The notes beneath the pieces are model-generated. The model was given only the letters and a program-made list of their open reading frames with translations. It did no database searches and was not told where the DNA came from. A stretch of DNA of 51,644 nucleotides, from contig PLCB01000061.1 in the NCBI GenBank assembly GCA_003134695.1, positions 1 to 51,644 on the forward strand, written 5' to 3'. The DNA is from Candidatus Zemynaea palustris (GTDB lineage: Bacteria; Vulcanimicrobiota; Vulcanimicrobiia; Vulcanimicrobiales; Vulcanimicrobiaceae). Below, piece after piece: positions 1-51,644 of this stretch (its first letter is position 1; each line of letters begins with the position of its first letter). A program made the position numbers and the translations under genes.

Positions 1-2
1 CC

Positions 3-251
3 GTATCGCAGGAAGAGACCGCGCGGCACCGTGTGTCGGGCGCGATGATGAGGCTCGCGCCGTCGGCGGACGGGCTCGGCAGAATCGCGCGACTGCTGGA
101 AGAGGGGACGATACGTCCAGACGTCGCGACCGTGTACGCGCTCCAGGATGCGGCTCAAGCCTGGAAGGACATCGCCGGGAACCTACCGCCCAGTGGGCCG
201 GGAGCGACAAGACGCAGGTCACACGGCAAGATCGTGCTTCGTGTGGCCTAG
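3..251 (+). CDS. MDR-family (zinc-binding alcohol dehydrogenase/quinone oxidoreductase-like) C-terminus, partial
   Basis: The frame is open from the window edge to a stop at 251, so only about the last 82 residues are present. The end of the peptide has the usual pattern of medium-chain dehydrogenase/reductases: an alpha/beta stretch ARLLEEGTIRPDVATVYALQ, then AAQAWKDIAG and the closing HGKIVLRV, which matches the family ending in which the last strand returns to the catalytic domain. NAD(P)H-dependent oxidoreduction of a small carbonyl or quinone is expected from the family; the substrate cannot be told. The GTG at 33 is internal, because the frame continues upstream. Confidence 0.75.
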   Translation, partial: VSQEETARHRVSGAMMRLAPSADGLGRIARLLEEGTIRPDVATVYALQDAAQAWKDIAGNLPPSGPGATRRRSHGKIVLRVA

Positions 252-409
252 ACATCTCCAACGAGTGACATACCTCTTGGCTTACGGCTGGGCGTACTGC
301 AATGAAGAAGAGACTTCGCATAACACTTAGTCGAAGCGCAATCGGCCGGTGCGCTTTGGCGCCGTCCAAGTTCTCTCGCTTTCCGCGTGCCGCAATGGCT
401 TGTTGGAAG

Positions 410-476
410 CCTTGTTCTGTAAGGATTCCTCGTCCTTGTTTAGGCCCTCATCCAGCCGCCGAACCCGGTTTGCTTA
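410..476. repeat. Attachment-like module C (half copy)
   Basis: A stretch at about 410-440 is nearly identical to 1990-2020 (both contain CTTGTTCTGTAAGGATTCCT). It is followed at 468-476 by the nonamer TTTGCTTAC, which also occurs at 1817-1825, 2045-2053, 5667-5675 and 5678-5686. This copy lacks the tRNA-Ser half seen in modules A and B. It abuts integrase debris on the minus strand, so the nonamer is plausibly an arm-type integrase binding site. Confidence 0.5.
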
Positions 477-745
477 CGGGTCGTAGGCCCGTGACGGCGG
501 TAAAAGCGATCGGAAATTCGAGTCGCGTACCCTTCGCCGACTCAATCAGGAAGCGAATCTGGTCCCGATTGATCGGCATTGGCTGAGTCCAGGCTCGAGC
601 GTTACGTCCTGCCAGCGCAACGCCGCAAGCTCGCCGCGACGAGCGCCGGTCGCGAGGGCCAGCATGATTACCGCGCCCCAGCGGGTGCCGCGTGCGGCGT
701 CGAGCAGCGCGGGTATTCTCCTTGGGTTTCGTCAGGGTGACGTTT
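470..745 (-). pseudogene. Tyrosine recombinase (integrase) fragments
   Basis: On the minus strand two broken pieces of a phage-type tyrosine integrase catalytic domain lie side by side in different frames. The piece at about 585-745 reads VTLTKPKE, then LLDAARGTRWGAVIMLALAT and GARRGELAALRWQDVTLEPG, which contains the box I arginine context (ATGARRGELxALRW). The piece at about 470-590 reads INRDQIRFLIESAKGTRLEF and AFTAVTGLR, which corresponds to the same region of a second integrase and stops at the arm-like nonamer TTTGCTTAC. Stops and frame changes make both non-functional. The remains begin exactly at the 3' end of the secreted-protein gene at 732-1253, whose last residues may therefore be altered. 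Confidence 0.65.
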
Positions 746-1253
746 CGACATGAGGTGGTGCTAGAGTGGGGCGCTGCCGGCGACTCCTGTCGACGCCCGA
801 GGCGGAAAGGATCGCATTAACGTCGTTTATCAAAGCGAGGATGAGCACACTATTGGGCGCAGGCGCGCAAGAGAGGTCGGGCGACCTCCAGCCGTGCCAT
901 TGGACGTACGCCGTCGTTGTATTCCCGGCGTACGTCCCGCAAAACTCGTCGGCGATGCGAAGACCGTCGCGCTTCGCTTTGAGATCGGCGAAGAACCGGT
1001 GAGCGAGCGAGGCCGCAATCGTAAAGGTTTTGAGGGGGCCATGCATCGCTCTCCCGCGATCTTGCAGCGTGAGATCGGCGTTGCCGTCGGACCACACGTC
1101 CATTTTGTATCCCGACCAATCCGTCGAACCCGAATCGACGACCGTCGCACCGTCGCGCGCCGGCGTGTTGGCCGCGCAAACGGCAAGCGGTAACACCATC
1201 AACGCTAAGGCAAATGCCACGCGAGTGATTCGCAAGCTAAAAGACTTGTACAT
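732..1253 (-). CDS. Secreted protein of unknown function
   Basis: The 173-residue product starts with a clear signal peptide: basic MYKSFSLRITR, then a hydrophobic core ending near VCAA. A good ribosome binding site (TAGGAGAGG) precedes the ATG. The mature part contains TDWSGYKMDVWSDGNADL, CGTYAGNTTT and a C-terminal CAPAPNSVLILALINDVNA. I do not recognise the family. Two cysteines could form a disulfide in the periplasm. The last 20 or so residues (RSRRQRPTLAPPHVETSP) look unlike the rest and run into integrase debris, so the natural C-terminus may have been replaced. Confidence 0.6.
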   Translation of the reverse strand: MYKSFSLRITRVAFALALMVLPLAVCAANTPARDGATVVDSGSTDWSGYKMDVWSDGNADLTLQDRGRAMHGPLKTFTIAASLAHRFFADLKAKRDGLRIADEFCGTYAGNTTTAYVQWHGWRSPDLSCAPAPNSVLILALINDVNAILSASGVDRSRRQRPTLAPPHVETSP

Positions 1254-1261
1254 TTCCTCTC

Positions 1262-1384
1262 CTAAACGAAAGACATCTCCCTGGGACCCGGTTTAACTCC
1301 GTCCTCGGAAAGCCCAAGGCGCCGGCACATCCAAGCTACTCGAAGCTCGAGTTGGGCAAGACGAACCTCGATCGGGTCCATATG
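1262..1384 (-). other. Possible small ORF, uncertain
   Basis: A short open frame begins MDPIEVRLAQLELRVAWMCR and ends near 1262; it would give about 40 residues, mostly helical and amphipathic. No convincing ribosome binding site precedes the ATG near 1382, and the longer frame upstream reads like degenerate sequence. It may be a remnant. The stretch just upstream (1389-1490) resembles 14397-14500. Confidence 0.2.
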
Positions 1385-1805
1385 CGGCTTAGCCGATGAT
1401 CCCCCAGATGGCCCAGATTTTCGACGCCAGTTTGGCGCCTTCCGGCCGTGAGGACAGAGCCCGGTCGCTTTGGTCACCCCACTGGACGAGTTTTCGCGAG
1501 GGCGACAAGGGAGCCGGATCTGTAATCATTGGGGTGTCCTCCTTCACACCTCGATCGTACCGGCAGAAACCCGACCAAACATCCGTAGAAATACGGAATT
1601 CGCGACCAGTTGGCCTCGCGTTCGTTCGTTACACGCGCTAGCCAGTGAATCGCGCGTTAGACCTCTTCAAATCCGAGTCCGAGATGAGCGCGCGCGCCCT
1701 CCACGGTTTGAGAGCTGTGTGTCGGACGCGAGCTCGCGGTAGCCGCACTCGCAGCGCCGGGGATTCGCCGGGCAGTCGAGAATGCCGCTCGAATAATGCC
1801 CTCTT

Positions 1806-2053
1806 CTTGCTTACGGTTTGCTTACAAACCAACCGGGAAGCATCGGGATTTACCGGGACAACTCGTCACAACTTATACGAGAAACCCTTACAGAACGGTC
1901 TTCGTCGGTAAGGATCGGGACTCGTCGGTACGGCTCCTCACGCCTTTCAAGACCGTCGCATTCAACCGCTCTGTCACCTCTCCACCAGGAAAGCCTTGTT
2001 CTGTAAGGATTCCTCGTCCTTCCTCATCTAGCCGCAAGACTCGGTTTGCTTAC
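1806..2053 (-). repeat. Attachment-like module B with 5' half of tRNA-Ser
   Basis: Read on the minus strand, 1983 down to 1945 is the 5' half of a tRNA-Ser gene: acceptor GGAGAGG, D-arm CAGAGCGGTTGAATGCG, and an anticodon loop CTTGAAA with anticodon TGA. The sequence then departs from tRNA. Nonamers TTTGCTTAC (or CTTGCTTAC) lie on both sides: 1806-1814 and 1817-1825 on one, 2045-2053 on the other. Arm sites flanking a tRNA-derived core is the layout of a phage or island attP/att site. Module A (5667-5844) is a close second copy in the same orientation. This copy has changes in the tRNA stem and looks older. Confidence 0.6.
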
Positions 2054-2187
2054 ATTTGCACGCGGATTAATCGGCGGGCATGTGCGAGGGCGTTTGCGAG
2101 TTTGGCCGCGGCCTCCTCATTCATGGTCTGCTTCACGTCAAAAGAGCAACCTAGACCAACCGCTATCGGTTGCTTGAAAGACCGCAT
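2050..2187 (-). pseudogene. Fragment of a mobile-element-type small protein
   Basis: A minus-strand frame reads MRSFKQPIAVGLGCSF, DVKQTMNEEAAAKLANALA and ends HARRLIRVQM, with its TAA inside the arm-like nonamer at 2045-2053. The frame stays open upstream to about 2258 (SQNYLHVDL) but has no start codon there. The shape (a beta-rich start, then an Ala-rich helix) resembles small accessory proteins of plasmids and phages, but I cannot name a family. It is probably the 3' end of a gene cut by rearrangement. Confidence 0.35.
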
Positions 2188-2210
2188 CAAGTCAACATGG
2201 AGATAGTTCT

Positions 2211-2390
2211 GTGAGCGGCGTATCCCCGTCGCGGCGGCCAGACGCTACGCAACGTCATGAGCAACCCGGTGCTTTTTACGACATTGATTACCGCATCCCG
2301 CAACGCGAGATCAATGCGATCATCGACATGGAAATGGCGCAGGTCAAGCGCGACGATCAATTGATGAACGAGTGGATTCGGCTGATCTAG
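2211..2390 (+). CDS. Small protein of unknown function (59 aa)
   Basis: A GTG at 2211 is preceded by ATGGAGATAGTTCT, which supplies a GGAG ribosome binding site about nine bases upstream. The frame runs to TAG at 2388-2390. The product has a disordered start (SGVSPSRRPDATQRHEQP) and a compact second half (FYDIDYRIPQREINAIIDME, then KRDDQLMNEWIRLI) with balanced composition, unlike a shadow frame. It converges on the haloperoxidase-like gene with a four-base overlap. The family is unknown. Confidence 0.4.
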   Translation: MSGVSPSRRPDATQRHEQPGAFYDIDYRIPQREINAIIDMEMAQVKRDDQLMNEWIRLI

Positions 2391-3619
2391 CTCGGTTTCT
2401 TAGCGACTGGTTGTAAGACGTTCTGCGCCGCATAGCGGCCGATGTTCCGTCCCATCTCTTGTCCGACGACTGTCGAGAAGCGGTAGTGGAAGCCGGCCCA
2501 GATGCGCGCCTGAGATATCTCGTTAGAGTAAGCCCAAAGGTTGGTCCACCGGTGCGTCACGCCGGGCGCAGTGGAGCTCGTCATGCTGAATTCGGGGACG
2601 TCGGCACTGCCCAGCACAGTCTCGATTGCTGAGGCGACTGCCGCACTGGCGATGCAATGGGCGCATGGGTACTCCGGATGCATCGGCGTGTTGTCGATCG
2701 GTAACCAGGTCGCATCGCGAACCGTGGCAGAATTACCGTACGTGTCACCATTGCGGATCGCCGTAACCGGACGCCAGAATTCGTAATAATACTTTGCGTC
2801 CATCACCGCAATTAACGCGTCTGCAGCAGCGAGGGCCGCCAGCGCCACGAGACGCGCACTCTCGACAACGCTCATGTTCTTCGCTGCGACGATCTGCCGC
2901 ACCACCGGCTGCGTGCTCTGCGGTCCGGTCATCAACCAAAAACGGGCATCCTCGGTCTGTTGTGCCGAGCGCTTCGCGCTGGTTCTGCCACCGTAGTCCT
3001 TGATCTCGTTGTAATCCGCGGTCCACTGTGGACTCGTCAGCGAGATCGGCGGTTTCGGCCGGAATTGCGCCGGACTCGATAGTGCGAACGGCGTGAGCTT
3101 CGCCCACATCGGCGTCAGGGTAGGCGGTGTGGGAATATAGACGCCCGGCTTCGTCTTCGGCCGGTAATCGTCCGGTGCACTCGCTCCGTCTTTCGCGCGT
3201 GCCTCTACGCATTTTGCCGCCATCGCCTCGCCGAGTGCGATGCCGTTCGTTTTCGCGGCGCCGTCCGGAAGCGAAGCCAGGTATGCCGCAAGCGAAGCCT
3301 TTACATCCGCCGCCGCGCTCGGGTCGAGCGCGATCATCACGTTCGCCGCCGCCGACGCAGCTGCGGCTTCCTGCGACGTCCCGGCCGTGGCCGTTTGCGC
3401 TCCCAGGTACGGCCTGTAGCGCGGTTCGATGGAGTTCACCGCGTCGAACATCGCGAGATCGATCATCGCGACGGCTCGCGCTGCTACGGGTGCCGGCATC
3501 CTCGGCGTCACGAACGCGACTGCCTTCGTGTCCCAATCGGTGATGACGTTCGCAAGCGCCGGTGTAGCGGAGAATACGAGCGTCGTAGCAAGCGCTGCAA
3601 TGCGAAGAATGGAGAGCAT
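2387..3619 (-). CDS. Vanadium-dependent haloperoxidase/PAP2-superfamily secreted protein
   Basis: The 410-residue product has a signal peptide (MLSILRIAALATTLVFSATP, cleavage after ALA) and the helical PAP2/vanadium haloperoxidase fold. Visible motifs are K-x6-R in KYYYEFWRPV (vanadate or phosphate ligands), a central YPCAHCIAS where the family has PSGH, and the late RIWAGFHYRF with the final His and Arg. Members bind vanadate for halide oxidation or act as acid phosphatases; which applies here cannot be told. The serine and glycine of the SGH box are replaced (CAH), which may weaken anion binding. A strong ribosome binding site (GGAGAGGAGG) precedes the ATG. The gene lies between att-like modules A and B, so it may have been cargo of an integrated element. 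Confidence 0.8.
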   Translation of the reverse strand: MLSILRIAALATTLVFSATPALANVITDWDTKAVAFVTPRMPAPVAARAVAMIDLAMFDAVNSIEPRYRPYLGAQTATAGTSQEAAAASAAANVMIALDPSAAADVKASLAAYLASLPDGAAKTNGIALGEAMAAKCVEARAKDGASAPDDYRPKTKPGVYIPTPPTLTPMWAKLTPFALSSPAQFRPKPPISLTSPQWTADYNEIKDYGGRTSAKRSAQQTEDARFWLMTGPQSTQPVVRQIVAAKNMSVVESARLVALAALAAADALIAVMDAKYYYEFWRPVTAIRNGDTYGNSATVRDATWLPIDNTPMHPEYPCAHCIASAAVASAIETVLGSADVPEFSMTSSTAPGVTHRWTNLWAYSNEISQARIWAGFHYRFSTVVGQEMGRNIGRYAAQNVLQPVAKKPS

Positions 3620-3635
3620 AATAAACCTCCTCTCC

Positions 3636-3740
3636 TGGCCGGTCGAGCTTTCTCGGACCGGGACTGCGCCCCTCTAGGGTTAGCCCTGGCGGACCAGTTC
3701 TTCGCCGACATCCCGCGGGTGGCGGGGCCTTGTTTTCGGA
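3636..3740 (-). promoter_or_regulatory. Structured 5' leader of the haloperoxidase-like gene
   Basis: Read on the minus strand, the leader contains a run of possible stems: AGGGCTAACCCT, then GGGGCGCAGTCCC, then a strong hairpin CCGGTC-GAG-AAAG-CTC-GACCGG (one bulged base) that ends just before the ribosome binding site. Such a leader could be a riboswitch or an attenuator. The GGGC-TAACC and GGCGCAG pieces faintly recall the c-di-GMP-I (GEMM) core, but the conserved GACGCAAAGC is not matched, so I do not assign a class. Confidence 0.3.
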
Positions 3741-3915
3741 GCGGCCTCTGGCTAAGCCGCTAAGAGCCGGGAACCCAGCGCCAAGCTCCTCGCGCGCAAA
3801 GCCCGAGCGCCGGGGGGCTTCGTCTCGAAACGCTAGATCGCAACATCGGCTCTAAGCCGCTAAGCGCGTGGCGCGCCAAACACCTTGCGCGTCTACGTCA
3901 TGATCCCCTGAGGTG

Positions 3916-4764
3916 TCACTGGACAGTGACCGTTCCGCTGCTGCTACCGGTGGAGATTACCCCGCCCGTGCAAGTGTAGGTATTCGTGGTTACGCTGAGA
4001 TTGCTGGGGTATTGCAAAAACACGGACACGGTGGCGAGCTCGAGTGCGGTGACGTCGCCCGAGGGTGTTGGCGGCTGAACGACGATTGTGAAGCTACCAG
4101 TCTGGCCGCTCACGCACCCCACGGCAAATGCGTACTCCCCCGTCGGATTGGGGGAAGTTAGAGTGGTGGGCGTAACGGTCCCTACGCTCGGGTTGCTGGT
4201 GGAGAAAGAGAAAGGACCATTATCGAAGGAGGTTGAGCCTCCCGCTGACGTGATGACCGGTTTGCCGGCATCGTAAACGTCAAAGGGTCCGCTGCAGCTG
4301 CTACCGCTGCACGTAACTGGGGTAAAGACGATGAGGTCGACGGCTCCGTTGAGCGTCAGCGCCGGCGAAAGCGTGCCGTTCGCTCCGCCGATGAGGATGT
4401 AAGTCCGGACTCCCTCCGCGAGAACGAAAGTCGCGCCATCGATCTCCGCTGCGAAGCTGTGCGTTCCCTCCGATGATGTCCAGGAGAGCGTGCACGTGCT
4501 GGTGCAGGCGGTGCTGCCGGCGGCGGTGGTGGCACCGTCGATGAACAAGGCGGCGTGTGTCGTCGCAGATGAGATGTAGGAGGGCTTCCGGGCGTTGTTC
4601 GTCGCGCTGTGCGTCTGCGGCACCGTGAATGTCATTGTACCCGTAGCCATCGCCGCAGACTTCATCGGCGTGCTGTTCGCGGGCGTGCTGTTCGAGCCGG
4701 CGCCCGAGCAAGCCGCAAGCACGACGGCGGTCAAGATAAACGGGACAAGGGTTCGTAGATTCAT
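3916..4764 (-). CDS. Lipoprotein with beta-sandwich-like region, unknown function
   Basis: The 282-residue product starts MNLRTLVPFILTAVVLAACS, a lipoprotein signal with lipobox LAAC, so it is exported and lipid-anchored. The mature part is rich in Thr, Ser, Gly and Val with repeated beta-strand patterns, such as NGTLSPALTLNGAVDLIVF and SFDNGPFSFSTSNPSVGTVT, as in Ig-like or adhesin-type domains. Four or more cysteines (ACTSTC, TCSGSSC, VGCVSG, YTCTGG) suggest disulfides. The ribosome binding site is AGAGGAT. Its C-terminal tail SSSGTVTVQ and the flanking bases are duplicated at the end of the next gene (4880). Confidence 0.65.
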   Translation of the reverse strand: MNLRTLVPFILTAVVLAACSGAGSNSTPANSTPMKSAAMATGTMTFTVPQTHSATNNARKPSYISSATTHAALFIDGATTAAGSTACTSTCTLSWTSSEGTHSFAAEIDGATFVLAEGVRTYILIGGANGTLSPALTLNGAVDLIVFTPVTCSGSSCSGPFDVYDAGKPVITSAGGSTSFDNGPFSFSTSNPSVGTVTPTTLTSPNPTGEYAFAVGCVSGQTGSFTIVVQPPTPSGDVTALELATVSVFLQYPSNLSVTTNTYTCTGGVISTGSSSGTVTVQ

Positions 4765-4879
4765 ATTCTATCCTCTTTGTGATGTTTGTGATGGTAACGG
4801 TGATATGTCAGGGTGAAACCGTGATCGTGACCGACCCCGTCCCTCCAGGCAAGCCGAGGCGCATGATGCCCTGAGGGTG

Positions 4880-5293
4880 TCACTGGAGAGTGATCGTTCC
4901 GCTGGAACTGGCTGTCGGGGTTGGAGTTGGGGTCGGAGTTGGAGTTGGAGTCGGAGTTGGAGTCGGAGTTGGAGTCGGGGTTGGAGTTGGAGTCGGCGTC
5001 GGGGTTGGAGTTGGGGTCGGAGTTGGAGTCGGCGTCGGGGTTGGAGTCGGCGTGGGCGTTGGCGTCGGCGTCGGCGTAACACCCGGACTGGGTGTCACGC
5101 CCGGAGACGGCGCAATGTGAAAGGCCGGTACGGTGCAATTACCGCACCCGCCGCTGCAAGCACCTACAATGAGGGAAGCGATCAGAAGAGTCGCGCTCGC
5201 GACGAATGGACGCAACCGCCATTTGCCTACAGCCAAGGCAGGGCGCTGCTCTTTGTTAGCGTGTCGAACGACAAGGTCAGCGGGCTCTAGCAT
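4880..5293 (-). CDS. Lipoprotein with long Thr-Pro repeat
   Basis: The product carries a lipoprotein signal ([20 protein letters not shown], lipobox VGAC), a short Cys-rich piece ([11 protein letters not shown]), two SPGVTP units, then roughly 27 consecutive Thr-Pro dipeptides, and the tail SSSGTITLQ. Pro-Thr runs of this kind act as extended, often glycosylated spacers on the cell surface. No domain follows the spacer, so the protein looks like a stalk that lost or never had a head. Start choice is uncertain: the ATG at 5293 has no good ribosome binding site, and a TTG nearer the signal peptide (just before AVGKW) is an alternative. Confidence 0.5.
4915..5080. repeat. Hexamer tandem repeat encoding (Thr-Pro)n
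   Basis: A run of imperfect six-base units (GTTGGA, GTCGGA, GTTGGG and GTCGGC on the plus strand) extends for about 165 bases. Read on the minus strand it codes for alternating Thr and Pro in the 4880-5293 lipoprotein. Tracts of this type change length by slipped-strand replication, always in multiples of two residues, so the frame is kept. Confidence 0.85.
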
Positions 5294-5666
5294 CGAGACC
5301 CATCTCTCCGGCCCTAGTGAGGGAGGGAGGCCTTTCCTCGTCCAATTGCCAGCGCCTGGCGATTTCCGCCAAGCGGTACGCCTTCTTTCACTATTAGATG
5401 GCAAAGGCGAGCCAAAGGGGCAAGGCACAAAGCCGCAAAGCCGCAAAGCCGCTCAGCGCTCGGCTCGCGATGCGCGTGGCGATCGGGCCGCCCGGCGAGG
5501 GACCGGACGTTTCGCGCGTTTATGTAGTATCCCAGGGCGAATGCGAACGTCGCTATCAGACATTGGTTCGTTTCACCGCTGAGGAGCCGTCATCGTCCTC
5601 TGCTGCGGCTTATCACGAAAGAGTGCATAGGAACGCGCCTTACGGTGCAACAGCTCCGTCGTCGCC

Positions 5667-5844
5667 TTTGCTTACGGTTTGCTTACAAACGAGGCGGAAA
5701 GCGTCGGGATTTGCCGGCACTACCCAACACAACGTAGGCGAAAAACCCTTACAGGACGGGCTTCATCGGTACAAATCGGGACGAGTCGGTACGGCTCCTC
5801 ACGCCTTTCAAGACCGCCGCATTCAACCGCTCTGCCACCTCTCC
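5667..5844 (-). repeat. Attachment-like module A with 5' half of tRNA-Ser
   Basis: Minus-strand 5844 down to 5806 is an undamaged 5' half of a tRNA-Ser(TGA) gene: GGAGAGGTGGCAGAGCGG, TTGAATGCGGCGG, then the loop CTTGAAA. After the anticodon loop the expected 3' half is absent and is replaced by GGCGTGAGGAGCCGTACCG, which is shared with module B. Two direct nonamers TTTGCTTAC lie at 5667-5675 and 5678-5686. This fits a displaced half-tRNA left at one end of an element whose crossover lies in the anticodon loop. No integrase gene is intact nearby. Confidence 0.65.
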
Positions 5845-6051
5845 GTAAGGCTTTGCGGCGCATCGCCGCTAGATTGGTGCCATCTAGGTGCCATTTCTCG
5901 TTCCACATCAGGAAAGTCCAGTCTTTGTGGAGGGTGGGCGCGAGCTTGTCCTCCACGGAGACGACTGCACCCAAGCTGCATCCTGCGCAGTCATCACGCA
6001 GCGCGAAGTTTCCGCTTCAACGATCTGCTAGACTTACGCGCCTCCGCTTCG

Positions 6052-6375
6052 TCAAAATCGTATGAGTAAGAGACCCGAATAACGGTGTCCGAACAGCTGA
6101 AACGCCGGAATCTCGTCCCAGTGGACGTTCTGCGGCATCCACGGCCCGCTATCGACGACAGGAAACACGTACCCGTCTCGTTCGAGTCTTCCGGTATGCG
6201 CGCTAGCAACTCGATCGCGACCGGCGTCGTGGCGCAGCACCGTCTTTGCAAAGAACTCCCGGAACGCTGACAAGTACCCCGTGACCGGCTCTCCAGCAAC
6301 GGAATTCGAGCAGGTTTCGCCGAGCACGCTATACTGTTTGGAAGGCGCGCCACGTCTCGGGCCCGACCTTATCAA
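6052..6375 (-). pseudogene. Degenerate coding remnant, unknown family
   Basis: A minus-strand frame reads TGYLSAFREFFAKTVLRHDA, then DGYVFPVVDSGPWMPQNVHW and DEIPAFQLFGHRYSGLL. The second half has protein-like composition, but the frame has no plausible start with a ribosome binding site and overlaps the methyltransferase fragment at 6329-6583 in another frame. I cannot assign a family. The stretch 5845-6050 next to it shows nothing I can support. Confidence 0.25.
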
Positions 6376-6583
6376 CTAGGCAATAGCGCTGTCTGGACAG
6401 GGGATGGTCAAGGTATGCCAGCGATGTTCGAGGTCGGACCTGAAGACATAAAGGTGGGTCGAGGAGCGCGAGCACGTTAGCGAGCGAGAGATGGATGAAA
6501 CGCGGGGGATCGTCAAGGCGCGCCGCCCGTGCGGGGTCGAAGCGCTTAGGCTGCTCGACGCCGTGGCGATCGTGTTCAGACAT
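6329..6583 (-). pseudogene. N-terminal fragment of a SAM-dependent methyltransferase
   Basis: The frame begins MSEHDRHGVEQPKRFDPARA and continues ARLDDPPRFIHLSLANVLAL up to LLDPP. This resembles the usual start of a class I SAM methyltransferase (RFDPARAxxLDDPxRFxxLxxxxVxALLDPP), where the glycine-rich SAM motif should follow. Instead the frame becomes unrelated sequence and ends. The SAM-binding core is therefore missing and the gene is broken. It is divergently placed next to an intact methyltransferase at 6607. Confidence 0.5.
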
Positions 6584-6606
6584 CGGCGCAGGCTACTACT
6601 TGTTTC

Positions 6607-7221
6607 ATGAACGGTTACTTCTACGATGTGGCGACGGGCCTCGTCGAAAGGCGCGTTATCGCGCCTCTACGACAAGGCCTGATTTTCCCATTGCGCAGAG
6701 AAATCGTCGACGTCGGCGCAGGCACCGGGGCGAACTTTCGCTATTTTCACCCCGGGACACATGTCGTCGCTTTCGAACCGGATCCCTCGATGGCGCGCCG
6801 CGCCCGCTCGAAGATTGCGCACTCCGGCGCGCGCATCGAGTTACGGATCGCCGACGACTCTGGCCTTGAGACGCTTCCTTCAGAAAGCGTGGATGCCGTC
6901 GTCATGACGTTGGTGCTTTGCACGGTCGACGATCCGATCTCCACGCTGCGGCGCGCGAAGCGCGTTCTGAAGCCTGCGGGGACGCTCATCCTCATCGAGC
7001 ACGTTCGCTCGCCGGGAACGGTCGGGAGATTTCAGGACTTCATCGCGCCGGCTTGGCGGCGCATCGCAAGCGGCTGTCACCTCGATCGCGAGACAGTGGA
7101 CGCGGTCGGATCCGTCGGATTCGACGTTGCGGGAGTTGCGACAAAAAGGCTCCCGAAGTTCTTTCCGATTCAGGAAATCATCTACGGACGACTCCCTCTA
7201 ACCGCGAAAGATGGCGCCTAG
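6607..7221 (+). CDS. Class I SAM-dependent methyltransferase
   Basis: The 204-residue product has the Rossmann methyltransferase fold: motif I REIVDVGAGTGANFRYF (near residue 32), the acidic end of strand 2 VVAFEPDP, DAVVMTLVLCTVDDP (motif IV) and the late GTLILIEHVRSPG. The C-terminal GCHLDRETVDAVGSVGF is the pattern of the UbiE/phosphatidylethanolamine-methyltransferase-like group. Substrate is unknown; lipids, quinones or small thiols are typical for relatives. It is a single gene with a weak hairpin after its stop. Confidence 0.8.
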   Translation: MNGYFYDVATGLVERRVIAPLRQGLIFPLRREIVDVGAGTGANFRYFHPGTHVVAFEPDPSMARRARSKIAHSGARIELRIADDSGLETLPSESVDAVVMTLVLCTVDDPISTLRRAKRVLKPAGTLILIEHVRSPGTVGRFQDFIAPAWRRIASGCHLDRETVDAVGSVGFDVAGVATKRLPKFFPIQEIIYGRLPLTAKDGA

Positions 7222-7246
7222 GTCCGGGCCTCACGGACCCGTTTGA
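7221..7246 (+). terminator. Weak terminator-like hairpin
   Basis: GGTCCG at 7221-7226 pairs with CGGACC at 7234-7239 around a seven-base loop, followed by CGTTT. It lies directly after the methyltransferase stop. The T-run is short, so termination may be inefficient. Confidence 0.35.
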
Positions 7247-7415
7247 CACGATAGTCGGACCAGACGGCTGGCTGAGGGTTCGAATCCCGATGGTGCTACT
7301 CTCTACAGGAGGGAACTTCGGACCAATCCGACACGTTCTTAGCCCACCAAGGTAATCACGGACACGGGCGGCGACAAGATGCGGTTGTCACACCGATTCA
7401 GCATGGGGAGGCGTC

Positions 7416-7982
7416 ATGAGACTCTTGCTGCCGATATTCGCTGGATTATTCGCGTGTATGGCATGGCTGTTGATCGGGTCTTTGGGCGCACGCGCCGTGG
7501 AGCGTAATCTCCCAGCCAACTCACGCCTGACATTGCCCTCCGATCTAAGAGCGAGCTTCCGCTCGCCAGCGGTCACGTTCAACACGCCATGCTCGTTCGG
7601 TCGAGGGATCACGTTTCATTTTACCGTGAGCAATCTCGGAACTGGACCAAGCGCGGCCAACCAATACACCTTGTCCGTGAACACCTTCATATCAAAGACA
7701 TCCCTCAACGGCGCGCCGTGGGGTGGGGTGACAACACTGCCCGCTGTTCCAGCTCACGGCTCCGTCGCCGTCGATCTAAACGTGCCGCCGTACCCGTCCG
7801 GTCCAATCGCGTCAATGATGAACAGTAGCTACTATTTCCTCGCCTCGTTGAGCCCTCCCCCCAACGAGTTGAACGTAAGTACAAATCCAAAATATTTTCC
7901 ATTCGGTGTTTGGGCCGACATTTCCAGTGGCTCCTGTCGAATCCATCCGCTCGTGCCATATCCGCAGGTCAAACATTCCTAA
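7416..7982 (+). CDS. Secreted protein with CARDB-like beta-sandwich
   Basis: The 188-residue product has a signal peptide (MRLLLPIFAGLFACMAWLLI, cleavage near ARA) and a ribosome binding site GGGGAGG. The mature part reads FTVSNLGTGPSAANQYTLSV, then PAVPAHGSVAVDLNVPPYP and YYFLASLSPPPNELN. This alternation (a change in the surroundings of a conserved NxGxGPS turn, then a strand with Pro-rich edges) is typical of CARDB/Ig-like adhesion modules. Two cysteines are in positions suited to a disulfide. Function is unknown. Confidence 0.65.
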   Translation: MRLLLPIFAGLFACMAWLLIGSLGARAVERNLPANSRLTLPSDLRASFRSPAVTFNTPCSFGRGITFHFTVSNLGTGPSAANQYTLSVNTFISKTSLNGAPWGGVTTLPAVPAHGSVAVDLNVPPYPSGPIASMMNSSYYFLASLSPPPNELNVSTNPKYFPFGVWADISSGSCRIHPLVPYPQVKHS

Positions 7983-8095
7983 TTGCGGGTGTGATCATCC
8001 CATCTCCGATGATCATCGCGCCGCCGATCAACGTCATTGCGAACTGCACAAACGACCCCAATATCATCGCCGGGGCGAAAGGCGAGCTGCACGCG

Positions 8096-8278
8096 TCACG
8101 TGAGCTCCGTTGACCCATAAGCAATTCGATCTACGGTTACGGGAACTCCGTTGAGGGCCCAGTACCGATTCCATGATTCGTCGTACTCGATAGTAAGCAC
8201 GCCGCTTACAGTTCGATCGTCTTCGTAAGATACACGAATGCTCTGATTCTGGTAGGGCAACAGCTCCTCGAAAGTCAT
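8096..8278 (-). CDS. Small beta-rich protein, unknown
   Basis: A 60-residue product begins MTFEELLPYQNQSIRVSYED and continues DRTVSGVLTIEYDESWNRYW, ending RIAYGSTELT. The pattern of short beta strands (SIRVSYEDD, VSGVLTIEYDE) resembles a small SH3- or Sm-like barrel. The ribosome binding site is weak. The stretch 7983-8095 before it and 8279-8488 after it hold only a doubtful 63-codon frame. Confidence 0.45.
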   Translation of the reverse strand: MTFEELLPYQNQSIRVSYEDDRTVSGVLTIEYDESWNRYWALNGVPVTVDRIAYGSTELT

Positions 8279-8488
8279 CCGCGCGAACTTAACCCCGCAT
8301 CATTTCATCATAGCCGCCCACCGCCGCAACCCTTGGAAGCGACGCGTCTAGCCAACTCATAAATGCCCCTTCGCCGGTCGCCTGTCTCCGACGAGTTGAA
8401 ACTACGATTCCTTTTCGTGGGTGCAGCCAGATTGCAGGCAGGCAAGCAACCCGAGAGAGTGAAGCGGCTCCGTCAATCAAATCTTAGA

Positions 8489-9478
8489 TCACTTAGCGAA
8501 GCCCGGCTGTGCAGTCTCAGGAGTCTGGGATGAAATGTGAACAGTGTGATCAACGTAGGCAGTGATCTTTGATCGCTCGTCCAGCGTAATATCCCGTCCC
8601 TTTACAAAGTTGTGAGCAAAAAGACCGAGCGGGCCTAACAAGATATATGTCGCGATTGATGCTGTCGAGGAAGCGCCTTTCTTTGCTTCACCTTCATCGG
8701 TATGCGGCGTATCAGTTAGTTGGATCTTTGAGCCATCGACGCCGGCAATCCAGTTAAACTGAAGACCAAGTTTACCAGGATGCCCGTTTCCACCGGCGCG
8801 CTCCGCGAGCGCAATTTGCCCTTCCCCTTGCGCGCCCTTCTGAATGACGACGTACCCATTCGTAATCACGTCCTTGGCCGCTTTGAATGCAAACGTATCG
8901 CCAACTTGTGCGCTGCTCGATGAGATCGGTGCATCAAGGATAATGCTGATGGGCAACCCTGTCGGGACTATCACGCCGCCAGCAGTGTCCGGAGCAGCGG
9001 TGGCACTGGCTCCCGGGGAGACGCTTTGCAGTAAGGTTCGAATATCCGGCTGCTCAGGCAGTTGAGTTGTTGTTTGGAGCGAACACCGATAGTTTCCGAC
9101 CGGTTTGTCCGTTGCGGCCTCAAATGAGGCGAGAACGAGTTGAAATCCGCTATCGCTCGCAAGCAGTTGACCAACGACGTAGAGTTCAGCACCGCTCGAA
9201 GCGGCGGTCATTCCAAGCGTACCCGACGCAGGATTCGGCAGCGATTTCGCATCGTAGCCATCTATTGCGGCAAGCCGCAAGACGATCGTGTGCGTTACTT
9301 CTGAGGCGCGGGGCGCTAAATCGGGAGTCGATCGGATTGGAAAAACGGCAATCAGCCGCGCCCGCGCCTCCGCGTGCCTGGGTAGCGAGAACAAGGCTAG
9401 CAGGATCAGTCCTATAAACCCAATCAACACGAAAAGACGACCGCAATAATCTAAAATCCAGCGGTAGTCGATTCTCAT
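8489..9478 (-). CDS. Membrane-anchored exported protein, unknown function
   Basis: The 329-residue product has one N-terminal membrane segment (LFVLIGFIGLILLALFSL) followed by an exported body. Residues about 35-140 (RLIAVFPIRSTPDLAPRASE, ELYVVGQLLASDSGFQLVLA) resemble the regulator-like region of CsgG/FlgT-type proteins. The later part (PISIILDAPISSSSAQVGDT, GDTFAFKAAKDV, QKGAQGEGQIALAERAGG) is a separate beta-rich domain that also makes up the protein at 28533-29069. A hydrophobic ATYILLGPLGLFAHNF lies near the end. The ribosome binding site is GAGAGG. Confidence 0.6.
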   Translation of the reverse strand: MRIDYRWILDYCGRLFVLIGFIGLILLALFSLPRHAEARARLIAVFPIRSTPDLAPRASEVTHTIVLRLAAIDGYDAKSLPNPASGTLGMTAASSGAELYVVGQLLASDSGFQLVLASFEAATDKPVGNYRCSLQTTTQLPEQPDIRTLLQSVSPGASATAAPDTAGGVIVPTGLPISIILDAPISSSSAQVGDTFAFKAAKDVITNGYVVIQKGAQGEGQIALAERAGGNGHPGKLGLQFNWIAGVDGSKIQLTDTPHTDEGEAKKGASSTASIATYILLGPLGLFAHNFVKGRDITLDERSKITAYVDHTVHISSQTPETAQPGFAK

Positions 9479-9678
9479 AGAGATGACCTCTCAAGCTCAA
9501 GCACGGCTAATCCAAGCAGATCAACCATCATGCCGCTGCGCGTTTTTGTGCAGCAACACATGACAGACCTTACCCACGGATCACTGCGCCCACGCCAAGA
9601 ACCCGCCAAGCCCGCCTAACGCCCTGAGCCCAGCCGGCCTAGGCCGCCCGGATCCCAGCCGTGGGGAGGGGGTCTCGT

Positions 9679-9885
9679 CTAGGGCAAGCGCGCGATGCGG
9701 TTATCGTCCTTCACGGTCTCCACGAAGACGGCGCGCTCCTTGCACATCGACCCATCATCCATCTTCTCGACGCACCACATCGTGCTCTGCATCGGCGGCG
9801 CGCCCGTCACGTCCACGCCGAAAGCGGCGTACGACTCGCGTTCGTGACCATCCGGGCAGCGGTAGAGGTTGTAGGGTCTCGCCAT
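9679..9885 (-). CDS. Small zinc-ribbon-like protein
   Basis: The 68-residue product reads YRCPDGHERESYAAFG and later MWCVEKMDDGSMCKERAVFV. The CPDGH and C-x9-C placements could bind zinc, as in small ribbon proteins. Composition is protein-like and the frame sits alone between two genes. The ribosome binding site is weak. Function is unknown. Downstream (9500-9678) I see no gene. Confidence 0.45.
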   Translation of the reverse strand: MARPYNLYRCPDGHERESYAAFGVDVTGAPPMQSTMWCVEKMDDGSMCKERAVFVETVKDDNRIARLP

Positions 9886-9999
9886 ACGGCCATTCTACCG
9901 CAAGATCTGTGGGACCCGGTACACACTCCGACGAACGATTGCCGAGAAAGGCGCCGAACTCAAGAAATGCTGCTAAGAGACTGATCGACGAAGCGGAAC

Positions 10000-10809
10000 A
10001 TGCTGCGCCGAACGCTCGCTACGATCGTCGCCGGAACAATGCTCGCGAGCCTAGCGTGCTCGACGCGTGTCTTTGCTTCAGCCAGTGGCCAGGCGGCAAT
10101 GTCGTGCCCCACGATCTCCTTGTTGGCAGCCTATCGCCACTATGACACGTATGTCATTGCGCTCGGCGCGGCCGAGCCGCTCACGTTCGCGACGCATGTA
10201 GAACTCGCCACCGACCAGGTGGTCGCGATCTACGCGCTCCCTTCGGTCGTGCTCGACCGGCAGACAGTCGACCCGACGATGCTATACCGCTCCGGCCCGA
10301 TCGTCCTGAACGCCCCGCACGGTTCCCTCATCTCGCTTGCGGCGATCGTGCAGCCCCCCAATGGCCGCCAATGTGAACCTGCGACGCGCAACCTGCGCGC
10401 GTGGGACGATCAGGGCCTCTACCAATTGATTCCGATAACGTCGATCGAACAAAAGATCGATTCTCAATTAGCCGTGGAAACCACACCTGCGACGCCGATC
10501 CTCGAGCCGTCGGCTCATCGCGATGGCGGGCCGCCGGCCGATTGCAAGATCCCCAACCGGGAGGCACGGGTGCTGCGCCAAACATATTTCGCGCCGTCGA
10601 CCAAGGCGTTCGGCACGGTCATCGTCAAGGTCAGCATCGCCGAGACGGGGGCTGTAACGTCCGCCGTCATCTATAAATCGGGCGGGAATGCGGCTCTCGA
10701 CCGCGCGGCGCTCGAGGGCGCACGTGCATCGCTTTTTTCAGTTTCGGTCGTCAACTGTATCCCGACGGCGGGTTCGTATCTCATGAGAACGGATTACACG
10801 TCAAGCTGA
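10000..10809 (+). CDS. Exported protein with TonB C-terminal-like domain
   Basis: The 269-residue product has a signal peptide (MLRRTLATIVAGTMLASLAC), possibly a lipoprotein signal with LASLAC. Residues about 30-140 form an unrecognised beta-rich domain. The C-terminal 90 residues (AFGTVIVKVSIAETGAVTSA, then YKSGGNAALDRAALEGARAS) match the TonB C-terminal fold: GxVxVxVxIxxxGxVxxxxVxxSSGxxxLDxAAlxaxrxxxF. There is no proline-rich spacer or N-terminal anchor typical of true TonB, so it is probably a stand-alone domain of the periplasm rather than an energy transducer. Confidence 0.7.
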   Translation: MLRRTLATIVAGTMLASLACSTRVFASASGQAAMSCPTISLLAAYRHYDTYVIALGAAEPLTFATHVELATDQVVAIYALPSVVLDRQTVDPTMLYRSGPIVLNAPHGSLISLAAIVQPPNGRQCEPATRNLRAWDDQGLYQLIPITSIEQKIDSQLAVETTPATPILEPSAHRDGGPPADCKIPNREARVLRQTYFAPSTKAFGTVIVKVSIAETGAVTSAVIYKSGGNAALDRAALEGARASLFSVSVVNCIPTAGSYLMRTDYTSS

Positions 10810-10968
10810 CCGGATGAGGTCCTGCGTCTCAGCAGCCTTACCGTGCATCTGCTAGACGGAGGTCACATCCGTTAATCGTAGGGCGCTTCGGCATTACGGC
10901 CCGGCCGCCTAAGCCGGAATGTTAACGGAACACCCCTTCACTCAACGATCTCGAGGAAAGAGTAAACC

Positions 10969-11133
10969 GTGTTTAAGAACTTCATCTCGATGCTGAATAA
11001 TGACTGCGGTCAAGGGCTCGTCGAATATGCCCTTATCATCGCGCTGGTCTCGATCGTTGCGATGGCTGCGCTGCGCACGCTTGGCAACAGTGCGAATAAC
11101 ACGCTGCAGAACACCTCGAACCAGCTCAGCTAG
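10969..11133 (+). CDS. Flp-family type IVb prepilin
   Basis: A GTG at 10969, preceded by GAGGAAAGAG, opens a 54-residue frame. It reads VFKNFISMLNNDCG, then QGLVEYALIIALVSIVAMAA and LRTLGNSANNTLQNTSNQLS. This is the complete pattern of a Flp pilin: a short basic leader, cleavage after Gly, Glu at +5 (QGLVE), Tyr at +6, a hydrophobic helix, and a short polar tail. Type IVb pilins of this sort build adhesive Flp/Tad fibres. No tad assembly gene (cpaA, rcpA, tadA) occurs in the window, so the machinery must be elsewhere or lost. Confidence 0.85.
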   Translation: MFKNFISMLNNDCGQGLVEYALIIALVSIVAMAALRTLGNSANNTLQNTSNQLS

Positions 11134-11191
11134 CTGAAGAAAAGCAAATGGTCCCGGTGCAATCCCGCAACCCGGCACCGCATCGACCGTT

Positions 11192-11311
11192 CTAATGGCA
11201 CTCCACGTGGCCGCAGTGACAATGACCGTGGCCGCTCGTGGTCTTGCAGTCGTCACTGCAGTATTCGCCCTCCGAAACTTGGCACTTACAATCAGACCCC
11301 TTGCATTTCAT
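11192..11311 (-). CDS. Metallothionein-like Cys/His-rich protein (39 aa)
   Basis: An ATG at 11311 with an excellent ribosome binding site (GGAGGTAATTTCG) opens a 39-residue frame with eight Cys and five His: MKCKGSDCKCQVSEGEYC, then SDDCKTTSGHGHCHCGHVEC and a final His. The order C-x4-C-x-C, then YC-x3-C, then HCHCGH-x2-C parallels bacterial metallothioneins of the SmtA/BmtA family, whose second half also has Y-C-x3-C and a Cys/His-rich end. It would bind zinc, cadmium or copper in the cytoplasm. It is shorter than SmtA (about 56 residues). It lies between the pilin and the CPBP gene. Confidence 0.8.
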   Translation of the reverse strand: MKCKGSDCKCQVSEGEYCSDDCKTTSGHGHCHCGHVECH

Positions 11312-11351
11312 CGAAATTACCTCCGGTATCGGATATGCCTGATATCATGGC

Positions 11352-12170
11352 TTAATGCATTCTTGGGGGACGTTCCCCGCTGCCTCGCAATTCGCGGTCG
11401 CGCACGACGGCACCCCGAGCCCGGTACCATCCCCACAGCGCGACGGCGAACATGAAGTTCAGAACGAGCCCGATCGCGCCGACTTCAACCCCATAGATCG
11501 CGTGCTCGGTGATACCCAGTACGCCGGCTTTGGTGCCAACGCCGAACAACACGTAGGCACCGCCGTTCCATATTCCATGGCTCACGCTGGATACGATCAC
11601 CGAACCAGAAATCAACCGCAGAAGTCCCCAGATCGCACCGATGACGGCCACATTGAGAATGAAGACGACGATCTGTGCCGGTGGCAGAGTATAGCCCTTC
11701 GCGAGCGTGACCCACGATAAGTGCCATAGGGCAAACGTGATACTAGTCCAGAGCAAGACGTTCGTCTTGCTTTGGCCGGCTCGCTCGAGCGAGGCCCAAA
11801 ACCATCCTCGAAAGAAGCCTTCCTCGGTAATCAGCGCGACGAGCATCGTTACAATCGTAACGATTGCAACGTTGAGTGCGGCTTTCTCCCAGTTCGCGCC
11901 AGCGACGTGGGTAGCGCCGGCTACTCCTGCGACGATGGCAGCCACGCCAAGAACCACCACAGGGTAGATTACGGCGAGGCCGTAGTCGCTCAATCGTCCC
12001 CACGCAAAGCCCACGCTGGCACGGGGCAGCCGCTCGAGGTACCAGAAGAGCGCCATCAGCGGGAGCAGCGGCAGCGCGCTGAAAACGGTAAGTCCGCCTG
12101 CGTCCATCGTCGCCGTGATCGCAATCGCCACGAGAACACCCGATACCGGCCGCCTCAGAGATGTAAGCAT
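11352..12170 (-). CDS. CPBP-family intramembrane protease
   Basis: The 272-residue product is a polytopic membrane protein with about seven hydrophobic segments. It has the three CPBP (CAAX prenyl protease 2/abortive infection) motifs: EEGFFRGWFW (motif 1, EExxxR), FALWHLSW (motif 2, with His), and SVSHGIWNGG (motif 3, with His and Asn). Relatives cleave within or near the membrane, and in bacteria are linked to bacteriocin immunity or protein maturation; the substrate here is unknown. The ribosome binding site is AAGGGGAAG. The C-terminus is polar (RDRELRGSGERPPRMH). Confidence 0.85.
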   Translation of the reverse strand: MLTSLRRPVSGVLVAIAITATMDAGGLTVFSALPLLPLMALFWYLERLPRASVGFAWGRLSDYGLAVIYPVVVLGVAAIVAGVAGATHVAGANWEKAALNVAIVTIVTMLVALITEEGFFRGWFWASLERAGQSKTNVLLWTSITFALWHLSWVTLAKGYTLPPAQIVVFILNVAVIGAIWGLLRLISGSVIVSSVSHGIWNGGAYVLFGVGTKAGVLGITEHAIYGVEVGAIGLVLNFMFAVALWGWYRARGAVVRDRELRGSGERPPRMH

Positions 12171-12537
12171 GCTTCCCCTTCGCCGGAAATTACGGCGTAC
12201 AGGAGAGAATGTTTCGCAGACCTACCAGGCGGTGGTGCCTAAACCGATAACAAAACGCACCGCGCGCCACACACCGCATCGAACGCAACAAGAACCGCAA
12301 CGCTCGCCACATGCACGGCCGCTACGAATCGCGACGCTCGCCACACACCGCCGTCTCCCACTCGGTCCTCATACCGGACGTCAGAACCGTCTTGTATAGT
12401 ATCCCAGCGCGAAGGCGAAGGGATGATGCACATTGCGCTCCAAACGTCCGGTCCCGTCCACGCTTAATCCTAATTTCCGCTTGACCCGCCTTGTGCCGCC
12501 TCAAGAGTTCCATAGCATCGCGGGACAGCGCGCCGCG
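12171..12537. other. Non-coding stretch with a shared motif
   Basis: I see no supported gene here. The motif TAGTATCCCAGCGCGAAGG at 12397-12415 nearly matches 5525-5543, and AAACGTCCGGTCC at 12442-12454 is the reverse complement of 5500-5512. Read on the minus strand the first motif would translate as FAFALGYY, so it may be the end of a lost gene. Confidence 0.3.
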
Positions 12538-13806
12538 TCAGGGCCGAATCAGCATTACACCGGGAGGCCTGGTAGCACGTCGTCGGAGGTTCGCATTAAC
12601 GAGAACGAAGTGAAAAACCATGAGGAGAAACGCTATCTCTCCGAAAATCCCGGCCGCGACAAGCAGCGAGTGATCTTGCCAAAAGAAACCGGCAGCGCCG
12701 ACCGCAACCGCACCTTCGTACGCGATGAACGTAAGTGTACTCAGAACAGGCCGCAGGACGCTACCCGGCCTCGTTTCGTCCTCATCCCCCAGATGCAGCG
12801 TGACGAGTACCCTTACGGCAATGTGATGCATGTGGGCAAGGAGGGCATTTCCGATCCATCCTATGAGTGCGAGATATATTGCCGGATAGAGATATGTAGG
12901 ATCGGCGAACGTCAACAAGACGAGACCCGCAGCCGCGACGAAGCAGACGACGCCGGCAAACATGAACGCCTGCGGAATGCGATGTCGCACCACGGCTCGT
13001 AGAACGACGCCGATCACCTCCATGGCATAGAGAAGCGCGGCGGCAAATATCAGGATGAAAGACCCGAGCGCCAGGGACGTTGCTTGCGCGGAAACGGCAA
13101 GCACGCCGAGCAGCGTGCCGACAAGCACCCCCGACGCTGCGATGATATGGAAAGCCGGTCGACGGCCTTCCACGCCGGTGAGCGGCTGCAGCGTGCGAGT
13201 GGAAACCCCCATGATCAGAACTGAGAGCCATCCCAAGATGCCGAGCATCCCGTGCGCCGCCGACGCTCTGTCCAGCCAATCTGGATGAGACGGACCGATG
13301 ACGTTCGCGACGAGGTTGCCCATCAGAACGGTCAGCAATAGAAATCCGACCGACGTCGTCAATGCCTGACCGATCGTCGCTCTTCTTCCTTTAGATTTCA
13401 TCGCAGCTATGAGCGATGGCGCGGCTGCGGCGCAGAACATGAGAACGCCGACGGCAACCGCGACGCCACCCACTCGCATCAGCGCGAGGCTGCTTGAGAC
13501 GAAACCGACGATCGTTACGGCGGCGCCGAGCATGTATACGAGCTGACTGATTCGAGGGAATTCTTCATTGCGCCAGTGCTCGTCGGTAAACTGTGGAATC
13601 ACATGAGTCAGCATGGCTAGCGCGATGGTTGTTACCCAGCCCAACGTCAATAGGTGCAGCCAGCCCAAGAGACGCAAACCGGACGGCATTCCCTGAATCG
13701 AAAAGATGACCAATGCAATCCAGGATGCGCCGAAGCAAATCTGACCGAAGGCGAGCGGCAAAGGGGGCACCCACGGTGCCAGCAACTGCGAACGCAGAAA
13801 CTTCAT
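12538..13806 (-). CDS. Polytopic membrane protein with heme-copper-oxidase-I/NnrS-like histidines
   Basis: The 422-residue product has about 12 membrane segments. Histidines sit inside predicted helices in patterns recalling heme-copper oxidase subunit I and NnrS-type proteins: GWLHLLTLGWVTTIALAMLT followed by HVIPQF, AAHGMLGILGWLSVLIMG, and NALLAHMHHIAVRVLV. NnrS relatives are heme/copper membrane proteins tied to nitric oxide response. The match is by pattern only, and no nitrogen-oxide gene is nearby. A ribosome binding site AGAGG precedes the ATG. Confidence 0.6.
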   Translation of the reverse strand: MKFLRSQLLAPWVPPLPLAFGQICFGASWIALVIFSIQGMPSGLRLLGWLHLLTLGWVTTIALAMLTHVIPQFTDEHWRNEEFPRISQLVYMLGAAVTIVGFVSSSLALMRVGGVAVAVGVLMFCAAAAPSLIAAMKSKGRRATIGQALTTSVGFLLLTVLMGNLVANVIGPSHPDWLDRASAAHGMLGILGWLSVLIMGVSTRTLQPLTGVEGRRPAFHIIAASGVLVGTLLGVLAVSAQATSLALGSFILIFAAALLYAMEVIGVVLRAVVRHRIPQAFMFAGVVCFVAAAGLVLLTFADPTYLYPAIYLALIGWIGNALLAHMHHIAVRVLVTLHLGDEDETRPGSVLRPVLSTLTFIAYEGAVAVGAAGFFWQDHSLLVAAGIFGEIAFLLMVFHFVLVNANLRRRATRPPGVMLIRP

Positions 13807-13944
13807 TATCGACCTCTAACGACGACCGCAAAACGCGCGAGGCGGTGGCGGCGTTTGTAGGTTGCACGTCCGCTTGCCACCTGCCGCTCGTCGAAAATCT
13901 CATGACTGCAGGCGCGCGTCAGATTTTGCGCTCGCGTTCCTCGC

Positions 13945-14394
13945 TCAGCGGCTTGCCGCGGAGTAGCGTCCGTGCCGTTCAGTCACCCGAATCCGATACG
14001 CGATCCCTGGACCGCCTTCGCGCGCGACATAGGTCTGCGCAGCCGCGTCGGGCGCGCCGTCAACGCACGCGACCGTCCGCAACCGATCGGAGATCCGCTC
14101 AACCGCCTCAACGGCAGCGTTCCCACTGAGCTGCTCGAACGTGCCACGAACGACGATCGACCACCAATCCGCGCTGTTGCGAATCCGATCGATCTCGATG
14201 CAGACGTCTGAACGCGAACTCATGCCCTCGATCTTCGATCCGAGCATGCTGTAGCCGTACAAGGCCTTACCGTCGTACGCGTACGTGATGGGAACGATGC
14301 ACGGGCGGCCGCGCTGGTCGACGTAGGCGACACGTGCGACGATCTCCTCGCGAAGCAGCGCTTCGATTGCGTCCGCGCTCAGTACGTCTATCAT
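13945..14394 (-). CDS. Pyridoxamine-5'-phosphate-oxidase-like flavin-binding protein
   Basis: From the ATG at 14394 the 149-residue product begins MIDVLSADAIEALLREEIVA and continues RVAYVDQRGRPCIVPITYAY, the usual start of the split-barrel FMN-binding PPOX/NimA group. GYSMLGSKIEGMSSRSDVCI and the SADWWSIVVRGTFEQL stretch complete the barrel. Members bind FMN, F420 or heme, and some give resistance to nitroimidazoles. The open frame extends upstream to 14604, but that part is unrelated sequence (see the repeat at 14397-14500), so the shorter start is preferred. Confidence 0.8.
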   Translation of the reverse strand: MIDVLSADAIEALLREEIVARVAYVDQRGRPCIVPITYAYDGKALYGYSMLGSKIEGMSSRSDVCIEIDRIRNSADWWSIVVRGTFEQLSGNAAVEAVERISDRLRTVACVDGAPDAAAQTYVAREGGPGIAYRIRVTERHGRYSAASR

Positions 14395-14396
14395 GG

Positions 14397-14500
14397 TCTC
14401 AGCCGATATCCCCCAGATGGCCGAGCATTTCGACGGCGGATTGCCGTCTTCCAGCCTTGAGGCCAAGATTTGACGCTTTGGGCGACCGAGTTTGGTCACA
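14397..14500. repeat. Degenerate repeat shared with 1389-1490
   Basis: Both stretches contain AGCCGAT(G)ATCCCCCAGATGGCC, then a diverged run with matching words, and end near TTTGGTCAC. Read on the minus strand they give similar C-termini (EMLGHLGDIG here, KIWAIWGIIG at 1389), each directly followed by a stop. They look like two relics of the same small gene. Confidence 0.35.
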
Positions 14501-14632
14501 AGGGGCGGACTCTTGAGGCGCCGGGCGGGCAGGACCTTTTTCGAAACGCTCACCCAGCATGTAAGCATTCCGCTCCAGCGGTATACCGTCGTAGCCGCCC
14601 CCATTCAGAAATCCGCGAACGTACAACCCTGA

Positions 14633-14848
14633 AAAGATGAGGTAGAGAATGCGTTCAAGCGCTTCTATCGCGGCGCACGACGCGGACAGATCCCGGGATC
14701 GGGCCTCGGCCTCGCCATCGCGAGGCGCGCGATCGAATACCTCGGCGGCACGATCGCGCTCGAAAGCACGATCGGAATCGGTACGACCGTACGGCTATGC
14801 ATCCCGATTTCCGCCTCTCCGCTCACGAACGCGCGATCCTCACGATGA
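14633..14848 (+). pseudogene. C-terminal fragment of a sensor histidine kinase
   Basis: The frame reads ENAFKRFYRGARRGQIPGSG, LGLAIARRAIEYLGGTIALE and STIGIGTTVRLCIPI, then stops at 14846-14848. This is the end of a HATPase_c domain with the F box (FKRFYRG), the G2 box (GSGLGLAIAR) and the closing GxGTTVRLxxP. All of the dimerisation domain, the phosphoacceptor His and the N box are missing, and a stop precedes the fragment, so the gene is broken. No response regulator remains nearby. Confidence 0.75.
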
Positions 14849-14895
14849 TGGTGGACCTCTGCAACTCTTCGCGCTCGCTGCCGATTTTGGCGAAT

Positions 14896-15537
14896 ATGCA
14901 GAGCGTGAAAGAACTAGAGCGTCACCGGTCGCCTGGCTCTCGACCGGCGCCGTTGGCCATCCACGGAAAGACCCTATGGACCGGCTCCTGGGACACGGAC
15001 CATCTTTACGCAATCGATCCGCGGACGTGGCGGGTGGTCGAAGAAGTGGCGGCACCGGGGAAGCCCTATGGCCTAACCGCGTTGGGCGACGAACTGCGCG
15101 TCGTCGTCTCGATCGGCGAGGAAGACGACCGTTACCTCTATCGGTTCGTTCCGGGGCAGGGGTTCGATTCGGAAAGCAAGACCGCGTGCCCAGACTTCAC
15201 CGGCTCGCACCTTGCCTCTGACGGCACGACGCTCTACCTCGGTCAAATGGGGAACCGACGCATACTAGCGCTCGGCGCAAACGGATCCATTCTTCGAGAA
15301 ATCGCGTTGCCGACGCGTTGCGGAGGTATGGGGTTCCGCGCGAGCACCTTCTACATCATCTCCGCCGATGAAGAGTTCGAGAACCTTCAACTCGCGACGC
15401 TGGACCTTCAGGTGAGTAATCCGGCGCTCGCACCGGTGGCGGCAATTCCGTTTGACGCACGAAGCCTCGCATTCGACGGGAACGCCTGGTGGACGAGCCA
15501 TCGCGAAGCGAGCGAAATCGTTTCCTTCGCCGTGTGA
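14896..15537 (+). CDS. Beta-propeller protein (glutaminyl-cyclase/SMP-30-like)
   Basis: From the ATG at 14896 the 213-residue product shows repeated propeller blades: LAIHGKTLWTGSWDTDHLYA followed by IDPRTW; KPYGLTALGDELRVVV; SHLASDGTTLYLGQMGNRRI; and ARSLAFDGNAWWTSHREASE. Each blade has the hydrophobic-DG-W/L-tryptophan pattern. There is no signal peptide, so it is probably cytoplasmic, unlike most of the propellers in this window. The upstream frame continues to 14797 but overlaps the kinase remnant, so the shorter start is chosen. The reaction, if any, is unknown. Confidence 0.6.
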   Translation: MQSVKELERHRSPGSRPAPLAIHGKTLWTGSWDTDHLYAIDPRTWRVVEEVAAPGKPYGLTALGDELRVVVSIGEEDDRYLYRFVPGQGFDSESKTACPDFTGSHLASDGTTLYLGQMGNRRILALGANGSILREIALPTRCGGMGFRASTFYIISADEEFENLQLATLDLQVSNPALAPVAAIPFDARSLAFDGNAWWTSHREASEIVSFAV

Positions 15538-15560
15538 ACGCAGGAAAACGAGCTTACGGA

Positions 15561-15640
15561 CTACCCGCGAACATTCCGCGCCACTTGCAACGCGGTCACG
15601 ATGAAAGCAACCCCGGCGTAAAAGAAGCCATGAGCGCGTG
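15561..15640 (-). pseudogene. Short membrane-protein fragment
   Basis: Read on the minus strand the bases give HSRAHGFFYAGVAFIVTALQ then VARNVRG and a stop. This looks like the last membrane helix of a lost protein. The frame cannot be extended into a plausible gene because it runs into the flavoprotein gene on the other strand. Confidence 0.3.
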
Positions 15641-16810
15641 AGTGACCTTCCGGTAACCAGCGCTCGCGCCGATCACGCGTTTCCGACATTAACGCCGGAA
15701 CAGATTCGTCGCATTACCCCACACGGTCGGATGCGTGCGATTCAAAGAGGCGACGTGCTCTACGAGCCGGGAGACGCCGTCGTTCCGTTCTTCGTGGTTG
15801 TCGCCGGGGAGCTCGAGGTCGTCCGCCTTTGGGCCGGGACCGAAACCCTGATCGCCACTTACGGCCCGGGGAAGTTCACGGGCGAAGTCAACTCTCTCTC
15901 GGGTCGCCCCGCCATTTTGCGGTTGCGCGTCTCGCAGCCCGGCGAGGCGATCGAGCTCGACCGTCAACAGATGCAGGCGTTGTTGCAGACCGACGCCGAG
16001 CTCGGCGAGATCTTGGTGCGAGCGTTCATTCTCCGCCGGGTCGAGCTAGTGGCGGCTGGTATGGGCGACGTCGTGCTCGTTGGGTCCACGCATTCCACCG
16101 GTACGCTCCGAATCAAAGAGTTTCTGATGCGCAACGGCCATCCCTATTCCTACATCGACCTCGAGCGGGATCCTGACGTACAGAAACTCCTTGAAAGTTT
16201 CCACGTTGCGTCCGGCGAGATACCCGTGGTGATCTGCCGTGGCCAGCTCGTTCTTCGAAATCCGACGAATCAGGAAATCGCGGACTGCCTTGGCTTTAAC
16301 CAGACGGTCGACCAAACGCAGATGCGCGATGTGGTCGTCGTCGGCGCAGGTCCCGCGGGATTGGCCGCAGCCGTGTACGGCGCATCGGAGGGACTCGACG
16401 TCCTGGTGCTGGAGACGAACGCGCCGGGCGGTCAGGCCGGTTCCAGCTCTCGCATCGAAAACTACCTGGGATTCCCCACTGGGATTACCGGGCAGGAGCT
16501 CGCGGATCGAGCCTTTACCCAAGCGGAAAAGTTCGGCGCACAATTGTTGATGGCGAAAGGTAAACGGCTCTGGTGCGACCGCAAACCAAACATCGTCGAA
16601 GTCGACAACGGCGCCCGCATCCCGGCGCGTGCCGTCGTGATTGCCACCGGGGCCGCATATCGAAGGCCACAGCCGTTCTTGCTAGAAACCGGCGTGCCGG
16701 GCGTATTTGCGGTCGGCGACGTGCGCGGCGGCAGCGTCAAACGTGTCGCATCCGCCGTCGGCGAAGGGTCGATCGCAATCTCCTTCGTTCACCAAGTACT
16801 GCAAGAATAG
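15638..16810 (+). CDS. cNMP-binding/thioredoxin-reductase-like flavoprotein lacking the NADPH domain
   Basis: Domains in order: cyclic-nucleotide-binding (about 15-130: RGDVLYEPGDAVVPFFVVVA, KFTGEVNSLSGRPA), a glutaredoxin-like linker (about 140-225: LRIKEFLMRNGHPYSYIDLE, EIPVVICRGQLVLRNPT), then the FAD domain (VVVGAGPAGLAAAVYGASEG, APGGQAGSSSRIENYLGFP). Near residue 342 the text jumps from VVIATGAAYRRP straight to QPFLLETGVPGVFAVGDVR. In the full family (about 550 residues) some 150-160 residues with the NADPH-binding GxGxxA fold lie between. The deletion is in frame, so the protein may be made but could not take electrons from NADPH in the usual way. Starts with GTG. Confidence 0.8.
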   Translation: MSDLPVTSARADHAFPTLTPEQIRRITPHGRMRAIQRGDVLYEPGDAVVPFFVVVAGELEVVRLWAGTETLIATYGPGKFTGEVNSLSGRPAILRLRVSQPGEAIELDRQQMQALLQTDAELGEILVRAFILRRVELVAAGMGDVVLVGSTHSTGTLRIKEFLMRNGHPYSYIDLERDPDVQKLLESFHVASGEIPVVICRGQLVLRNPTNQEIADCLGFNQTVDQTQMRDVVVVGAGPAGLAAAVYGASEGLDVLVLETNAPGGQAGSSSRIENYLGFPTGITGQELADRAFTQAEKFGAQLLMAKGKRLWCDRKPNIVEVDNGARIPARAVVIATGAAYRRPQPFLLETGVPGVFAVGDVRGGSVKRVASAVGEGSIAISFVHQVLQE

Positions 16811-16836
16811 GGCACTTGCCGACAATTCGCTCTATT

Positions 16837-17484
16837 TCAGCGCGTGAGCTCGGCGTCCACAAAGTCGATCTTGCGCACAAGCGTCGAGCCTTGGTAGCCC
16901 AAAACGCGCAACGGAAGGTGCGTGGTGCTAGAGATCTCAATTTTCTCGAGCGTATACCCTGCGTCGGTCGCAGGATGGCTGGGGATCAGCGTTACCGCTT
17001 CGGTCGCGTCCTCGTTGATCGTCATCCCGGGCCCTTGTGAGATCGCCCCGGGCGTCTGTTGAGCGTGCGCGAGGATCTGAGAAAAGCTTAGCTCATCGAT
17101 CGACGAGCCACGGATCGTTGTTACTAGAAGATCGTGCAGCGAGAGCCTCTCCTTAAGCAACCCAGCGAGACCCGACCCTCGGTGGGCGCTCACCGTGGTC
17201 CCGCCCGTCCACCGGAGTGACACGCCGTTGTTGGGGCCTCCGATGACATCCACGGTCACGGTCGACGGCTTACGGAATGTGTACCTGAAGATCACATTCT
17301 GGACTTTGATGCCTTTCTGTTCGAATACCGTGATCGTCGCGCTGTAGGCCGTGACGTCGGCCCATGCGCTTGTGAACGCGCTTAACGCCGACGACGAGCG
17401 AGACGGCGCCGCGGAAAAGGCGGTTCCGCCGCCCAGCATCAAGAGACTTGCACACGCGACGGCGAGAACGATAGGTTTTTTCAT
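16837..17484 (-). CDS. LolA-like outer-membrane lipoprotein-sorting-type protein
   Basis: The 215-residue product has a signal peptide (MKKPIVLAVACASLLMLGGG) and the open half-barrel sequence pattern of LolA/DUF1571 proteins: ADVTAYSATITVFEQKGIKV, NVIFRYTFRKPSTVTVDVIG, GVSLRWTGGTTVSAH, and the late YTLEKIEISSTTHLPLRVLG. Such periplasmic proteins carry lipoproteins or lipids between membranes. It is a lone gene, without LolB or LolCDE. An 11-base inverted repeat lies upstream (17542-17577). Confidence 0.7.
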   Translation of the reverse strand: MKKPIVLAVACASLLMLGGGTAFSAAPSRSSSALSAFTSAWADVTAYSATITVFEQKGIKVQNVIFRYTFRKPSTVTVDVIGGPNNGVSLRWTGGTTVSAHRGSGLAGLLKERLSLHDLLVTTIRGSSIDELSFSQILAHAQQTPGAISQGPGMTINEDATEAVTLIPSHPATDAGYTLEKIEISSTTHLPLRVLGYQGSTLVRKIDFVDAELTR

Positions 17485-17541
17485 ACAGGTGGCCCCCGAT
17501 CCCCAATATATTCGGGTTGCGTGTTGTTATTTTCAGCCGAG

Positions 17542-17577
17542 AACCTGCCGATTCGGTATTAGGGTCATCGGCAGGTT
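17542..17577. promoter_or_regulatory. 11-base inverted repeat upstream of the LolA-like gene
   Basis: AACCTGCCGAT at 17542-17552 and ATCGGCAGGTT at 17567-17577 are perfect reverse complements with a 14-base spacer. The repeat lies about 60 bases upstream of the LolA-like start. It could be an operator or a 5' UTR hairpin; there is no T-run, so it is not a typical terminator. Confidence 0.5.
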
Positions 17578-17734
17578 GCCCGACCGAAGGTCGATGCTGC
17601 AACAACCGTGCGCTACGTCATACCCTGATGCTTACGTCCTAAACGCGCCGGGTGACGGGCGCAGGGGGACCGGCGCGTGGGGACGGGACTGGCGCGAGCA
17701 ACCGCTTCCCGCCTCCGGTTCTCTCTAAGATTGC

Positions 17735-17923
17735 CTAGTGATCGATAAAGTCGGAAGCTTCTTTCATTGTCGGGTCGAGCCGTAAATCTTCATGCGCGTA
17801 TTTTCGGTCCACATGCCCTTGCGTCGTCTTTACGCGCACGACGACCTCGTGGGGATGAACGTCTTTGACCGTACCTTCCTCGTTCGTCCCATCAATGAAG
17901 ACTCTATCGCCGGCTTTCAACAT
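17735..17923 (-). CDS. Small KOW/SH3-like protein
   Basis: The 62-residue product begins MLKAGDRVFIDGTNEEGTVK and continues DVHPHEVVVRVKTTQGHVDR, ending in an acidic helical tail. The GDxVxIxGTxxEGTVxxV pattern is that of a small beta barrel of the KOW/SH3 type. A good ribosome binding site (AAAGGAAACC) precedes the ATG. Function is unknown; small barrels of this sort often bind RNA or protein partners. Confidence 0.6.
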   Translation of the reverse strand: MLKAGDRVFIDGTNEEGTVKDVHPHEVVVRVKTTQGHVDRKYAHEDLRLDPTMKEASDFIDH

Positions 17924-18145
17924 TTCGGTTTCCTTTTCTTGACGACCACATCAACTTTCGCGCAGCGGGGCCGGCGTGGTATTGAGCGACGTCGTGACGG
18001 CTCTCAGGATGAAGCTGGGGACCTTACTGGGTTGCGACAGCATAGGCAGGCGGCCCTTGACAGGAACCGCGATTACGAGGGTGATCTCGTTTTTAATGCA
18101 ATTCTCAGCAAATTTTTCGCCCCTGAAGGCGTTAAATAGAATGCT

Positions 18146-18559
18146 ATGGACACTCTGAACGCCTTCCTGACCCTCAAGCGAGCGGCGACGCTCGGTCTCG
18201 CTCTCGCCGTCGCCGCCATCGCCGTGCTCCCGGCCGCCGCCGAGGCGCAGCCGGCGCCGAGCTACGCGCAACCGTATCAGCAAGAATCTATTCGCGGAAC
18301 GGTGTACTCGATCAACGGCAAGTACAACATCACCGTCCGCGACAGCCGCGGATTCCTCGACAACGTCTCGCTCCACGACGGAACGATCATCAATCCCAGA
18401 GGCTGGAGGCTCGAACCCGGCAACCGCGTTACGATCAGCGGCAGACCCTCGGGCCGCACGTTCATCGCCGACGAGATCGACACGCCGTACGTTCCGTATC
18501 CGGCCTACTACCGGTACCCGCAGCCGTACTATCGGCTCGGCGTGCGCGTCGGCTGGTAG
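18146..18559 (+). CDS. Secreted OB-fold-like protein
   Basis: The 137-residue product has a signal peptide (LGLALAVAAIAVLPAAAEAQ) and a small beta domain: ESIRGTVYSINGKYNITVRD, DNVSLHDGTIINPRG and EPGNRVTISGRPSGRTFIAD, in the manner of DUF5666/OB-like domains. The C-terminus is rich in Tyr and Pro (YPAYYRYPQPYYRLG). It is probably a periplasmic or surface protein. The ribosome binding site is poor. Confidence 0.6.
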   Translation: MDTLNAFLTLKRAATLGLALAVAAIAVLPAAAEAQPAPSYAQPYQQESIRGTVYSINGKYNITVRDSRGFLDNVSLHDGTIINPRGWRLEPGNRVTISGRPSGRTFIADEIDTPYVPYPAYYRYPQPYYRLGVRVGW

Positions 18560-18587
18560 AATCCGATCTTCCGGTAGCGGCGCGCGC

Positions 18588-19868
18588 TCAATAGCGTGTA
18601 TAGACGTGGCCGTTCGGCGGCGGTGTCGAGCCGTGCGGAACGATCACGTGGAAAACTCGCGCTCCGGTCGAGCAGTTGATGTATCGCCGGAACGCGCTGT
18701 CGCGGGGGTCGTCGCATAGGAGGTAGTTGCGTTGCTGGTCGTTCACCAGAACGCTGCGCATCGTGGCGACCTGACCCGGCGAGTACGTCATCGGCCGCTT
18801 GCACAGGAAGTAGCTCATGACGTTGGCTTTGTCCGGTTGAAAGTGCAGCGTCACGGCACCGCCGTACGTGGCGTGCAGCGTGTAGCCGCGCCCGTCGAAG
18901 TCGATCGTCGCGCCGCTCGAGTCCTTGAGCGTTTTCGTTTCCGTCCGGCACATGCTGAGGTTGTTGTCGGCGAAGAGATGTGCGCCGACATCGGGCAGTG
19001 TATCGAGGACCGTGAAGTTCCATCCGCTCATTAAGTTCGAGCCGTCCGATATGAGCGGTCCGTTCGGCGAGTCGCCGTCGTAGATCGCGATCGACCGCTT
19101 CGTCCCCGTGCGCGGTGTGCCTTGATACCAACTCTGCAGTGCGCTCGGTGTCGAGAGGAAGTCGTACGAACCGGGGAACGTGTGCGGAAGTCCGAGATAG
19201 TGTCCGCCTTCGTGCGCGAGTTGCCCGAAGTTCTGATAGAGGTACCATTGATTGTTGGTGATGCCGCAACCGGATCGGTCGGCCCCGAGCGGGCCGTACT
19301 TCCGCCCGGGCTTCACGAGGTCGGTTGCAACGACGGTCCCGCAGTACACGGACGGCATAACCGTATAACTCGCGCTGCAGGCGCTCTCCTTACCCGTCTT
19401 GCAGTCCTTGCTCCCCAGCGGCACGTACGGGTTGTATGCGGTATAGCCGTTGCCGGTGATGCCGATGCCGCTGCCGGCCGGTCCGTAGGCGCGAAAAAAG
19501 ACGACCATCTTGCCGGGGTAATGCGAGGCCAGTCGCGCGGCCGGGCCATTCGAGTCGTGCGCGAGGCGGTTGACGGCCGTGTTGCGCACGCGCGCCAGAT
19601 CCGCGCGCTCCGTGAAGTCGATGACGATGTGCGCGCCGGAAAGGCGCAGCGACGAATTAAAGACGTGGATCCACTCGCGAAGCTGCGCGAGGCTGAGGAC
19701 GCCGGCCGGATTGCCACCGTCGTCGTCGGACAGAATCACGGCTTCCATGCGCACGTGCATTTCGACGCCCGCCGGAACCGGCTGGATAGTCTGCAGCGGG
19801 CCGGCTTGCGCCGAGCACGGAACCGCGAGAGCGAACGCGGCCCAGGCCGCGATGGCGCCCCGCTTCAC
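18588..19868 (-). CDS. Secreted zinc metalloprotease (metzincin-like)
   Basis: With the GTG start at 19868 the product has 426 residues and a clean signal peptide (KRGAIAAWAAFALAVPCSAQ). The zinc site HEGGHYLGLPHTF matches the metzincin consensus HExxHxxGxxH, as in pappalysin-like (M43) proteases. A downstream VMSYFLCKRP could supply the Met-turn. Many Cys and the export signal fit an extracellular peptidase. The GTG overlaps the TGA of a short upstream ORF (GTGA), which has a strong ribosome binding site, so translation is probably coupled. A longer frame to 20000 exists but encodes a basic, unlikely N-terminus. Confidence 0.75.
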   Translation of the reverse strand: MKRGAIAAWAAFALAVPCSAQAGPLQTIQPVPAGVEMHVRMEAVILSDDDGGNPAGVLSLAQLREWIHVFNSSLRLSGAHIVIDFTERADLARVRNTAVNRLAHDSNGPAARLASHYPGKMVVFFRAYGPAGSGIGITGNGYTAYNPYVPLGSKDCKTGKESACSASYTVMPSVYCGTVVATDLVKPGRKYGPLGADRSGCGITNNQWYLYQNFGQLAHEGGHYLGLPHTFPGSYDFLSTPSALQSWYQGTPRTGTKRSIAIYDGDSPNGPLISDGSNLMSGWNFTVLDTLPDVGAHLFADNNLSMCRTETKTLKDSSGATIDFDGRGYTLHATYGGAVTLHFQPDKANVMSYFLCKRPMTYSPGQVATMRSVLVNDQQRNYLLCDDPRDSAFRRYINCSTGARVFHVIVPHGSTPPPNGHVYTRY

Positions 19869-19981
19869 GCCGGCCGCACCGGAAGGTGTATCTTTGGGGC
19901 GAGGGCTTCGCTGTACTCGACGGTCATGGTACGTCCTCCGGCGGCGCCCGTAATCTTGCCGGTTCGTCGCCGCTTTCTCAT
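19865..19981 (-). CDS. Short upstream ORF coupled to the metalloprotease
   Basis: A 38-codon frame (MRKRRRTGKITGAAGGRT, then MTVEYSEALAPKIHLPVRPA) ends in TGA overlapping the protease GTG. An inner ATG at 19927 with a textbook ribosome binding site (GGAGGACGTACC) gives a 20-residue peptide, which I consider the more likely product. Its role may be only to feed ribosomes to the protease start. A peptide function cannot be excluded. Confidence 0.45.
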   Translation of the reverse strand: MRKRRRTGKITGAAGGRTMTVEYSEALAPKIHLPVRPA

Positions 19982-20070
19982 ACTTCTTCCCGGTTGGCAC
20001 GACGGCCCGTCCCAGCGCCAGACCGCCGGGCTTCGGCTAAAGCGAAGACCTCGGTCACCGGCCGCGACAT
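19978..20070 (-). CDS. Second short upstream ORF
   Basis: A 30-codon frame (MSRPVTEVFALAEARRSGAG, then TGRRANREEV) begins at an ATG with a good ribosome binding site (AGGAGAGCCG). Its TGA overlaps the ATG of the next short ORF (ATGA). Together the two short ORFs and the protease form a chain of overlapping frames. Confidence 0.35.
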   Translation of the reverse strand: MSRPVTEVFALAEARRSGAGTGRRANREEV

Positions 20071-20216
20071 CGGCTCTCCTTGAATCGTTGCGAACGCTTC
20101 AATCGAGCCGAGATGCCGCTTCGGTACTTCATCGCCGTCCGGCATCTGCGCAGCCACTGATCCGAGGTCTTCCGGTCAAACGGAGCCCCGTGCTCCAGTT
20201 ATTCTTCTCACCACAA

Positions 20217-20990
20217 ATGGCTCGCGCTTATCGTGACGCCGCGCGCATTTTTCGCGCGAAGGGCCGGCTCGCGGTTTTCCCAAAGACGAGGCAGAGCAAA
20301 GTGCCAAGACAGGGCGAGATTGAGTACCTGAAGAGTATCGGCCCAGATAGGGCGCGACACGCGCTTGGAAAACCGTTCTCGGACGCAGCGTGCGGCGCGT
20401 ACCTTACCGAGGTGGGCGCGTTCATTTCTCTGCTCCCGCCTCCGCCGCGCCGGCTCTTGGATCTGGGCTGCGGCACCGGTTGGACCAGCGTGTTCTTCGC
20501 AAGAATGGGCTACGACGTGACGGGGATCGATCTGGCGCCGGACATGATTGCAGCGGCTGAGGTCAACAAGCGGCAGCACGGGCTGGACAACCTATCGTTC
20601 TTGGTCGGCGACTTCGAAGATCTGAACTACGAAAACGAGTTCGACTGCGTGACGATCTACGATGCCTTGCATCACTCGGAGAACGAGCTATCCGTTCTCC
20701 AGGGAGCTTACCGCGCCCTCAAGTCCGGAGGGTGCTGCGTGACGTCTGAGCCCGGCCGCGGGCACGTCAAGAATCCGATTACGAAAAACGCAGTGGCAGA
20801 ACACAACGTCACCGAGCGTGACATGCCGCCCGCGACGATCGTCGCCGCAGGCCGCGCGGCCGGTTTCGCGTCGTTCAAGGTCTACCCGCGGCCGGTGGAC
20901 ATTCGCCGAGATCGACTCCGCTTGCTAAAATTGCTTATCGAATCCATCGTGGCCCCAAACCGCAACGGCTACGTAGTCCTCACGAAATGA
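20217..20990 (+). CDS. Class I SAM-dependent methyltransferase
   Basis: From the ATG at 20217 the product has 257 residues. Motif I is LLDLGCGTGWTSVFFARMG; strand 2 ends VTGIDLAPDM; motif II/III are FLVGDFEDLNYENEFDCVTI and YDALHHSE; and GAYRALKSGGCCVTSEPG closes the core. A longer in-frame extension upstream overlaps the protease promoter region and reads as an antisense shadow. The stop overlaps the start of the next gene (ATGA), so the two are translationally coupled. The partner is a GNAT-like protein, which hints at joint modification of one substrate. Confidence 0.8.
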   Translation: MARAYRDAARIFRAKGRLAVFPKTRQSKVPRQGEIEYLKSIGPDRARHALGKPFSDAACGAYLTEVGAFISLLPPPPRRLLDLGCGTGWTSVFFARMGYDVTGIDLAPDMIAAAEVNKRQHGLDNLSFLVGDFEDLNYENEFDCVTIYDALHHSENELSVLQGAYRALKSGGCCVTSEPGRGHVKNPITKNAVAEHNVTERDMPPATIVAAGRAAGFASFKVYPRPVDIRRDRLRLLKLLIESIVAPNRNGYVVLTK

Positions 20991-22615
20991 ACTGCCGGGA
21001 CCAAATGCCTCGTCATCGATACGTTCGGCTCGACGACCCGCGCCGCTTGGTCCGGTACCACGACACCCTGCTATTCCTTCTCGCGTATCCGAAAGACGGT
21101 ACGCTGGCGGCAGAGGCCGAGCGGGAACTGAAACGGGTCGCCGCGGCCGCCCGGGCGATCAGCGCGCGGCGCACGCGAGCCGATAACTCGCGGCTGTTCG
21201 GCACCGGTATCGCCTGGTCCGAGACGTCGTGCGCTTTCAGCTACGCTGTCGCCCGGTGGCTCGCGCGCGAGCATCCGGCAGACGCCGAGATCGACTACGC
21301 CGGAGAGGACGCTGGTTCGTTCAAAAGCGTCCTTCGCTTATCACTGCCGCCGATGGAGTACGACGTGGCGGGCGAGCATCGGCAGACACTCGCGGAGTTT
21401 TTTGAGGAAGCGAAGGGCGGCAGCCCCGCGACAAAGCTCGGCTGGACGATCGACCAGTTCGAACTCTTGCCGTGCGGCGAACGCGTCAGGGAGCACCTTT
21501 TCGAAGCCCTCGAGCTGTTCATCAGGCTGAGCCCGAAGGACGGGCCACTGTCGCGGACCTTCGCGCGCGGTCTTCCGATTCCGACGGTCATGCATTCCGG
21601 GGGACTACAACGCAACTTCGACCTCAAACGGCTCATCAGCAAACCACTCCCGCCGAGCCGGCGACTCTCACGCTCGGATCGGGTGCGCTTGATCGACGCA
21701 GCGCGTGGCATCCTTGCGACGCTCGGCCGTGAGACCGACGTCATCTCGCTTGCGACGGAGGCCGGGGTCGAGTCGTTCGACCTCGAGCACGGCGTAAGCA
21801 TCGCGCTCTATGCAATGCCGCCCGAGCGGCGCTTCCCGCTCGACCCGCACGTCGGCTTCATGGTCTTCAAGAATCGTATCCCCGTCGCGTACGGGGGCGG
21901 ATGGCCGTTTCTCGGCACCTGCAAGATCGGCATCAACGTCTTCGAGCCGTTCCGAGGCGGCGAGTCGGCCTACTTGTTCGGCCAGGTTCTGCGTGTCTAC
22001 GCGCGGCAGTTCCGCGCTGAGCGGTTTCTCGTCGAGCCCTATCAGATCGGCGAAGGGAATCCCGAGGGCGCACGGTCAGGCGCGTTCTGGTTCTACTACC
22101 GGCTTGGTTTCCGGCCGTTGTCGGAGCGACACGCGGCACTGGCGCGCGACGAGTTCGGGAGCATCGCTGCACGCCGCGGCTATCGTTCTCCGCTCGCAAT
22201 CATGCGCCGGCTGAGTCACGCCGACCTGGAGCTGCGAGTCCGAACCGATGCGCGCACTGCCGGCGTTTGGTCGGAGCCCGCCCATCTCAGCGCCGCGGTA
22301 TCGGCCTGGATCGCGCGCGACTTCGCGGGCGATAGAGCCGTTGCGCAGCGCACCGCCCGCGATCGCGTCGCCACCGCTCTCGCGATCCACGATCTTGACC
22401 GATGGACCTCAGCGGAACGCGCCGCGTTCGAGTCGATGTCGCTCCTGCTGGCGATGATACCCGACCTCGCCGCGTGGTCAGCCAAGGATCGCCGCGACTG
22501 CGCCAAGGTGATTCGCGCCAAAGGCGCGCACGACGAGTCCGAGTACGCGCGTCGCTCGGCATCGCATCGGATGCTCCGCAAGGCGCTCCACGCGATCGCC
22601 TCGGAATACGATTAA
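20987..22615 (+). CDS. Large protein with C-terminal GNAT-like domain
   Basis: The 542-residue product is cytoplasmic. Its middle region (about 290-385) reads HVGFMVFKNRIPVAYGGGWP, FEPFRGGESAYLFGQVLRVY and SGAFWFYYRLGFRPL, which fits a GNAT acetyltransferase: an RGGES loop in the acetyl-CoA position, then a helix, and the late FYYRLGFRP strand. Residues 1-280 and the last 130 are helical with no recognised motif. It overlaps the preceding methyltransferase by four bases, so the pair is one operon. Acceptor and reaction are unknown. Confidence 0.55.
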   Translation: MNCRDQMPRHRYVRLDDPRRLVRYHDTLLFLLAYPKDGTLAAEAERELKRVAAAARAISARRTRADNSRLFGTGIAWSETSCAFSYAVARWLAREHPADAEIDYAGEDAGSFKSVLRLSLPPMEYDVAGEHRQTLAEFFEEAKGGSPATKLGWTIDQFELLPCGERVREHLFEALELFIRLSPKDGPLSRTFARGLPIPTVMHSGGLQRNFDLKRLISKPLPPSRRLSRSDRVRLIDAARGILATLGRETDVISLATEAGVESFDLEHGVSIALYAMPPERRFPLDPHVGFMVFKNRIPVAYGGGWPFLGTCKIGINVFEPFRGGESAYLFGQVLRVYARQFRAERFLVEPYQIGEGNPEGARSGAFWFYYRLGFRPLSERHAALARDEFGSIAARRGYRSPLAIMRRLSHADLELRVRTDARTAGVWSEPAHLSAAVSAWIARDFAGDRAVAQRTARDRVATALAIHDLDRWTSAERAAFESMSLLLAMIPDLAAWSAKDRRDCAKVIRAKGAHDESEYARRSASHRMLRKALHAIASEYD

Positions 22616-22751
22616 GCGCTGCCGCAAAGCTGGGTGAGACGGCGCCGTCCTTCGCTAAGGCGCCGATGAACGAGCACGTTAGCCTCGTTATTCATGAGCG
22701 TCGAGACGATGCGTGGGTGCGATGTAGCGTTCTGTGCTCGGCCCGAAAAGC

Positions 22752-22781
22752 ACTACCGCCCGGTTTAAGCCGGGCGGTAGT
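22752..22781 (-). terminator. Strong hairpin terminator
   Basis: ACTACCGCCCGG at 22752-22763 pairs perfectly with CCGGGCGGTAGT at 22770-22781 around a six-base loop. Read on the minus strand the stem is followed by GCTTTTC. It lies just after the stop of the minus-strand gene at 22810, which it should terminate. Confidence 0.7.
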
Positions 22782-22809
22782 AGCTGGACGTTCGGCATCG
22801 AGTTAGTGG

Positions 22810-23262
22810 CTAGTGGCCGCGATTTTGCCCGCGGCCGCGGTTCGAACCGTTGTTGTAGCCGTTGCCGCCGTTGTAGCCGTTGCCGCCGTTGTAGCCGTTG
22901 TAGCCGTTCTGCGGGTTGCTGTACCCGTTATTGTCGGCGTAGATCGAGCAGTACCCGTTGTTGCACGAGATCGATTGGCCGTCGTTGTTCGGGTAGTAGC
23001 TGTAGCCGTTGGGCAGAACGACGTGGCCATCTTCGTACACGACCGATCCGTCGCGGGTGGTTCCTTCGACGGTATTGGCGACCGTATTCTTGTTGGCGAC
23101 GTTGGTCGCAACGAACGCGCCGACGAGAAAGGCAGCCACTCCGAGGACGGTATTGCGATTCACCGCGGCTTGATCCGCGCGTGCCGGCTGAACCGTCGCC
23201 AGTCCGAGGGACATTGTCATGATCGCGGCGAGGGCCGCCATCGCGAGCTTGCTTTTCATCAT
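22810..23262 (-). CDS. Secreted Asn/Gly-repeat protein (paralogue 1)
   Basis: The start at 23262 has a perfect ribosome binding site (AGGAGGTCCTG). The 150-residue product has a signal peptide ending PARA, a short hydrophobic segment (TVLGVAAFLVGAFVATNVAN), a small beta motif (GSVVYEDGHVVLPNGYSYYP and SISCNNGYCSIY), and a C-terminal low-complexity tail of NGYNGGN repeats ending NRGRGQNRGH. The same N-terminal plan is found in the next gene (23319). It is probably anchored in or under the outer envelope. Function is unknown. Confidence 0.65.
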   Translation of the reverse strand: MMKSKLAMAALAAIMTMSLGLATVQPARADQAAVNRNTVLGVAAFLVGAFVATNVANKNTVANTVEGTTRDGSVVYEDGHVVLPNGYSYYPNNDGQSISCNNGYCSIYADNNGYSNPQNGYNGYNGGNGYNGGNGYNNGSNRGRGQNRGH

Positions 23263-23318
23263 CAGGACCTCCTGATGACACCGTACCCCCGAGGCCTTAG
23301 AGAGAGCTGGTGCAGGCC

Positions 23319-24089
23319 TTACAAGCACCTGTGTTTTTGAGCGGCCCGGTGCTTGGTTCGATGGCCAGGCTTCGTTGATCGGCGGCTCGGGCAGTCATCG
23401 TCGTTCGCGCCCCTGCGCTGCGGAGCGTAGCGCGGATACATCGGATGCGACTCCTGCGCCCCGCTCGAATAATACGACCGGTAGCGCAACGCGTTATAAT
23501 GCTCGTAATACTCCTTGAGGTACACTCCGTACGCTTCCAAATACTCGTTGTATGCGGCCACGTACGCGCCGTAGCGATTATACCTGCCACCCGACGTGTC
23601 GACTGGATACTGATAGTACGGTGGGTACTGATAGTACGGTGGGTATTGATAGTTCGGCGGCGGCATGTACCCGTTCTGCGGGTACTCATAGGCCGGCGAG
23701 CCTCCCGAGCTCACCCAATCCGAGCCGTTCCACTGCAAATAGCCGTTGTAGGCCGGAGCGCCGCCACTAACGATCGTGCACTGCATGTTGCGACAGGCGA
23801 TTTGTTGTCCGCGATCTCCGGGATAGTAACTCGCGCCGTTCGCGTAGGCGACCCGCCCGTCGGCATAGACGGTCGCTCCGTCGGAGGTATAGCCGGCGAC
23901 GGTCCCCGCCAGTTCTCTTTTGTGCGCGACGTTCCGCGAGATGATGATCCCGGCCGCGACTGCCGCCGCACCCAGAATGATGTTGCGCGTCGACGCCGCT
24001 CCGTCGGCACGCGCGGGTTGGACGGAACTGATGCCAAATGCCGCCGTCAGCAACGCCGCCGTCAACATCGTGATCGCTCGGTGACTCAT
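23319..24089 (-). CDS. Secreted Tyr/Pro-rich protein (paralogue 2)
   Basis: The 256-residue product shares with its neighbour the signal peptide ending PARA, the hydrophobic segment (NIILGAAAVAAGIIISRNVA), and the beta motif (GATVYADGRVAYANGASYYP, IACRNMQCTIV). After that it differs: a Tyr/Pro-rich repeat (QYPPYYQYPPYYQYP), a helical EYLEAYGVYLKEYYEHYNAL, and a basic tail with CPSRRSTKPGHR. The ribosome binding site is GGAGACG. The two genes are a tandem duplication with divergent tails. Confidence 0.65.
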   Translation of the reverse strand: MSHRAITMLTAALLTAAFGISSVQPARADGAASTRNIILGAAAVAAGIIISRNVAHKRELAGTVAGYTSDGATVYADGRVAYANGASYYPGDRGQQIACRNMQCTIVSGGAPAYNGYLQWNGSDWVSSGGSPAYEYPQNGYMPPPNYQYPPYYQYPPYYQYPVDTSGGRYNRYGAYVAAYNEYLEAYGVYLKEYYEHYNALRYRSYYSSGAQESHPMYPRYAPQRRGANDDDCPSRRSTKPGHRTKHRAAQKHRCL

Positions 24090-24218
24090 GCGAGAAACGT
24101 CTCCTGACTGAGGGAAGGTGCGAGAAATTACGCCCTATGAGTTTCCCAATTATAAGGCAGGCGGCCTGGAGACTTTTTAGGTCTTACGGCCTCATTTTGG
24201 GGCTAGCCCGAAGGCGCG

Positions 24219-24479
24219 CTAGGTGGCGGATCGCCGTGTAACCGCGCGCATGATCAGCAGCAGAATCACCCCGCCGATGAATGCAACGATGATACTCCAG
24301 AGATTGATCCCGGTGGGTCCGCCGTACCCCAAGCGTTCAACGACCCATCCACCGATGATCGCGCCGAGGATCCCGACGATCATGTCCCCGACGATACCAC
24401 CCGGGCCTTCCCCCGGAACGGCCCACTTGGCCAAGATTCCAGCGATCAAACCGACGATGACCCACGCCAAGAAGCTCAT
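24219..24479 (-). CDS. GlsB/YeaQ/YmgE-family stress membrane protein
   Basis: The 86-residue product has three hydrophobic segments and the family signature: MSFLAWVIVGLIAGILAKWA, PGEGPGGIVGDMIVGILGAI with the following IGGWV, and SIIVAFIGGVILLLIM. It is a transglycosylase-associated (Tag) small membrane protein linked to envelope stress in other bacteria. The ATG at 24479 with GGAGGATGC is preferred over an upstream ATG. Confidence 0.85.
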   Translation of the reverse strand: MSFLAWVIVGLIAGILAKWAVPGEGPGGIVGDMIVGILGAIIGGWVVERLGYGGPTGINLWSIIVAFIGGVILLLIMRAVTRRSAT

Positions 24480-24557
24480 GCATCCTCCAAAAACGGACGA
24501 AACCTCAGGCTTCATGTACCCACGCCCACGGGAGAAAAAACCGCCGGGGCGCGGCGG

Positions 24558-25061
24558 CTATTTGGGGCGGGCTTGCCGGAAGCGCTCGGTCCCGCGCTGA
24601 GCCTGCGTACGCCGGCTCTTTTCGCTGACCTCGACGAGGCGCTCGAGCAAGCGCGTCTGGTGGTTGCGATTCGAGAAAATCGGCAACAGCAGCCCCGCCG
24701 CGAAACCCGCTGCTAGCGCTCCGGCCAGAAACTCGAGTGGCCGCTCGCGCACCGCTTCGACGATGCGCCCTCCGCTTGCCCCGATCTCGTTCATACTCTC
24801 GACGAACATCGAATCGGCCGGCCTGACGTCGTCGGGCTCGAACCGGCGGCTGTCGCCGTCGGCCGGAAAGATGAGTCCGCCCTGGCCGTTCCAATCTTCG
24901 TAGGCGTCCGCGGCCCCGCGGAGCGCCGGCGCTTTGCGCGCGCGCCGGTTCATACCGAGCACCCAGCCGACGCCGGCGGTGAGAATGCCGATCGCGGCCA
25001 CCATGGCATCGAGCATCGTCGGTGTGAAGAAATCACGAAAGGCTACCACAAGGTCAGGCAT
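24558..25061 (-). CDS. Membrane protein with ElaB/YqjD-like C-terminal region
   Basis: The 167-residue product has a first membrane segment (AMVAAIGILTAGVGWVLGMN), a polar acidic middle (DGDSRRFEPDDVRPADSMFV), and a second segment preceded by an amphipathic helix: GGRIVEAVRERPLEFLAGAL and AAGFAAGLLLPIF. The RERPLxxLxGAxxxGFxxGxLL pattern is that of ElaB/YqjD/DUF883 anchors. The basic C-terminus is cytoplasmic. Function is unknown. Confidence 0.6.
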   Translation of the reverse strand: MPDLVVAFRDFFTPTMLDAMVAAIGILTAGVGWVLGMNRRARKAPALRGAADAYEDWNGQGGLIFPADGDSRRFEPDDVRPADSMFVESMNEIGASGGRIVEAVRERPLEFLAGALAAGFAAGLLLPIFSNRNHQTRLLERLVEVSEKSRRTQAQRGTERFRQARPK

Positions 25062-25157
25062 TGAGGGGAGCAGAGCGCGGCAGGGTGACCGGCCGAGACA
25101 ACCGGCTAACCTCTATATTCGGTGAAACCGCCGAAGAAGTCGCGCCCGCGACCCAGG

Positions 25158-25191
25158 AAAAAAGGCCCAATCACCCCCAGCCTTTGGGGCC
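25158..25191 (-). terminator. Intrinsic terminator of the fba-glpX operon
   Basis: Read on the minus strand, GGCCCCAAAGGCTGGGG forms a hairpin (CCCCA with TGGGG, or the outer GGCCC with GGGCC) followed by TTTTTT at 25158-25163. It lies a few bases after the aldolase stop. Confidence 0.7.
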
Positions 25192-25196
25192 GTTGG

Positions 25197-26246
25197 TTAC
25201 GCTCTGACGAGGGCGGGCTGCTTTTCGAGCTCCGGTGAGTACTCGCCGAGGGCCGCCAAACCGTTCATCTTGGCGCGTTGGGCCAGTGCCGCTTGCGCCG
25301 CCTTGACGTTCGCGTCGTCGCCCCGCCAAGCACCGATCGCCGGTTGCTGGAGCGCACGGCCGTACGAGAAGGTCAGCGGCCAGGGTGCCTTGCGCTCGCG
25401 CGCGACGCGATTAATCTCGTTGAGGTTGAGGGTCGCTTCCTCGTTGCCCTGACCGCCCGAAAGAAACGCGATCCCCGCCACGGCCGCCGGAACCCAACGC
25501 ATCAGTACCGTGACCGTCGCGTCGGCGATCTCACGTGCGCCGGCCTTCTGGCCCGATTTCTGGCCGGGGATCACCATGCTCGGCTTGAGCACCATCTCTT
25601 CGAATCGGACGTCGGCGTTCGAAAGTTCTTCGAAGACATGCTTGAGCGTCCACTCGTGCACTTCGAAGCTGCGCACGAGCGAGTGTTTCGAATGTTCGCC
25701 GTCCATCAGCACTTCGGGCTCGACGATCGGGACCAGACCACCCGCCTGGCAGATCGCGGCGTAGCGCGCGAGCGCCGACGCGTTGGCGTGGATGCAGCGA
25801 TGCGTCGGAATTCCTTCATCGATCGCGATCACCGCGCGCCACTTCGTGAACTTCGCCCCCAACTTCACGTACTCGTCAACGCGTTTGGCCAAGCCGTCGA
25901 GACCCTCGGTGATTTTTTCGTCGGGTCCGCCAAGCGCGAGCGGAACGGTTCCGGTATCGACCTTGATGCCGGGAAGGGCGCCGGCGGCGGCGATCACTTG
26001 GACGAGCGGTTTTCCGCGCGAGTCGTTTTGGCGAATCGTCTCATCGTAGAGGATCACGCCGCTGATATGATCGCCGAATCCCGGCGTCGTGAAGAGCATC
26101 TCGCGATACTTGCGCCGCATCTCTTCGTTTTGCGGGATGTTGAGCGGCGCGAAACGCTTGTTGGCGGTTCCGGTACTCTCGTCCGCGGCGAGGATGCCTT
26201 TGCCGGGAGCGACCATCGCCTTTGCAACGGCGGAGAGGCTGCTCAT
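25197..26246 (-). CDS. Fructose-bisphosphate aldolase, class I
   Basis: The 349-residue product cleaves fructose 1,6-bisphosphate to two triose phosphates in glycolysis and forms it in gluconeogenesis. Signatures of class I aldolase are GKGILAADESTGTANKRF near the start, GAKFTKWRAVIAID (catalytic Lys), FEEMVLKPSMVIPG (the Schiff-base Lys in KPSMV), and GIAFLSGGQGNEEATLNLNE. The start at 26246 shares one base with the stop of the upstream glpX gene (TGATG), so both are co-translated. A longer frame reaches into glpX and is not used. Confidence 0.95.
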   Translation of the reverse strand: MSSLSAVAKAMVAPGKGILAADESTGTANKRFAPLNIPQNEEMRRKYREMLFTTPGFGDHISGVILYDETIRQNDSRGKPLVQVIAAAGALPGIKVDTGTVPLALGGPDEKITEGLDGLAKRVDEYVKLGAKFTKWRAVIAIDEGIPTHRCIHANASALARYAAICQAGGLVPIVEPEVLMDGEHSKHSLVRSFEVHEWTLKHVFEELSNADVRFEEMVLKPSMVIPGQKSGQKAGAREIADATVTVLMRWVPAAVAGIAFLSGGQGNEEATLNLNEINRVARERKAPWPLTFSYGRALQQPAIGAWRGDDANVKAAQAALAQRAKMNGLAALGEYSPELEKQPALVRA

Positions 26247-27262
26247 CAAACGACGTGTTCCTTGACGTGGGAAGTGGCTTGTCCGTTGACCGATGGGAAG
26301 CTCGAAAACGAGCGCAAGTCGTGCTTTCCGTCGACCATCCGCATGGTGTCGGTCAACGATGAAATGATGATCGATTGGGTGTAGGCATGGCCGCGAACGT
26401 AGCTCACGCCTTGCAAGAACTCGCCGTCGGTAACGCCGGTCGCGGCGAGCATCGCGAGATCGGAGCGACACAAATCGTCGAGGGTCAGCACCTTGTTGGG
26501 ATCGATACCTTCCTCGCGCGCAACTTCTTCTTCGCCTTCACGCAACCAGAGACGGCACTGCATGTCGCCGCCCAAGCACTTGACGGCGCAGGCCGTCACG
26601 ACGCCTTCAGTCGCGCCGCCGATCCCCATCAGCATGTCGATGCGGCTGCGCTCTTCGAGGGCCGCGATGATGCCGTTGGCGACGTCGCCGTCGCCGAAAA
26701 GCCGGACGCGTGCGCCGAATTCGCGGAGCCGCCGTACTTTCTCGTTGTTGCGATCGCGCTCGAGCAATGCAACCGTGATTTCTGTAACCGGCCGTCCCAT
26801 CGCCTTGGCCACCGAGCGCACGTTATCTTCGACCGACGCCTCGATCGAGATGTGTCCGCGGCCGGCTGGGCCGACGATGATCTTGTCCATGTACGCGATG
26901 TGCGTGTGGAAGAGCGAGCCGCGTTCGGCGGCGGCGACCACCGAGATCGCTCCGTGACCGCCCTTCGAAGCGAGCGTCGTGCCGTCGATCGGATCGACCG
27001 CGACATCCATCGCGGGGCCGTCGCCGGTACCGACGTGCTCGCCGATGTAGAGCATCGGCGCTTCGTCTTTTTCGCCTTCTCCGATGACGACGAGGCCGTC
27101 GATGTCGACTTCGCCGAGGACGCTGCGCATCGCGTCGACGGCCGCTTGATCGACTGCGTTCTTGTCACCGCGCCCAACGAGCTTGCCGGAGACGATGGCA
27201 GCCGCTTCGGTTGCCCGGAGAAACTCCAATTCGACCCGGGCGTCAATACGCCGACCCTTCAT
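26246..27262 (-). CDS. glpX: Fructose-1,6-bisphosphatase, class II (GlpX)
   Basis: The 338-residue product dephosphorylates fructose 1,6-bisphosphate. Family motifs are present: GEGEKDEAPMLYIGE (metal site), DVAVDPIDGTTLASKG, GPAGRGHISIEASV, and IGGATEGVVTACAVKCLGG. It is first in a two-gene operon with aldolase, so the pair runs the gluconeogenic (or Calvin-type) step in order. The ATG at 27262 starts MKGRRIDARVELEFLRATEA, which is the usual N-terminus of the family. The longer open frame upstream is an antisense shadow. Confidence 0.95.
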   Translation of the reverse strand: MKGRRIDARVELEFLRATEAAAIVSGKLVGRGDKNAVDQAAVDAMRSVLGEVDIDGLVVIGEGEKDEAPMLYIGEHVGTGDGPAMDVAVDPIDGTTLASKGGHGAISVVAAAERGSLFHTHIAYMDKIIVGPAGRGHISIEASVEDNVRSVAKAMGRPVTEITVALLERDRNNEKVRRLREFGARVRLFGDGDVANGIIAALEERSRIDMLMGIGGATEGVVTACAVKCLGGDMQCRLWLREGEEEVAREEGIDPNKVLTLDDLCRSDLAMLAATGVTDGEFLQGVSYVRGHAYTQSIIISSLTDTMRMVDGKHDLRSFSSFPSVNGQATSHVKEHVV

Positions 27263-27384
27263 GCGTGCTCTGTTCCCGCGGCCAACGGAAAACCATTCCC
27301 GCCTGTGAGACGGGTCCACGAAAATCATGTTTACGCACGAACTTTCGGGACGGTACCCACTCCCGGCCGGTCGAAGCCGGGCAG

Positions 27385-28539
27385 ATGACGCCGACCCTGA
27401 CCGCGCCGCGCTTTCGGCAGCGCTTCCCGACGCTGGCCGACTCGACGTACCTGGTGAGCCACTCGATGGGCGCGCCCCCGATCGGCGCTCGCGACGTTCT
27501 GGTCGCATACTGGGAAGAGTGGGCCAAGAACGGTCCCGAGGCGTGGAACGCATGGATGCCCGAGCTTCAATCACTCGCCGACAATCTCGGAAACATCATC
27601 GGTGCGCCCGCGGGCAGCGTCTCGCTTGCACCCAACGTCTCGGTGCTGCAAGCCGCGATCGCGTCGTCGCTCGCTTGGGGCGGCGCGCGCAACGAGGTCG
27701 TCTTCGAAGATCTGCAGTTTCCTTCGGTCACCTACGTCTGGAAAGCTTGGGAACGTTTCGGCGCGCGCGTCGTTCGCGTTCCCTCGGACGACGGTCGGAC
27801 GATGTCGACCGAGCGCATCGTCGCGGCGATCACCGAGAAGACCGCGGTCGTCGTGCTCTCGCACGCCGCCTACGTCTCGGCCTCCCTCATCGACGTTCCG
27901 CCCATCGTCGCGCGCTGTCGCGAGGTCGGCGCGCTGTTCGTGCTGGACGTCTATCAGACGGCGGGAATCGTTCCGTTCGACGTGAGCGCGCTCGACGTCG
28001 ACATCGCGGTCGGCGGAAGCCACAAGTGGCTGTGCGGCGGCCCGGGTTGCGGCTACATCTATGTCAAGCCGGCGTTGCGCGGAAAACTCGAACCGTCGAT
28101 CACCGGCTGGATGGCGCACGAATCGCCGTTCGCCTTCGAACCCGCCCCGATTCGATTGACGTGGAATCAGCACCGCTGGAATACCGGAACGCCGACGGTC
28201 CCCGGCTACTTGGTCGCGCGGCCCGGACACGATACGATCCGTGAAGCCGGCGTCGCCAACATCCGGGCACACAACATCCGCTTGACGACGACGATCTTCG
28301 AAATGGCCGACGAACGCGGGATCTCGTCGCCGACGCCGCGCGAACCGGAGAAGCGCACGGGCTGGGTCGGGCTCGATTTTCCCGGCGCCGACCGCGTCAC
28401 CGAAGCGCTGATCGCGCGGCGCGTCTTCGTCGACTACCGGCCGGGCTGCGGAATCCGCGTGAGCCCGCACTTCTATACGAGCGACGATGAGATCGCGCGC
28501 TTCTTCGACGCGCTCGATGAGTTACGCGCACGATGCTGA
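27385..28539 (+). CDS. Kynureninase-like PLP enzyme (aminotransferase class V fold)
   Basis: From the ATG at 27385 the product has 384 residues. PLP-enzyme features are NVSVLQAAIAS (phosphate-side helix), VLSHAAYVSASLIDVPPIVA, LFVLDVYQTAGIVPFDV (the Asp that pairs with the pyridine nitrogen), and VGGSHKWLCGGPGCGYIYV with the Schiff-base Lys in SHKW. The WNTGTPTVPGYLVARPG stretch and the short C-terminal domain suit kynureninase or a related class V lyase/desulfurase. No other kynurenine-pathway gene is nearby, so the substrate is uncertain. The stop overlaps the next gene by seven bases. Confidence 0.8.
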   Translation: MTPTLTAPRFRQRFPTLADSTYLVSHSMGAPPIGARDVLVAYWEEWAKNGPEAWNAWMPELQSLADNLGNIIGAPAGSVSLAPNVSVLQAAIASSLAWGGARNEVVFEDLQFPSVTYVWKAWERFGARVVRVPSDDGRTMSTERIVAAITEKTAVVVLSHAAYVSASLIDVPPIVARCREVGALFVLDVYQTAGIVPFDVSALDVDIAVGGSHKWLCGGPGCGYIYVKPALRGKLEPSITGWMAHESPFAFEPAPIRLTWNQHRWNTGTPTVPGYLVARPGHDTIREAGVANIRAHNIRLTTTIFEMADERGISSPTPREPEKRTGWVGLDFPGADRVTEALIARRVFVDYRPGCGIRVSPHFYTSDDEIARFFDALDELRARC

Positions 28540-29069
28540 CTTCGCTCCTGCTCGCCGCCTTGCTCCAGACGGCGCAACCGGTGCAGTCCGGTTCGCCGGC
28601 GCGTTGCGTCGAGACGACCGCGACGCTCGATGTCCAATTGAGCACGACGATAAACGTCGCGGGTGACGCGTTCACCTTCACGCTGGTCGACGGCGTCGAA
28701 GCCGCAAGCGGTTACCCGGCGATCCCGAGCGGGACGAAAGGCTATGGCCTGCTCGCCTACGTGACGCATGCCGGCGCCGGCGGAAAAGCCGGAATGCTCG
28801 TTCTCGAGCCGCGTTACGTCGTGCTCTCCGGGGGCCGTCGCATCCCGGTGATGGCCGATCCCGTCGCGGACGAACGCGTGGTCAGCGGGAAGAGCAAGAA
28901 TGCACCGGGCGGCGCCGACTTCATCCCCGGAATCGGCTTGATGGTCGACGGCTATAACGCGCTCCATCGCGGCAAAGAAGTCGTCTTGCCGAAGGGGACG
29001 CCGCTATTGCTCTTGGTGGGCGACGACCTTGCGACGTCCGGATGTTTCGTCACGCCCCACATTCAGTAA
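28533..29069 (+). CDS. Secreted beta-rich protein
   Basis: The 178-residue product begins MLTSLLLAALLQTAQPVQSG, a short signal peptide. The mature part has SARCVE-type entry, then LSTTINVAGDAFTFTLVDGV, AIPSGTKGYGLLAYVTHAGA and GGKAGMLVLEPRYVVLSGGR, matching in order the C-terminal domain of the protein at 8489-9478 (GDTFAFK, QKGAQGEGQIALAERAG, DGSKIQL). It ends in a strand PKGTPLLLLVGDDL. It overlaps the PLP gene, so it is probably co-transcribed. Function is unknown. Confidence 0.65.
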   Translation: MLTSLLLAALLQTAQPVQSGSPARCVETTATLDVQLSTTINVAGDAFTFTLVDGVEAASGYPAIPSGTKGYGLLAYVTHAGAGGKAGMLVLEPRYVVLSGGRRIPVMADPVADERVVSGKSKNAPGGADFIPGIGLMVDGYNALHRGKEVVLPKGTPLLLLVGDDLATSGCFVTPHIQ

Positions 29070-29070
29070 A

Positions 29071-29994
29071 TTAGGGCTCGAGATGCGCGAGGAGCATGCC
29101 GGCGAACATACCGGCGTTCTTGGCGGCTTGGCCGAAGCGATGATTGTTGAAGAACGCGAAGGTCGTCTTCGTCTCGCTCGCCATCTCGGCGACGCGTTCG
29201 GTCCACGGCGCTAACTCTTCGGGCGTGTAGAGGTAGTCGTAGCGCTCCTCGCTCTTCTCGTGGCGCCACCATTTCTGATAGTTACGACCGTGAAAGCGGA
29301 CGTACGCCAGCGGTCCGACGACGTCGCTCGATGGGCGCATCAGCCCCTCGAACTGAGGCTCGTCGACGTTGCACCACGCGATCGACGCTTCGCTCAAGAG
29401 CGAGAGCGTCTCGGGCCGCTGCCACTCGCGGCTGCGAAACTCCGCGACCAGCGGCAGATCGGGCAGCGCCCCGCGCAGCGCGCGCACGTACGCCTCAGTG
29501 CGTGAGTTCGGCCGGAAACCGTTGGGGAACTGCATGAGAACGGCGGCGAGCTTGCCGGACGCCACGAGCGGCTCGAGATTCTCGCGAAAGACGCGCGCAT
29601 CGTCGGGGACGTCTTCAGCTTCTTCACTCGGCAGATGCGTGACCGTTCCGGGCAATTTGACCGTGAAGCGAAAGTCCGGCGGCGTTCGTCGATCCATCGA
29701 AATGAACGTCGCAGCGCTCGGAACGCGGTAGTACGTCGCGTCGATCTCGACCGCCGAGAAATGCTCGGCGTAAAAGGGCAGCATCGCCGACGATTTGAGA
29801 CCTTCAGGGTAAAATCGGCCGATCCAATCTTTGTATGAGTATCCGCACGTACCGACGTAGATCCGGCCGCCGCCGACGGCAATCGGTTCGACGCGATCTT
29901 CGGGCACGACCGACGCAGGGACGAACTCGAACGACTGTTGCGTCAGCGCTCTCCTACGAGGGGTGGATGGGCCCGCCGGTACCGCCGGGACCAT
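29071..29994 (-). CDS. DUF72 family protein
   Basis: The 307-residue product has the DUF72 TIM-barrel pattern: RIYVGTCGYSYKDWIGRFYP, FSAVEIDATYYRVPSAATFI, DFRFTVKLPGTVTH, AAVLMQFPNGFRPNSR, and near the end YVRFHGRNYQKWW followed by KTTFAFFNNHRFGQAAKNA. Members are widespread; a nuclease or phosphotransfer role has been suggested but is unproven. The ATG at 29994 overlaps the 3' end of the upstream hydrolase gene by 41 bases; a later GTG or TTG start is possible. Confidence 0.85.
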   Translation of the reverse strand: MVPAVPAGPSTPRRRALTQQSFEFVPASVVPEDRVEPIAVGGGRIYVGTCGYSYKDWIGRFYPEGLKSSAMLPFYAEHFSAVEIDATYYRVPSAATFISMDRRTPPDFRFTVKLPGTVTHLPSEEAEDVPDDARVFRENLEPLVASGKLAAVLMQFPNGFRPNSRTEAYVRALRGALPDLPLVAEFRSREWQRPETLSLLSEASIAWCNVDEPQFEGLMRPSSDVVGPLAYVRFHGRNYQKWWRHEKSEERYDYLYTPEELAPWTERVAEMASETKTTFAFFNNHRFGQAAKNAGMFAGMLLAHLEP

Positions 29995-31003
29995 TCGGGC
30001 CTTTGGTGTTTTGCAATCCGCGGGGCGCGCGGCCCGCGAGCATGTCGTCCCAGGCCAAGCCGACGACCCGACCCAACGTGCGCAACTCGTGCTTCCCGCG
30101 CGGCTCTTGGTAAAAACCCACCGCTAGTCCGGCATTTTTCAGCACGCTCGCGGTCTGCTCACCGTATTTCGGCGGAATGCTTTCATCCTCGCCGCCGTTG
30201 ACGACGTACAGATTGATGGTGCGGCAACGGGTCACGTAGTTCGGCATCTCGCTATTGAGTATCGCGCCGGAAATCGACATGATCCCCGACCAGCGCTCGG
30301 CGTGCAGCGGTGCGACCCGAAACACCGCAAAGCCGCCCATCGAATACCCGACGAGATACACTTTGTGACGATCGATCGTGAAGGCGCTCTCCGCCGCATC
30401 GACCGCGTCGTACACTTCGCTTCCGGCGGGTTCGGCGAAATCGTAGTTCCCGCGACCCCACGGCGCGACGACGATCGAACCGCTGGCCTCGGCGAGTCGA
30501 CGCAAGAGCGGTTGCGCCAGCAACTCGCCCTCCGACTGCGGACGCCCGTGGAGCGCGATGATGAGCGAATAGGATTTTGACGCGTCGTAGTTAGGCGGAA
30601 CGAAGACCGCGATCGGTTGAAACGTTCCGTCGTGGGCGTGGACGAAGGTCTCGTGCAAACCGCGAATCGCGCCGAGCGGCTGCGGCGTCGCAGCGACGAT
30701 TTGATCGGCCAGTTCGACATCGAGCCGGACGACGTTGGCGACGGTTTCATTCCAATCGGCGCGGCCATAACCGGACGGCGGCTCGGCGCCCGCATAGGCG
30801 ACGTCGTCGCCGAGCCGGACGATGATGTCGTTGGCGACATCCGCGCCGAGAAAGCGCTTCGCCGTGTCGAGCCGCTCGAGGATCGCCGCGTGCGCCCGGT
30901 CGAGCTGCGCCGATGTCGGATCGGCGGGTACCGCGGGACAGGGCCGCGCGAGTCCGGCTGCGCCGAGCACGAGACCGAGGGCGAAACGAAGCCTCACGCC
31001 CAA
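29954..31003 (-). CDS. Secreted alpha/beta hydrolase (feruloyl-esterase/PHB-depolymerase type)
   Basis: The 349-residue product has a signal peptide (MGVRLRFALGLVLGAAGLAR), a helical region (about 30-120), and then an alpha/beta hydrolase: PIAVFVPPNYDASKSYSLII with ALHGRP (oxyanion side), YLVGYSMGGFAVFR with the nucleophile Ser, NGGEDESIPPKYGEQ with a likely acid Asp, and PRGKHELRTLGR with the His. An ester or peptide substrate outside the cytoplasm is expected. The tail is rich in Gly and Pro. It probably shares a transcript with the DUF72 gene. Confidence 0.75.
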   Translation of the reverse strand: MGVRLRFALGLVLGAAGLARPCPAVPADPTSAQLDRAHAAILERLDTAKRFLGADVANDIIVRLGDDVAYAGAEPPSGYGRADWNETVANVVRLDVELADQIVAATPQPLGAIRGLHETFVHAHDGTFQPIAVFVPPNYDASKSYSLIIALHGRPQSEGELLAQPLLRRLAEASGSIVVAPWGRGNYDFAEPAGSEVYDAVDAAESAFTIDRHKVYLVGYSMGGFAVFRVAPLHAERWSGIMSISGAILNSEMPNYVTRCRTINLYVVNGGEDESIPPKYGEQTASVLKNAGLAVGFYQEPRGKHELRTLGRVVGLAWDDMLAGRAPRGLQNTKGPNGPGGTGGPIHPS

Positions 31004-31018
31004 GACGTTATGCCGGCG

Positions 31019-31396
31019 CTACGCCGGCGCTTTGGAGGGAGCACCCCAGCCAAAATAGGCCGCGATGATCCCGGAACCGAGGTGCAGGATCGAGTCGTAG
31101 CCGCCGACCGGCACGAGATTGTCGGTCGGCAACGGCGAACTCCAGCCGAAGAGACCGTAGACGCCGAGCACGAGCAAGATGACCGCGAACGCCCGAGCGA
31201 ACATCACTGCCCGCGCCATCGAGCCGGCTGAGGCGAGACCCCAGATGCCGAGGATGATGTGCACGAAGTCGTGCAGGTAGTTGATCGGGAAAATCCCGAG
31301 CAGTGCGCCGTTCGTAACGAGCGGCGGGACGAAACCAAGGAAGCCGACGATCAAGTAGATCGCCCCGAAGACTTGCGCAAACTGACGTGAGGTCAA
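31019..31396 (-). CDS. DUF4383 membrane protein
   Basis: The product has four membrane segments: FAQVFGAIYLIVGFLGFVPP, LHDFVHIILGIWGLAS, FAVILLVLGVYGLFGW, and SILHLGSGIIAAYFGW, with the H-D-x-x-H and LHLGSG motifs of DUF4383. The ribosome binding site AAGGAG lies six bases before a TTG at 31396, whereas the ATG at 31411 overlaps this site, so the TTG start (125 residues) is preferred. Function is unknown. Confidence 0.75.
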   Translation of the reverse strand: MTSRQFAQVFGAIYLIVGFLGFVPPLVTNGALLGIFPINYLHDFVHIILGIWGLASAGSMARAVMFARAFAVILLVLGVYGLFGWSSPLPTDNLVPVGGYDSILHLGSGIIAAYFGWGAPSKAPA

Positions 31397-31637
31397 GATG
31401 CTCTCCTTCATTACACTACACCGGCGGTCGCGAGTTCGAGGAGTTCCGCACGCGTAAAAGCCGATTTCACTATACGAAATGGCGCGGTGCCACCTTGAAT
31501 GCCCTCCGACGTGCGCTGCGGGCGGTCGATTTCCTTGCCGACCAGCTCTGCGGTGACGGCAAGCCCTCCGCCACCGGCCGCACCCTGCTAGGTCGGCCAA
31601 ACCGTTTCGGTCTATTCTAAAAGCCAGGAGGTGCCCT

Positions 31638-32732
31638 TTGACGCACACCCTAACGCCCGATGCCCCACTCGCAGACAGCGAGATCTCGCTCGCCAGAGCG
31701 CTCTTACAAATGATGATCCGCGTTCGCGTCCTTGAAGAGGGCATCGAACGGCATTTCCTCGCCGGCGAAATCCCCGGATTCGCACACCTCTCGATCGGTC
31801 AGGAAGCGGTTGCGGCCGGCGTGTGCGCCGCGCTGCGCCGCGACGACTACATCGCGTCGACCCATCGCGGGCACGGGCACACGCTCGCGAAAGGGACGGC
31901 GATGCGCGCGATGGTCGCGGAGCTGTTCGCGCGCGCCGACGGCATGTGTCGCGGCAAAGGCGGCTCGATGCACATCGCCGATTTTTCGATTGGGATGCTC
32001 GGCGCCAACGGCGTCGTCGCCGGCGGTTTCGGACTCGTCGCCGGTGCCGCGCTCGCGGCGCGGCTGCGCAAGACCGATCAGGTCGCGGTCTGCTTCTTCG
32101 GCGACGGCGCGACCAATCGCGGCCCCTTCCACGAAAACCTGAACCTCGCCGCCATCTGGAATCTTCCGGCGCTCTTTGTCCTGGAGAACAATCACTACGC
32201 GTCCACGACCGAGACGTCGGAGACGATGAAGATCGAAGACGTGGCGATTCGCGCCGACGGATACGGGATACCATCGCAAATCGTCGACGGCTTCGACGCG
32301 CTCGCGGTGTACTACGCCGCCGGTGAGGCCGTCGAACGCGCGCGACGCGGCGAAGGTCCGACGTTCATTGAGTGCAAGACCTATCGCGTCCGCGGTCACT
32401 ACATCGGCGATCCGGAACGCTATCGCACCAAAGGCGAAGTCGAGGCGCACAAGAGCGACGATCCGATCGTTCGGCTGCAAGCGCGGCTGGGCCCGACGCT
32501 CTCGCAACAAGAATTCGAAGAGTTGTGGGGAACGGCGAAAAGCGAATTTGCCGACGCCCTCGCATTCGCGCGCGCCTCCGCGCAGCCCGAAACGGGCGAA
32601 GCGTTCCGCGGCGCGTATGAAGGCGACCGCGATCCCGAAACACCGCACGGTGCGTTCGCCGTGCGCGAGGAAGCTGCGTTCGCGCCGTTCTTCACCGAGG
32701 TGCCGAGCGCGGGAACCGGGAGCGCGCACTAA
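31638..32732 (+). CDS. 2-oxoacid (pyruvate/acetoin) dehydrogenase E1 alpha subunit
   Basis: The 364-residue product is the thiamine-diphosphate E1 alpha chain. The TTG at 31638 follows AGGAGGTG. Signatures: HLSIGQEAVAAGVCAALRRD, STHRGHGHTLAKG, FARADGMCRGKGGSMHIADF, and the TPP/Mg motif CFFGDGATNRGPFHENLNLA ending ENN. YRVRGHYIGDPERYR near 250 is typical of the acetoin/pyruvate type. It is first in a tightly packed operon with E1 beta and E2. Which 2-oxoacid or diketone is used cannot be settled from sequence. Confidence 0.92.
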   Translation: MTHTLTPDAPLADSEISLARALLQMMIRVRVLEEGIERHFLAGEIPGFAHLSIGQEAVAAGVCAALRRDDYIASTHRGHGHTLAKGTAMRAMVAELFARADGMCRGKGGSMHIADFSIGMLGANGVVAGGFGLVAGAALAARLRKTDQVAVCFFGDGATNRGPFHENLNLAAIWNLPALFVLENNHYASTTETSETMKIEDVAIRADGYGIPSQIVDGFDALAVYYAAGEAVERARRGEGPTFIECKTYRVRGHYIGDPERYRTKGEVEAHKSDDPIVRLQARLGPTLSQQEFEELWGTAKSEFADALAFARASAQPETGEAFRGAYEGDRDPETPHGAFAVREEAAFAPFFTEVPSAGTGSAH

Positions 32733-32733
32733 C

Positions 32734-33726
32734 ATGGCACGCACGATCAGTTTCACGGAAGCGACCTTGGAGGCGATGCGCGAAGAGATGCGCCGCGATC
32801 CGATGGTCTTTTTGATGGGCGAAGACATCGCCAAGCAAGGCGGAATCTTCGGACAGTTCAAGGGCCTGCCGGACGAATTCGGGATCGAGCGCGTCCGCGA
32901 TACGCCCATCTCCGAAGCGGCGCTTGTCGGCGCCGGCGTCGGTGCGGCGCTCGCGGGGATGCGGCCGGTCGTCGACATGCACTTTGCGGACTTCATCACG
33001 TGCTCGATGGACGAACTCGTCAATCAGGCCGCGAAATTGCGCTACATGTTTGGCGAGCAATGCACCGTGCCGCTGACATTGCGCGCACCCGACGGCATCA
33101 CCAAGTCGGCCGGCGCCCAGCACTCGCAGTCGCTCGAGAACTGGTTCGTCCACACGCCGGGGCTCGAAGTCGTGATTCCGGCCAACGCGCGCGACGCGAA
33201 GGGCTTGCTCAAGAGCGCAATCCGCAGCAACAACCCGACACTCTACTTCGAACACAAAGCGCTCTTCCCGCGCAAGGGCGAGGTCCCGGACGACGAAGAT
33301 TTTCTGATTCCGATCGGCAAAGCGGAGACGATGCGCGAGGGCGGCGACGCCGCAATCATCACCTACGGCATCACCGTCGGCCGCGCGCTCGAAGCCGCCG
33401 AGACGCTCGAACGCGACGAACGGATCGCCGTCCGCGTCGTGAATTTGCGTTCGGTCTGGCCGCTCGATTACGCTGCGATCGCCGATGCGGTCGCGGCCAC
33501 GCATCGCGTCGTCGTCGCGCATGAAGCGGTCCGGGTCGGCGGCGTCGGCGGCGAGATCGCGGCGTTCATCGCGGAACACTGTTTCGACGATCTCGACGCG
33601 CCCGTGATTCGGCTCGGCGCCGCGCACGTGCCGGTTCCGTTCGCCCCCGTTCTTCAGGAGGCGATGTACCCCAAGGCGCCCGCGATTGCCGCAGCCTGTC
33701 GCGACCTCGTGCGGAAGGTTCGCTGA
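32734..33726 (+). CDS. 2-oxoacid (pyruvate/acetoin) dehydrogenase E1 beta subunit
   Basis: From the ATG at 32734 the product has 330 residues. It shows the transketolase central and C-terminal folds: VFLMGEDIAKQGGIFGQFKG, RVRDTPISEAALVGAGVGAA, MHFADFITCSMDELVNQAAK, HSQSLENWFVHTPGLEVVIP and, in the C-terminal part, VRVVNLRSVWPLDYAAIADA. It pairs with E1 alpha to form the alpha2beta2 enzyme that passes an acyl group to the lipoyl arm of E2. It starts one base after the E1 alpha stop and ends in a one-base overlap with E2 (TGATG). Confidence 0.93.
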   Translation: MARTISFTEATLEAMREEMRRDPMVFLMGEDIAKQGGIFGQFKGLPDEFGIERVRDTPISEAALVGAGVGAALAGMRPVVDMHFADFITCSMDELVNQAAKLRYMFGEQCTVPLTLRAPDGITKSAGAQHSQSLENWFVHTPGLEVVIPANARDAKGLLKSAIRSNNPTLYFEHKALFPRKGEVPDDEDFLIPIGKAETMREGGDAAIITYGITVGRALEAAETLERDERIAVRVVNLRSVWPLDYAAIADAVAATHRVVVAHEAVRVGGVGGEIAAFIAEHCFDDLDAPVIRLGAAHVPVPFAPVLQEAMYPKAPAIAAACRDLVRKVR

Positions 33727-34892
33727 TGCCGGCCGAGATCACGATGCCCAAACTCGGTCTGACCATGACGACCGGGACGATCGTGCGCTGGATGAAATCG
33801 CCCGGCGAGCGCATCGAACTCGGCGAGCCGCTGCTCGAAATTTCAACCGAAAAGATCAATTACGAAGTCGAGTCGACGGCCGCTGGGACGCTCGCGAAGA
33901 CGATCGGCAACGCGGGCGACGAGTTCGCGCCCGGCGCGGTTATCGGCATCGTCGCGGCGGACGGCGAGACCTTGAGCGTTGCGGCCCAGGCGCAGCCGGT
34001 TGCGGCTCAGGCGCAGCCGGTTGCGGCTCGGGCGCAGCCGGTCTCGGCGCGCGCGCCCGCGACCAATGGCGCTCGCACCATCGCCTCGCCCGCGGCGCGT
34101 CGTCTTGCGCGCGAGCGTTCGATCGACGTCCGAGCCGTACGCGGCAGCGGTCCGCGTGGCCGGATCACGCTGGACGACGTCGCAGCGTATGCGACCGTCG
34201 CGCCTGCGTCGCCCGGGCCGTCGCTCGGCTATCCTCCGGAATTGCCGGCGGCGCGCCGGACAATCTTCCGGCGCATGAGCGAGATCGCGCTCCTGCCGCT
34301 CGCGCAAGTCGAGACGGTGGTCAACGTCGATGCGCTGCAAGCGCTCATCGAGCGGCGCGGCGATTTCGGCTGGACCGCCTTCGCCGTCGTCGCGGCGGCG
34401 CGGCTCTTGCGCGAGCATCCCGAGATTCGCACCGACGCCCGCAGCGGCGCGCCGCACCCCCGTTGCGACATCGGCGTCGCCGCCGACACGCCGAGCGGAC
34501 TGCTCGTGCCGGTCGTGCGCGACGCGGAGCGGCGCACGCTGCGCGAGACGCACGACGAGATCGTTCGATTGGCGCGCGCGGCACGCGACGGAAACCTTGC
34601 CGCTGCCAACTTCGGCGAAGCGGCGTTCGCGATCTCGAACGTCGGGCCGCAGGGCGTGCAGCGCGTCGCCCCGCTCGTCGATCCGCCGCAAACCGCGATC
34701 CTCGGAATGGGAGCGGCGACACGGCGTCCTTCGGTCGTCAAGCAACCGGGAACCAACTTCGACGTCGTCGCACCAGCCTGGTCGCTGACGCTCGTGCTGA
34801 GCTTCGACCATCGCTTCATCGACGGCGCGCCGGCGGCGCGTTTTCTGGCGGCGCTTGCGGCGCGGTTCGCCGATCCTGGGATGCTGTTGTAG
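33726..34892 (+). CDS. Dihydrolipoamide acyltransferase E2
   Basis: Domains of the 388-residue product: lipoyl (1-80, with the lipoylated Lys in EISTEKINYEVE), an Ala/Gln/Pro linker (AAQAQPVAAQAQPVAARAQP), a peripheral-subunit-binding domain (about 118-155: ASPAARRLARERSIDVRAVR followed by GSGPRGRITLDDV), and the acyltransferase core with SFDHRFIDGAPAARFL, which holds the catalytic His and Asp. It links E1 to an E3 dihydrolipoamide dehydrogenase, which is not encoded in this operon. The linker contains a short DNA repeat of the AAQAQPV unit. Confidence 0.93.
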   Translation: MPAEITMPKLGLTMTTGTIVRWMKSPGERIELGEPLLEISTEKINYEVESTAAGTLAKTIGNAGDEFAPGAVIGIVAADGETLSVAAQAQPVAAQAQPVAARAQPVSARAPATNGARTIASPAARRLARERSIDVRAVRGSGPRGRITLDDVAAYATVAPASPGPSLGYPPELPAARRTIFRRMSEIALLPLAQVETVVNVDALQALIERRGDFGWTAFAVVAAARLLREHPEIRTDARSGAPHPRCDIGVAADTPSGLLVPVVRDAERRTLRETHDEIVRLARAARDGNLAAANFGEAAFAISNVGPQGVQRVAPLVDPPQTAILGMGAATRRPSVVKQPGTNFDVVAPAWSLTLVLSFDHRFIDGAPAARFLAALAARFADPGMLL

Positions 34893-35654
34893 ATGTTGGC
34901 TGACGAACGAGTCGGGATACGCCGCAACGTGCGCACGGCGATCGTCACCGGCGGCGCAAGCGGTATCGGAAAGGCGACTTGCGAGGTCCTGGCGCGCGAC
35001 GGTTATCGCGTGGCTATCGTCGATCGGGACGAACTGGGAGCGCATGCCGTCGCCGACGCCATCGGCGGGTCGGCCTTCTCCTGCGACGTCACCGACGAAC
35101 GCGCGGTCGCGAGCACCTTCGAGCGCGCCGTCGAGGCGCTAGGAGCGCCGCTCGACGCGCTCGCGACGCCGGCCGGCGTTGTCGACGCGACGCCGTTCGC
35201 AGAACTCGACGCGGCGACGTTTCTGCGTGTCTACCAAGTCAATGTCATCGGCACGTTCCTGTGCATGCGCGAAGCGGCGAAACACATGCAATCCGGCGGA
35301 CGCATCTGCACCGTCGCGAGCGTCGCCGGCAAACGCGGCGGCGGGCTGCACGGAACCGCCGCCTACGCTGCGAGCAAGGGTGCGGTTCTCGCGCTCACGC
35401 GCAACGCGGCACGAGCACTCGCCGAGCGCGGTATCGCGGTCAACGGAATCGTTCCCGGACCCGTCCTCACGCCGATGCTTCAAACCTCGCTGGCGGACGA
35501 GTCGAAGCGAGCGCTCATCGAAAGTTCGACGTTGCTCGGACGCTCGGCCGAACCACTCGAGATCGCCGAGGCGATCGCCTGGCTTCTTTCCCCCGCCGCA
35601 TCCTACGTCAACGGCGAGATGCTCGCCGTCGACGGCGGGTTGCTCTTTGACTAA
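34893..35654 (+). CDS. Short-chain dehydrogenase/reductase
   Basis: The 253-residue product has the SDR Rossmann motif TGGASGIGKA, the catalytic triad in VASVAG (Ser), YAASKGA (Tyr and Lys), and GIVPGPVLTPM plus the C-terminal SYVNGEMLAVDGG. The usual NNAG after strand 4 is TPAG here. It starts directly after the E2 stop. In acetoin or diketone clusters an SDR often reduces the diketone or oxidises the diol, so a 2,3-butanediol- or acetoin-type dehydrogenase is possible but unproven. Confidence 0.88.
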   Translation: MLADERVGIRRNVRTAIVTGGASGIGKATCEVLARDGYRVAIVDRDELGAHAVADAIGGSAFSCDVTDERAVASTFERAVEALGAPLDALATPAGVVDATPFAELDAATFLRVYQVNVIGTFLCMREAAKHMQSGGRICTVASVAGKRGGGLHGTAAYAASKGAVLALTRNAARALAERGIAVNGIVPGPVLTPMLQTSLADESKRALIESSTLLGRSAEPLEIAEAIAWLLSPAASYVNGEMLAVDGGLLFD

Positions 35655-35676
35655 GTCTTTGAAAGGACGTTCACCC

Positions 35677-36699
35677 ATGAGGCAACCGATTTCGCGCGGT
35701 CGATTCTCGGCGGGTGCAGCCGCCGCGTTCGCAGGGATTGTCGTCGTCAAGTCGCGCGCGCTCGCCGACCAGCCGCAATTCCAGTACAAATTCGCCAGCA
35801 ACATCTCGGTCGATCACCCGCTCAACGTGCGCATGACCCAGATGTGGAACGCCGTCAACCAAGAGACCAAGGGCCGTCTGAAGGTCCAGATGTTCCCGAA
35901 CAATCAACTCGGCGGCGATCCGGCGATGCTCACCCAACTGCGCTCGGGCGCGCTGCAGTTCTTCACCCTCGACGGCGGAATTCTGCAATCGGTTGTTCCG
36001 GTCGCCGGGATTCAAGGCGTCGGCTTCGCCTTCAAGAACTCGGCCGATGCGTTCGCCGCGATGGACGGGCCGCTCGGAACCTACGTCCGCAAAGACATCG
36101 AAGGCAAGGGCCTCTACGCGTTCGAGAAGATGTGGGAGAACGGGATGCGGCAGATCACGTCGAGCACGCATCCGATGAAAACGGCGGACGACCTCAAGTC
36201 ATTCAAGGTCCGCACCCCGCCCGGCCGCTTGTGGGTCGACCTCTTCAAGTCGCTCGGCGCGGCGCCGACGCCGATCGCATTCAACGAGGTCTATCTCGCG
36301 TTACAGAACCATACCGTCGATGGGCAGGAGAATCCGTACGCGATCATCGACACCGCGCGGCTTTTCGAGGTGCAGAAGTATCTCACGGTGACCAACCATA
36401 TGTGGTCGGCGTTCTGGTTTCTCGCCAACGGCGACGCGTGGAGGGCACTACCGCCCGACATTCAGGCCGTCGTCTCGCGCAACGCCGTGAAGTACGCCGT
36501 CAGGCAGCGGCGCGACACCGCTCTGCTCAACGCCTCGCTCGAGGACAAATTGAAGCGGCGCGGGATGCAAGTCGTCGACGCCGACACAGCGACGTTCCGC
36601 GCAAAACTCCGCGAGTCAAAATTCTACGAGCGCTGGAAGGCCGAGTTCGGCCCGGCGGCGTGGGACTTGCTCGAGGCGAAAACCGGCAAGCTGGCCTAA
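35677..36699 (+). CDS. TRAP transporter solute-binding protein (DctP family)
   Basis: The 340-residue product begins MRQPISRGRFSAGAAAAFAG, a signal peptide, and has the DctP fold: FQYKFASNISVDHPLNVRMT, NNQLGGDPAMLTQLRSGALQ, TADDLKSFKVRTPPGRLWVD (the carboxylate-binding Arg), and AFNEVYLALQNHTVDGQENP. TRAP receptors deliver organic acids to DctQ/DctM membrane subunits. Neither subunit occurs here; an MFS transporter follows instead. The ribosome binding site is GAAAGGACG. Its place after the oxoacid dehydrogenase genes suggests it binds the operon's substrate or a related acid. Confidence 0.9.
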   Translation: MRQPISRGRFSAGAAAAFAGIVVVKSRALADQPQFQYKFASNISVDHPLNVRMTQMWNAVNQETKGRLKVQMFPNNQLGGDPAMLTQLRSGALQFFTLDGGILQSVVPVAGIQGVGFAFKNSADAFAAMDGPLGTYVRKDIEGKGLYAFEKMWENGMRQITSSTHPMKTADDLKSFKVRTPPGRLWVDLFKSLGAAPTPIAFNEVYLALQNHTVDGQENPYAIIDTARLFEVQKYLTVTNHMWSAFWFLANGDAWRALPPDIQAVVSRNAVKYAVRQRRDTALLNASLEDKLKRRGMQVVDADTATFRAKLRESKFYERWKAEFGPAAWDLLEAKTGKLA

Positions 36700-36702
36700 C
36701 AC

Positions 36703-37866
36703 CTGCGACGCCCCGTCTTTCGTCTTCTTCTCGTCGCGCGCACGATTCGAAACGCTGCCTTCGGAGCACTCGCGGTCGTCCTCGCGCTGGTCCTGGCCGA
36801 CCGCGGCCTCGACGCGTTATCGATCGGCGTCATCCTCACGCTCGCGCTGCTTTCGGGAGCCGCGTTCGCCGCGGCGACGGCGTGGCTTACGCAAAGACTC
36901 GGCCCGCGTGGGACGCTCGTCGCGGCGTCGCTCACGATGGCGCTGGCCGGCGCGTTGCTGGCGGTCGCACCGAGTGCGGCGCTTGTCGTCGTCGCCGCCT
37001 TGCTCGGAACGGTGAGTCCCACCGGCCAAGACGTCGGGCCGTTCATCCCGATCGAGCAGGCACTGATCGCCGGCGACGATGCGCACGGCGGGCCGACGAT
37101 GCGTCGCTTCAGTGCCTACAACATCGTGGGGAACACGGCGACGGCGTTTGGCGCGCTGCTCGCGGCCGCGTTCGCGCCGGGCGCGGTCCTGATCGGGTAC
37201 GGCGTTACCGGCGTTCTGCTCGCCGGCGTCTACGCGATGCTCCCCGCCGAACAGGCGGCGCGGCGCAGCGCGGAACCGGTCGCGCCCAAAACTCGTCCGC
37301 GCTGGGGACCGGTCGAACAGTTGACGGTGCTCTTCGGCGTCGACGCGCTCGCGGGCGGCTTCGTCGTGCAAAGTTTCTTGGCGTATTGGTTTCATCTGCG
37401 TTTCGGGACCGACGAGCACCAACTCGGTCTGTTGTTGTTCGGCGCGAACATGCTCGCGACGTTCTCTCTCGTCGCGGCGCCCTGGCTCGCAAGACGGATC
37501 GGTCTTCTTCCAACGATGGTCTTCACGCATCTCCCTTCGAACCTCTTGCTGATCGCCGTGCCGTACATGCCGACGTATCAACTCGCGGTCACCATCTTGC
37601 TCGCGCGCTTCGCGCTCTCGCAGATGGATGTCCCGTCGCGCCAAGCGTTCACGATGGCACTGGTCGCGCCCGAGGAACGGCATCGCGCGGCGGGCTTGAC
37701 CAACGCCGTGCGTCCCGCCGCGGCCGCCGCAGCGCCCGTGCTTGCGGGACTCGCGTTGCAGAACGCCGCATTCGGTCTTCCGTTCCTCCTCGCCGGCAGC
37801 CTCAAGGTGGCCTACGACCTGGCGCTCCTGGTAGTTTTCTCTCGTCATCGCGACCTTAGGAGTTGA
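36703..37866 (+). CDS. Major facilitator superfamily transporter
   Basis: The product has about 11-12 membrane segments and MFS features (motif A-like AWLTQRLGPRGTL, VGNTATAFGALLAA, GLALQNAAFGLPFLLAGSLK). The frame is open from right after the DctP stop, in the same reading frame. Between 36700 and 36937 it contains no ATG, GTG or TTG; starting at the ATG at 36937 would remove the first two or three helices. The CTG at 36703 gives a full-length 387-residue protein and is the best candidate. The substrate is unknown; the operon suggests an organic acid. Confidence 0.75.
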   Translation: MRRPVFRLLLVARTIRNAAFGALAVVLALVLADRGLDALSIGVILTLALLSGAAFAAATAWLTQRLGPRGTLVAASLTMALAGALLAVAPSAALVVVAALLGTVSPTGQDVGPFIPIEQALIAGDDAHGGPTMRRFSAYNIVGNTATAFGALLAAAFAPGAVLIGYGVTGVLLAGVYAMLPAEQAARRSAEPVAPKTRPRWGPVEQLTVLFGVDALAGGFVVQSFLAYWFHLRFGTDEHQLGLLLFGANMLATFSLVAAPWLARRIGLLPTMVFTHLPSNLLLIAVPYMPTYQLAVTILLARFALSQMDVPSRQAFTMALVAPEERHRAAGLTNAVRPAAAAAAPVLAGLALQNAAFGLPFLLAGSLKVAYDLALLVVFSRHRDLRS

Positions 37867-37876
37867 AAGAAGTCCG

Positions 37877-38311
37877 ATGAAATTTGTGACTCGCGCTCAT
37901 GCCCGCGTCGACCGCATCGCCTGCGCGTGGCTGGTTCACCGTTTCATCGATCCGACGGCTGAGTTTCTCTACGTGCCGGCCGCAGACGTGATGCGCGTCG
38001 CCGAGCGCGAAAACGCCATCCCATTCGATGTCCCCAATGTCGAACTCGGTCATCGGGACGAGTTGTGCTCGTTCGATGCCTTTCTCGAGAAGTATAAGCT
38101 CGAGGACCCCGCTCTCCGATCGATGGCGGCGATCATCCGCGGCGCAGATACCAACGTCCTCGATCTCACGCCCGAATCGGCGGGCCTCCATGCGATCGCG
38201 GACGGCTTTCACGCGCTTCAGCCTTCGCGATTCATCAACGATCACGCGATGTTGCGGGCGGAATCGCCTCTCTACGACGCGCTGTACGAGTATTGCAAGA
38301 CGACCGCATAG
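37877..38311 (+). CDS. ChrB C-terminal-domain protein
   Basis: The 144-residue product matches the C-terminal domain of chromate-resistance regulator ChrB: KFVTRAHARVDRIACAWLVH, RFIDPTAEFLYVPAADVM, and the late LHAIADGFHALQPSRFINDH. The N-terminal half of ChrB is absent, and no chrA lies nearby. The start (ATG at 37877) follows the MFS stop by ten bases, with AGGAG in the overlap region. It is the last gene of the operon. Stand-alone copies occur widely and their role is not defined. Confidence 0.8.
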   Translation: MKFVTRAHARVDRIACAWLVHRFIDPTAEFLYVPAADVMRVAERENAIPFDVPNVELGHRDELCSFDAFLEKYKLEDPALRSMAAIIRGADTNVLDLTPESAGLHAIADGFHALQPSRFINDHAMLRAESPLYDALYEYCKTTA

Positions 38312-38358
38312 GTGCCCCGAACCAGAGGCCCAGGTTACTTCATTGTAAGGGAAGGTCG

Positions 38359-38775
38359 ATGCTGCGCTATTTTCTCGGAGCCACGCTCTTCTGTTCGCTG
38401 CTCATCTCACCGGCGCCGCCCGCTCAGGCGGCGAACACGCTCGTCGGTCATTGGGTCGGGCTCGTCGTGGGCACGCGTTATACGGCCGACCTTGTTATCG
38501 ACAATCGCGGCCGGTACACCGAACTCACTAAGGCCGGGACGTTGATGACGCAACGGATGGGGAAATGGTTGATTCTTCCCAATGGCCTCTTGCGTTTTAC
38601 GGTCACAGACTGGCAGCCGAAACAGCAATGCCTGCCGCCATCGGGCTGTTTCCCGATTCGCATGCCGCCCGGCTCAGCGTACCAGTATCGATTCACGTCA
38701 CCGAACGCGGTGCTTTTCACCGACGTGACGTTCGGTAAAGCCGCCGGAACGATCAGCTACCGCCGAGCTCCGTAG
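38359..38775 (+). CDS. Secreted protein, unknown
   Basis: The 138-residue product has a signal peptide (MLRYFLGATLFCSLLISPAP, cleavage near AQAA) and an AAGGGAAGG ribosome binding site. The mature part is a small beta domain: LVGHWVGLVVGTRYTADLVI, DNRGRYTELTKAGTLMTQRM, LRFTVTDWQPKQQCL and FTSPNAVLFTDVTFG, typical of lipocalin-like or single-sheet domains that begin GxWxG. Two Cys may form a disulfide. No family is recognised. Confidence 0.6.
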   Translation: MLRYFLGATLFCSLLISPAPPAQAANTLVGHWVGLVVGTRYTADLVIDNRGRYTELTKAGTLMTQRMGKWLILPNGLLRFTVTDWQPKQQCLPPSGCFPIRMPPGSAYQYRFTSPNAVLFTDVTFGKAAGTISYRRAP

Positions 38776-38778
38776 GGC

Positions 38779-39447
38779 TCACAACGGGGTCGAGCCCGGT
38801 AAAAGCTTGATGAGTGACGTGACGTCGAAACTCATCCGATGGACGAGGTTGGGACAAAACGAATATTGCCCATTGAGGCACTCGCGAATCCAAGGTGGGT
38901 CCAGCCAGCCCGGCACCTTGTCGATCTTCAGCGACGTGATGTTGATGTCGGTGAGCACGACGTTTCCGCTCACCACCTGCGAGACCGTCACCGGCGGAGG
39001 CGTGGACGGCGCACCTGGCCTTAGTCTGACGGTAATCGGAGCCTGATACACCACGTTGGCGACGAGCGGCGACTGGAACTCGGCTACGCCGCCTGTTTGG
39101 AACTGCGGAAAACCTCGTGTCTCGCGGTACTGAACGTCGGCCTTGACCGTGAGCGTCATGTGCGGACACGTCACTTGCTCGACCCTCGGATTAGAGATCT
39201 TGAAGTGCGCGCCACCATTTTGAACGGCGTAGGGGAAATAGCCCGGAGGGTTGGCCGTTAACCCCGTTTGGAGCAAAACCTTGAGCGTAGCGGCGCTCGC
39301 AAATGCGCACGGGTCGATTTGCTTGGTCCTGTCGATCGAATTGTTGAGAACTGCGGCGAGTGCCGTCGGCTGAGCACCGGTTTGTAAGAGCATCGCCAAC
39401 ACCGCAGCGACTGCAAAAGTGAATGCCTGCACGCTCTTCATACTCAT
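38779..39447 (-). CDS. Secreted protein, unknown
   Basis: The 222-residue product begins MSMKSVQAFTFAVAAVLAML and has a signal peptide. Its ATG overlaps the stop of the gene upstream (ATGA), which supports this start and co-translation. The mature part has CAFASAATLKVLLQTGLTAN, HFKISNPRVEQVTCPHMTLT, VKADVQYRETRGFPQF and QVVSGNVVLTDINITSLKID, with conserved Cys pairs. It appears to be a beta-rich extracellular domain. I do not recognise it. Confidence 0.6.
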   Translation of the reverse strand: MSMKSVQAFTFAVAAVLAMLLQTGAQPTALAAVLNNSIDRTKQIDPCAFASAATLKVLLQTGLTANPPGYFPYAVQNGGAHFKISNPRVEQVTCPHMTLTVKADVQYRETRGFPQFQTGGVAEFQSPLVANVVYQAPITVRLRPGAPSTPPPVTVSQVVSGNVVLTDINITSLKIDKVPGWLDPPWIRECLNGQYSFCPNLVHRMSFDVTSLIKLLPGSTPL

Positions 39448-39887
39448 TTGGGCGCATTCCAATCGTCACGGCTGGTAATTCCGCCGCCGGTCCAGCTAAA
39501 TATGATTTTTCGGAAGGCGCGTGAGATATCTTCCACTTCTGTATTCTTAAGCTTACCCGCAGCGAGTGTTCCGTAATAGATATGACCGGTCTCGCGGCCG
39601 CGCATCGCCGCCGGCGACATTAGCTCAAAGCGACAGACGCCGCTCGCTGCGTTTCCTGTGCCGAGTGCGCGAGTCGAGCCGCTAGCGCCGACGTACCGGG
39701 CGTAGATTTCCGCGCAGCTCGTTCCCGGCCTGACGCGGCCTTTGAAGTGCAGCGTCAGGTTGACTATCCTCGGCCCGGCAGCGAGTCTGGCCGTGGGCTT
39801 CGGCGTCGCCGCTTGGGCGATGGTCGGCGAACAGAGCGGTGCCGCAAACGTCGCAACCAGGGCGCTGAGGACAAAGAGTCTTCGCAT
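39444..39887 (-). CDS. Secreted protein, unknown
   Basis: The 147-residue product starts MRRLFVLSALVATFAAPLCS with a clear signal peptide and AAGGAG ribosome binding site. The mature part reads RIVNLTLHFKGRVRPGTSCA and VCRFELMSPAAMRGRETGHI, followed by an AFRKIIFSWTGGG end. One disulfide is possible. Its stop overlaps the next gene, so the two secreted proteins are made together and may act as a pair. Confidence 0.6.
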   Translation of the reverse strand: MRRLFVLSALVATFAAPLCSPTIAQAATPKPTARLAAGPRIVNLTLHFKGRVRPGTSCAEIYARYVGASGSTRALGTGNAASGVCRFELMSPAAMRGRETGHIYYGTLAAGKLKNTEVEDISRAFRKIIFSWTGGGITSRDDWNAPK

Positions 39888-40062
39888 CAGAGAGCTCCTT
39901 ATGTTGAAAGCTAAACCTCGCTTCCCCAAGGCACACGCTTGCGAGGACAAGCGAGCGTCAACCTCCAGAACGTGGAACCAAGCGGTTCTGTTCCCCCCGG
40001 CTGGCCAGCTCATCGCACAGGCGTGGCGTCCTGGCAGTTGGAATCCGGGCATCTTTAACGTC

Positions 40063-41592
40063 ATGCGCTCTGAACCTGAAGTCTTGATCGTCGGCGCGGG
40101 ACCGGCTGGACTCGTACTAGCGCTGTTCCTTTCTCGCCTCGGCGTGGGGCTCCGCATCATCGATAAGGTTATCGAACCTGGAACCACGTCGCGAGCGCTC
40201 GTGGTGCATGCGCGTACGCTGGAGTTTTACCGTCAATTGGGAATCGCGGATAGCGTCATCGACGCTGCCCAAAAGTTCCTTGCGGTAAACGTTTGGGTTA
40301 ATGGCCGCGTCCGCGGACGCCTTAATTTCGGCGATATTGGCGGCAGTTTGAGTAAGTTTCCTTACAGCCTCATATTTCCACAAGACGAACACGAAAAACT
40401 GCTCATCGCTGCCTTGCAACGGCAAGGCATCCCAATCGAACGTGGCGTTGAGCTGATCGACGTTGTCGAGCGGGACGGTTTTGTCGCAACAACATTGCGC
40501 CATACGGACGGAACCCAGAAGACATCCGAGTCGTTGTATGTCGCCGGCTGCGACGGCGCACATTCCACCGTGCGCGATAAGCTGAACATTGCCTTGTCGG
40601 GGGGAACCTATTCGCACCTCTGGTACGTGGCGGATGTGGAAGCGATAGGCCCGCTAGCGAACCACGAAGTGAATATCTCGATGCAAGAACGGGACGTTCT
40701 CGCGGTGTTTCCGATGAAGGGCGCGGGTAGCGTGCGTCTTGTCGGTCAAGCGCCTGCCACCGAAGGCGGCGCGGCAGTTAGTTGGAACAGCGTCAATGCG
40801 CGCCTGCTCCCACAACTGCGCACGGAGGTTCGTAAGGTAAACTGGTTATCTACGTATCGCGTGCACCACCGGGTTGCCACACGATTTAGAAAGGGCCGCG
40901 TGTTCCTGCTCGGCGATGCGGCGCACCTTCACAGTCCTGTGGGCGGCCAGGGTATGAACACCGGAATCGGCGACGCCGTAAACCTCGCATGGAAACTGCA
41001 CTCCAGACTACGCGATCGTTCGGCAGATAACATAATTGACTCCTACGAACCTGAGCGTATGGCCTTCGCACGTCGACTGGTTTCGACGACCGATGCCGTC
41101 TTCACGATCCTCAATAGCAAGGGGCCGTTCGCGCGGTTCTTCCGAACCGTGCTCGTGCCGACCGTCGCGCCGGTGATCTTGCGCTTAGAAGCCGGGCGTC
41201 GCTTCGCATTCCGCACACTGTCGCAAATCTCCATAAACTACCGGCAGAGCTCGTTGAGCGAAGGACGCGCCGGAGCAGTACATGGCGGCGACCGGCTTCC
41301 GTGGGTCTCCAGTAAAGGCGATCCCAATGGATTCGATGATAATCACGCGCCGTTTGATTCAATGGATTGGCAACTGCATGTCTACGGCGAGCCATCGGCT
41401 TCGGTTCGCTCGCTATGCAAAACCCGTGGTCTCGCATTGCACGCGTTCCGGTGGCGAGCGGAGATGAAACGGACCAGTCTGACTCAGAACGCATTGTATC
41501 TCGTTCGACCGGACGAACACATTGCGTTTGTTAGTAGCGGTCAGGACGCCGACGCGCTGGAGCGCTACCTGCTTAGGTGCCCTTACAAATAA
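40063..41592 (+). CDS. FAD-dependent aromatic-type monooxygenase (PheA/TfdB family)
   Basis: The 509-residue product has the three flavoprotein hydroxylase motifs: GAGPAGLVLALFLSRLG (FAD), the DG motif in VAGCDGAHSTVRDKLN, and LGDAAHLHSPVGGQGMNTGI followed by GDAVNLAWKL. The C-terminal thioredoxin-like region (QLHVYGEPSASVRSLCKTRG, LVRPDEHIAFVSSGQDAD) is that of the phenol-hydroxylase group. It hydroxylates aromatic or polyketide-like compounds with NADPH and oxygen. The start is uncertain, since a frame extends to 39901; the ATG at 40063 gives the usual N-terminus. It overlaps the convergent propeller gene by ten bases. Confidence 0.88.
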   Translation: MRSEPEVLIVGAGPAGLVLALFLSRLGVGLRIIDKVIEPGTTSRALVVHARTLEFYRQLGIADSVIDAAQKFLAVNVWVNGRVRGRLNFGDIGGSLSKFPYSLIFPQDEHEKLLIAALQRQGIPIERGVELIDVVERDGFVATTLRHTDGTQKTSESLYVAGCDGAHSTVRDKLNIALSGGTYSHLWYVADVEAIGPLANHEVNISMQERDVLAVFPMKGAGSVRLVGQAPATEGGAAVSWNSVNARLLPQLRTEVRKVNWLSTYRVHHRVATRFRKGRVFLLGDAAHLHSPVGGQGMNTGIGDAVNLAWKLHSRLRDRSADNIIDSYEPERMAFARRLVSTTDAVFTILNSKGPFARFFRTVLVPTVAPVILRLEAGRRFAFRTLSQISINYRQSSLSEGRAGAVHGGDRLPWVSSKGDPNGFDDNHAPFDSMDWQLHVYGEPSASVRSLCKTRGLALHAFRWRAEMKRTSLTQNALYLVRPDEHIAFVSSGQDADALERYLLRCPYK

Positions 41593-42569
41593 AGCTCGCC
41601 GATCTTGTTGGACGACCCCTCGGTGAACCAGATCGTGTTGTTGGGCCCGGCGGCGATGAGAATCGGACCGGACAGCGCGGTCGGAATTGGAAACTCCGTG
41701 ATCGTACCGGTCGGCGTAATGCGGCCGATTTTGTTCGTCGTTCGATTTACGCCCGGTTCGGTGAAATACAGGTTCCCGTCCGGACCATTCGCGATGCCGT
41801 AGGGCTGCGCGTTCGCACTAGGAATCGCGAACGTGGTGAGCGTTCCCGCCGGCGTGATGCGCGCGATCAGGCTGCTGTCCGCCGCGCATGCCCACACGTT
41901 GCCGTCGGGTCCGTTGGTGATGCCGCGCATGGCGTTTTGAATCGTCGGCGAGTAGACGAAGGTCGTCGTCGCTCCCGTGCCCGTGATCATCTTGACGACG
42001 TTGTCGCCGCTGAACGTGTCGAACCACATGTTGCCGTCAGGGCCGGCGGTGATCAGTTCGAGCTGCAAATTGGTAGGGTTCGTGTTGGAGGCGTAGCTGT
42101 GCAGCAGCGCGCCGGCGGTCGAGTAGACGTCGACCTTCATACCGTTGAACTCAGGCACCCACAAGTTGTTGTCTGGTCCGACCGCGATTGATGATGGATC
42201 AGTCGCCGGGAAGAGGGTGATCGTTCCGGCGGTCGTCACCCTGCCGAGATGGCTCGCCTCGTCCACATACCACAGATTGCCGTCGGGCGCGGAGACGATG
42301 TTGCCGGGAAACGCGTTGTTGGTCGACAGCTGAAACTCGGTGATGACTCCGGCGGGCGTGATCTTGCCTATTTTGTTGGTGCCGGTATTGGACTCGGTGA
42401 ACCACATGTTGCCGTCGGGACCCTGCGTGATTGCGAACGGACCCGCGTTGGCGGTGGGGAGCAAATACTCCACGATCGTTCCGCTGGCCGGTCGCGTAGG
42501 AATGATCACACTGCTCGAACCACACCCGGTAAGGGCCAGCACGATTGCCGCGGCTGCTAACTTTCGCAT
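41583..42569 (-). CDS. Beta-propeller lipoprotein (Vgb-like)
   Basis: The 328-residue product begins MRKLAAAAIVLALTGCGSSS, with lipobox LTGC, and an AGGAG ribosome binding site. Seven similar blades follow, each with GPDGNxWF and a KIGKITPxGxITEF-type strand: ITQGPDGNMWFTESNTGTNK, IVSAPDGNLWYVDEASHLG, ITAGPDGNMWFDTFSGDNV and so on. The fold is that of virginiamycin B lyase (streptogramin lyase). Only two histidines are visible and none is in a blade position typical of the lyase, so enzyme activity is doubtful; a surface binding role is more likely. Confidence 0.8.
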   Translation of the reverse strand: MRKLAAAAIVLALTGCGSSSVIIPTRPASGTIVEYLLPTANAGPFAITQGPDGNMWFTESNTGTNKIGKITPAGVITEFQLSTNNAFPGNIVSAPDGNLWYVDEASHLGRVTTAGTITLFPATDPSSIAVGPDNNLWVPEFNGMKVDVYSTAGALLHSYASNTNPTNLQLELITAGPDGNMWFDTFSGDNVVKMITGTGATTTFVYSPTIQNAMRGITNGPDGNVWACAADSSLIARITPAGTLTTFAIPSANAQPYGIANGPDGNLYFTEPGVNRTTNKIGRITPTGTITEFPIPTALSGPILIAAGPNNTIWFTEGSSNKIGELYL

Positions 42570-42713
42570 CGTCGATACTCCTCTTTTCATCCAATCGTAT
42601 ACCACAAAATCGTTGCGGGCGTATCCGCGCCGGACAGAATTCCCCACGGAAGGGCGTGTACGCCTGTCCCGCGGCAAGATGAAGTGATCTACGCCCGTTA
42701 CAAAGTTTGGGGC

Positions 42714-43451
42714 CTAAAACAAGGCCAGAATGACCGAACCGATGGTTCCGAGGACGCTTGCAACGTCTCCGAGGGCGGAGTTACCCTCTTGTCTCCCGCC
42801 GCCGGCGCCGGAACTATCCGTCTGGACCATCAGCGGCGAGAAGACGGCTGCCGCGTACCACTTGTGCCCCTTAACCACATCCGACCAGAGGTCTTTGACG
42901 ATCGCGTCGTGCCCCTGCTTGTTCCAAGACAAGCCGGTCTTGCTTACCCAGCCGCCGTATCCAAACGTCATGACGTAGCCAAGCGAGCTCTGGAGGGCGA
43001 ACGCCAACGCTGCGTTGCGTCCGACAGGCGATCCAGTCAGGGCGTGTATGTCCGACGCTTTCTGGGCCGCGCTAAGGTCGCTGCCATTGCCGAAGGAAAT
43101 GTGCACGGGCGGCAACTTCGGGTTGTAGGGATCGAAGAGTCCCGAAAACGACCAGTTGCCCTCCTTGTCGATGATAACCGTCGCTCCGCCTTTGGGAAAG
43201 TTATGTCGCGCCTCTTTCCAGCTGTGGTCGAGGGCGATGGTCGGATTGTGCGGGCCTTCCTTCCGCACTTTGCTATGGACGTGCACTTTCGTCTTGTCGA
43301 GCAAGGCCTTTCGGTAAAGTGCGTCGTTTGGGTTGACCCTTAACGCGCCTCCTAATGGAGTCGCCAAATCCGCCAAACTCACGGTCGGGAATGCCGTCGC
43401 GAGACAGGTCGATACGGTCAGCGTGGTCATTTCGCGACGTGTGATATTCAT
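42714..43451 (-). CDS. Exported protein with possible Tat signal
   Basis: The 245-residue product begins MNITRREMTTLTVSTCLATA, where the RR pair fits a twin-arginine signal. A GAGGAG ribosome binding site sets the start at 43451. The body reads VNPNDALYRKALLDKTKVHV, HNFPKGGATVIIDKEGNWSF, KASDIHALTGSPVGRNAALA and WSDVVKGHKWYAAAVFSPLM, and ends with a hydrophobic helix ASVLGTIGSVILALF that may anchor it. No family is recognised. Confidence 0.55.
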   Translation of the reverse strand: MNITRREMTTLTVSTCLATAFPTVSLADLATPLGGALRVNPNDALYRKALLDKTKVHVHSKVRKEGPHNPTIALDHSWKEARHNFPKGGATVIIDKEGNWSFSGLFDPYNPKLPPVHISFGNGSDLSAAQKASDIHALTGSPVGRNAALAFALQSSLGYVMTFGYGGWVSKTGLSWNKQGHDAIVKDLWSDVVKGHKWYAAAVFSPLMVQTDSSGAGGGRQEGNSALGDVASVLGTIGSVILALF

Positions 43452-43706
43452 CGTCCGCTCCTCAATCACGTGTGCCCGGATGTCACGGGCGCGTGCTATT
43501 CTGGTCAAGTCGGCGAAGCTATATTTCGTCTGATCCGTCTGCCAGTAATCGAGGAAGGTAAGCGAGCCTCAAGAGCGGCTGAAACAGGCGCGAAAACCAT
43601 CGGTCCAGGCAATGTAACTGGGGACGGGGTTTAGACCCGGCGAATTTTTTTCTCTGCCGCAACGGATTGTATTTGAGCGGCGTTTCGTGATTGGAGGGCA
43701 AATCTC

Positions 43707-44336
43707 ATGAAGCATAGCGCATTAGCCGCTGCGGTCGTCGCCCTTGCTCTTTCCGAGCTGGCGATCCCCATGCCGATTCGGGCAGATACCACGACGTTTC
43801 CGTGTAGTCTCCCGAGGCAGCTAAGTCATACCACAATTCTCGCGGGGCCAACGGCCGCGCCCACCCCACCGCCGCGCGTTCAGATGCATCCGGTTTTGGC
43901 CGGTGCAGCTGGTCCCGCATCGCCGACGCCCACACCAATCGTCAGGTTCATAAAGGCACCGATCTCGTGCGTGCCAGCGATTCTTACCGTCACATCGCAA
44001 GCCATGGCCATCTCTATGGGCCTAAATGCGTGCTTAACAAATGTGATCGACATGAGCCTCTCAATGACGGCAGATGGCCCGCCATTTTGGACCGGCCACC
44101 AAACCCCGAAAAGCGCTTCGATGCCGTGCCAGGCCACCTTCACGCAGTTGCCCAAGGGTGTACCACTTTACTACAAACTCGCGTGGGCGAACCCGGTAGG
44201 GCGTTTCGCGGCCGACCCAGCTCGGTGCGATAACCCCGTTACCGTTAAGGGAACGTTTACGATTCCGAGCTCCTTTCCGTCGAATTCCTCCACGCCGTAT
44301 TCTCCCCCGAGTTTCTGGTTAACGTGCCGGCTGTGA
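43707..44336 (+). CDS. Secreted protein, unknown
   Basis: The 209-residue product has a signal peptide (MKHSALAAAVVALALSELAI) and a TTGGAGGG ribosome binding site. After a Pro/Thr-rich linker (AGPTAAPTPPPRVQMHP, ASPTPTPIVRFIK) the mature part has CVPAILTVTSQAMAISMGLN, CLTNVIDMSLSMTADGPPFW, CQATFTQLPKG and a final LTCRL. The even spread of Cys suggests a disulfide-bonded extracellular domain. Function is unknown. Confidence 0.55.
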   Translation: MKHSALAAAVVALALSELAIPMPIRADTTTFPCSLPRQLSHTTILAGPTAAPTPPPRVQMHPVLAGAAGPASPTPTPIVRFIKAPISCVPAILTVTSQAMAISMGLNACLTNVIDMSLSMTADGPPFWTGHQTPKSASMPCQATFTQLPKGVPLYYKLAWANPVGRFAADPARCDNPVTVKGTFTIPSSFPSNSSTPYSPPSFWLTCRL

Positions 44337-44478
44337 CGAGGTGATAACCCACCGGAGCCCCTCGGCAAATCATATAGGTTCATTCTCGACGCTGCCACTA
44401 CTTCTTTTCGATGAAGACACGCGCAGCATTCAGACCACTCGGAGCAACGGGACCTGACCCGAAGAAAAGGAGGACGAC

Positions 44479-44763
44479 ATGCTCATTCAGTCGGTCCATT
44501 TTACCTTCACTCCCGAAGATGCGAACAAAGCCGAAGCGATCCTACGTGAGTTGCGCGATGCCTCGCGCGAGGAAGAAGGCGTGATCGCCTTCGACGTCGC
44601 TCGAAGTCAAGATAAACCGAACGTGTTCGCCCTGTGGGAAGAGTATCGGGATAGAGCGGCTCTGGACGTTCACATGGCGACGGACCACTACAAGCGCCTC
44701 GTCCTAAATGGCGTGCGGCCTTTGGCTCAGCAACGGAATGCAGAAATAGTATTTCCCATCTGA
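44479..44763 (+). CDS. Antibiotic-biosynthesis-monooxygenase (ABM) domain protein
   Basis: The 94-residue product has the dimeric ferredoxin-like ABM fold: IQSVHFTFTPEDANKAEAIL, LRDASREEEGVIAFDVARSQ, NVFALWEEYRDRAALDVHMA with TDHYKR. The WEEYxDxxAxxxHxxxxHxK pattern is that of the YgiN/quinol or heme-related monooxygenases. An ideal ribosome binding site (AAGGAGG) precedes the ATG. The gene sits just upstream of the magnesium riboswitch but is separated from it by a promoter. Confidence 0.8.
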   Translation: MLIQSVHFTFTPEDANKAEAILRELRDASREEEGVIAFDVARSQDKPNVFALWEEYRDRAALDVHMATDHYKRLVLNGVRPLAQQRNAEIVFPI

Positions 44764-44943
44764 CTTCATTGACCTGAACGCAGTGAGCGCATGCAGCTTT
44801 CGCGACGGGCTGCAGGTCACAATGTCAACGCGCTGAGCAGATTGGGGGCCATGTGGCTTCGCCCTTTGCGCCTCGGGCCGGCCAAGACGCCCCGAACCCC
44901 GATTCTCGTCTTGCGGGGCTCTATCGCCTATCCCAAGTTGGGG

Positions 44944-44972
44944 TTGACCCATTGCAGATACCCCCTTATACT
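44944..44972 (+). promoter_or_regulatory. Consensus sigma-70 promoter of the magnesium operon
   Basis: TTGACC at 44944-44949 and TATACT at 44967-44972 are separated by 17 bases, an almost perfect housekeeping promoter. Transcription should start near 44979, at the first base pairs of the M-box. Confidence 0.8.
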
Positions 44973-44980
44973 TTAAGACG

Positions 44981-45160
44981 GTCACCTCGATAGGCGAGGC
45001 TCCTACACGACACACAGGCCGCTGCCCGGAAACGTCGAGAGACGCCAATTGGGTAGAACAGGCTCCGCCGAACCAAGGCGGCGCTCAAAGCGGCTGATCG
45101 TTCCGGCGATCTACGGCGTGTAGTGCCGAAGCTTGATGCGATTGAGTCGTGACACGCCTT
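44981..45160 (+). ncRNA. M-box (ykoK) magnesium riboswitch
   Basis: The leader contains the conserved M-box core in order: ATAGGCGAGGCTCCTACACG, then CAGGCCGCTGCCCGGAAACG, TCGAGAGACGCCAATTGGGT, and farther on GTGTAGTGCCGAAGCTTGAT. These match the known GGTGAGGCTCCTA, GCTGCCC-AAACGTC-GACGCCAATGGGT and GTGC-AAAGCTC elements. The M-box folds when magnesium is high. Here an intrinsic terminator (45176-45207) follows, so high magnesium should stop transcription of the two genes downstream. No other riboswitch class shares this core. Confidence 0.9.
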
Positions 45161-45175
45161 TCGGGACGTGTTTGG

Positions 45176-45207
45176 GACCGGTCGCGTAGCGACCGGTCTA
45201 ATTTTTT
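45176..45207 (+). terminator. Intrinsic terminator, expression platform of the M-box
   Basis: GACCGGTCGC at 45176-45185 and GCGACCGGTC at 45189-45198 form a perfect ten-base stem with a GTA loop, followed by TAATTTTTT. It lies between the M-box aptamer and the first gene, which begins at 45228. Its position is that of a riboswitch-controlled terminator, not of an operon end. Confidence 0.85.
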
Positions 45208-45227
45208 GCGAGAAGGGGGTGAACGCG

Positions 45228-46526
45228 ATGGCCTTTCGCGAGGGCTATCTCTCGGAAATCATCGGGCGTCAAGCAGTCTTGGAGACCACGCAGGGAAAAC
45301 GCACGATCGGAAAAGTCGTCGACCTGCTGGTCGGCAAGCCCGACGATACGTTCCCGCGGATCGACGGCTTCGTCATCAGCACGCGCGAGGGCAAGCGCTT
45401 CGCCCCGATCGCCGACGTCCTCGACGTCGACAGCGACGGGAAGCTGCTGCTCAAGTCAGTCCCCGTCCACGAACCGATCCCCGGCGACCAGGCACTCTAT
45501 CTCGTCGAGGACCTCCTCGACAAGCAGATCGTCGACGTCAACGGCCGCAAAGTCGTGCGCATCAACGACCTCGAACTCGCCAACACGGGCGGCGCGCTGC
45601 GTGTCGTCGCCGCTGACGTCGGTGCCGGCGGCCTTCTACGCCGTCTCGGTGGCCGACGCTTTGCACCCGGTTTCCTCCGGCGCTTTCCAAGCTCGGTCAT
45701 CGCCTGGGATAACGTCGCGCCAATCTCCGACGTCAACCCCTTCAACGTGCGCCTCTCGGTCGCCGAGAACCGGCTCTCGCGCCTCCATCCTTCGGAACTC
45801 GCCGACATCATCGAAGAACTGTCGTCGCAAGATGCGGCGCGCGTCGTCCGTTCGCTCGACGACGAGACCGCGGCCGACGCGTTCGAACATCTTGAAACCG
45901 ACAAACAGCGAGAGCTAATCGAAGACATCGGCACCGAACGCGCCGCCGACATCGTCGAGGAAATGGACCCCGACGACGCCGCCGATCTGCTCGGCGAACT
46001 CGACGTCGAGCGACAGAACGAGCTGTTCGCCGAGATGGAGCCGCAGACGGCCGGCGAGTTGCGCGAACTCGTCCAATACGAGCCCGACACCGCCGGCGGC
46101 CTGATGACGACGGAGTACGTCTGGATCTTTCCGCATCGCACGGTCGCGGCGACGATCGCCAAGATCCGCGATCTCGGTCCCGAGTCCGAGTTCATCTACT
46201 ACCTCTATGTAACCGACGCGAAGCGGAAGTTGCTTGGCATCCTCTCGCTGCGCACGCTGCTTCTCGCGCTGCCGACCGGCTTCATCCAGAAACTCATGGA
46301 GACCGACGTCGTCAGCGTTCCGCCCGACATGAAGGCCGAAGAAGTCGCCTCGACGATCGCGCGTTACGACCTGCTGGCCGTCCCCGTGGTCGACGAGGAA
46401 GGAAAGATGCTCGGCATCGTCACCGTCGACGACGCCATCGACACGATCATCCCCGAAAAGATCGCCAAGTCGCTGCCCCGATTCACGCGCCATCGCGGAA
46501 AGCGAATCGAGCATGCACCGAACTGA
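45228..46526 (+). CDS. Soluble PRC-barrel/MgtE-N/CBS protein, probable magnesium sensor subunit
   Basis: The 432-residue product has no membrane segment. Domains in order: two PRC-barrel-like regions (about 1-75, GKRTIGKVVDLLVGKPDDTF; and 85-160), an MgtE N domain (about 180-275) of stacked helices with acidic repeats (SELADIIEELSSQDAARVVR, AADIVEEMDPDDAADLLGEL), the MgtE linker motif YEPDTAGGLMTTEY, and a pair of CBS domains (about 285-415, VSVPPDMKAEEVASTIARYD, KMLGIVTVDDAIDTIIP). In MgtE this cytosolic part binds magnesium and closes the channel. Here the channel domain is missing and an Nramp transporter overlaps the 3' end by 14 bases. A GAAGGGGGTG ribosome binding site sets the start. 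Confidence 0.88.
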   Translation: MAFREGYLSEIIGRQAVLETTQGKRTIGKVVDLLVGKPDDTFPRIDGFVISTREGKRFAPIADVLDVDSDGKLLLKSVPVHEPIPGDQALYLVEDLLDKQIVDVNGRKVVRINDLELANTGGALRVVAADVGAGGLLRRLGGRRFAPGFLRRFPSSVIAWDNVAPISDVNPFNVRLSVAENRLSRLHPSELADIIEELSSQDAARVVRSLDDETAADAFEHLETDKQRELIEDIGTERAADIVEEMDPDDAADLLGELDVERQNELFAEMEPQTAGELRELVQYEPDTAGGLMTTEYVWIFPHRTVAATIAKIRDLGPESEFIYYLYVTDAKRKLLGILSLRTLLLALPTGFIQKLMETDVVSVPPDMKAEEVASTIARYDLLAVPVVDEEGKMLGIVTVDDAIDTIIPEKIAKSLPRFTRHRGKRIEHAPN

Positions 46527-47862
46527 TGCGACCGACGAGACGATAACTCAAGCCGGGGCTCGGGCGCGGCGCCCGAGGCTGTGGCGCCAGCTCATCATGT
46601 TCTTCTCGATCGTGGGGCCGGGCATCATCACGGCCAACGCCGACAACGACGTCGGCGGCATCACCACGTACTCGATCGCCGGCGCGCAGTTCGGCTACAC
46701 CATGCTCTGGCTGCTGATTCCGGTCACGATCGCCCTCGTCGTTACGCAGGAGATGTGCGCGCGGATGGGCGCGGTGACGGGCAAAGGGCTCGCCGACCTG
46801 ATCCGTGAGAACTTCGGGATCAGGGTGACGGCTGTCGTGCTGCTGCTATTCGTGCTGGGCGATCTCGGCAATACCGCCGCCGAGTTCGCCGGCGTCGCTT
46901 CCAGCGCTCCGATCTTTCACCAGTACGTCCCAATCTTCAACGAATACGGGTTCAAGTTTTTTCTGGTTGCCGCCGCGGCGATCGGCGTGTTCACCGCGGT
47001 GACGCGCGGAAATTACAAGATCGTGGAGCGGGTCTTTTTCATCTTCTGCGCGGTCTATCTCTCATACGTTTTCAGCGGGTTCGCCGTCCATCCGCCCTGG
47101 GGCCAGGTGCTGCACGATACGTTCGTGCCGCACTTCACCGCCAACAAGGCGTATCTCTTGACCGCGATCGGCGTCATCGGAACGACGATCTCGCCCTGGA
47201 TGCAGTTCTACATCCAATCGGCCGTCGTCGAGAAGGGCGTACGCGTCAAGGACTATCCGTACTCTCGCATCGACGTCGTCACCGGCGCGGTCTTCACCGA
47301 CGTGATCGCCTATTTCATCATCGTCGCGAGCGCGGCGACGATCTTCGTGCACAATGCCCACGTCCCGAACGGTGTGCATGCGCTCGACATTCGCGACGCC
47401 GGCGACGTCGCGGCGGCCTTGCAACCGCTCGCTGGGAAATACGCCTCGCTTCTGTTCGCGCTCGGCTTGCTCAACGCGGCGATCTTCACGGCCTCGATCC
47501 TTCCGCTATCGACCGCTTACTACGTCTGCGAGGCGTTCGGCTTCGAATCGGGTGTGAACCGCCGCTTCTCGGAGGCCCCGGTCTTCTACGGACTGTATCT
47601 CGGCTTGATCGTCATCGGCGCCGGCTTCGTCGTCATCCCCGGAGCGCCGCTGCTGGCGACGATCTTCTACTCTCAGGTCGTCAACGGAGCGCTTTTGCCG
47701 ATTGTGCTCGTGCTGATGCTCCTGTTGATCAACAACAAGCAAATCATGGGTACGTATACCAATAGTTTGCTCTTCAACGCCATCGCCTGGGCGACGGTGC
47801 TGATCGTCGGCCTCTTGACCATCGTGTCGACCGTCCAGCAAATCGTCCAGCCGGGAGGCTAG
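46513..47862 (+). CDS. Nramp-related transporter, probable magnesium type (NRMT)
   Basis: The 449-residue product has 11 membrane segments in the Nramp (SLC11/LeuT) fold. Helix 1 reads GPGIITANADNDVGGITTYS: where manganese/iron Nramps have DPGN, this has DVGG, so the Asp stays but Asn is Gly. Helix 6 reads GTTISPWMQFYIQSAVV: the usual MPH is SPW, so the Met that favours transition metals is gone. These changes and the M-box upstream point to magnesium. The ATG lies inside the end of the PRC/MgtE-N/CBS gene, so both are made together and the partner may gate the transporter. Confidence 0.88.
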   Translation: MHRTDATDETITQAGARARRPRLWRQLIMFFSIVGPGIITANADNDVGGITTYSIAGAQFGYTMLWLLIPVTIALVVTQEMCARMGAVTGKGLADLIRENFGIRVTAVVLLLFVLGDLGNTAAEFAGVASSAPIFHQYVPIFNEYGFKFFLVAAAAIGVFTAVTRGNYKIVERVFFIFCAVYLSYVFSGFAVHPPWGQVLHDTFVPHFTANKAYLLTAIGVIGTTISPWMQFYIQSAVVEKGVRVKDYPYSRIDVVTGAVFTDVIAYFIIVASAATIFVHNAHVPNGVHALDIRDAGDVAAALQPLAGKYASLLFALGLLNAAIFTASILPLSTAYYVCEAFGFESGVNRRFSEAPVFYGLYLGLIVIGAGFVVIPGAPLLATIFYSQVVNGALLPIVLVLMLLLINNKQIMGTYTNSLLFNAIAWATVLIVGLLTIVSTVQQIVQPGG

Positions 47863-47866
47863 CCCT

Positions 47867-48538
47867 CTGAATCTCTTCATCCACGCCGCACCGGTTTCGC
47901 TGGCAGCGACCGAGGCAGCGCTCGAACGCTTGAAAAGCCCGCCGCGTTGCCGTCACGTGCTCGTCCGCGAACTCGTGAACCCGCGCGCGATGTCGTTCAC
48001 GCAGGATGAATCGGCCTACGCGAATCTCAAGCGCGGCGTCACCGCTCATCTGCGCGGCGACGAAGAGCGCGTGATCCTCTCGTGCTCGGTCTACAATGCC
48101 TTCGCGCCACGACTCCAGGCCGAAGTCAGCCTGCCGGTCGAGCGTTCCGACGACGCCGGCGTGTGGGCCGTCCTCGGTTGCGGAACGCGCATCGGCCTGG
48201 CGGTGAGCTATCCGGCTTCCTATTCAATCGTCGAGGAACACCTGACCAACGTCGCAGCCGAACTAGGGCGAAAGGTCATCGCCATCCAGCTGCTGACCGA
48301 AAACGTTTTCGCCTTCGCCGACGAGGAGCCCGAGCGATACGGCGACGTCCTCGCCGAGGCGGTGAGAGCGGCGCGCGACGTCGAGTGCATTTTCCTGGCG
48401 CAGTTCAGCATGGACCCGTTCGTGGCTCGGGCCGCCGAGCAGACCCAGGTTCCGGTGATCAGCGCCCTCGAGGCCTGCCTCCAGCGCCTCGCCGGCCCCA
48501 AGCGCGTACCATCGGTCGAAAGGAATTCGGCACCCTAG
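47867..48538 (+). CDS. Asp/Glu-racemase-like protein
   Basis: The frame opens with CTG at 47867, which has a proper ribosome binding site (GGGAGG, eight bases upstream) and gives a natural N-terminus (NLFIHAAPVSLAATEAALER). The first ATG/GTG/TTG, a TTG at 47930, would remove the first beta strand. The 223-residue product has two half-domains with ERVILSCSVYNAFAP and VECIFLAQFSMDPFVARAAE, plus VISALEACLQRLAG, in the manner of the aspartate/glutamate racemase superfamily (Cys near the end of a strand in each half; the second half has Gln-Phe instead). Activity is uncertain. It follows the Nramp stop by four bases. Confidence 0.6.
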   Translation: MNLFIHAAPVSLAATEAALERLKSPPRCRHVLVRELVNPRAMSFTQDESAYANLKRGVTAHLRGDEERVILSCSVYNAFAPRLQAEVSLPVERSDDAGVWAVLGCGTRIGLAVSYPASYSIVEEHLTNVAAELGRKVIAIQLLTENVFAFADEEPERYGDVLAEAVRAARDVECIFLAQFSMDPFVARAAEQTQVPVISALEACLQRLAGPKRVPSVERNSAP

Positions 48539-48557
48539 CGCGTTCATCCGGACTAGG

Positions 48558-49775
48558 ATGATCGACGATACCCTCATGTCGCCCGACGCGCTGGTCGAAT
48601 TCGCCGAAGGGCTCGCGAAGATCGCGAGTAGCGGCGGTGGACCGAAGGCGCTCGCGACCCATCTCGCGGCAGCGCTCGACGCAGCGGTCTTGGTCGAAGA
48701 CGGCGATTGGCGTCACGTCGCGCTGGCCGGCACCGGAACGCGTTCGGTTCCGCCGTCGATTCGGGATCTCGTTGCGAGCGCGCGGCCGAGCAGCGACGGC
48801 GTCGTGCACATCGAGTTGCCCGGCGAAACGCTCGATGCGCTCGCGATTCGCATCCGCGGCGGCGACTCGCCGCTCGGTTGGCTTTCGATTTTCTCGAACG
48901 GTGAAAGGCTCGAAGCGCGCATCGGCGCGGTTCGTCTGGCGGCCGCCGCCATCGCGGTCGAGTTGTCGCGCGACGCGGGCGGCGGGAAAAACCGGCGCAG
49001 GTCCTTTTGGGATAGACTGCTCGGGCGCGCTTACGACGATCCGATCGAAGCGAAAGACGACGCGGCGTCGCGCGGGATCGCGCTCGCCAGCGGTTACGTC
49101 GCGGTCGCGCTGGAAGCCGAAGGTCTCGAAGAAACCAGCGCCGCTACCAAGGTCGGCGATCTGCGCCGCATCGCGCTCGAAACGTTGCGTTCAGGCAGCG
49201 GCGAGATCGTCGTCCTCGAACGCGGCGGCGGATTCGTCTTTCTCTGTCCAGCACCACTCGAAGTCGACGCGCAAAACGTGCGCACCGCCGCGACGCTGAT
49301 CCCGCGCGCCGCCGCCAAGGTGCATTTCGGCGCGAAAGTCGTCGGCGGCGTCGGCCGCGCCGCCGTGGCGATCGAAGCGTACAAGACCGTCGACGAGGCG
49401 CGCGAATCGATGTTCATCGCGCGACGCCTCTTCGGGGGCTCGCGCGTGATGCCGTACGACGATCTCGGTATCTATCCGCTGCTGCTGCGAGGCGGCGCGA
49501 CGGCCGAAGAGTTGCGCGCGTTCGGCCAGCGGGTTTTGGCACCGCTGCGCAAGTACGACGAAAAACACCAAACCGAACTCGTGCGCACGTTGCGGCTCTA
49601 CTTCGACGTCGGGCAAAACGTGAAGACGGCCGCAGCCGAGCTCTCGGTGCACCGGCACACCGTCTTCTACCGGTTGCGCCAGATCGCCGAAATAAGCGGC
49701 CACGATCTAGACAGCGCGCACGACCAGCTCACCCTCCGAACGGCGATCGCGATCGATGCTCTCAATCCAAACTAA
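48558..49775 (+). CDS. PucR/CdaR-type transcriptional regulator
   Basis: The 405-residue product has an N-terminal GAF-like sensing region (about 15-140, LAAALDAAVLVEDGDWRHVA), a central GGDEF-like fold of the PucR type (VALEAEGLEETSAATKVGDL, KVVGGVGRAAVAIEAYKTVD), and the C-terminal PucR helix-turn-helix: RTLRLYFDVGQNVKTAAAEL with SVHRHTVFYRLRQIAEISGH. Such regulators respond to purines, amino acids or sugars. The last 20 bases overlap the glutamine synthetase gene, so it probably controls that gene and itself. Confidence 0.85.
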   Translation: MIDDTLMSPDALVEFAEGLAKIASSGGGPKALATHLAAALDAAVLVEDGDWRHVALAGTGTRSVPPSIRDLVASARPSSDGVVHIELPGETLDALAIRIRGGDSPLGWLSIFSNGERLEARIGAVRLAAAAIAVELSRDAGGGKNRRRSFWDRLLGRAYDDPIEAKDDAASRGIALASGYVAVALEAEGLEETSAATKVGDLRRIALETLRSGSGEIVVLERGGGFVFLCPAPLEVDAQNVRTAATLIPRAAAKVHFGAKVVGGVGRAAVAIEAYKTVDEARESMFIARRLFGGSRVMPYDDLGIYPLLLRGGATAEELRAFGQRVLAPLRKYDEKHQTELVRTLRLYFDVGQNVKTAAAELSVHRHTVFYRLRQIAEISGHDLDSAHDQLTLRTAIAIDALNPN

Positions 49776-51084
49776 CGGCGAGCGGAAGACCTTGAGCAAA
49801 CGCGACGTGCTCAAAGTCGCGAAGGAGCGCGACGTCCGCTACGTCCGGCTGTCGTTCGTCGACATCCTGGGCATCGGCAAGAACGTGACGATCCCGGTCA
49901 GCGAATTGGAGAGCGCGCTCGAGGGAAAGGTCAGCTTCGACGGCGGCTCGATCGACGGGTTCGTGCGCGGCGAGGAAGCCGATATGATGCTCGTGCCGGA
50001 TCTCTCGACGTTCGCCGTCTATCCGTGGACGCTCGGGTCGGGCAACGTCGAGGCGCGAATCATCTGTGACATCGCGACGCCGGACGGCGAAGCCTTCGAA
50101 GGCTGTCCGCGCACGACGCTGCGCCGCGCGCTCGAAGACGCGCGTGACGTGCTGACCGGCGTGCGCGCGGGACTCGAAGTCGAATTCTACCTTTTCGAAC
50201 TCGCCGCCGACGGCGCGCCGACCGTGCAAACCTCCGACGTCGGCTCGTACTTCGACAGCGACGAATCGGACAGCGGCGAAGTCGCGCGACTCGACATCGC
50301 GACGACGCTCGAAGCGATGGGACTCTCGGTGGCGAGCGCCCACCACGAACACGGAGCCGGCCAGCATGAGGTCGATCTCAACGAAACGCCGATTTTGACG
50401 ACCGCCGATGCGCTCATCACGACGCGAATCGTCGCCAAGCACGTCGCGGCACGCCACCACTTGCACGCGACCTTCATGCCGAAGCCGCTCGAGACGTGCG
50501 CCGGTAGCGGCGTCCACATTTACTTCACGACGGCGCCGGCGGGTGAACTCGCGGAAGAGACGCTCTTCGCCATCGGTGGATTGCTCGAGCACGCGCCGGC
50601 GTTCACCGCCGTCTGCAATCCGACGGTGAATTCGTACAAGCGGCTCGTCGCCGCTTGGGACGCGCCCATCTACACCGCTTGGTCGTACCGCAGCGCCAAC
50701 GCGCTCGTACGCGTCCCGTCGCCGCAAGGCGGCCTGCAGCGTATCGAGGTTCGCAGCGCCGACGCCTCCTGCAATCCGTATCTCGCAATGGCGGTGCTGG
50801 TGGCGAGCATCGCGCACGGAATTCGCAACCATCTTCTTCCCGGCGATCCGTTGATCGGCTCGACCTACGATTTGAACGATCGCGAGCGCGACGCGCGCCG
50901 CATCCGCATGCTGCCCAAGTCGCTGCGCCAGGCGCTAGCCGAACTCGAGAAGGACGCCGTCGTCCGCGGGGCGCTCGGCGATCATGTCTATCAAGCCTTC
51001 CGCGACGCAAAGTTCGCGGAGTACGAGCGCTACCGTCGCGCGGTCCACCCCTGGGAGCGGGAAGCCTACCTGCGGATCTACTGA
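49756..51084 (+). CDS. Glutamine synthetase family enzyme (GSI type)
   Basis: The 442-residue product has the GS beta-grasp and catalytic domains: VSFDGGSIDGFVRGEEADMM, GLEVEFYLFELA (metal Glu), HHEHGAGQHEVDLNETPI, MPKPLETCAGSGVHIYF, SYKRLVAAWDAPIYTAWSYR, and EVRSADASCNPYLAMAVLVA. The length and the lack of an adenylylation-loop Tyr fit GSI-alpha. Because a PucR regulator and a racemase-like gene precede it, a gamma-glutamyl ligase for an amine or another amino acid is also possible. The ATG at 49756 overlaps the regulator gene and has no clear ribosome binding site; a TTG at 49792 after GCGGAAGACC is an alternative start. Confidence 0.88.
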   Translation: MLSIQTNGERKTLSKRDVLKVAKERDVRYVRLSFVDILGIGKNVTIPVSELESALEGKVSFDGGSIDGFVRGEEADMMLVPDLSTFAVYPWTLGSGNVEARIICDIATPDGEAFEGCPRTTLRRALEDARDVLTGVRAGLEVEFYLFELAADGAPTVQTSDVGSYFDSDESDSGEVARLDIATTLEAMGLSVASAHHEHGAGQHEVDLNETPILTTADALITTRIVAKHVAARHHLHATFMPKPLETCAGSGVHIYFTTAPAGELAEETLFAIGGLLEHAPAFTAVCNPTVNSYKRLVAAWDAPIYTAWSYRSANALVRVPSPQGGLQRIEVRSADASCNPYLAMAVLVASIAHGIRNHLLPGDPLIGSTYDLNDRERDARRIRMLPKSLRQALAELEKDAVVRGALGDHVYQAFRDAKFAEYERYRRAVHPWEREAYLRIY

Positions 51085-51644
51085 GCGCTCCGCTGAGCCG
51101 CCGCGTTCCGAAGAACATCCCAGGCGGCGCGGATGTCGTCGCGGGTCGTACGTTCGTTGCCGATCGCGAGTCGTAACGCCAGCCGCCCGTGAAGGCGCGT
51201 CGATGAGATGAACATCTCACCGCCGGCGTTGACGTCGTCGAGGATGCGCTGGTTGTGCGCGTCGAGCGCCTCGCCGTCGAGGCCGGGCGGCACGTGACGG
51301 AAACAGACGACCGAGAGCGGATGCGGCGCCATCACTTCCCAATCGGGCTCGGCGCTGACCCATTCGGCGAATTCTTGCGCGAGCGCGATGTGGCCGCGAA
51401 GAAGTGCTCGCATGCCCTCCGCTCCGTAGTGGCGTAGCGCAAACCAGAATTTTAGCGCACGGAAACGGCGGCCCAGCTGAAGACCGTAATCCATGTAGTT
51501 GTGGACCGGCTCGTCGGCGAGTTCGAGATAGACTGCCGACAAACTAAACGCGCGGCGTAGCACGTCCAGGTCGCGAATGTACAGCACCGAGAGATCGACC
51601 GGCACGAACATCCACTTGTGCGGGTTGAGGACGAGCGAATCGGC
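51078..51644 (-). CDS. Group II PLP-dependent decarboxylase, partial
   Basis: Only the last 188 residues are inside the window; the frame continues past its edge. It opens with ADSLVLNPHKWMFVPVDLSV, where HKW holds the PLP lysine, and continues DYGLQLGRRFRALKFWFALR, EVMAPHPLSVVCFRHVPPG and NAGGEMFISSTRLHGRLALR, as in aromatic-L-amino-acid decarboxylases. It removes CO2 from an aromatic amino acid to make an amine. It converges on the glutamine synthetase gene with a seven-base overlap. Confidence 0.92.
   Translation of the reverse strand, partial: ADSLVLNPHKWMFVPVDLSVLYIRDLDVLRRAFSLSAVYLELADEPVHNYMDYGLQLGRRFRALKFWFALRHYGAEGMRALLRGHIALAQEFAEWVSAEPDWEVMAPHPLSVVCFRHVPPGLDGEALDAHNQRILDDVNAGGEMFISSTRLHGRLALRLAIGNERTTRDDIRAAWDVLRNAAAQRSAQ

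Follow-up and report, generated by a model that had tools for sequence, protein, structure and literature searches.

The window, a stretch of 51,644 nucleotides from the assembly of Candidatus Zemynaea palustris, carries on its forward strand an open reading frame (15638-16810) for a cyclic-nucleotide-binding (cNMP), thioredoxin-reductase-like (TrxR-like) protein that has lost its NADPH domain through the in-frame absence of 489 bp. We consider it probable that this architecture arose when a horizontally transferred gene for an NAD(P)H-dependent flavoenzyme recently underwent an illegitimate deletion, and that the resulting product is probably inactive.

The frame begins with GTG at 15638, ends with TAG at 16808-16810 and is open throughout, giving a protein of 390 aa whose layout was delineated from Pfam matches and alignment with full-length homologues. 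Its GC3 (0.72) is like that of the neighbouring genes, which encode a CAAX protease, a PNPOx-like protein and proteins without a Pfam match. Farther along the window, positions 44979-45153 (+) hold an M-box (magnesium) riboswitch (RF00380; 120 bits, gathering score 44).

All four parts of the protein are read from the forward strand. The cyclic-nucleotide-binding domain (residues 33-119; 15734-15994) matches PF00027 at 47.4 bits against a cut-off of 27.5. The glutaredoxin-like linker that follows (residues 146-222; 16073-16303), delimited by a weak PF00462 match, the alignment and a table of cysteines, had been called intact in the first-pass annotation; it keeps Cys200 and Cys217 as the full-length relatives do, but its PF00462 score of 15.8 bits lies below the Pfam cut-off of 22.9, and a CxxC motif was found neither in the window protein nor in the aligned full-length relatives. 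The first FAD segment (residues 223-344; 16304-16669), recognized from a PF07992 piece and PDB matches, bears the motifs GAGPAG (236-241), GGQAG and IATGA, and the end of the second FAD segment (residues 345-390; 16670-16807) includes VPGVFAVGDVRGGSVKR. Pyr_redox_2 (PF07992) is accordingly matched in two pieces, the larger spanning residues 231-344, and TrxR chains in the PDB align as two blocks that flank their unaligned NADPH domain (for example, 7aaw residues 3-136 and 269-305).

The best relative in the searched genomes, in genome G041 (contig C9, locus L160), belongs to another family of the same class as the window genome and encodes a full-length protein of 553 aa (counted from ATG) with 87% identity. 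BLASTN against this locus returned two pieces: window positions 15639-16670 correspond to 9252-10283 of L160, and 16670-16810 correspond to 10772-10912. The intervening gap in G041 measures exactly 489 bp, or 163 codons, so that the reading frame is kept. At the protein level, identity in the two pieces is 87% (345 residues) and 93% (46 residues), far above chance. The joint thus falls between codons 344 and 345 (16669-16670), where the two BLASTN pieces share a single base, C at 16670; microhomology is limited to this 1 bp, and no repeats of at least 10 bp were found at the joint borders. The residue run to the left of the joint is ...VVIATGAAYRRP and that to the right is QPFLLETGVPGVFAVGDVRGGSVKR....

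Coordinates, Pfam matches, PDB blocks and the G041 alignment together agree with the first-pass annotation that the frame at 15638-16810 encodes a cNMP/TrxR-like protein with an NADPH-domain loss that keeps the frame. That annotation had placed the joint at about 16663 and estimated that 150-160 residues were absent; the joint and the in-frame loss stand, with the position now set to 16669/16670 by BLASTN and the number of residues to 163. It had also suggested alignment with full-length homologues, in which G041 proved collinear on both sides of the exact gap.

The 163 residues missing from the window protein extend in G041 from RLENLARFEGAG to ASKWPLAR. About 123 of them constitute the linker and NADPH domain, including GGGNSAGQAA. 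The remaining residues, approximately 40 in number (GAPNTRWLDGCVALDEKGFIKTG...WPLAR in G041), belong to the second FAD segment if domains are assigned as is classical for E. coli TrxR. Because these residues disappeared too, the cut does not lie at a domain boundary, and the earlier picture of a clean NADPH-domain loss with an intact C-terminal FAD segment needs correction. The deletion also removed Cys369 and Cys478 (G041 numbering), which do not vary among the 13 aligned full-length members; they are two of the five subfamily-invariant cysteines. The window protein has cysteines only at positions 200, 217 and 313.

The joint is private to the window genome among the sequences searched, which comprised 149 genomes of the phylum, one per species, together with plasmids. 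The query was matched in 46 of these 149 species-level genomes, and the match was unbroken across the joint only in the window genome; no match through the joint was obtained in any other genome, either among the 117 of the class or among the 149 of the phylum. In close relatives the match is interrupted near residues 343-350, mostly within open frames of approximately 550-600 aa, and close subfamily members with long open frames retain the NADPH domain. A few relatives, G110 and G073 among them, have shorter frames, which start at the end of a contig or locus. Plasmids were sampled along the ranking (60 records); where both ends of the query were matched, the match was split in two, and those that took in the cNMP domain extended over about 1.5-1.66 kb, as expected for full-length genes. 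A search of the literature for TrxR-like proteins without an NADPH domain found nothing.

Within the window genome itself, no second copy was detected, the only related sequence being the canonical TrxB (C45) at 37% identity over 118 residues. Relocation of the NADPH segment to another site in the genome was rejected, as a search with the lost segment recovered only the canonical TrxB and weak other matches and no displaced copy. A scan of the genome contigs for the joint pattern TGA...VPGVFAVGD was likewise set aside: it gave at least 120 matches, those inspected being full-length or unrelated flavoproteins, and the pattern is unspecific because matches contained a second TGA before the GD motif or were out of frame.

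Comparison of the window genome with G041 points to gene transfer. The two copies of the gene are 87% identical, versus 64% for the TrxB proteins of the same two genomes, and no flanking genes are common to both loci within the 9-kb flanks compared. Phylogenetic analysis grouped the window sequence with that of G041 with 100/100 support, the deeper forks of the tree being unsettled, and no copy was found in the sole other genome of the genus compared (74% complete). Given the high similarity to the copy of another family and the lack of common flanks, horizontal transfer of the gene, in either direction, is likely.

To characterize selection, we compared the window gene with its G041 counterpart. 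The overall dN/dS is 0.18, with values of 0.31 for the cNMP domain, 0.14 for the linker, 0.12 for the first FAD segment and 0.09 after the joint. When changes were polarized with 12 other homologues, the window branch showed 26 nonsynonymous and 33 synonymous changes and the G041 branch 21 and 31 (Fisher p = 0.71). No second lesion, premature stop or excess of amino acid changes was found in the window frame. Were the gene neutral along 20% of its branch, the probability of 26 or fewer nonsynonymous changes would be 0.045, and lower still for larger fractions; if the deletion caused a neutral state, that state therefore accounts for no more than some 20% of the branch that separates the gene from its split with the G041 copy. 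The equality of changes on the two branches implies a recent event if the gene was silenced by it. The selection data fit both of two situations: a deletion of recent date, or continuing constraint on the shortened protein.

The AlphaFold2 models, built with 21 homologues from loci found by DNA search, are both of middling confidence, with a mean pLDDT of 77 (short protein) and 79 (a full-length homologue). Residues 339-347 at the joint fall below 50, as does an FAD loop at about residues 274-285 in the short and full-length models alike. The predicted FAD part (residues 224-390) aligns with TrxR structures at Z scores of up to 22.4, and predicted residues 229-390 align with 2cvj at Z 20.0 (152 residues, rmsd 2.2, sequence identity 30%), a structure that Foldseek places 11th. 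The predicted model keeps the TrxR FAD fold, a predicted fold being no proof of stability.

Placed among known systems, the window protein shares the order of cNMP domain, glutaredoxin-like linker and FAD domain with the cNMP-TrxR family (NCBI: cyclic nucleotide-binding domain-containing thioredoxin-disulfide reductase). It carries the family's cNMP domain (PF00027) and GxGxxG FAD domain (PF07992) and, like the full-length relatives aligned, has no CATC-type CxxC; it differs in lacking the NADPH domain with its GGGxxA motif. On sequence grounds, it is a deletion derivative of this family and not a full member. In L004 (G047), a full-length relative otherwise intact, the first Gly of GxGxxG is replaced by Cys at residue 240 (ICAGPGG). 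The TIGR01292 score of the window protein, 116.5 bits, falls short of the curated cut-off of 343.45, and the full-length relatives L072 and L003 are also under this cut-off (215 and 212 bits); the CxxC redox centre, a TIGR01292 trait, is absent from the window protein. The canonical TrxB of the same genome has a homologous FAD domain but, unlike the window protein, a full NADPH domain with CATC and no cNMP domain.

The one cNMP-TrxR family member assayed is ATII-TrxR, a 552-aa enzyme from a Red Sea brine metagenome for which either NADPH or NADH supports the reduction of DTNB and thioredoxin (PMC6544261). On the basis of a model, the authors of that study propose two redox centres, Cys206-Cys223 and Cys376-Cys467 (PMC6544261). 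The spacing of the first pair (17 residues) equals that of Cys200/Cys217 in the window protein, and by numbering via Variovorax-type relatives, the ATII sequence itself being unaligned, the first cysteine of the second pair would correspond to the deleted invariant cysteine of EAxLC. The codons of Cys200/Cys217 lie at 16235-16288 in the window; the pair is invariant in 14 close subfamily members and absent in most Bradyrhizobium-type relatives. Since the NAD(P)H site is absent, the window protein presumably cannot work as ATII-TrxR does.

A natural precedent for a TrxR FAD domain without an NADPH domain, as in the window model, is the TTHA0370 type (PDB 2cvj and 2ywl; approximately 180-200 aa). 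Proteins of this type have neither cNMP domain nor linker, in contrast to the 390-aa window protein with both, and constitute a separate family that is not derived from the window gene. FAD-only relatives of about 185-200 aa that match Thermus TTHA0370 (2cvj; E 1.6e-29) occur in five genomes of the same class (G041, G044, G045, G047 and G052; loci L175, L176, L177, L178 and L179). Ahead of the GD motif, these natural relatives retain a hairpin of approximately 15 residues, which the window protein lacks; the window deletion took more of the FAD domain than they have lost.

We propose that the ancestor was a full-length cNMP-binding, TrxR-like NAD(P)H:FAD oxidoreductase of about 553 aa, most likely obtained by horizontal transfer, and that a single recent illegitimate deletion of 489 bp, in frame and with 1-bp microhomology, occurred in the window lineage. 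This event would have eliminated the NADPH domain entirely, together with two invariant cysteines and a stretch of approximately 40 residues in the second FAD segment. The product would be unable to accept hydride from NAD(P)H and hence inactive as a reductase; judged from its sequence, its NAD(P)H-dependent disulfide reductase activity is probably lost. The gene would then be a pseudogene at an early stage, with its frame still readable, and may continue to yield a non-catalytic remnant consisting of the cNMP domain and part of the FAD fold. Of the two explanations that the first-pass annotation had offered, a recent deletion in a decaying gene is the better supported in its first half, through the 87% identical full-length relative, the 1-bp microhomology and the private joint. 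Its second half is not borne out, and decay can have just begun at most, because there is neither a second lesion nor an excess of amino acid changes.

Two observations weigh against this preferred reading and lend some weight to a protein still in use. One is the intact frame with its low omega (0.18 overall, 0.09 after the joint), also expected of such a protein; the other is the alignment of the predicted FAD domain to TrxR (Z 22) and to FAD-only TTHA0370 (Z 20). A functional flavoprotein without an NADPH domain is nevertheless unlikely in our estimate; it would act as a redox switch gated by cNMP, still binding both FAD and the nucleotide, with ferredoxin, flavodoxin, a thiol or the linker Cys200/Cys217 as electron donor in place of NAD(P)H. 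The undamaged and conserved frame, the intact FAD motifs with a TrxR FAD fold kept in the model, the natural occurrence of FAD-only TrxR relatives (about 185-200 aa, 2cvj type) in the same class, and a Cys200/Cys217 pair that is invariant in the close subfamily and spaced as Cys206-Cys223 of ATII-TrxR (PMC6544261) are all consistent with function; they are offset by the deletion of approximately 40 FAD-domain residues, the missing hairpin, the singleton status among 149 genomes and the lack of a recognizable partner gene adjoining the frame. Without CxxC, moreover, a donor role of the linker would rest on the Cys200/Cys217 pair alone. The other explanation of the first-pass annotation, a new FAD protein that receives its electrons from the linker or another partner, is conceivable but weak, given the absent CxxC and the lost FAD residues. 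We see a small chance of a working FAD-only protein of any kind, and a smaller one of a newly born cNMP-gated FAD protein whose NAD(P)H site disappeared in a single step and which draws on another donor, perhaps via Cys200/Cys217.

An assembly or strain-mixture artefact, in which the cell's genome has the full-length gene and 489 bp were dropped, or the contig derives from a minority strain, is also rather improbable. The species is represented by a single assembly in 61 contigs, and the joint is seen in no other genome. The first-pass annotation had named a joint confined to this assembly as a refuting outcome, and among the phylum genomes searched, one per species, the joint is so confined; this would be expected of a private event and of an error alike. 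On the other side, the gene lies 15.6 kb inside a 58.8-kb contig, the missing segment is absent from the other contigs, and completeness is 96.7% with 0.03% contamination. The usual repeat-mediated collapse was rejected, as it cannot make a joint with a 1-bp overlap and no repeat of at least 10 bp on either side, and an assembly error is less favoured for the same reason.

If the product is inactive, as we consider probable, the window allele records an ordinary recent deletion and cautions that in-frame domain loss alone does not equal a new protein. Should the protein work, it would exemplify a one-step natural change from a flavoenzyme with two dinucleotide domains to an FAD-only protein, the sort of transition from which TTHA0370-type proteins may have arisen. 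The full-length family, in which a cyclic-nucleotide sensor is fused to a TrxR-like enzyme, occurs on plasmids and in several phyla and is little studied, and it may merit more attention than the window allele.
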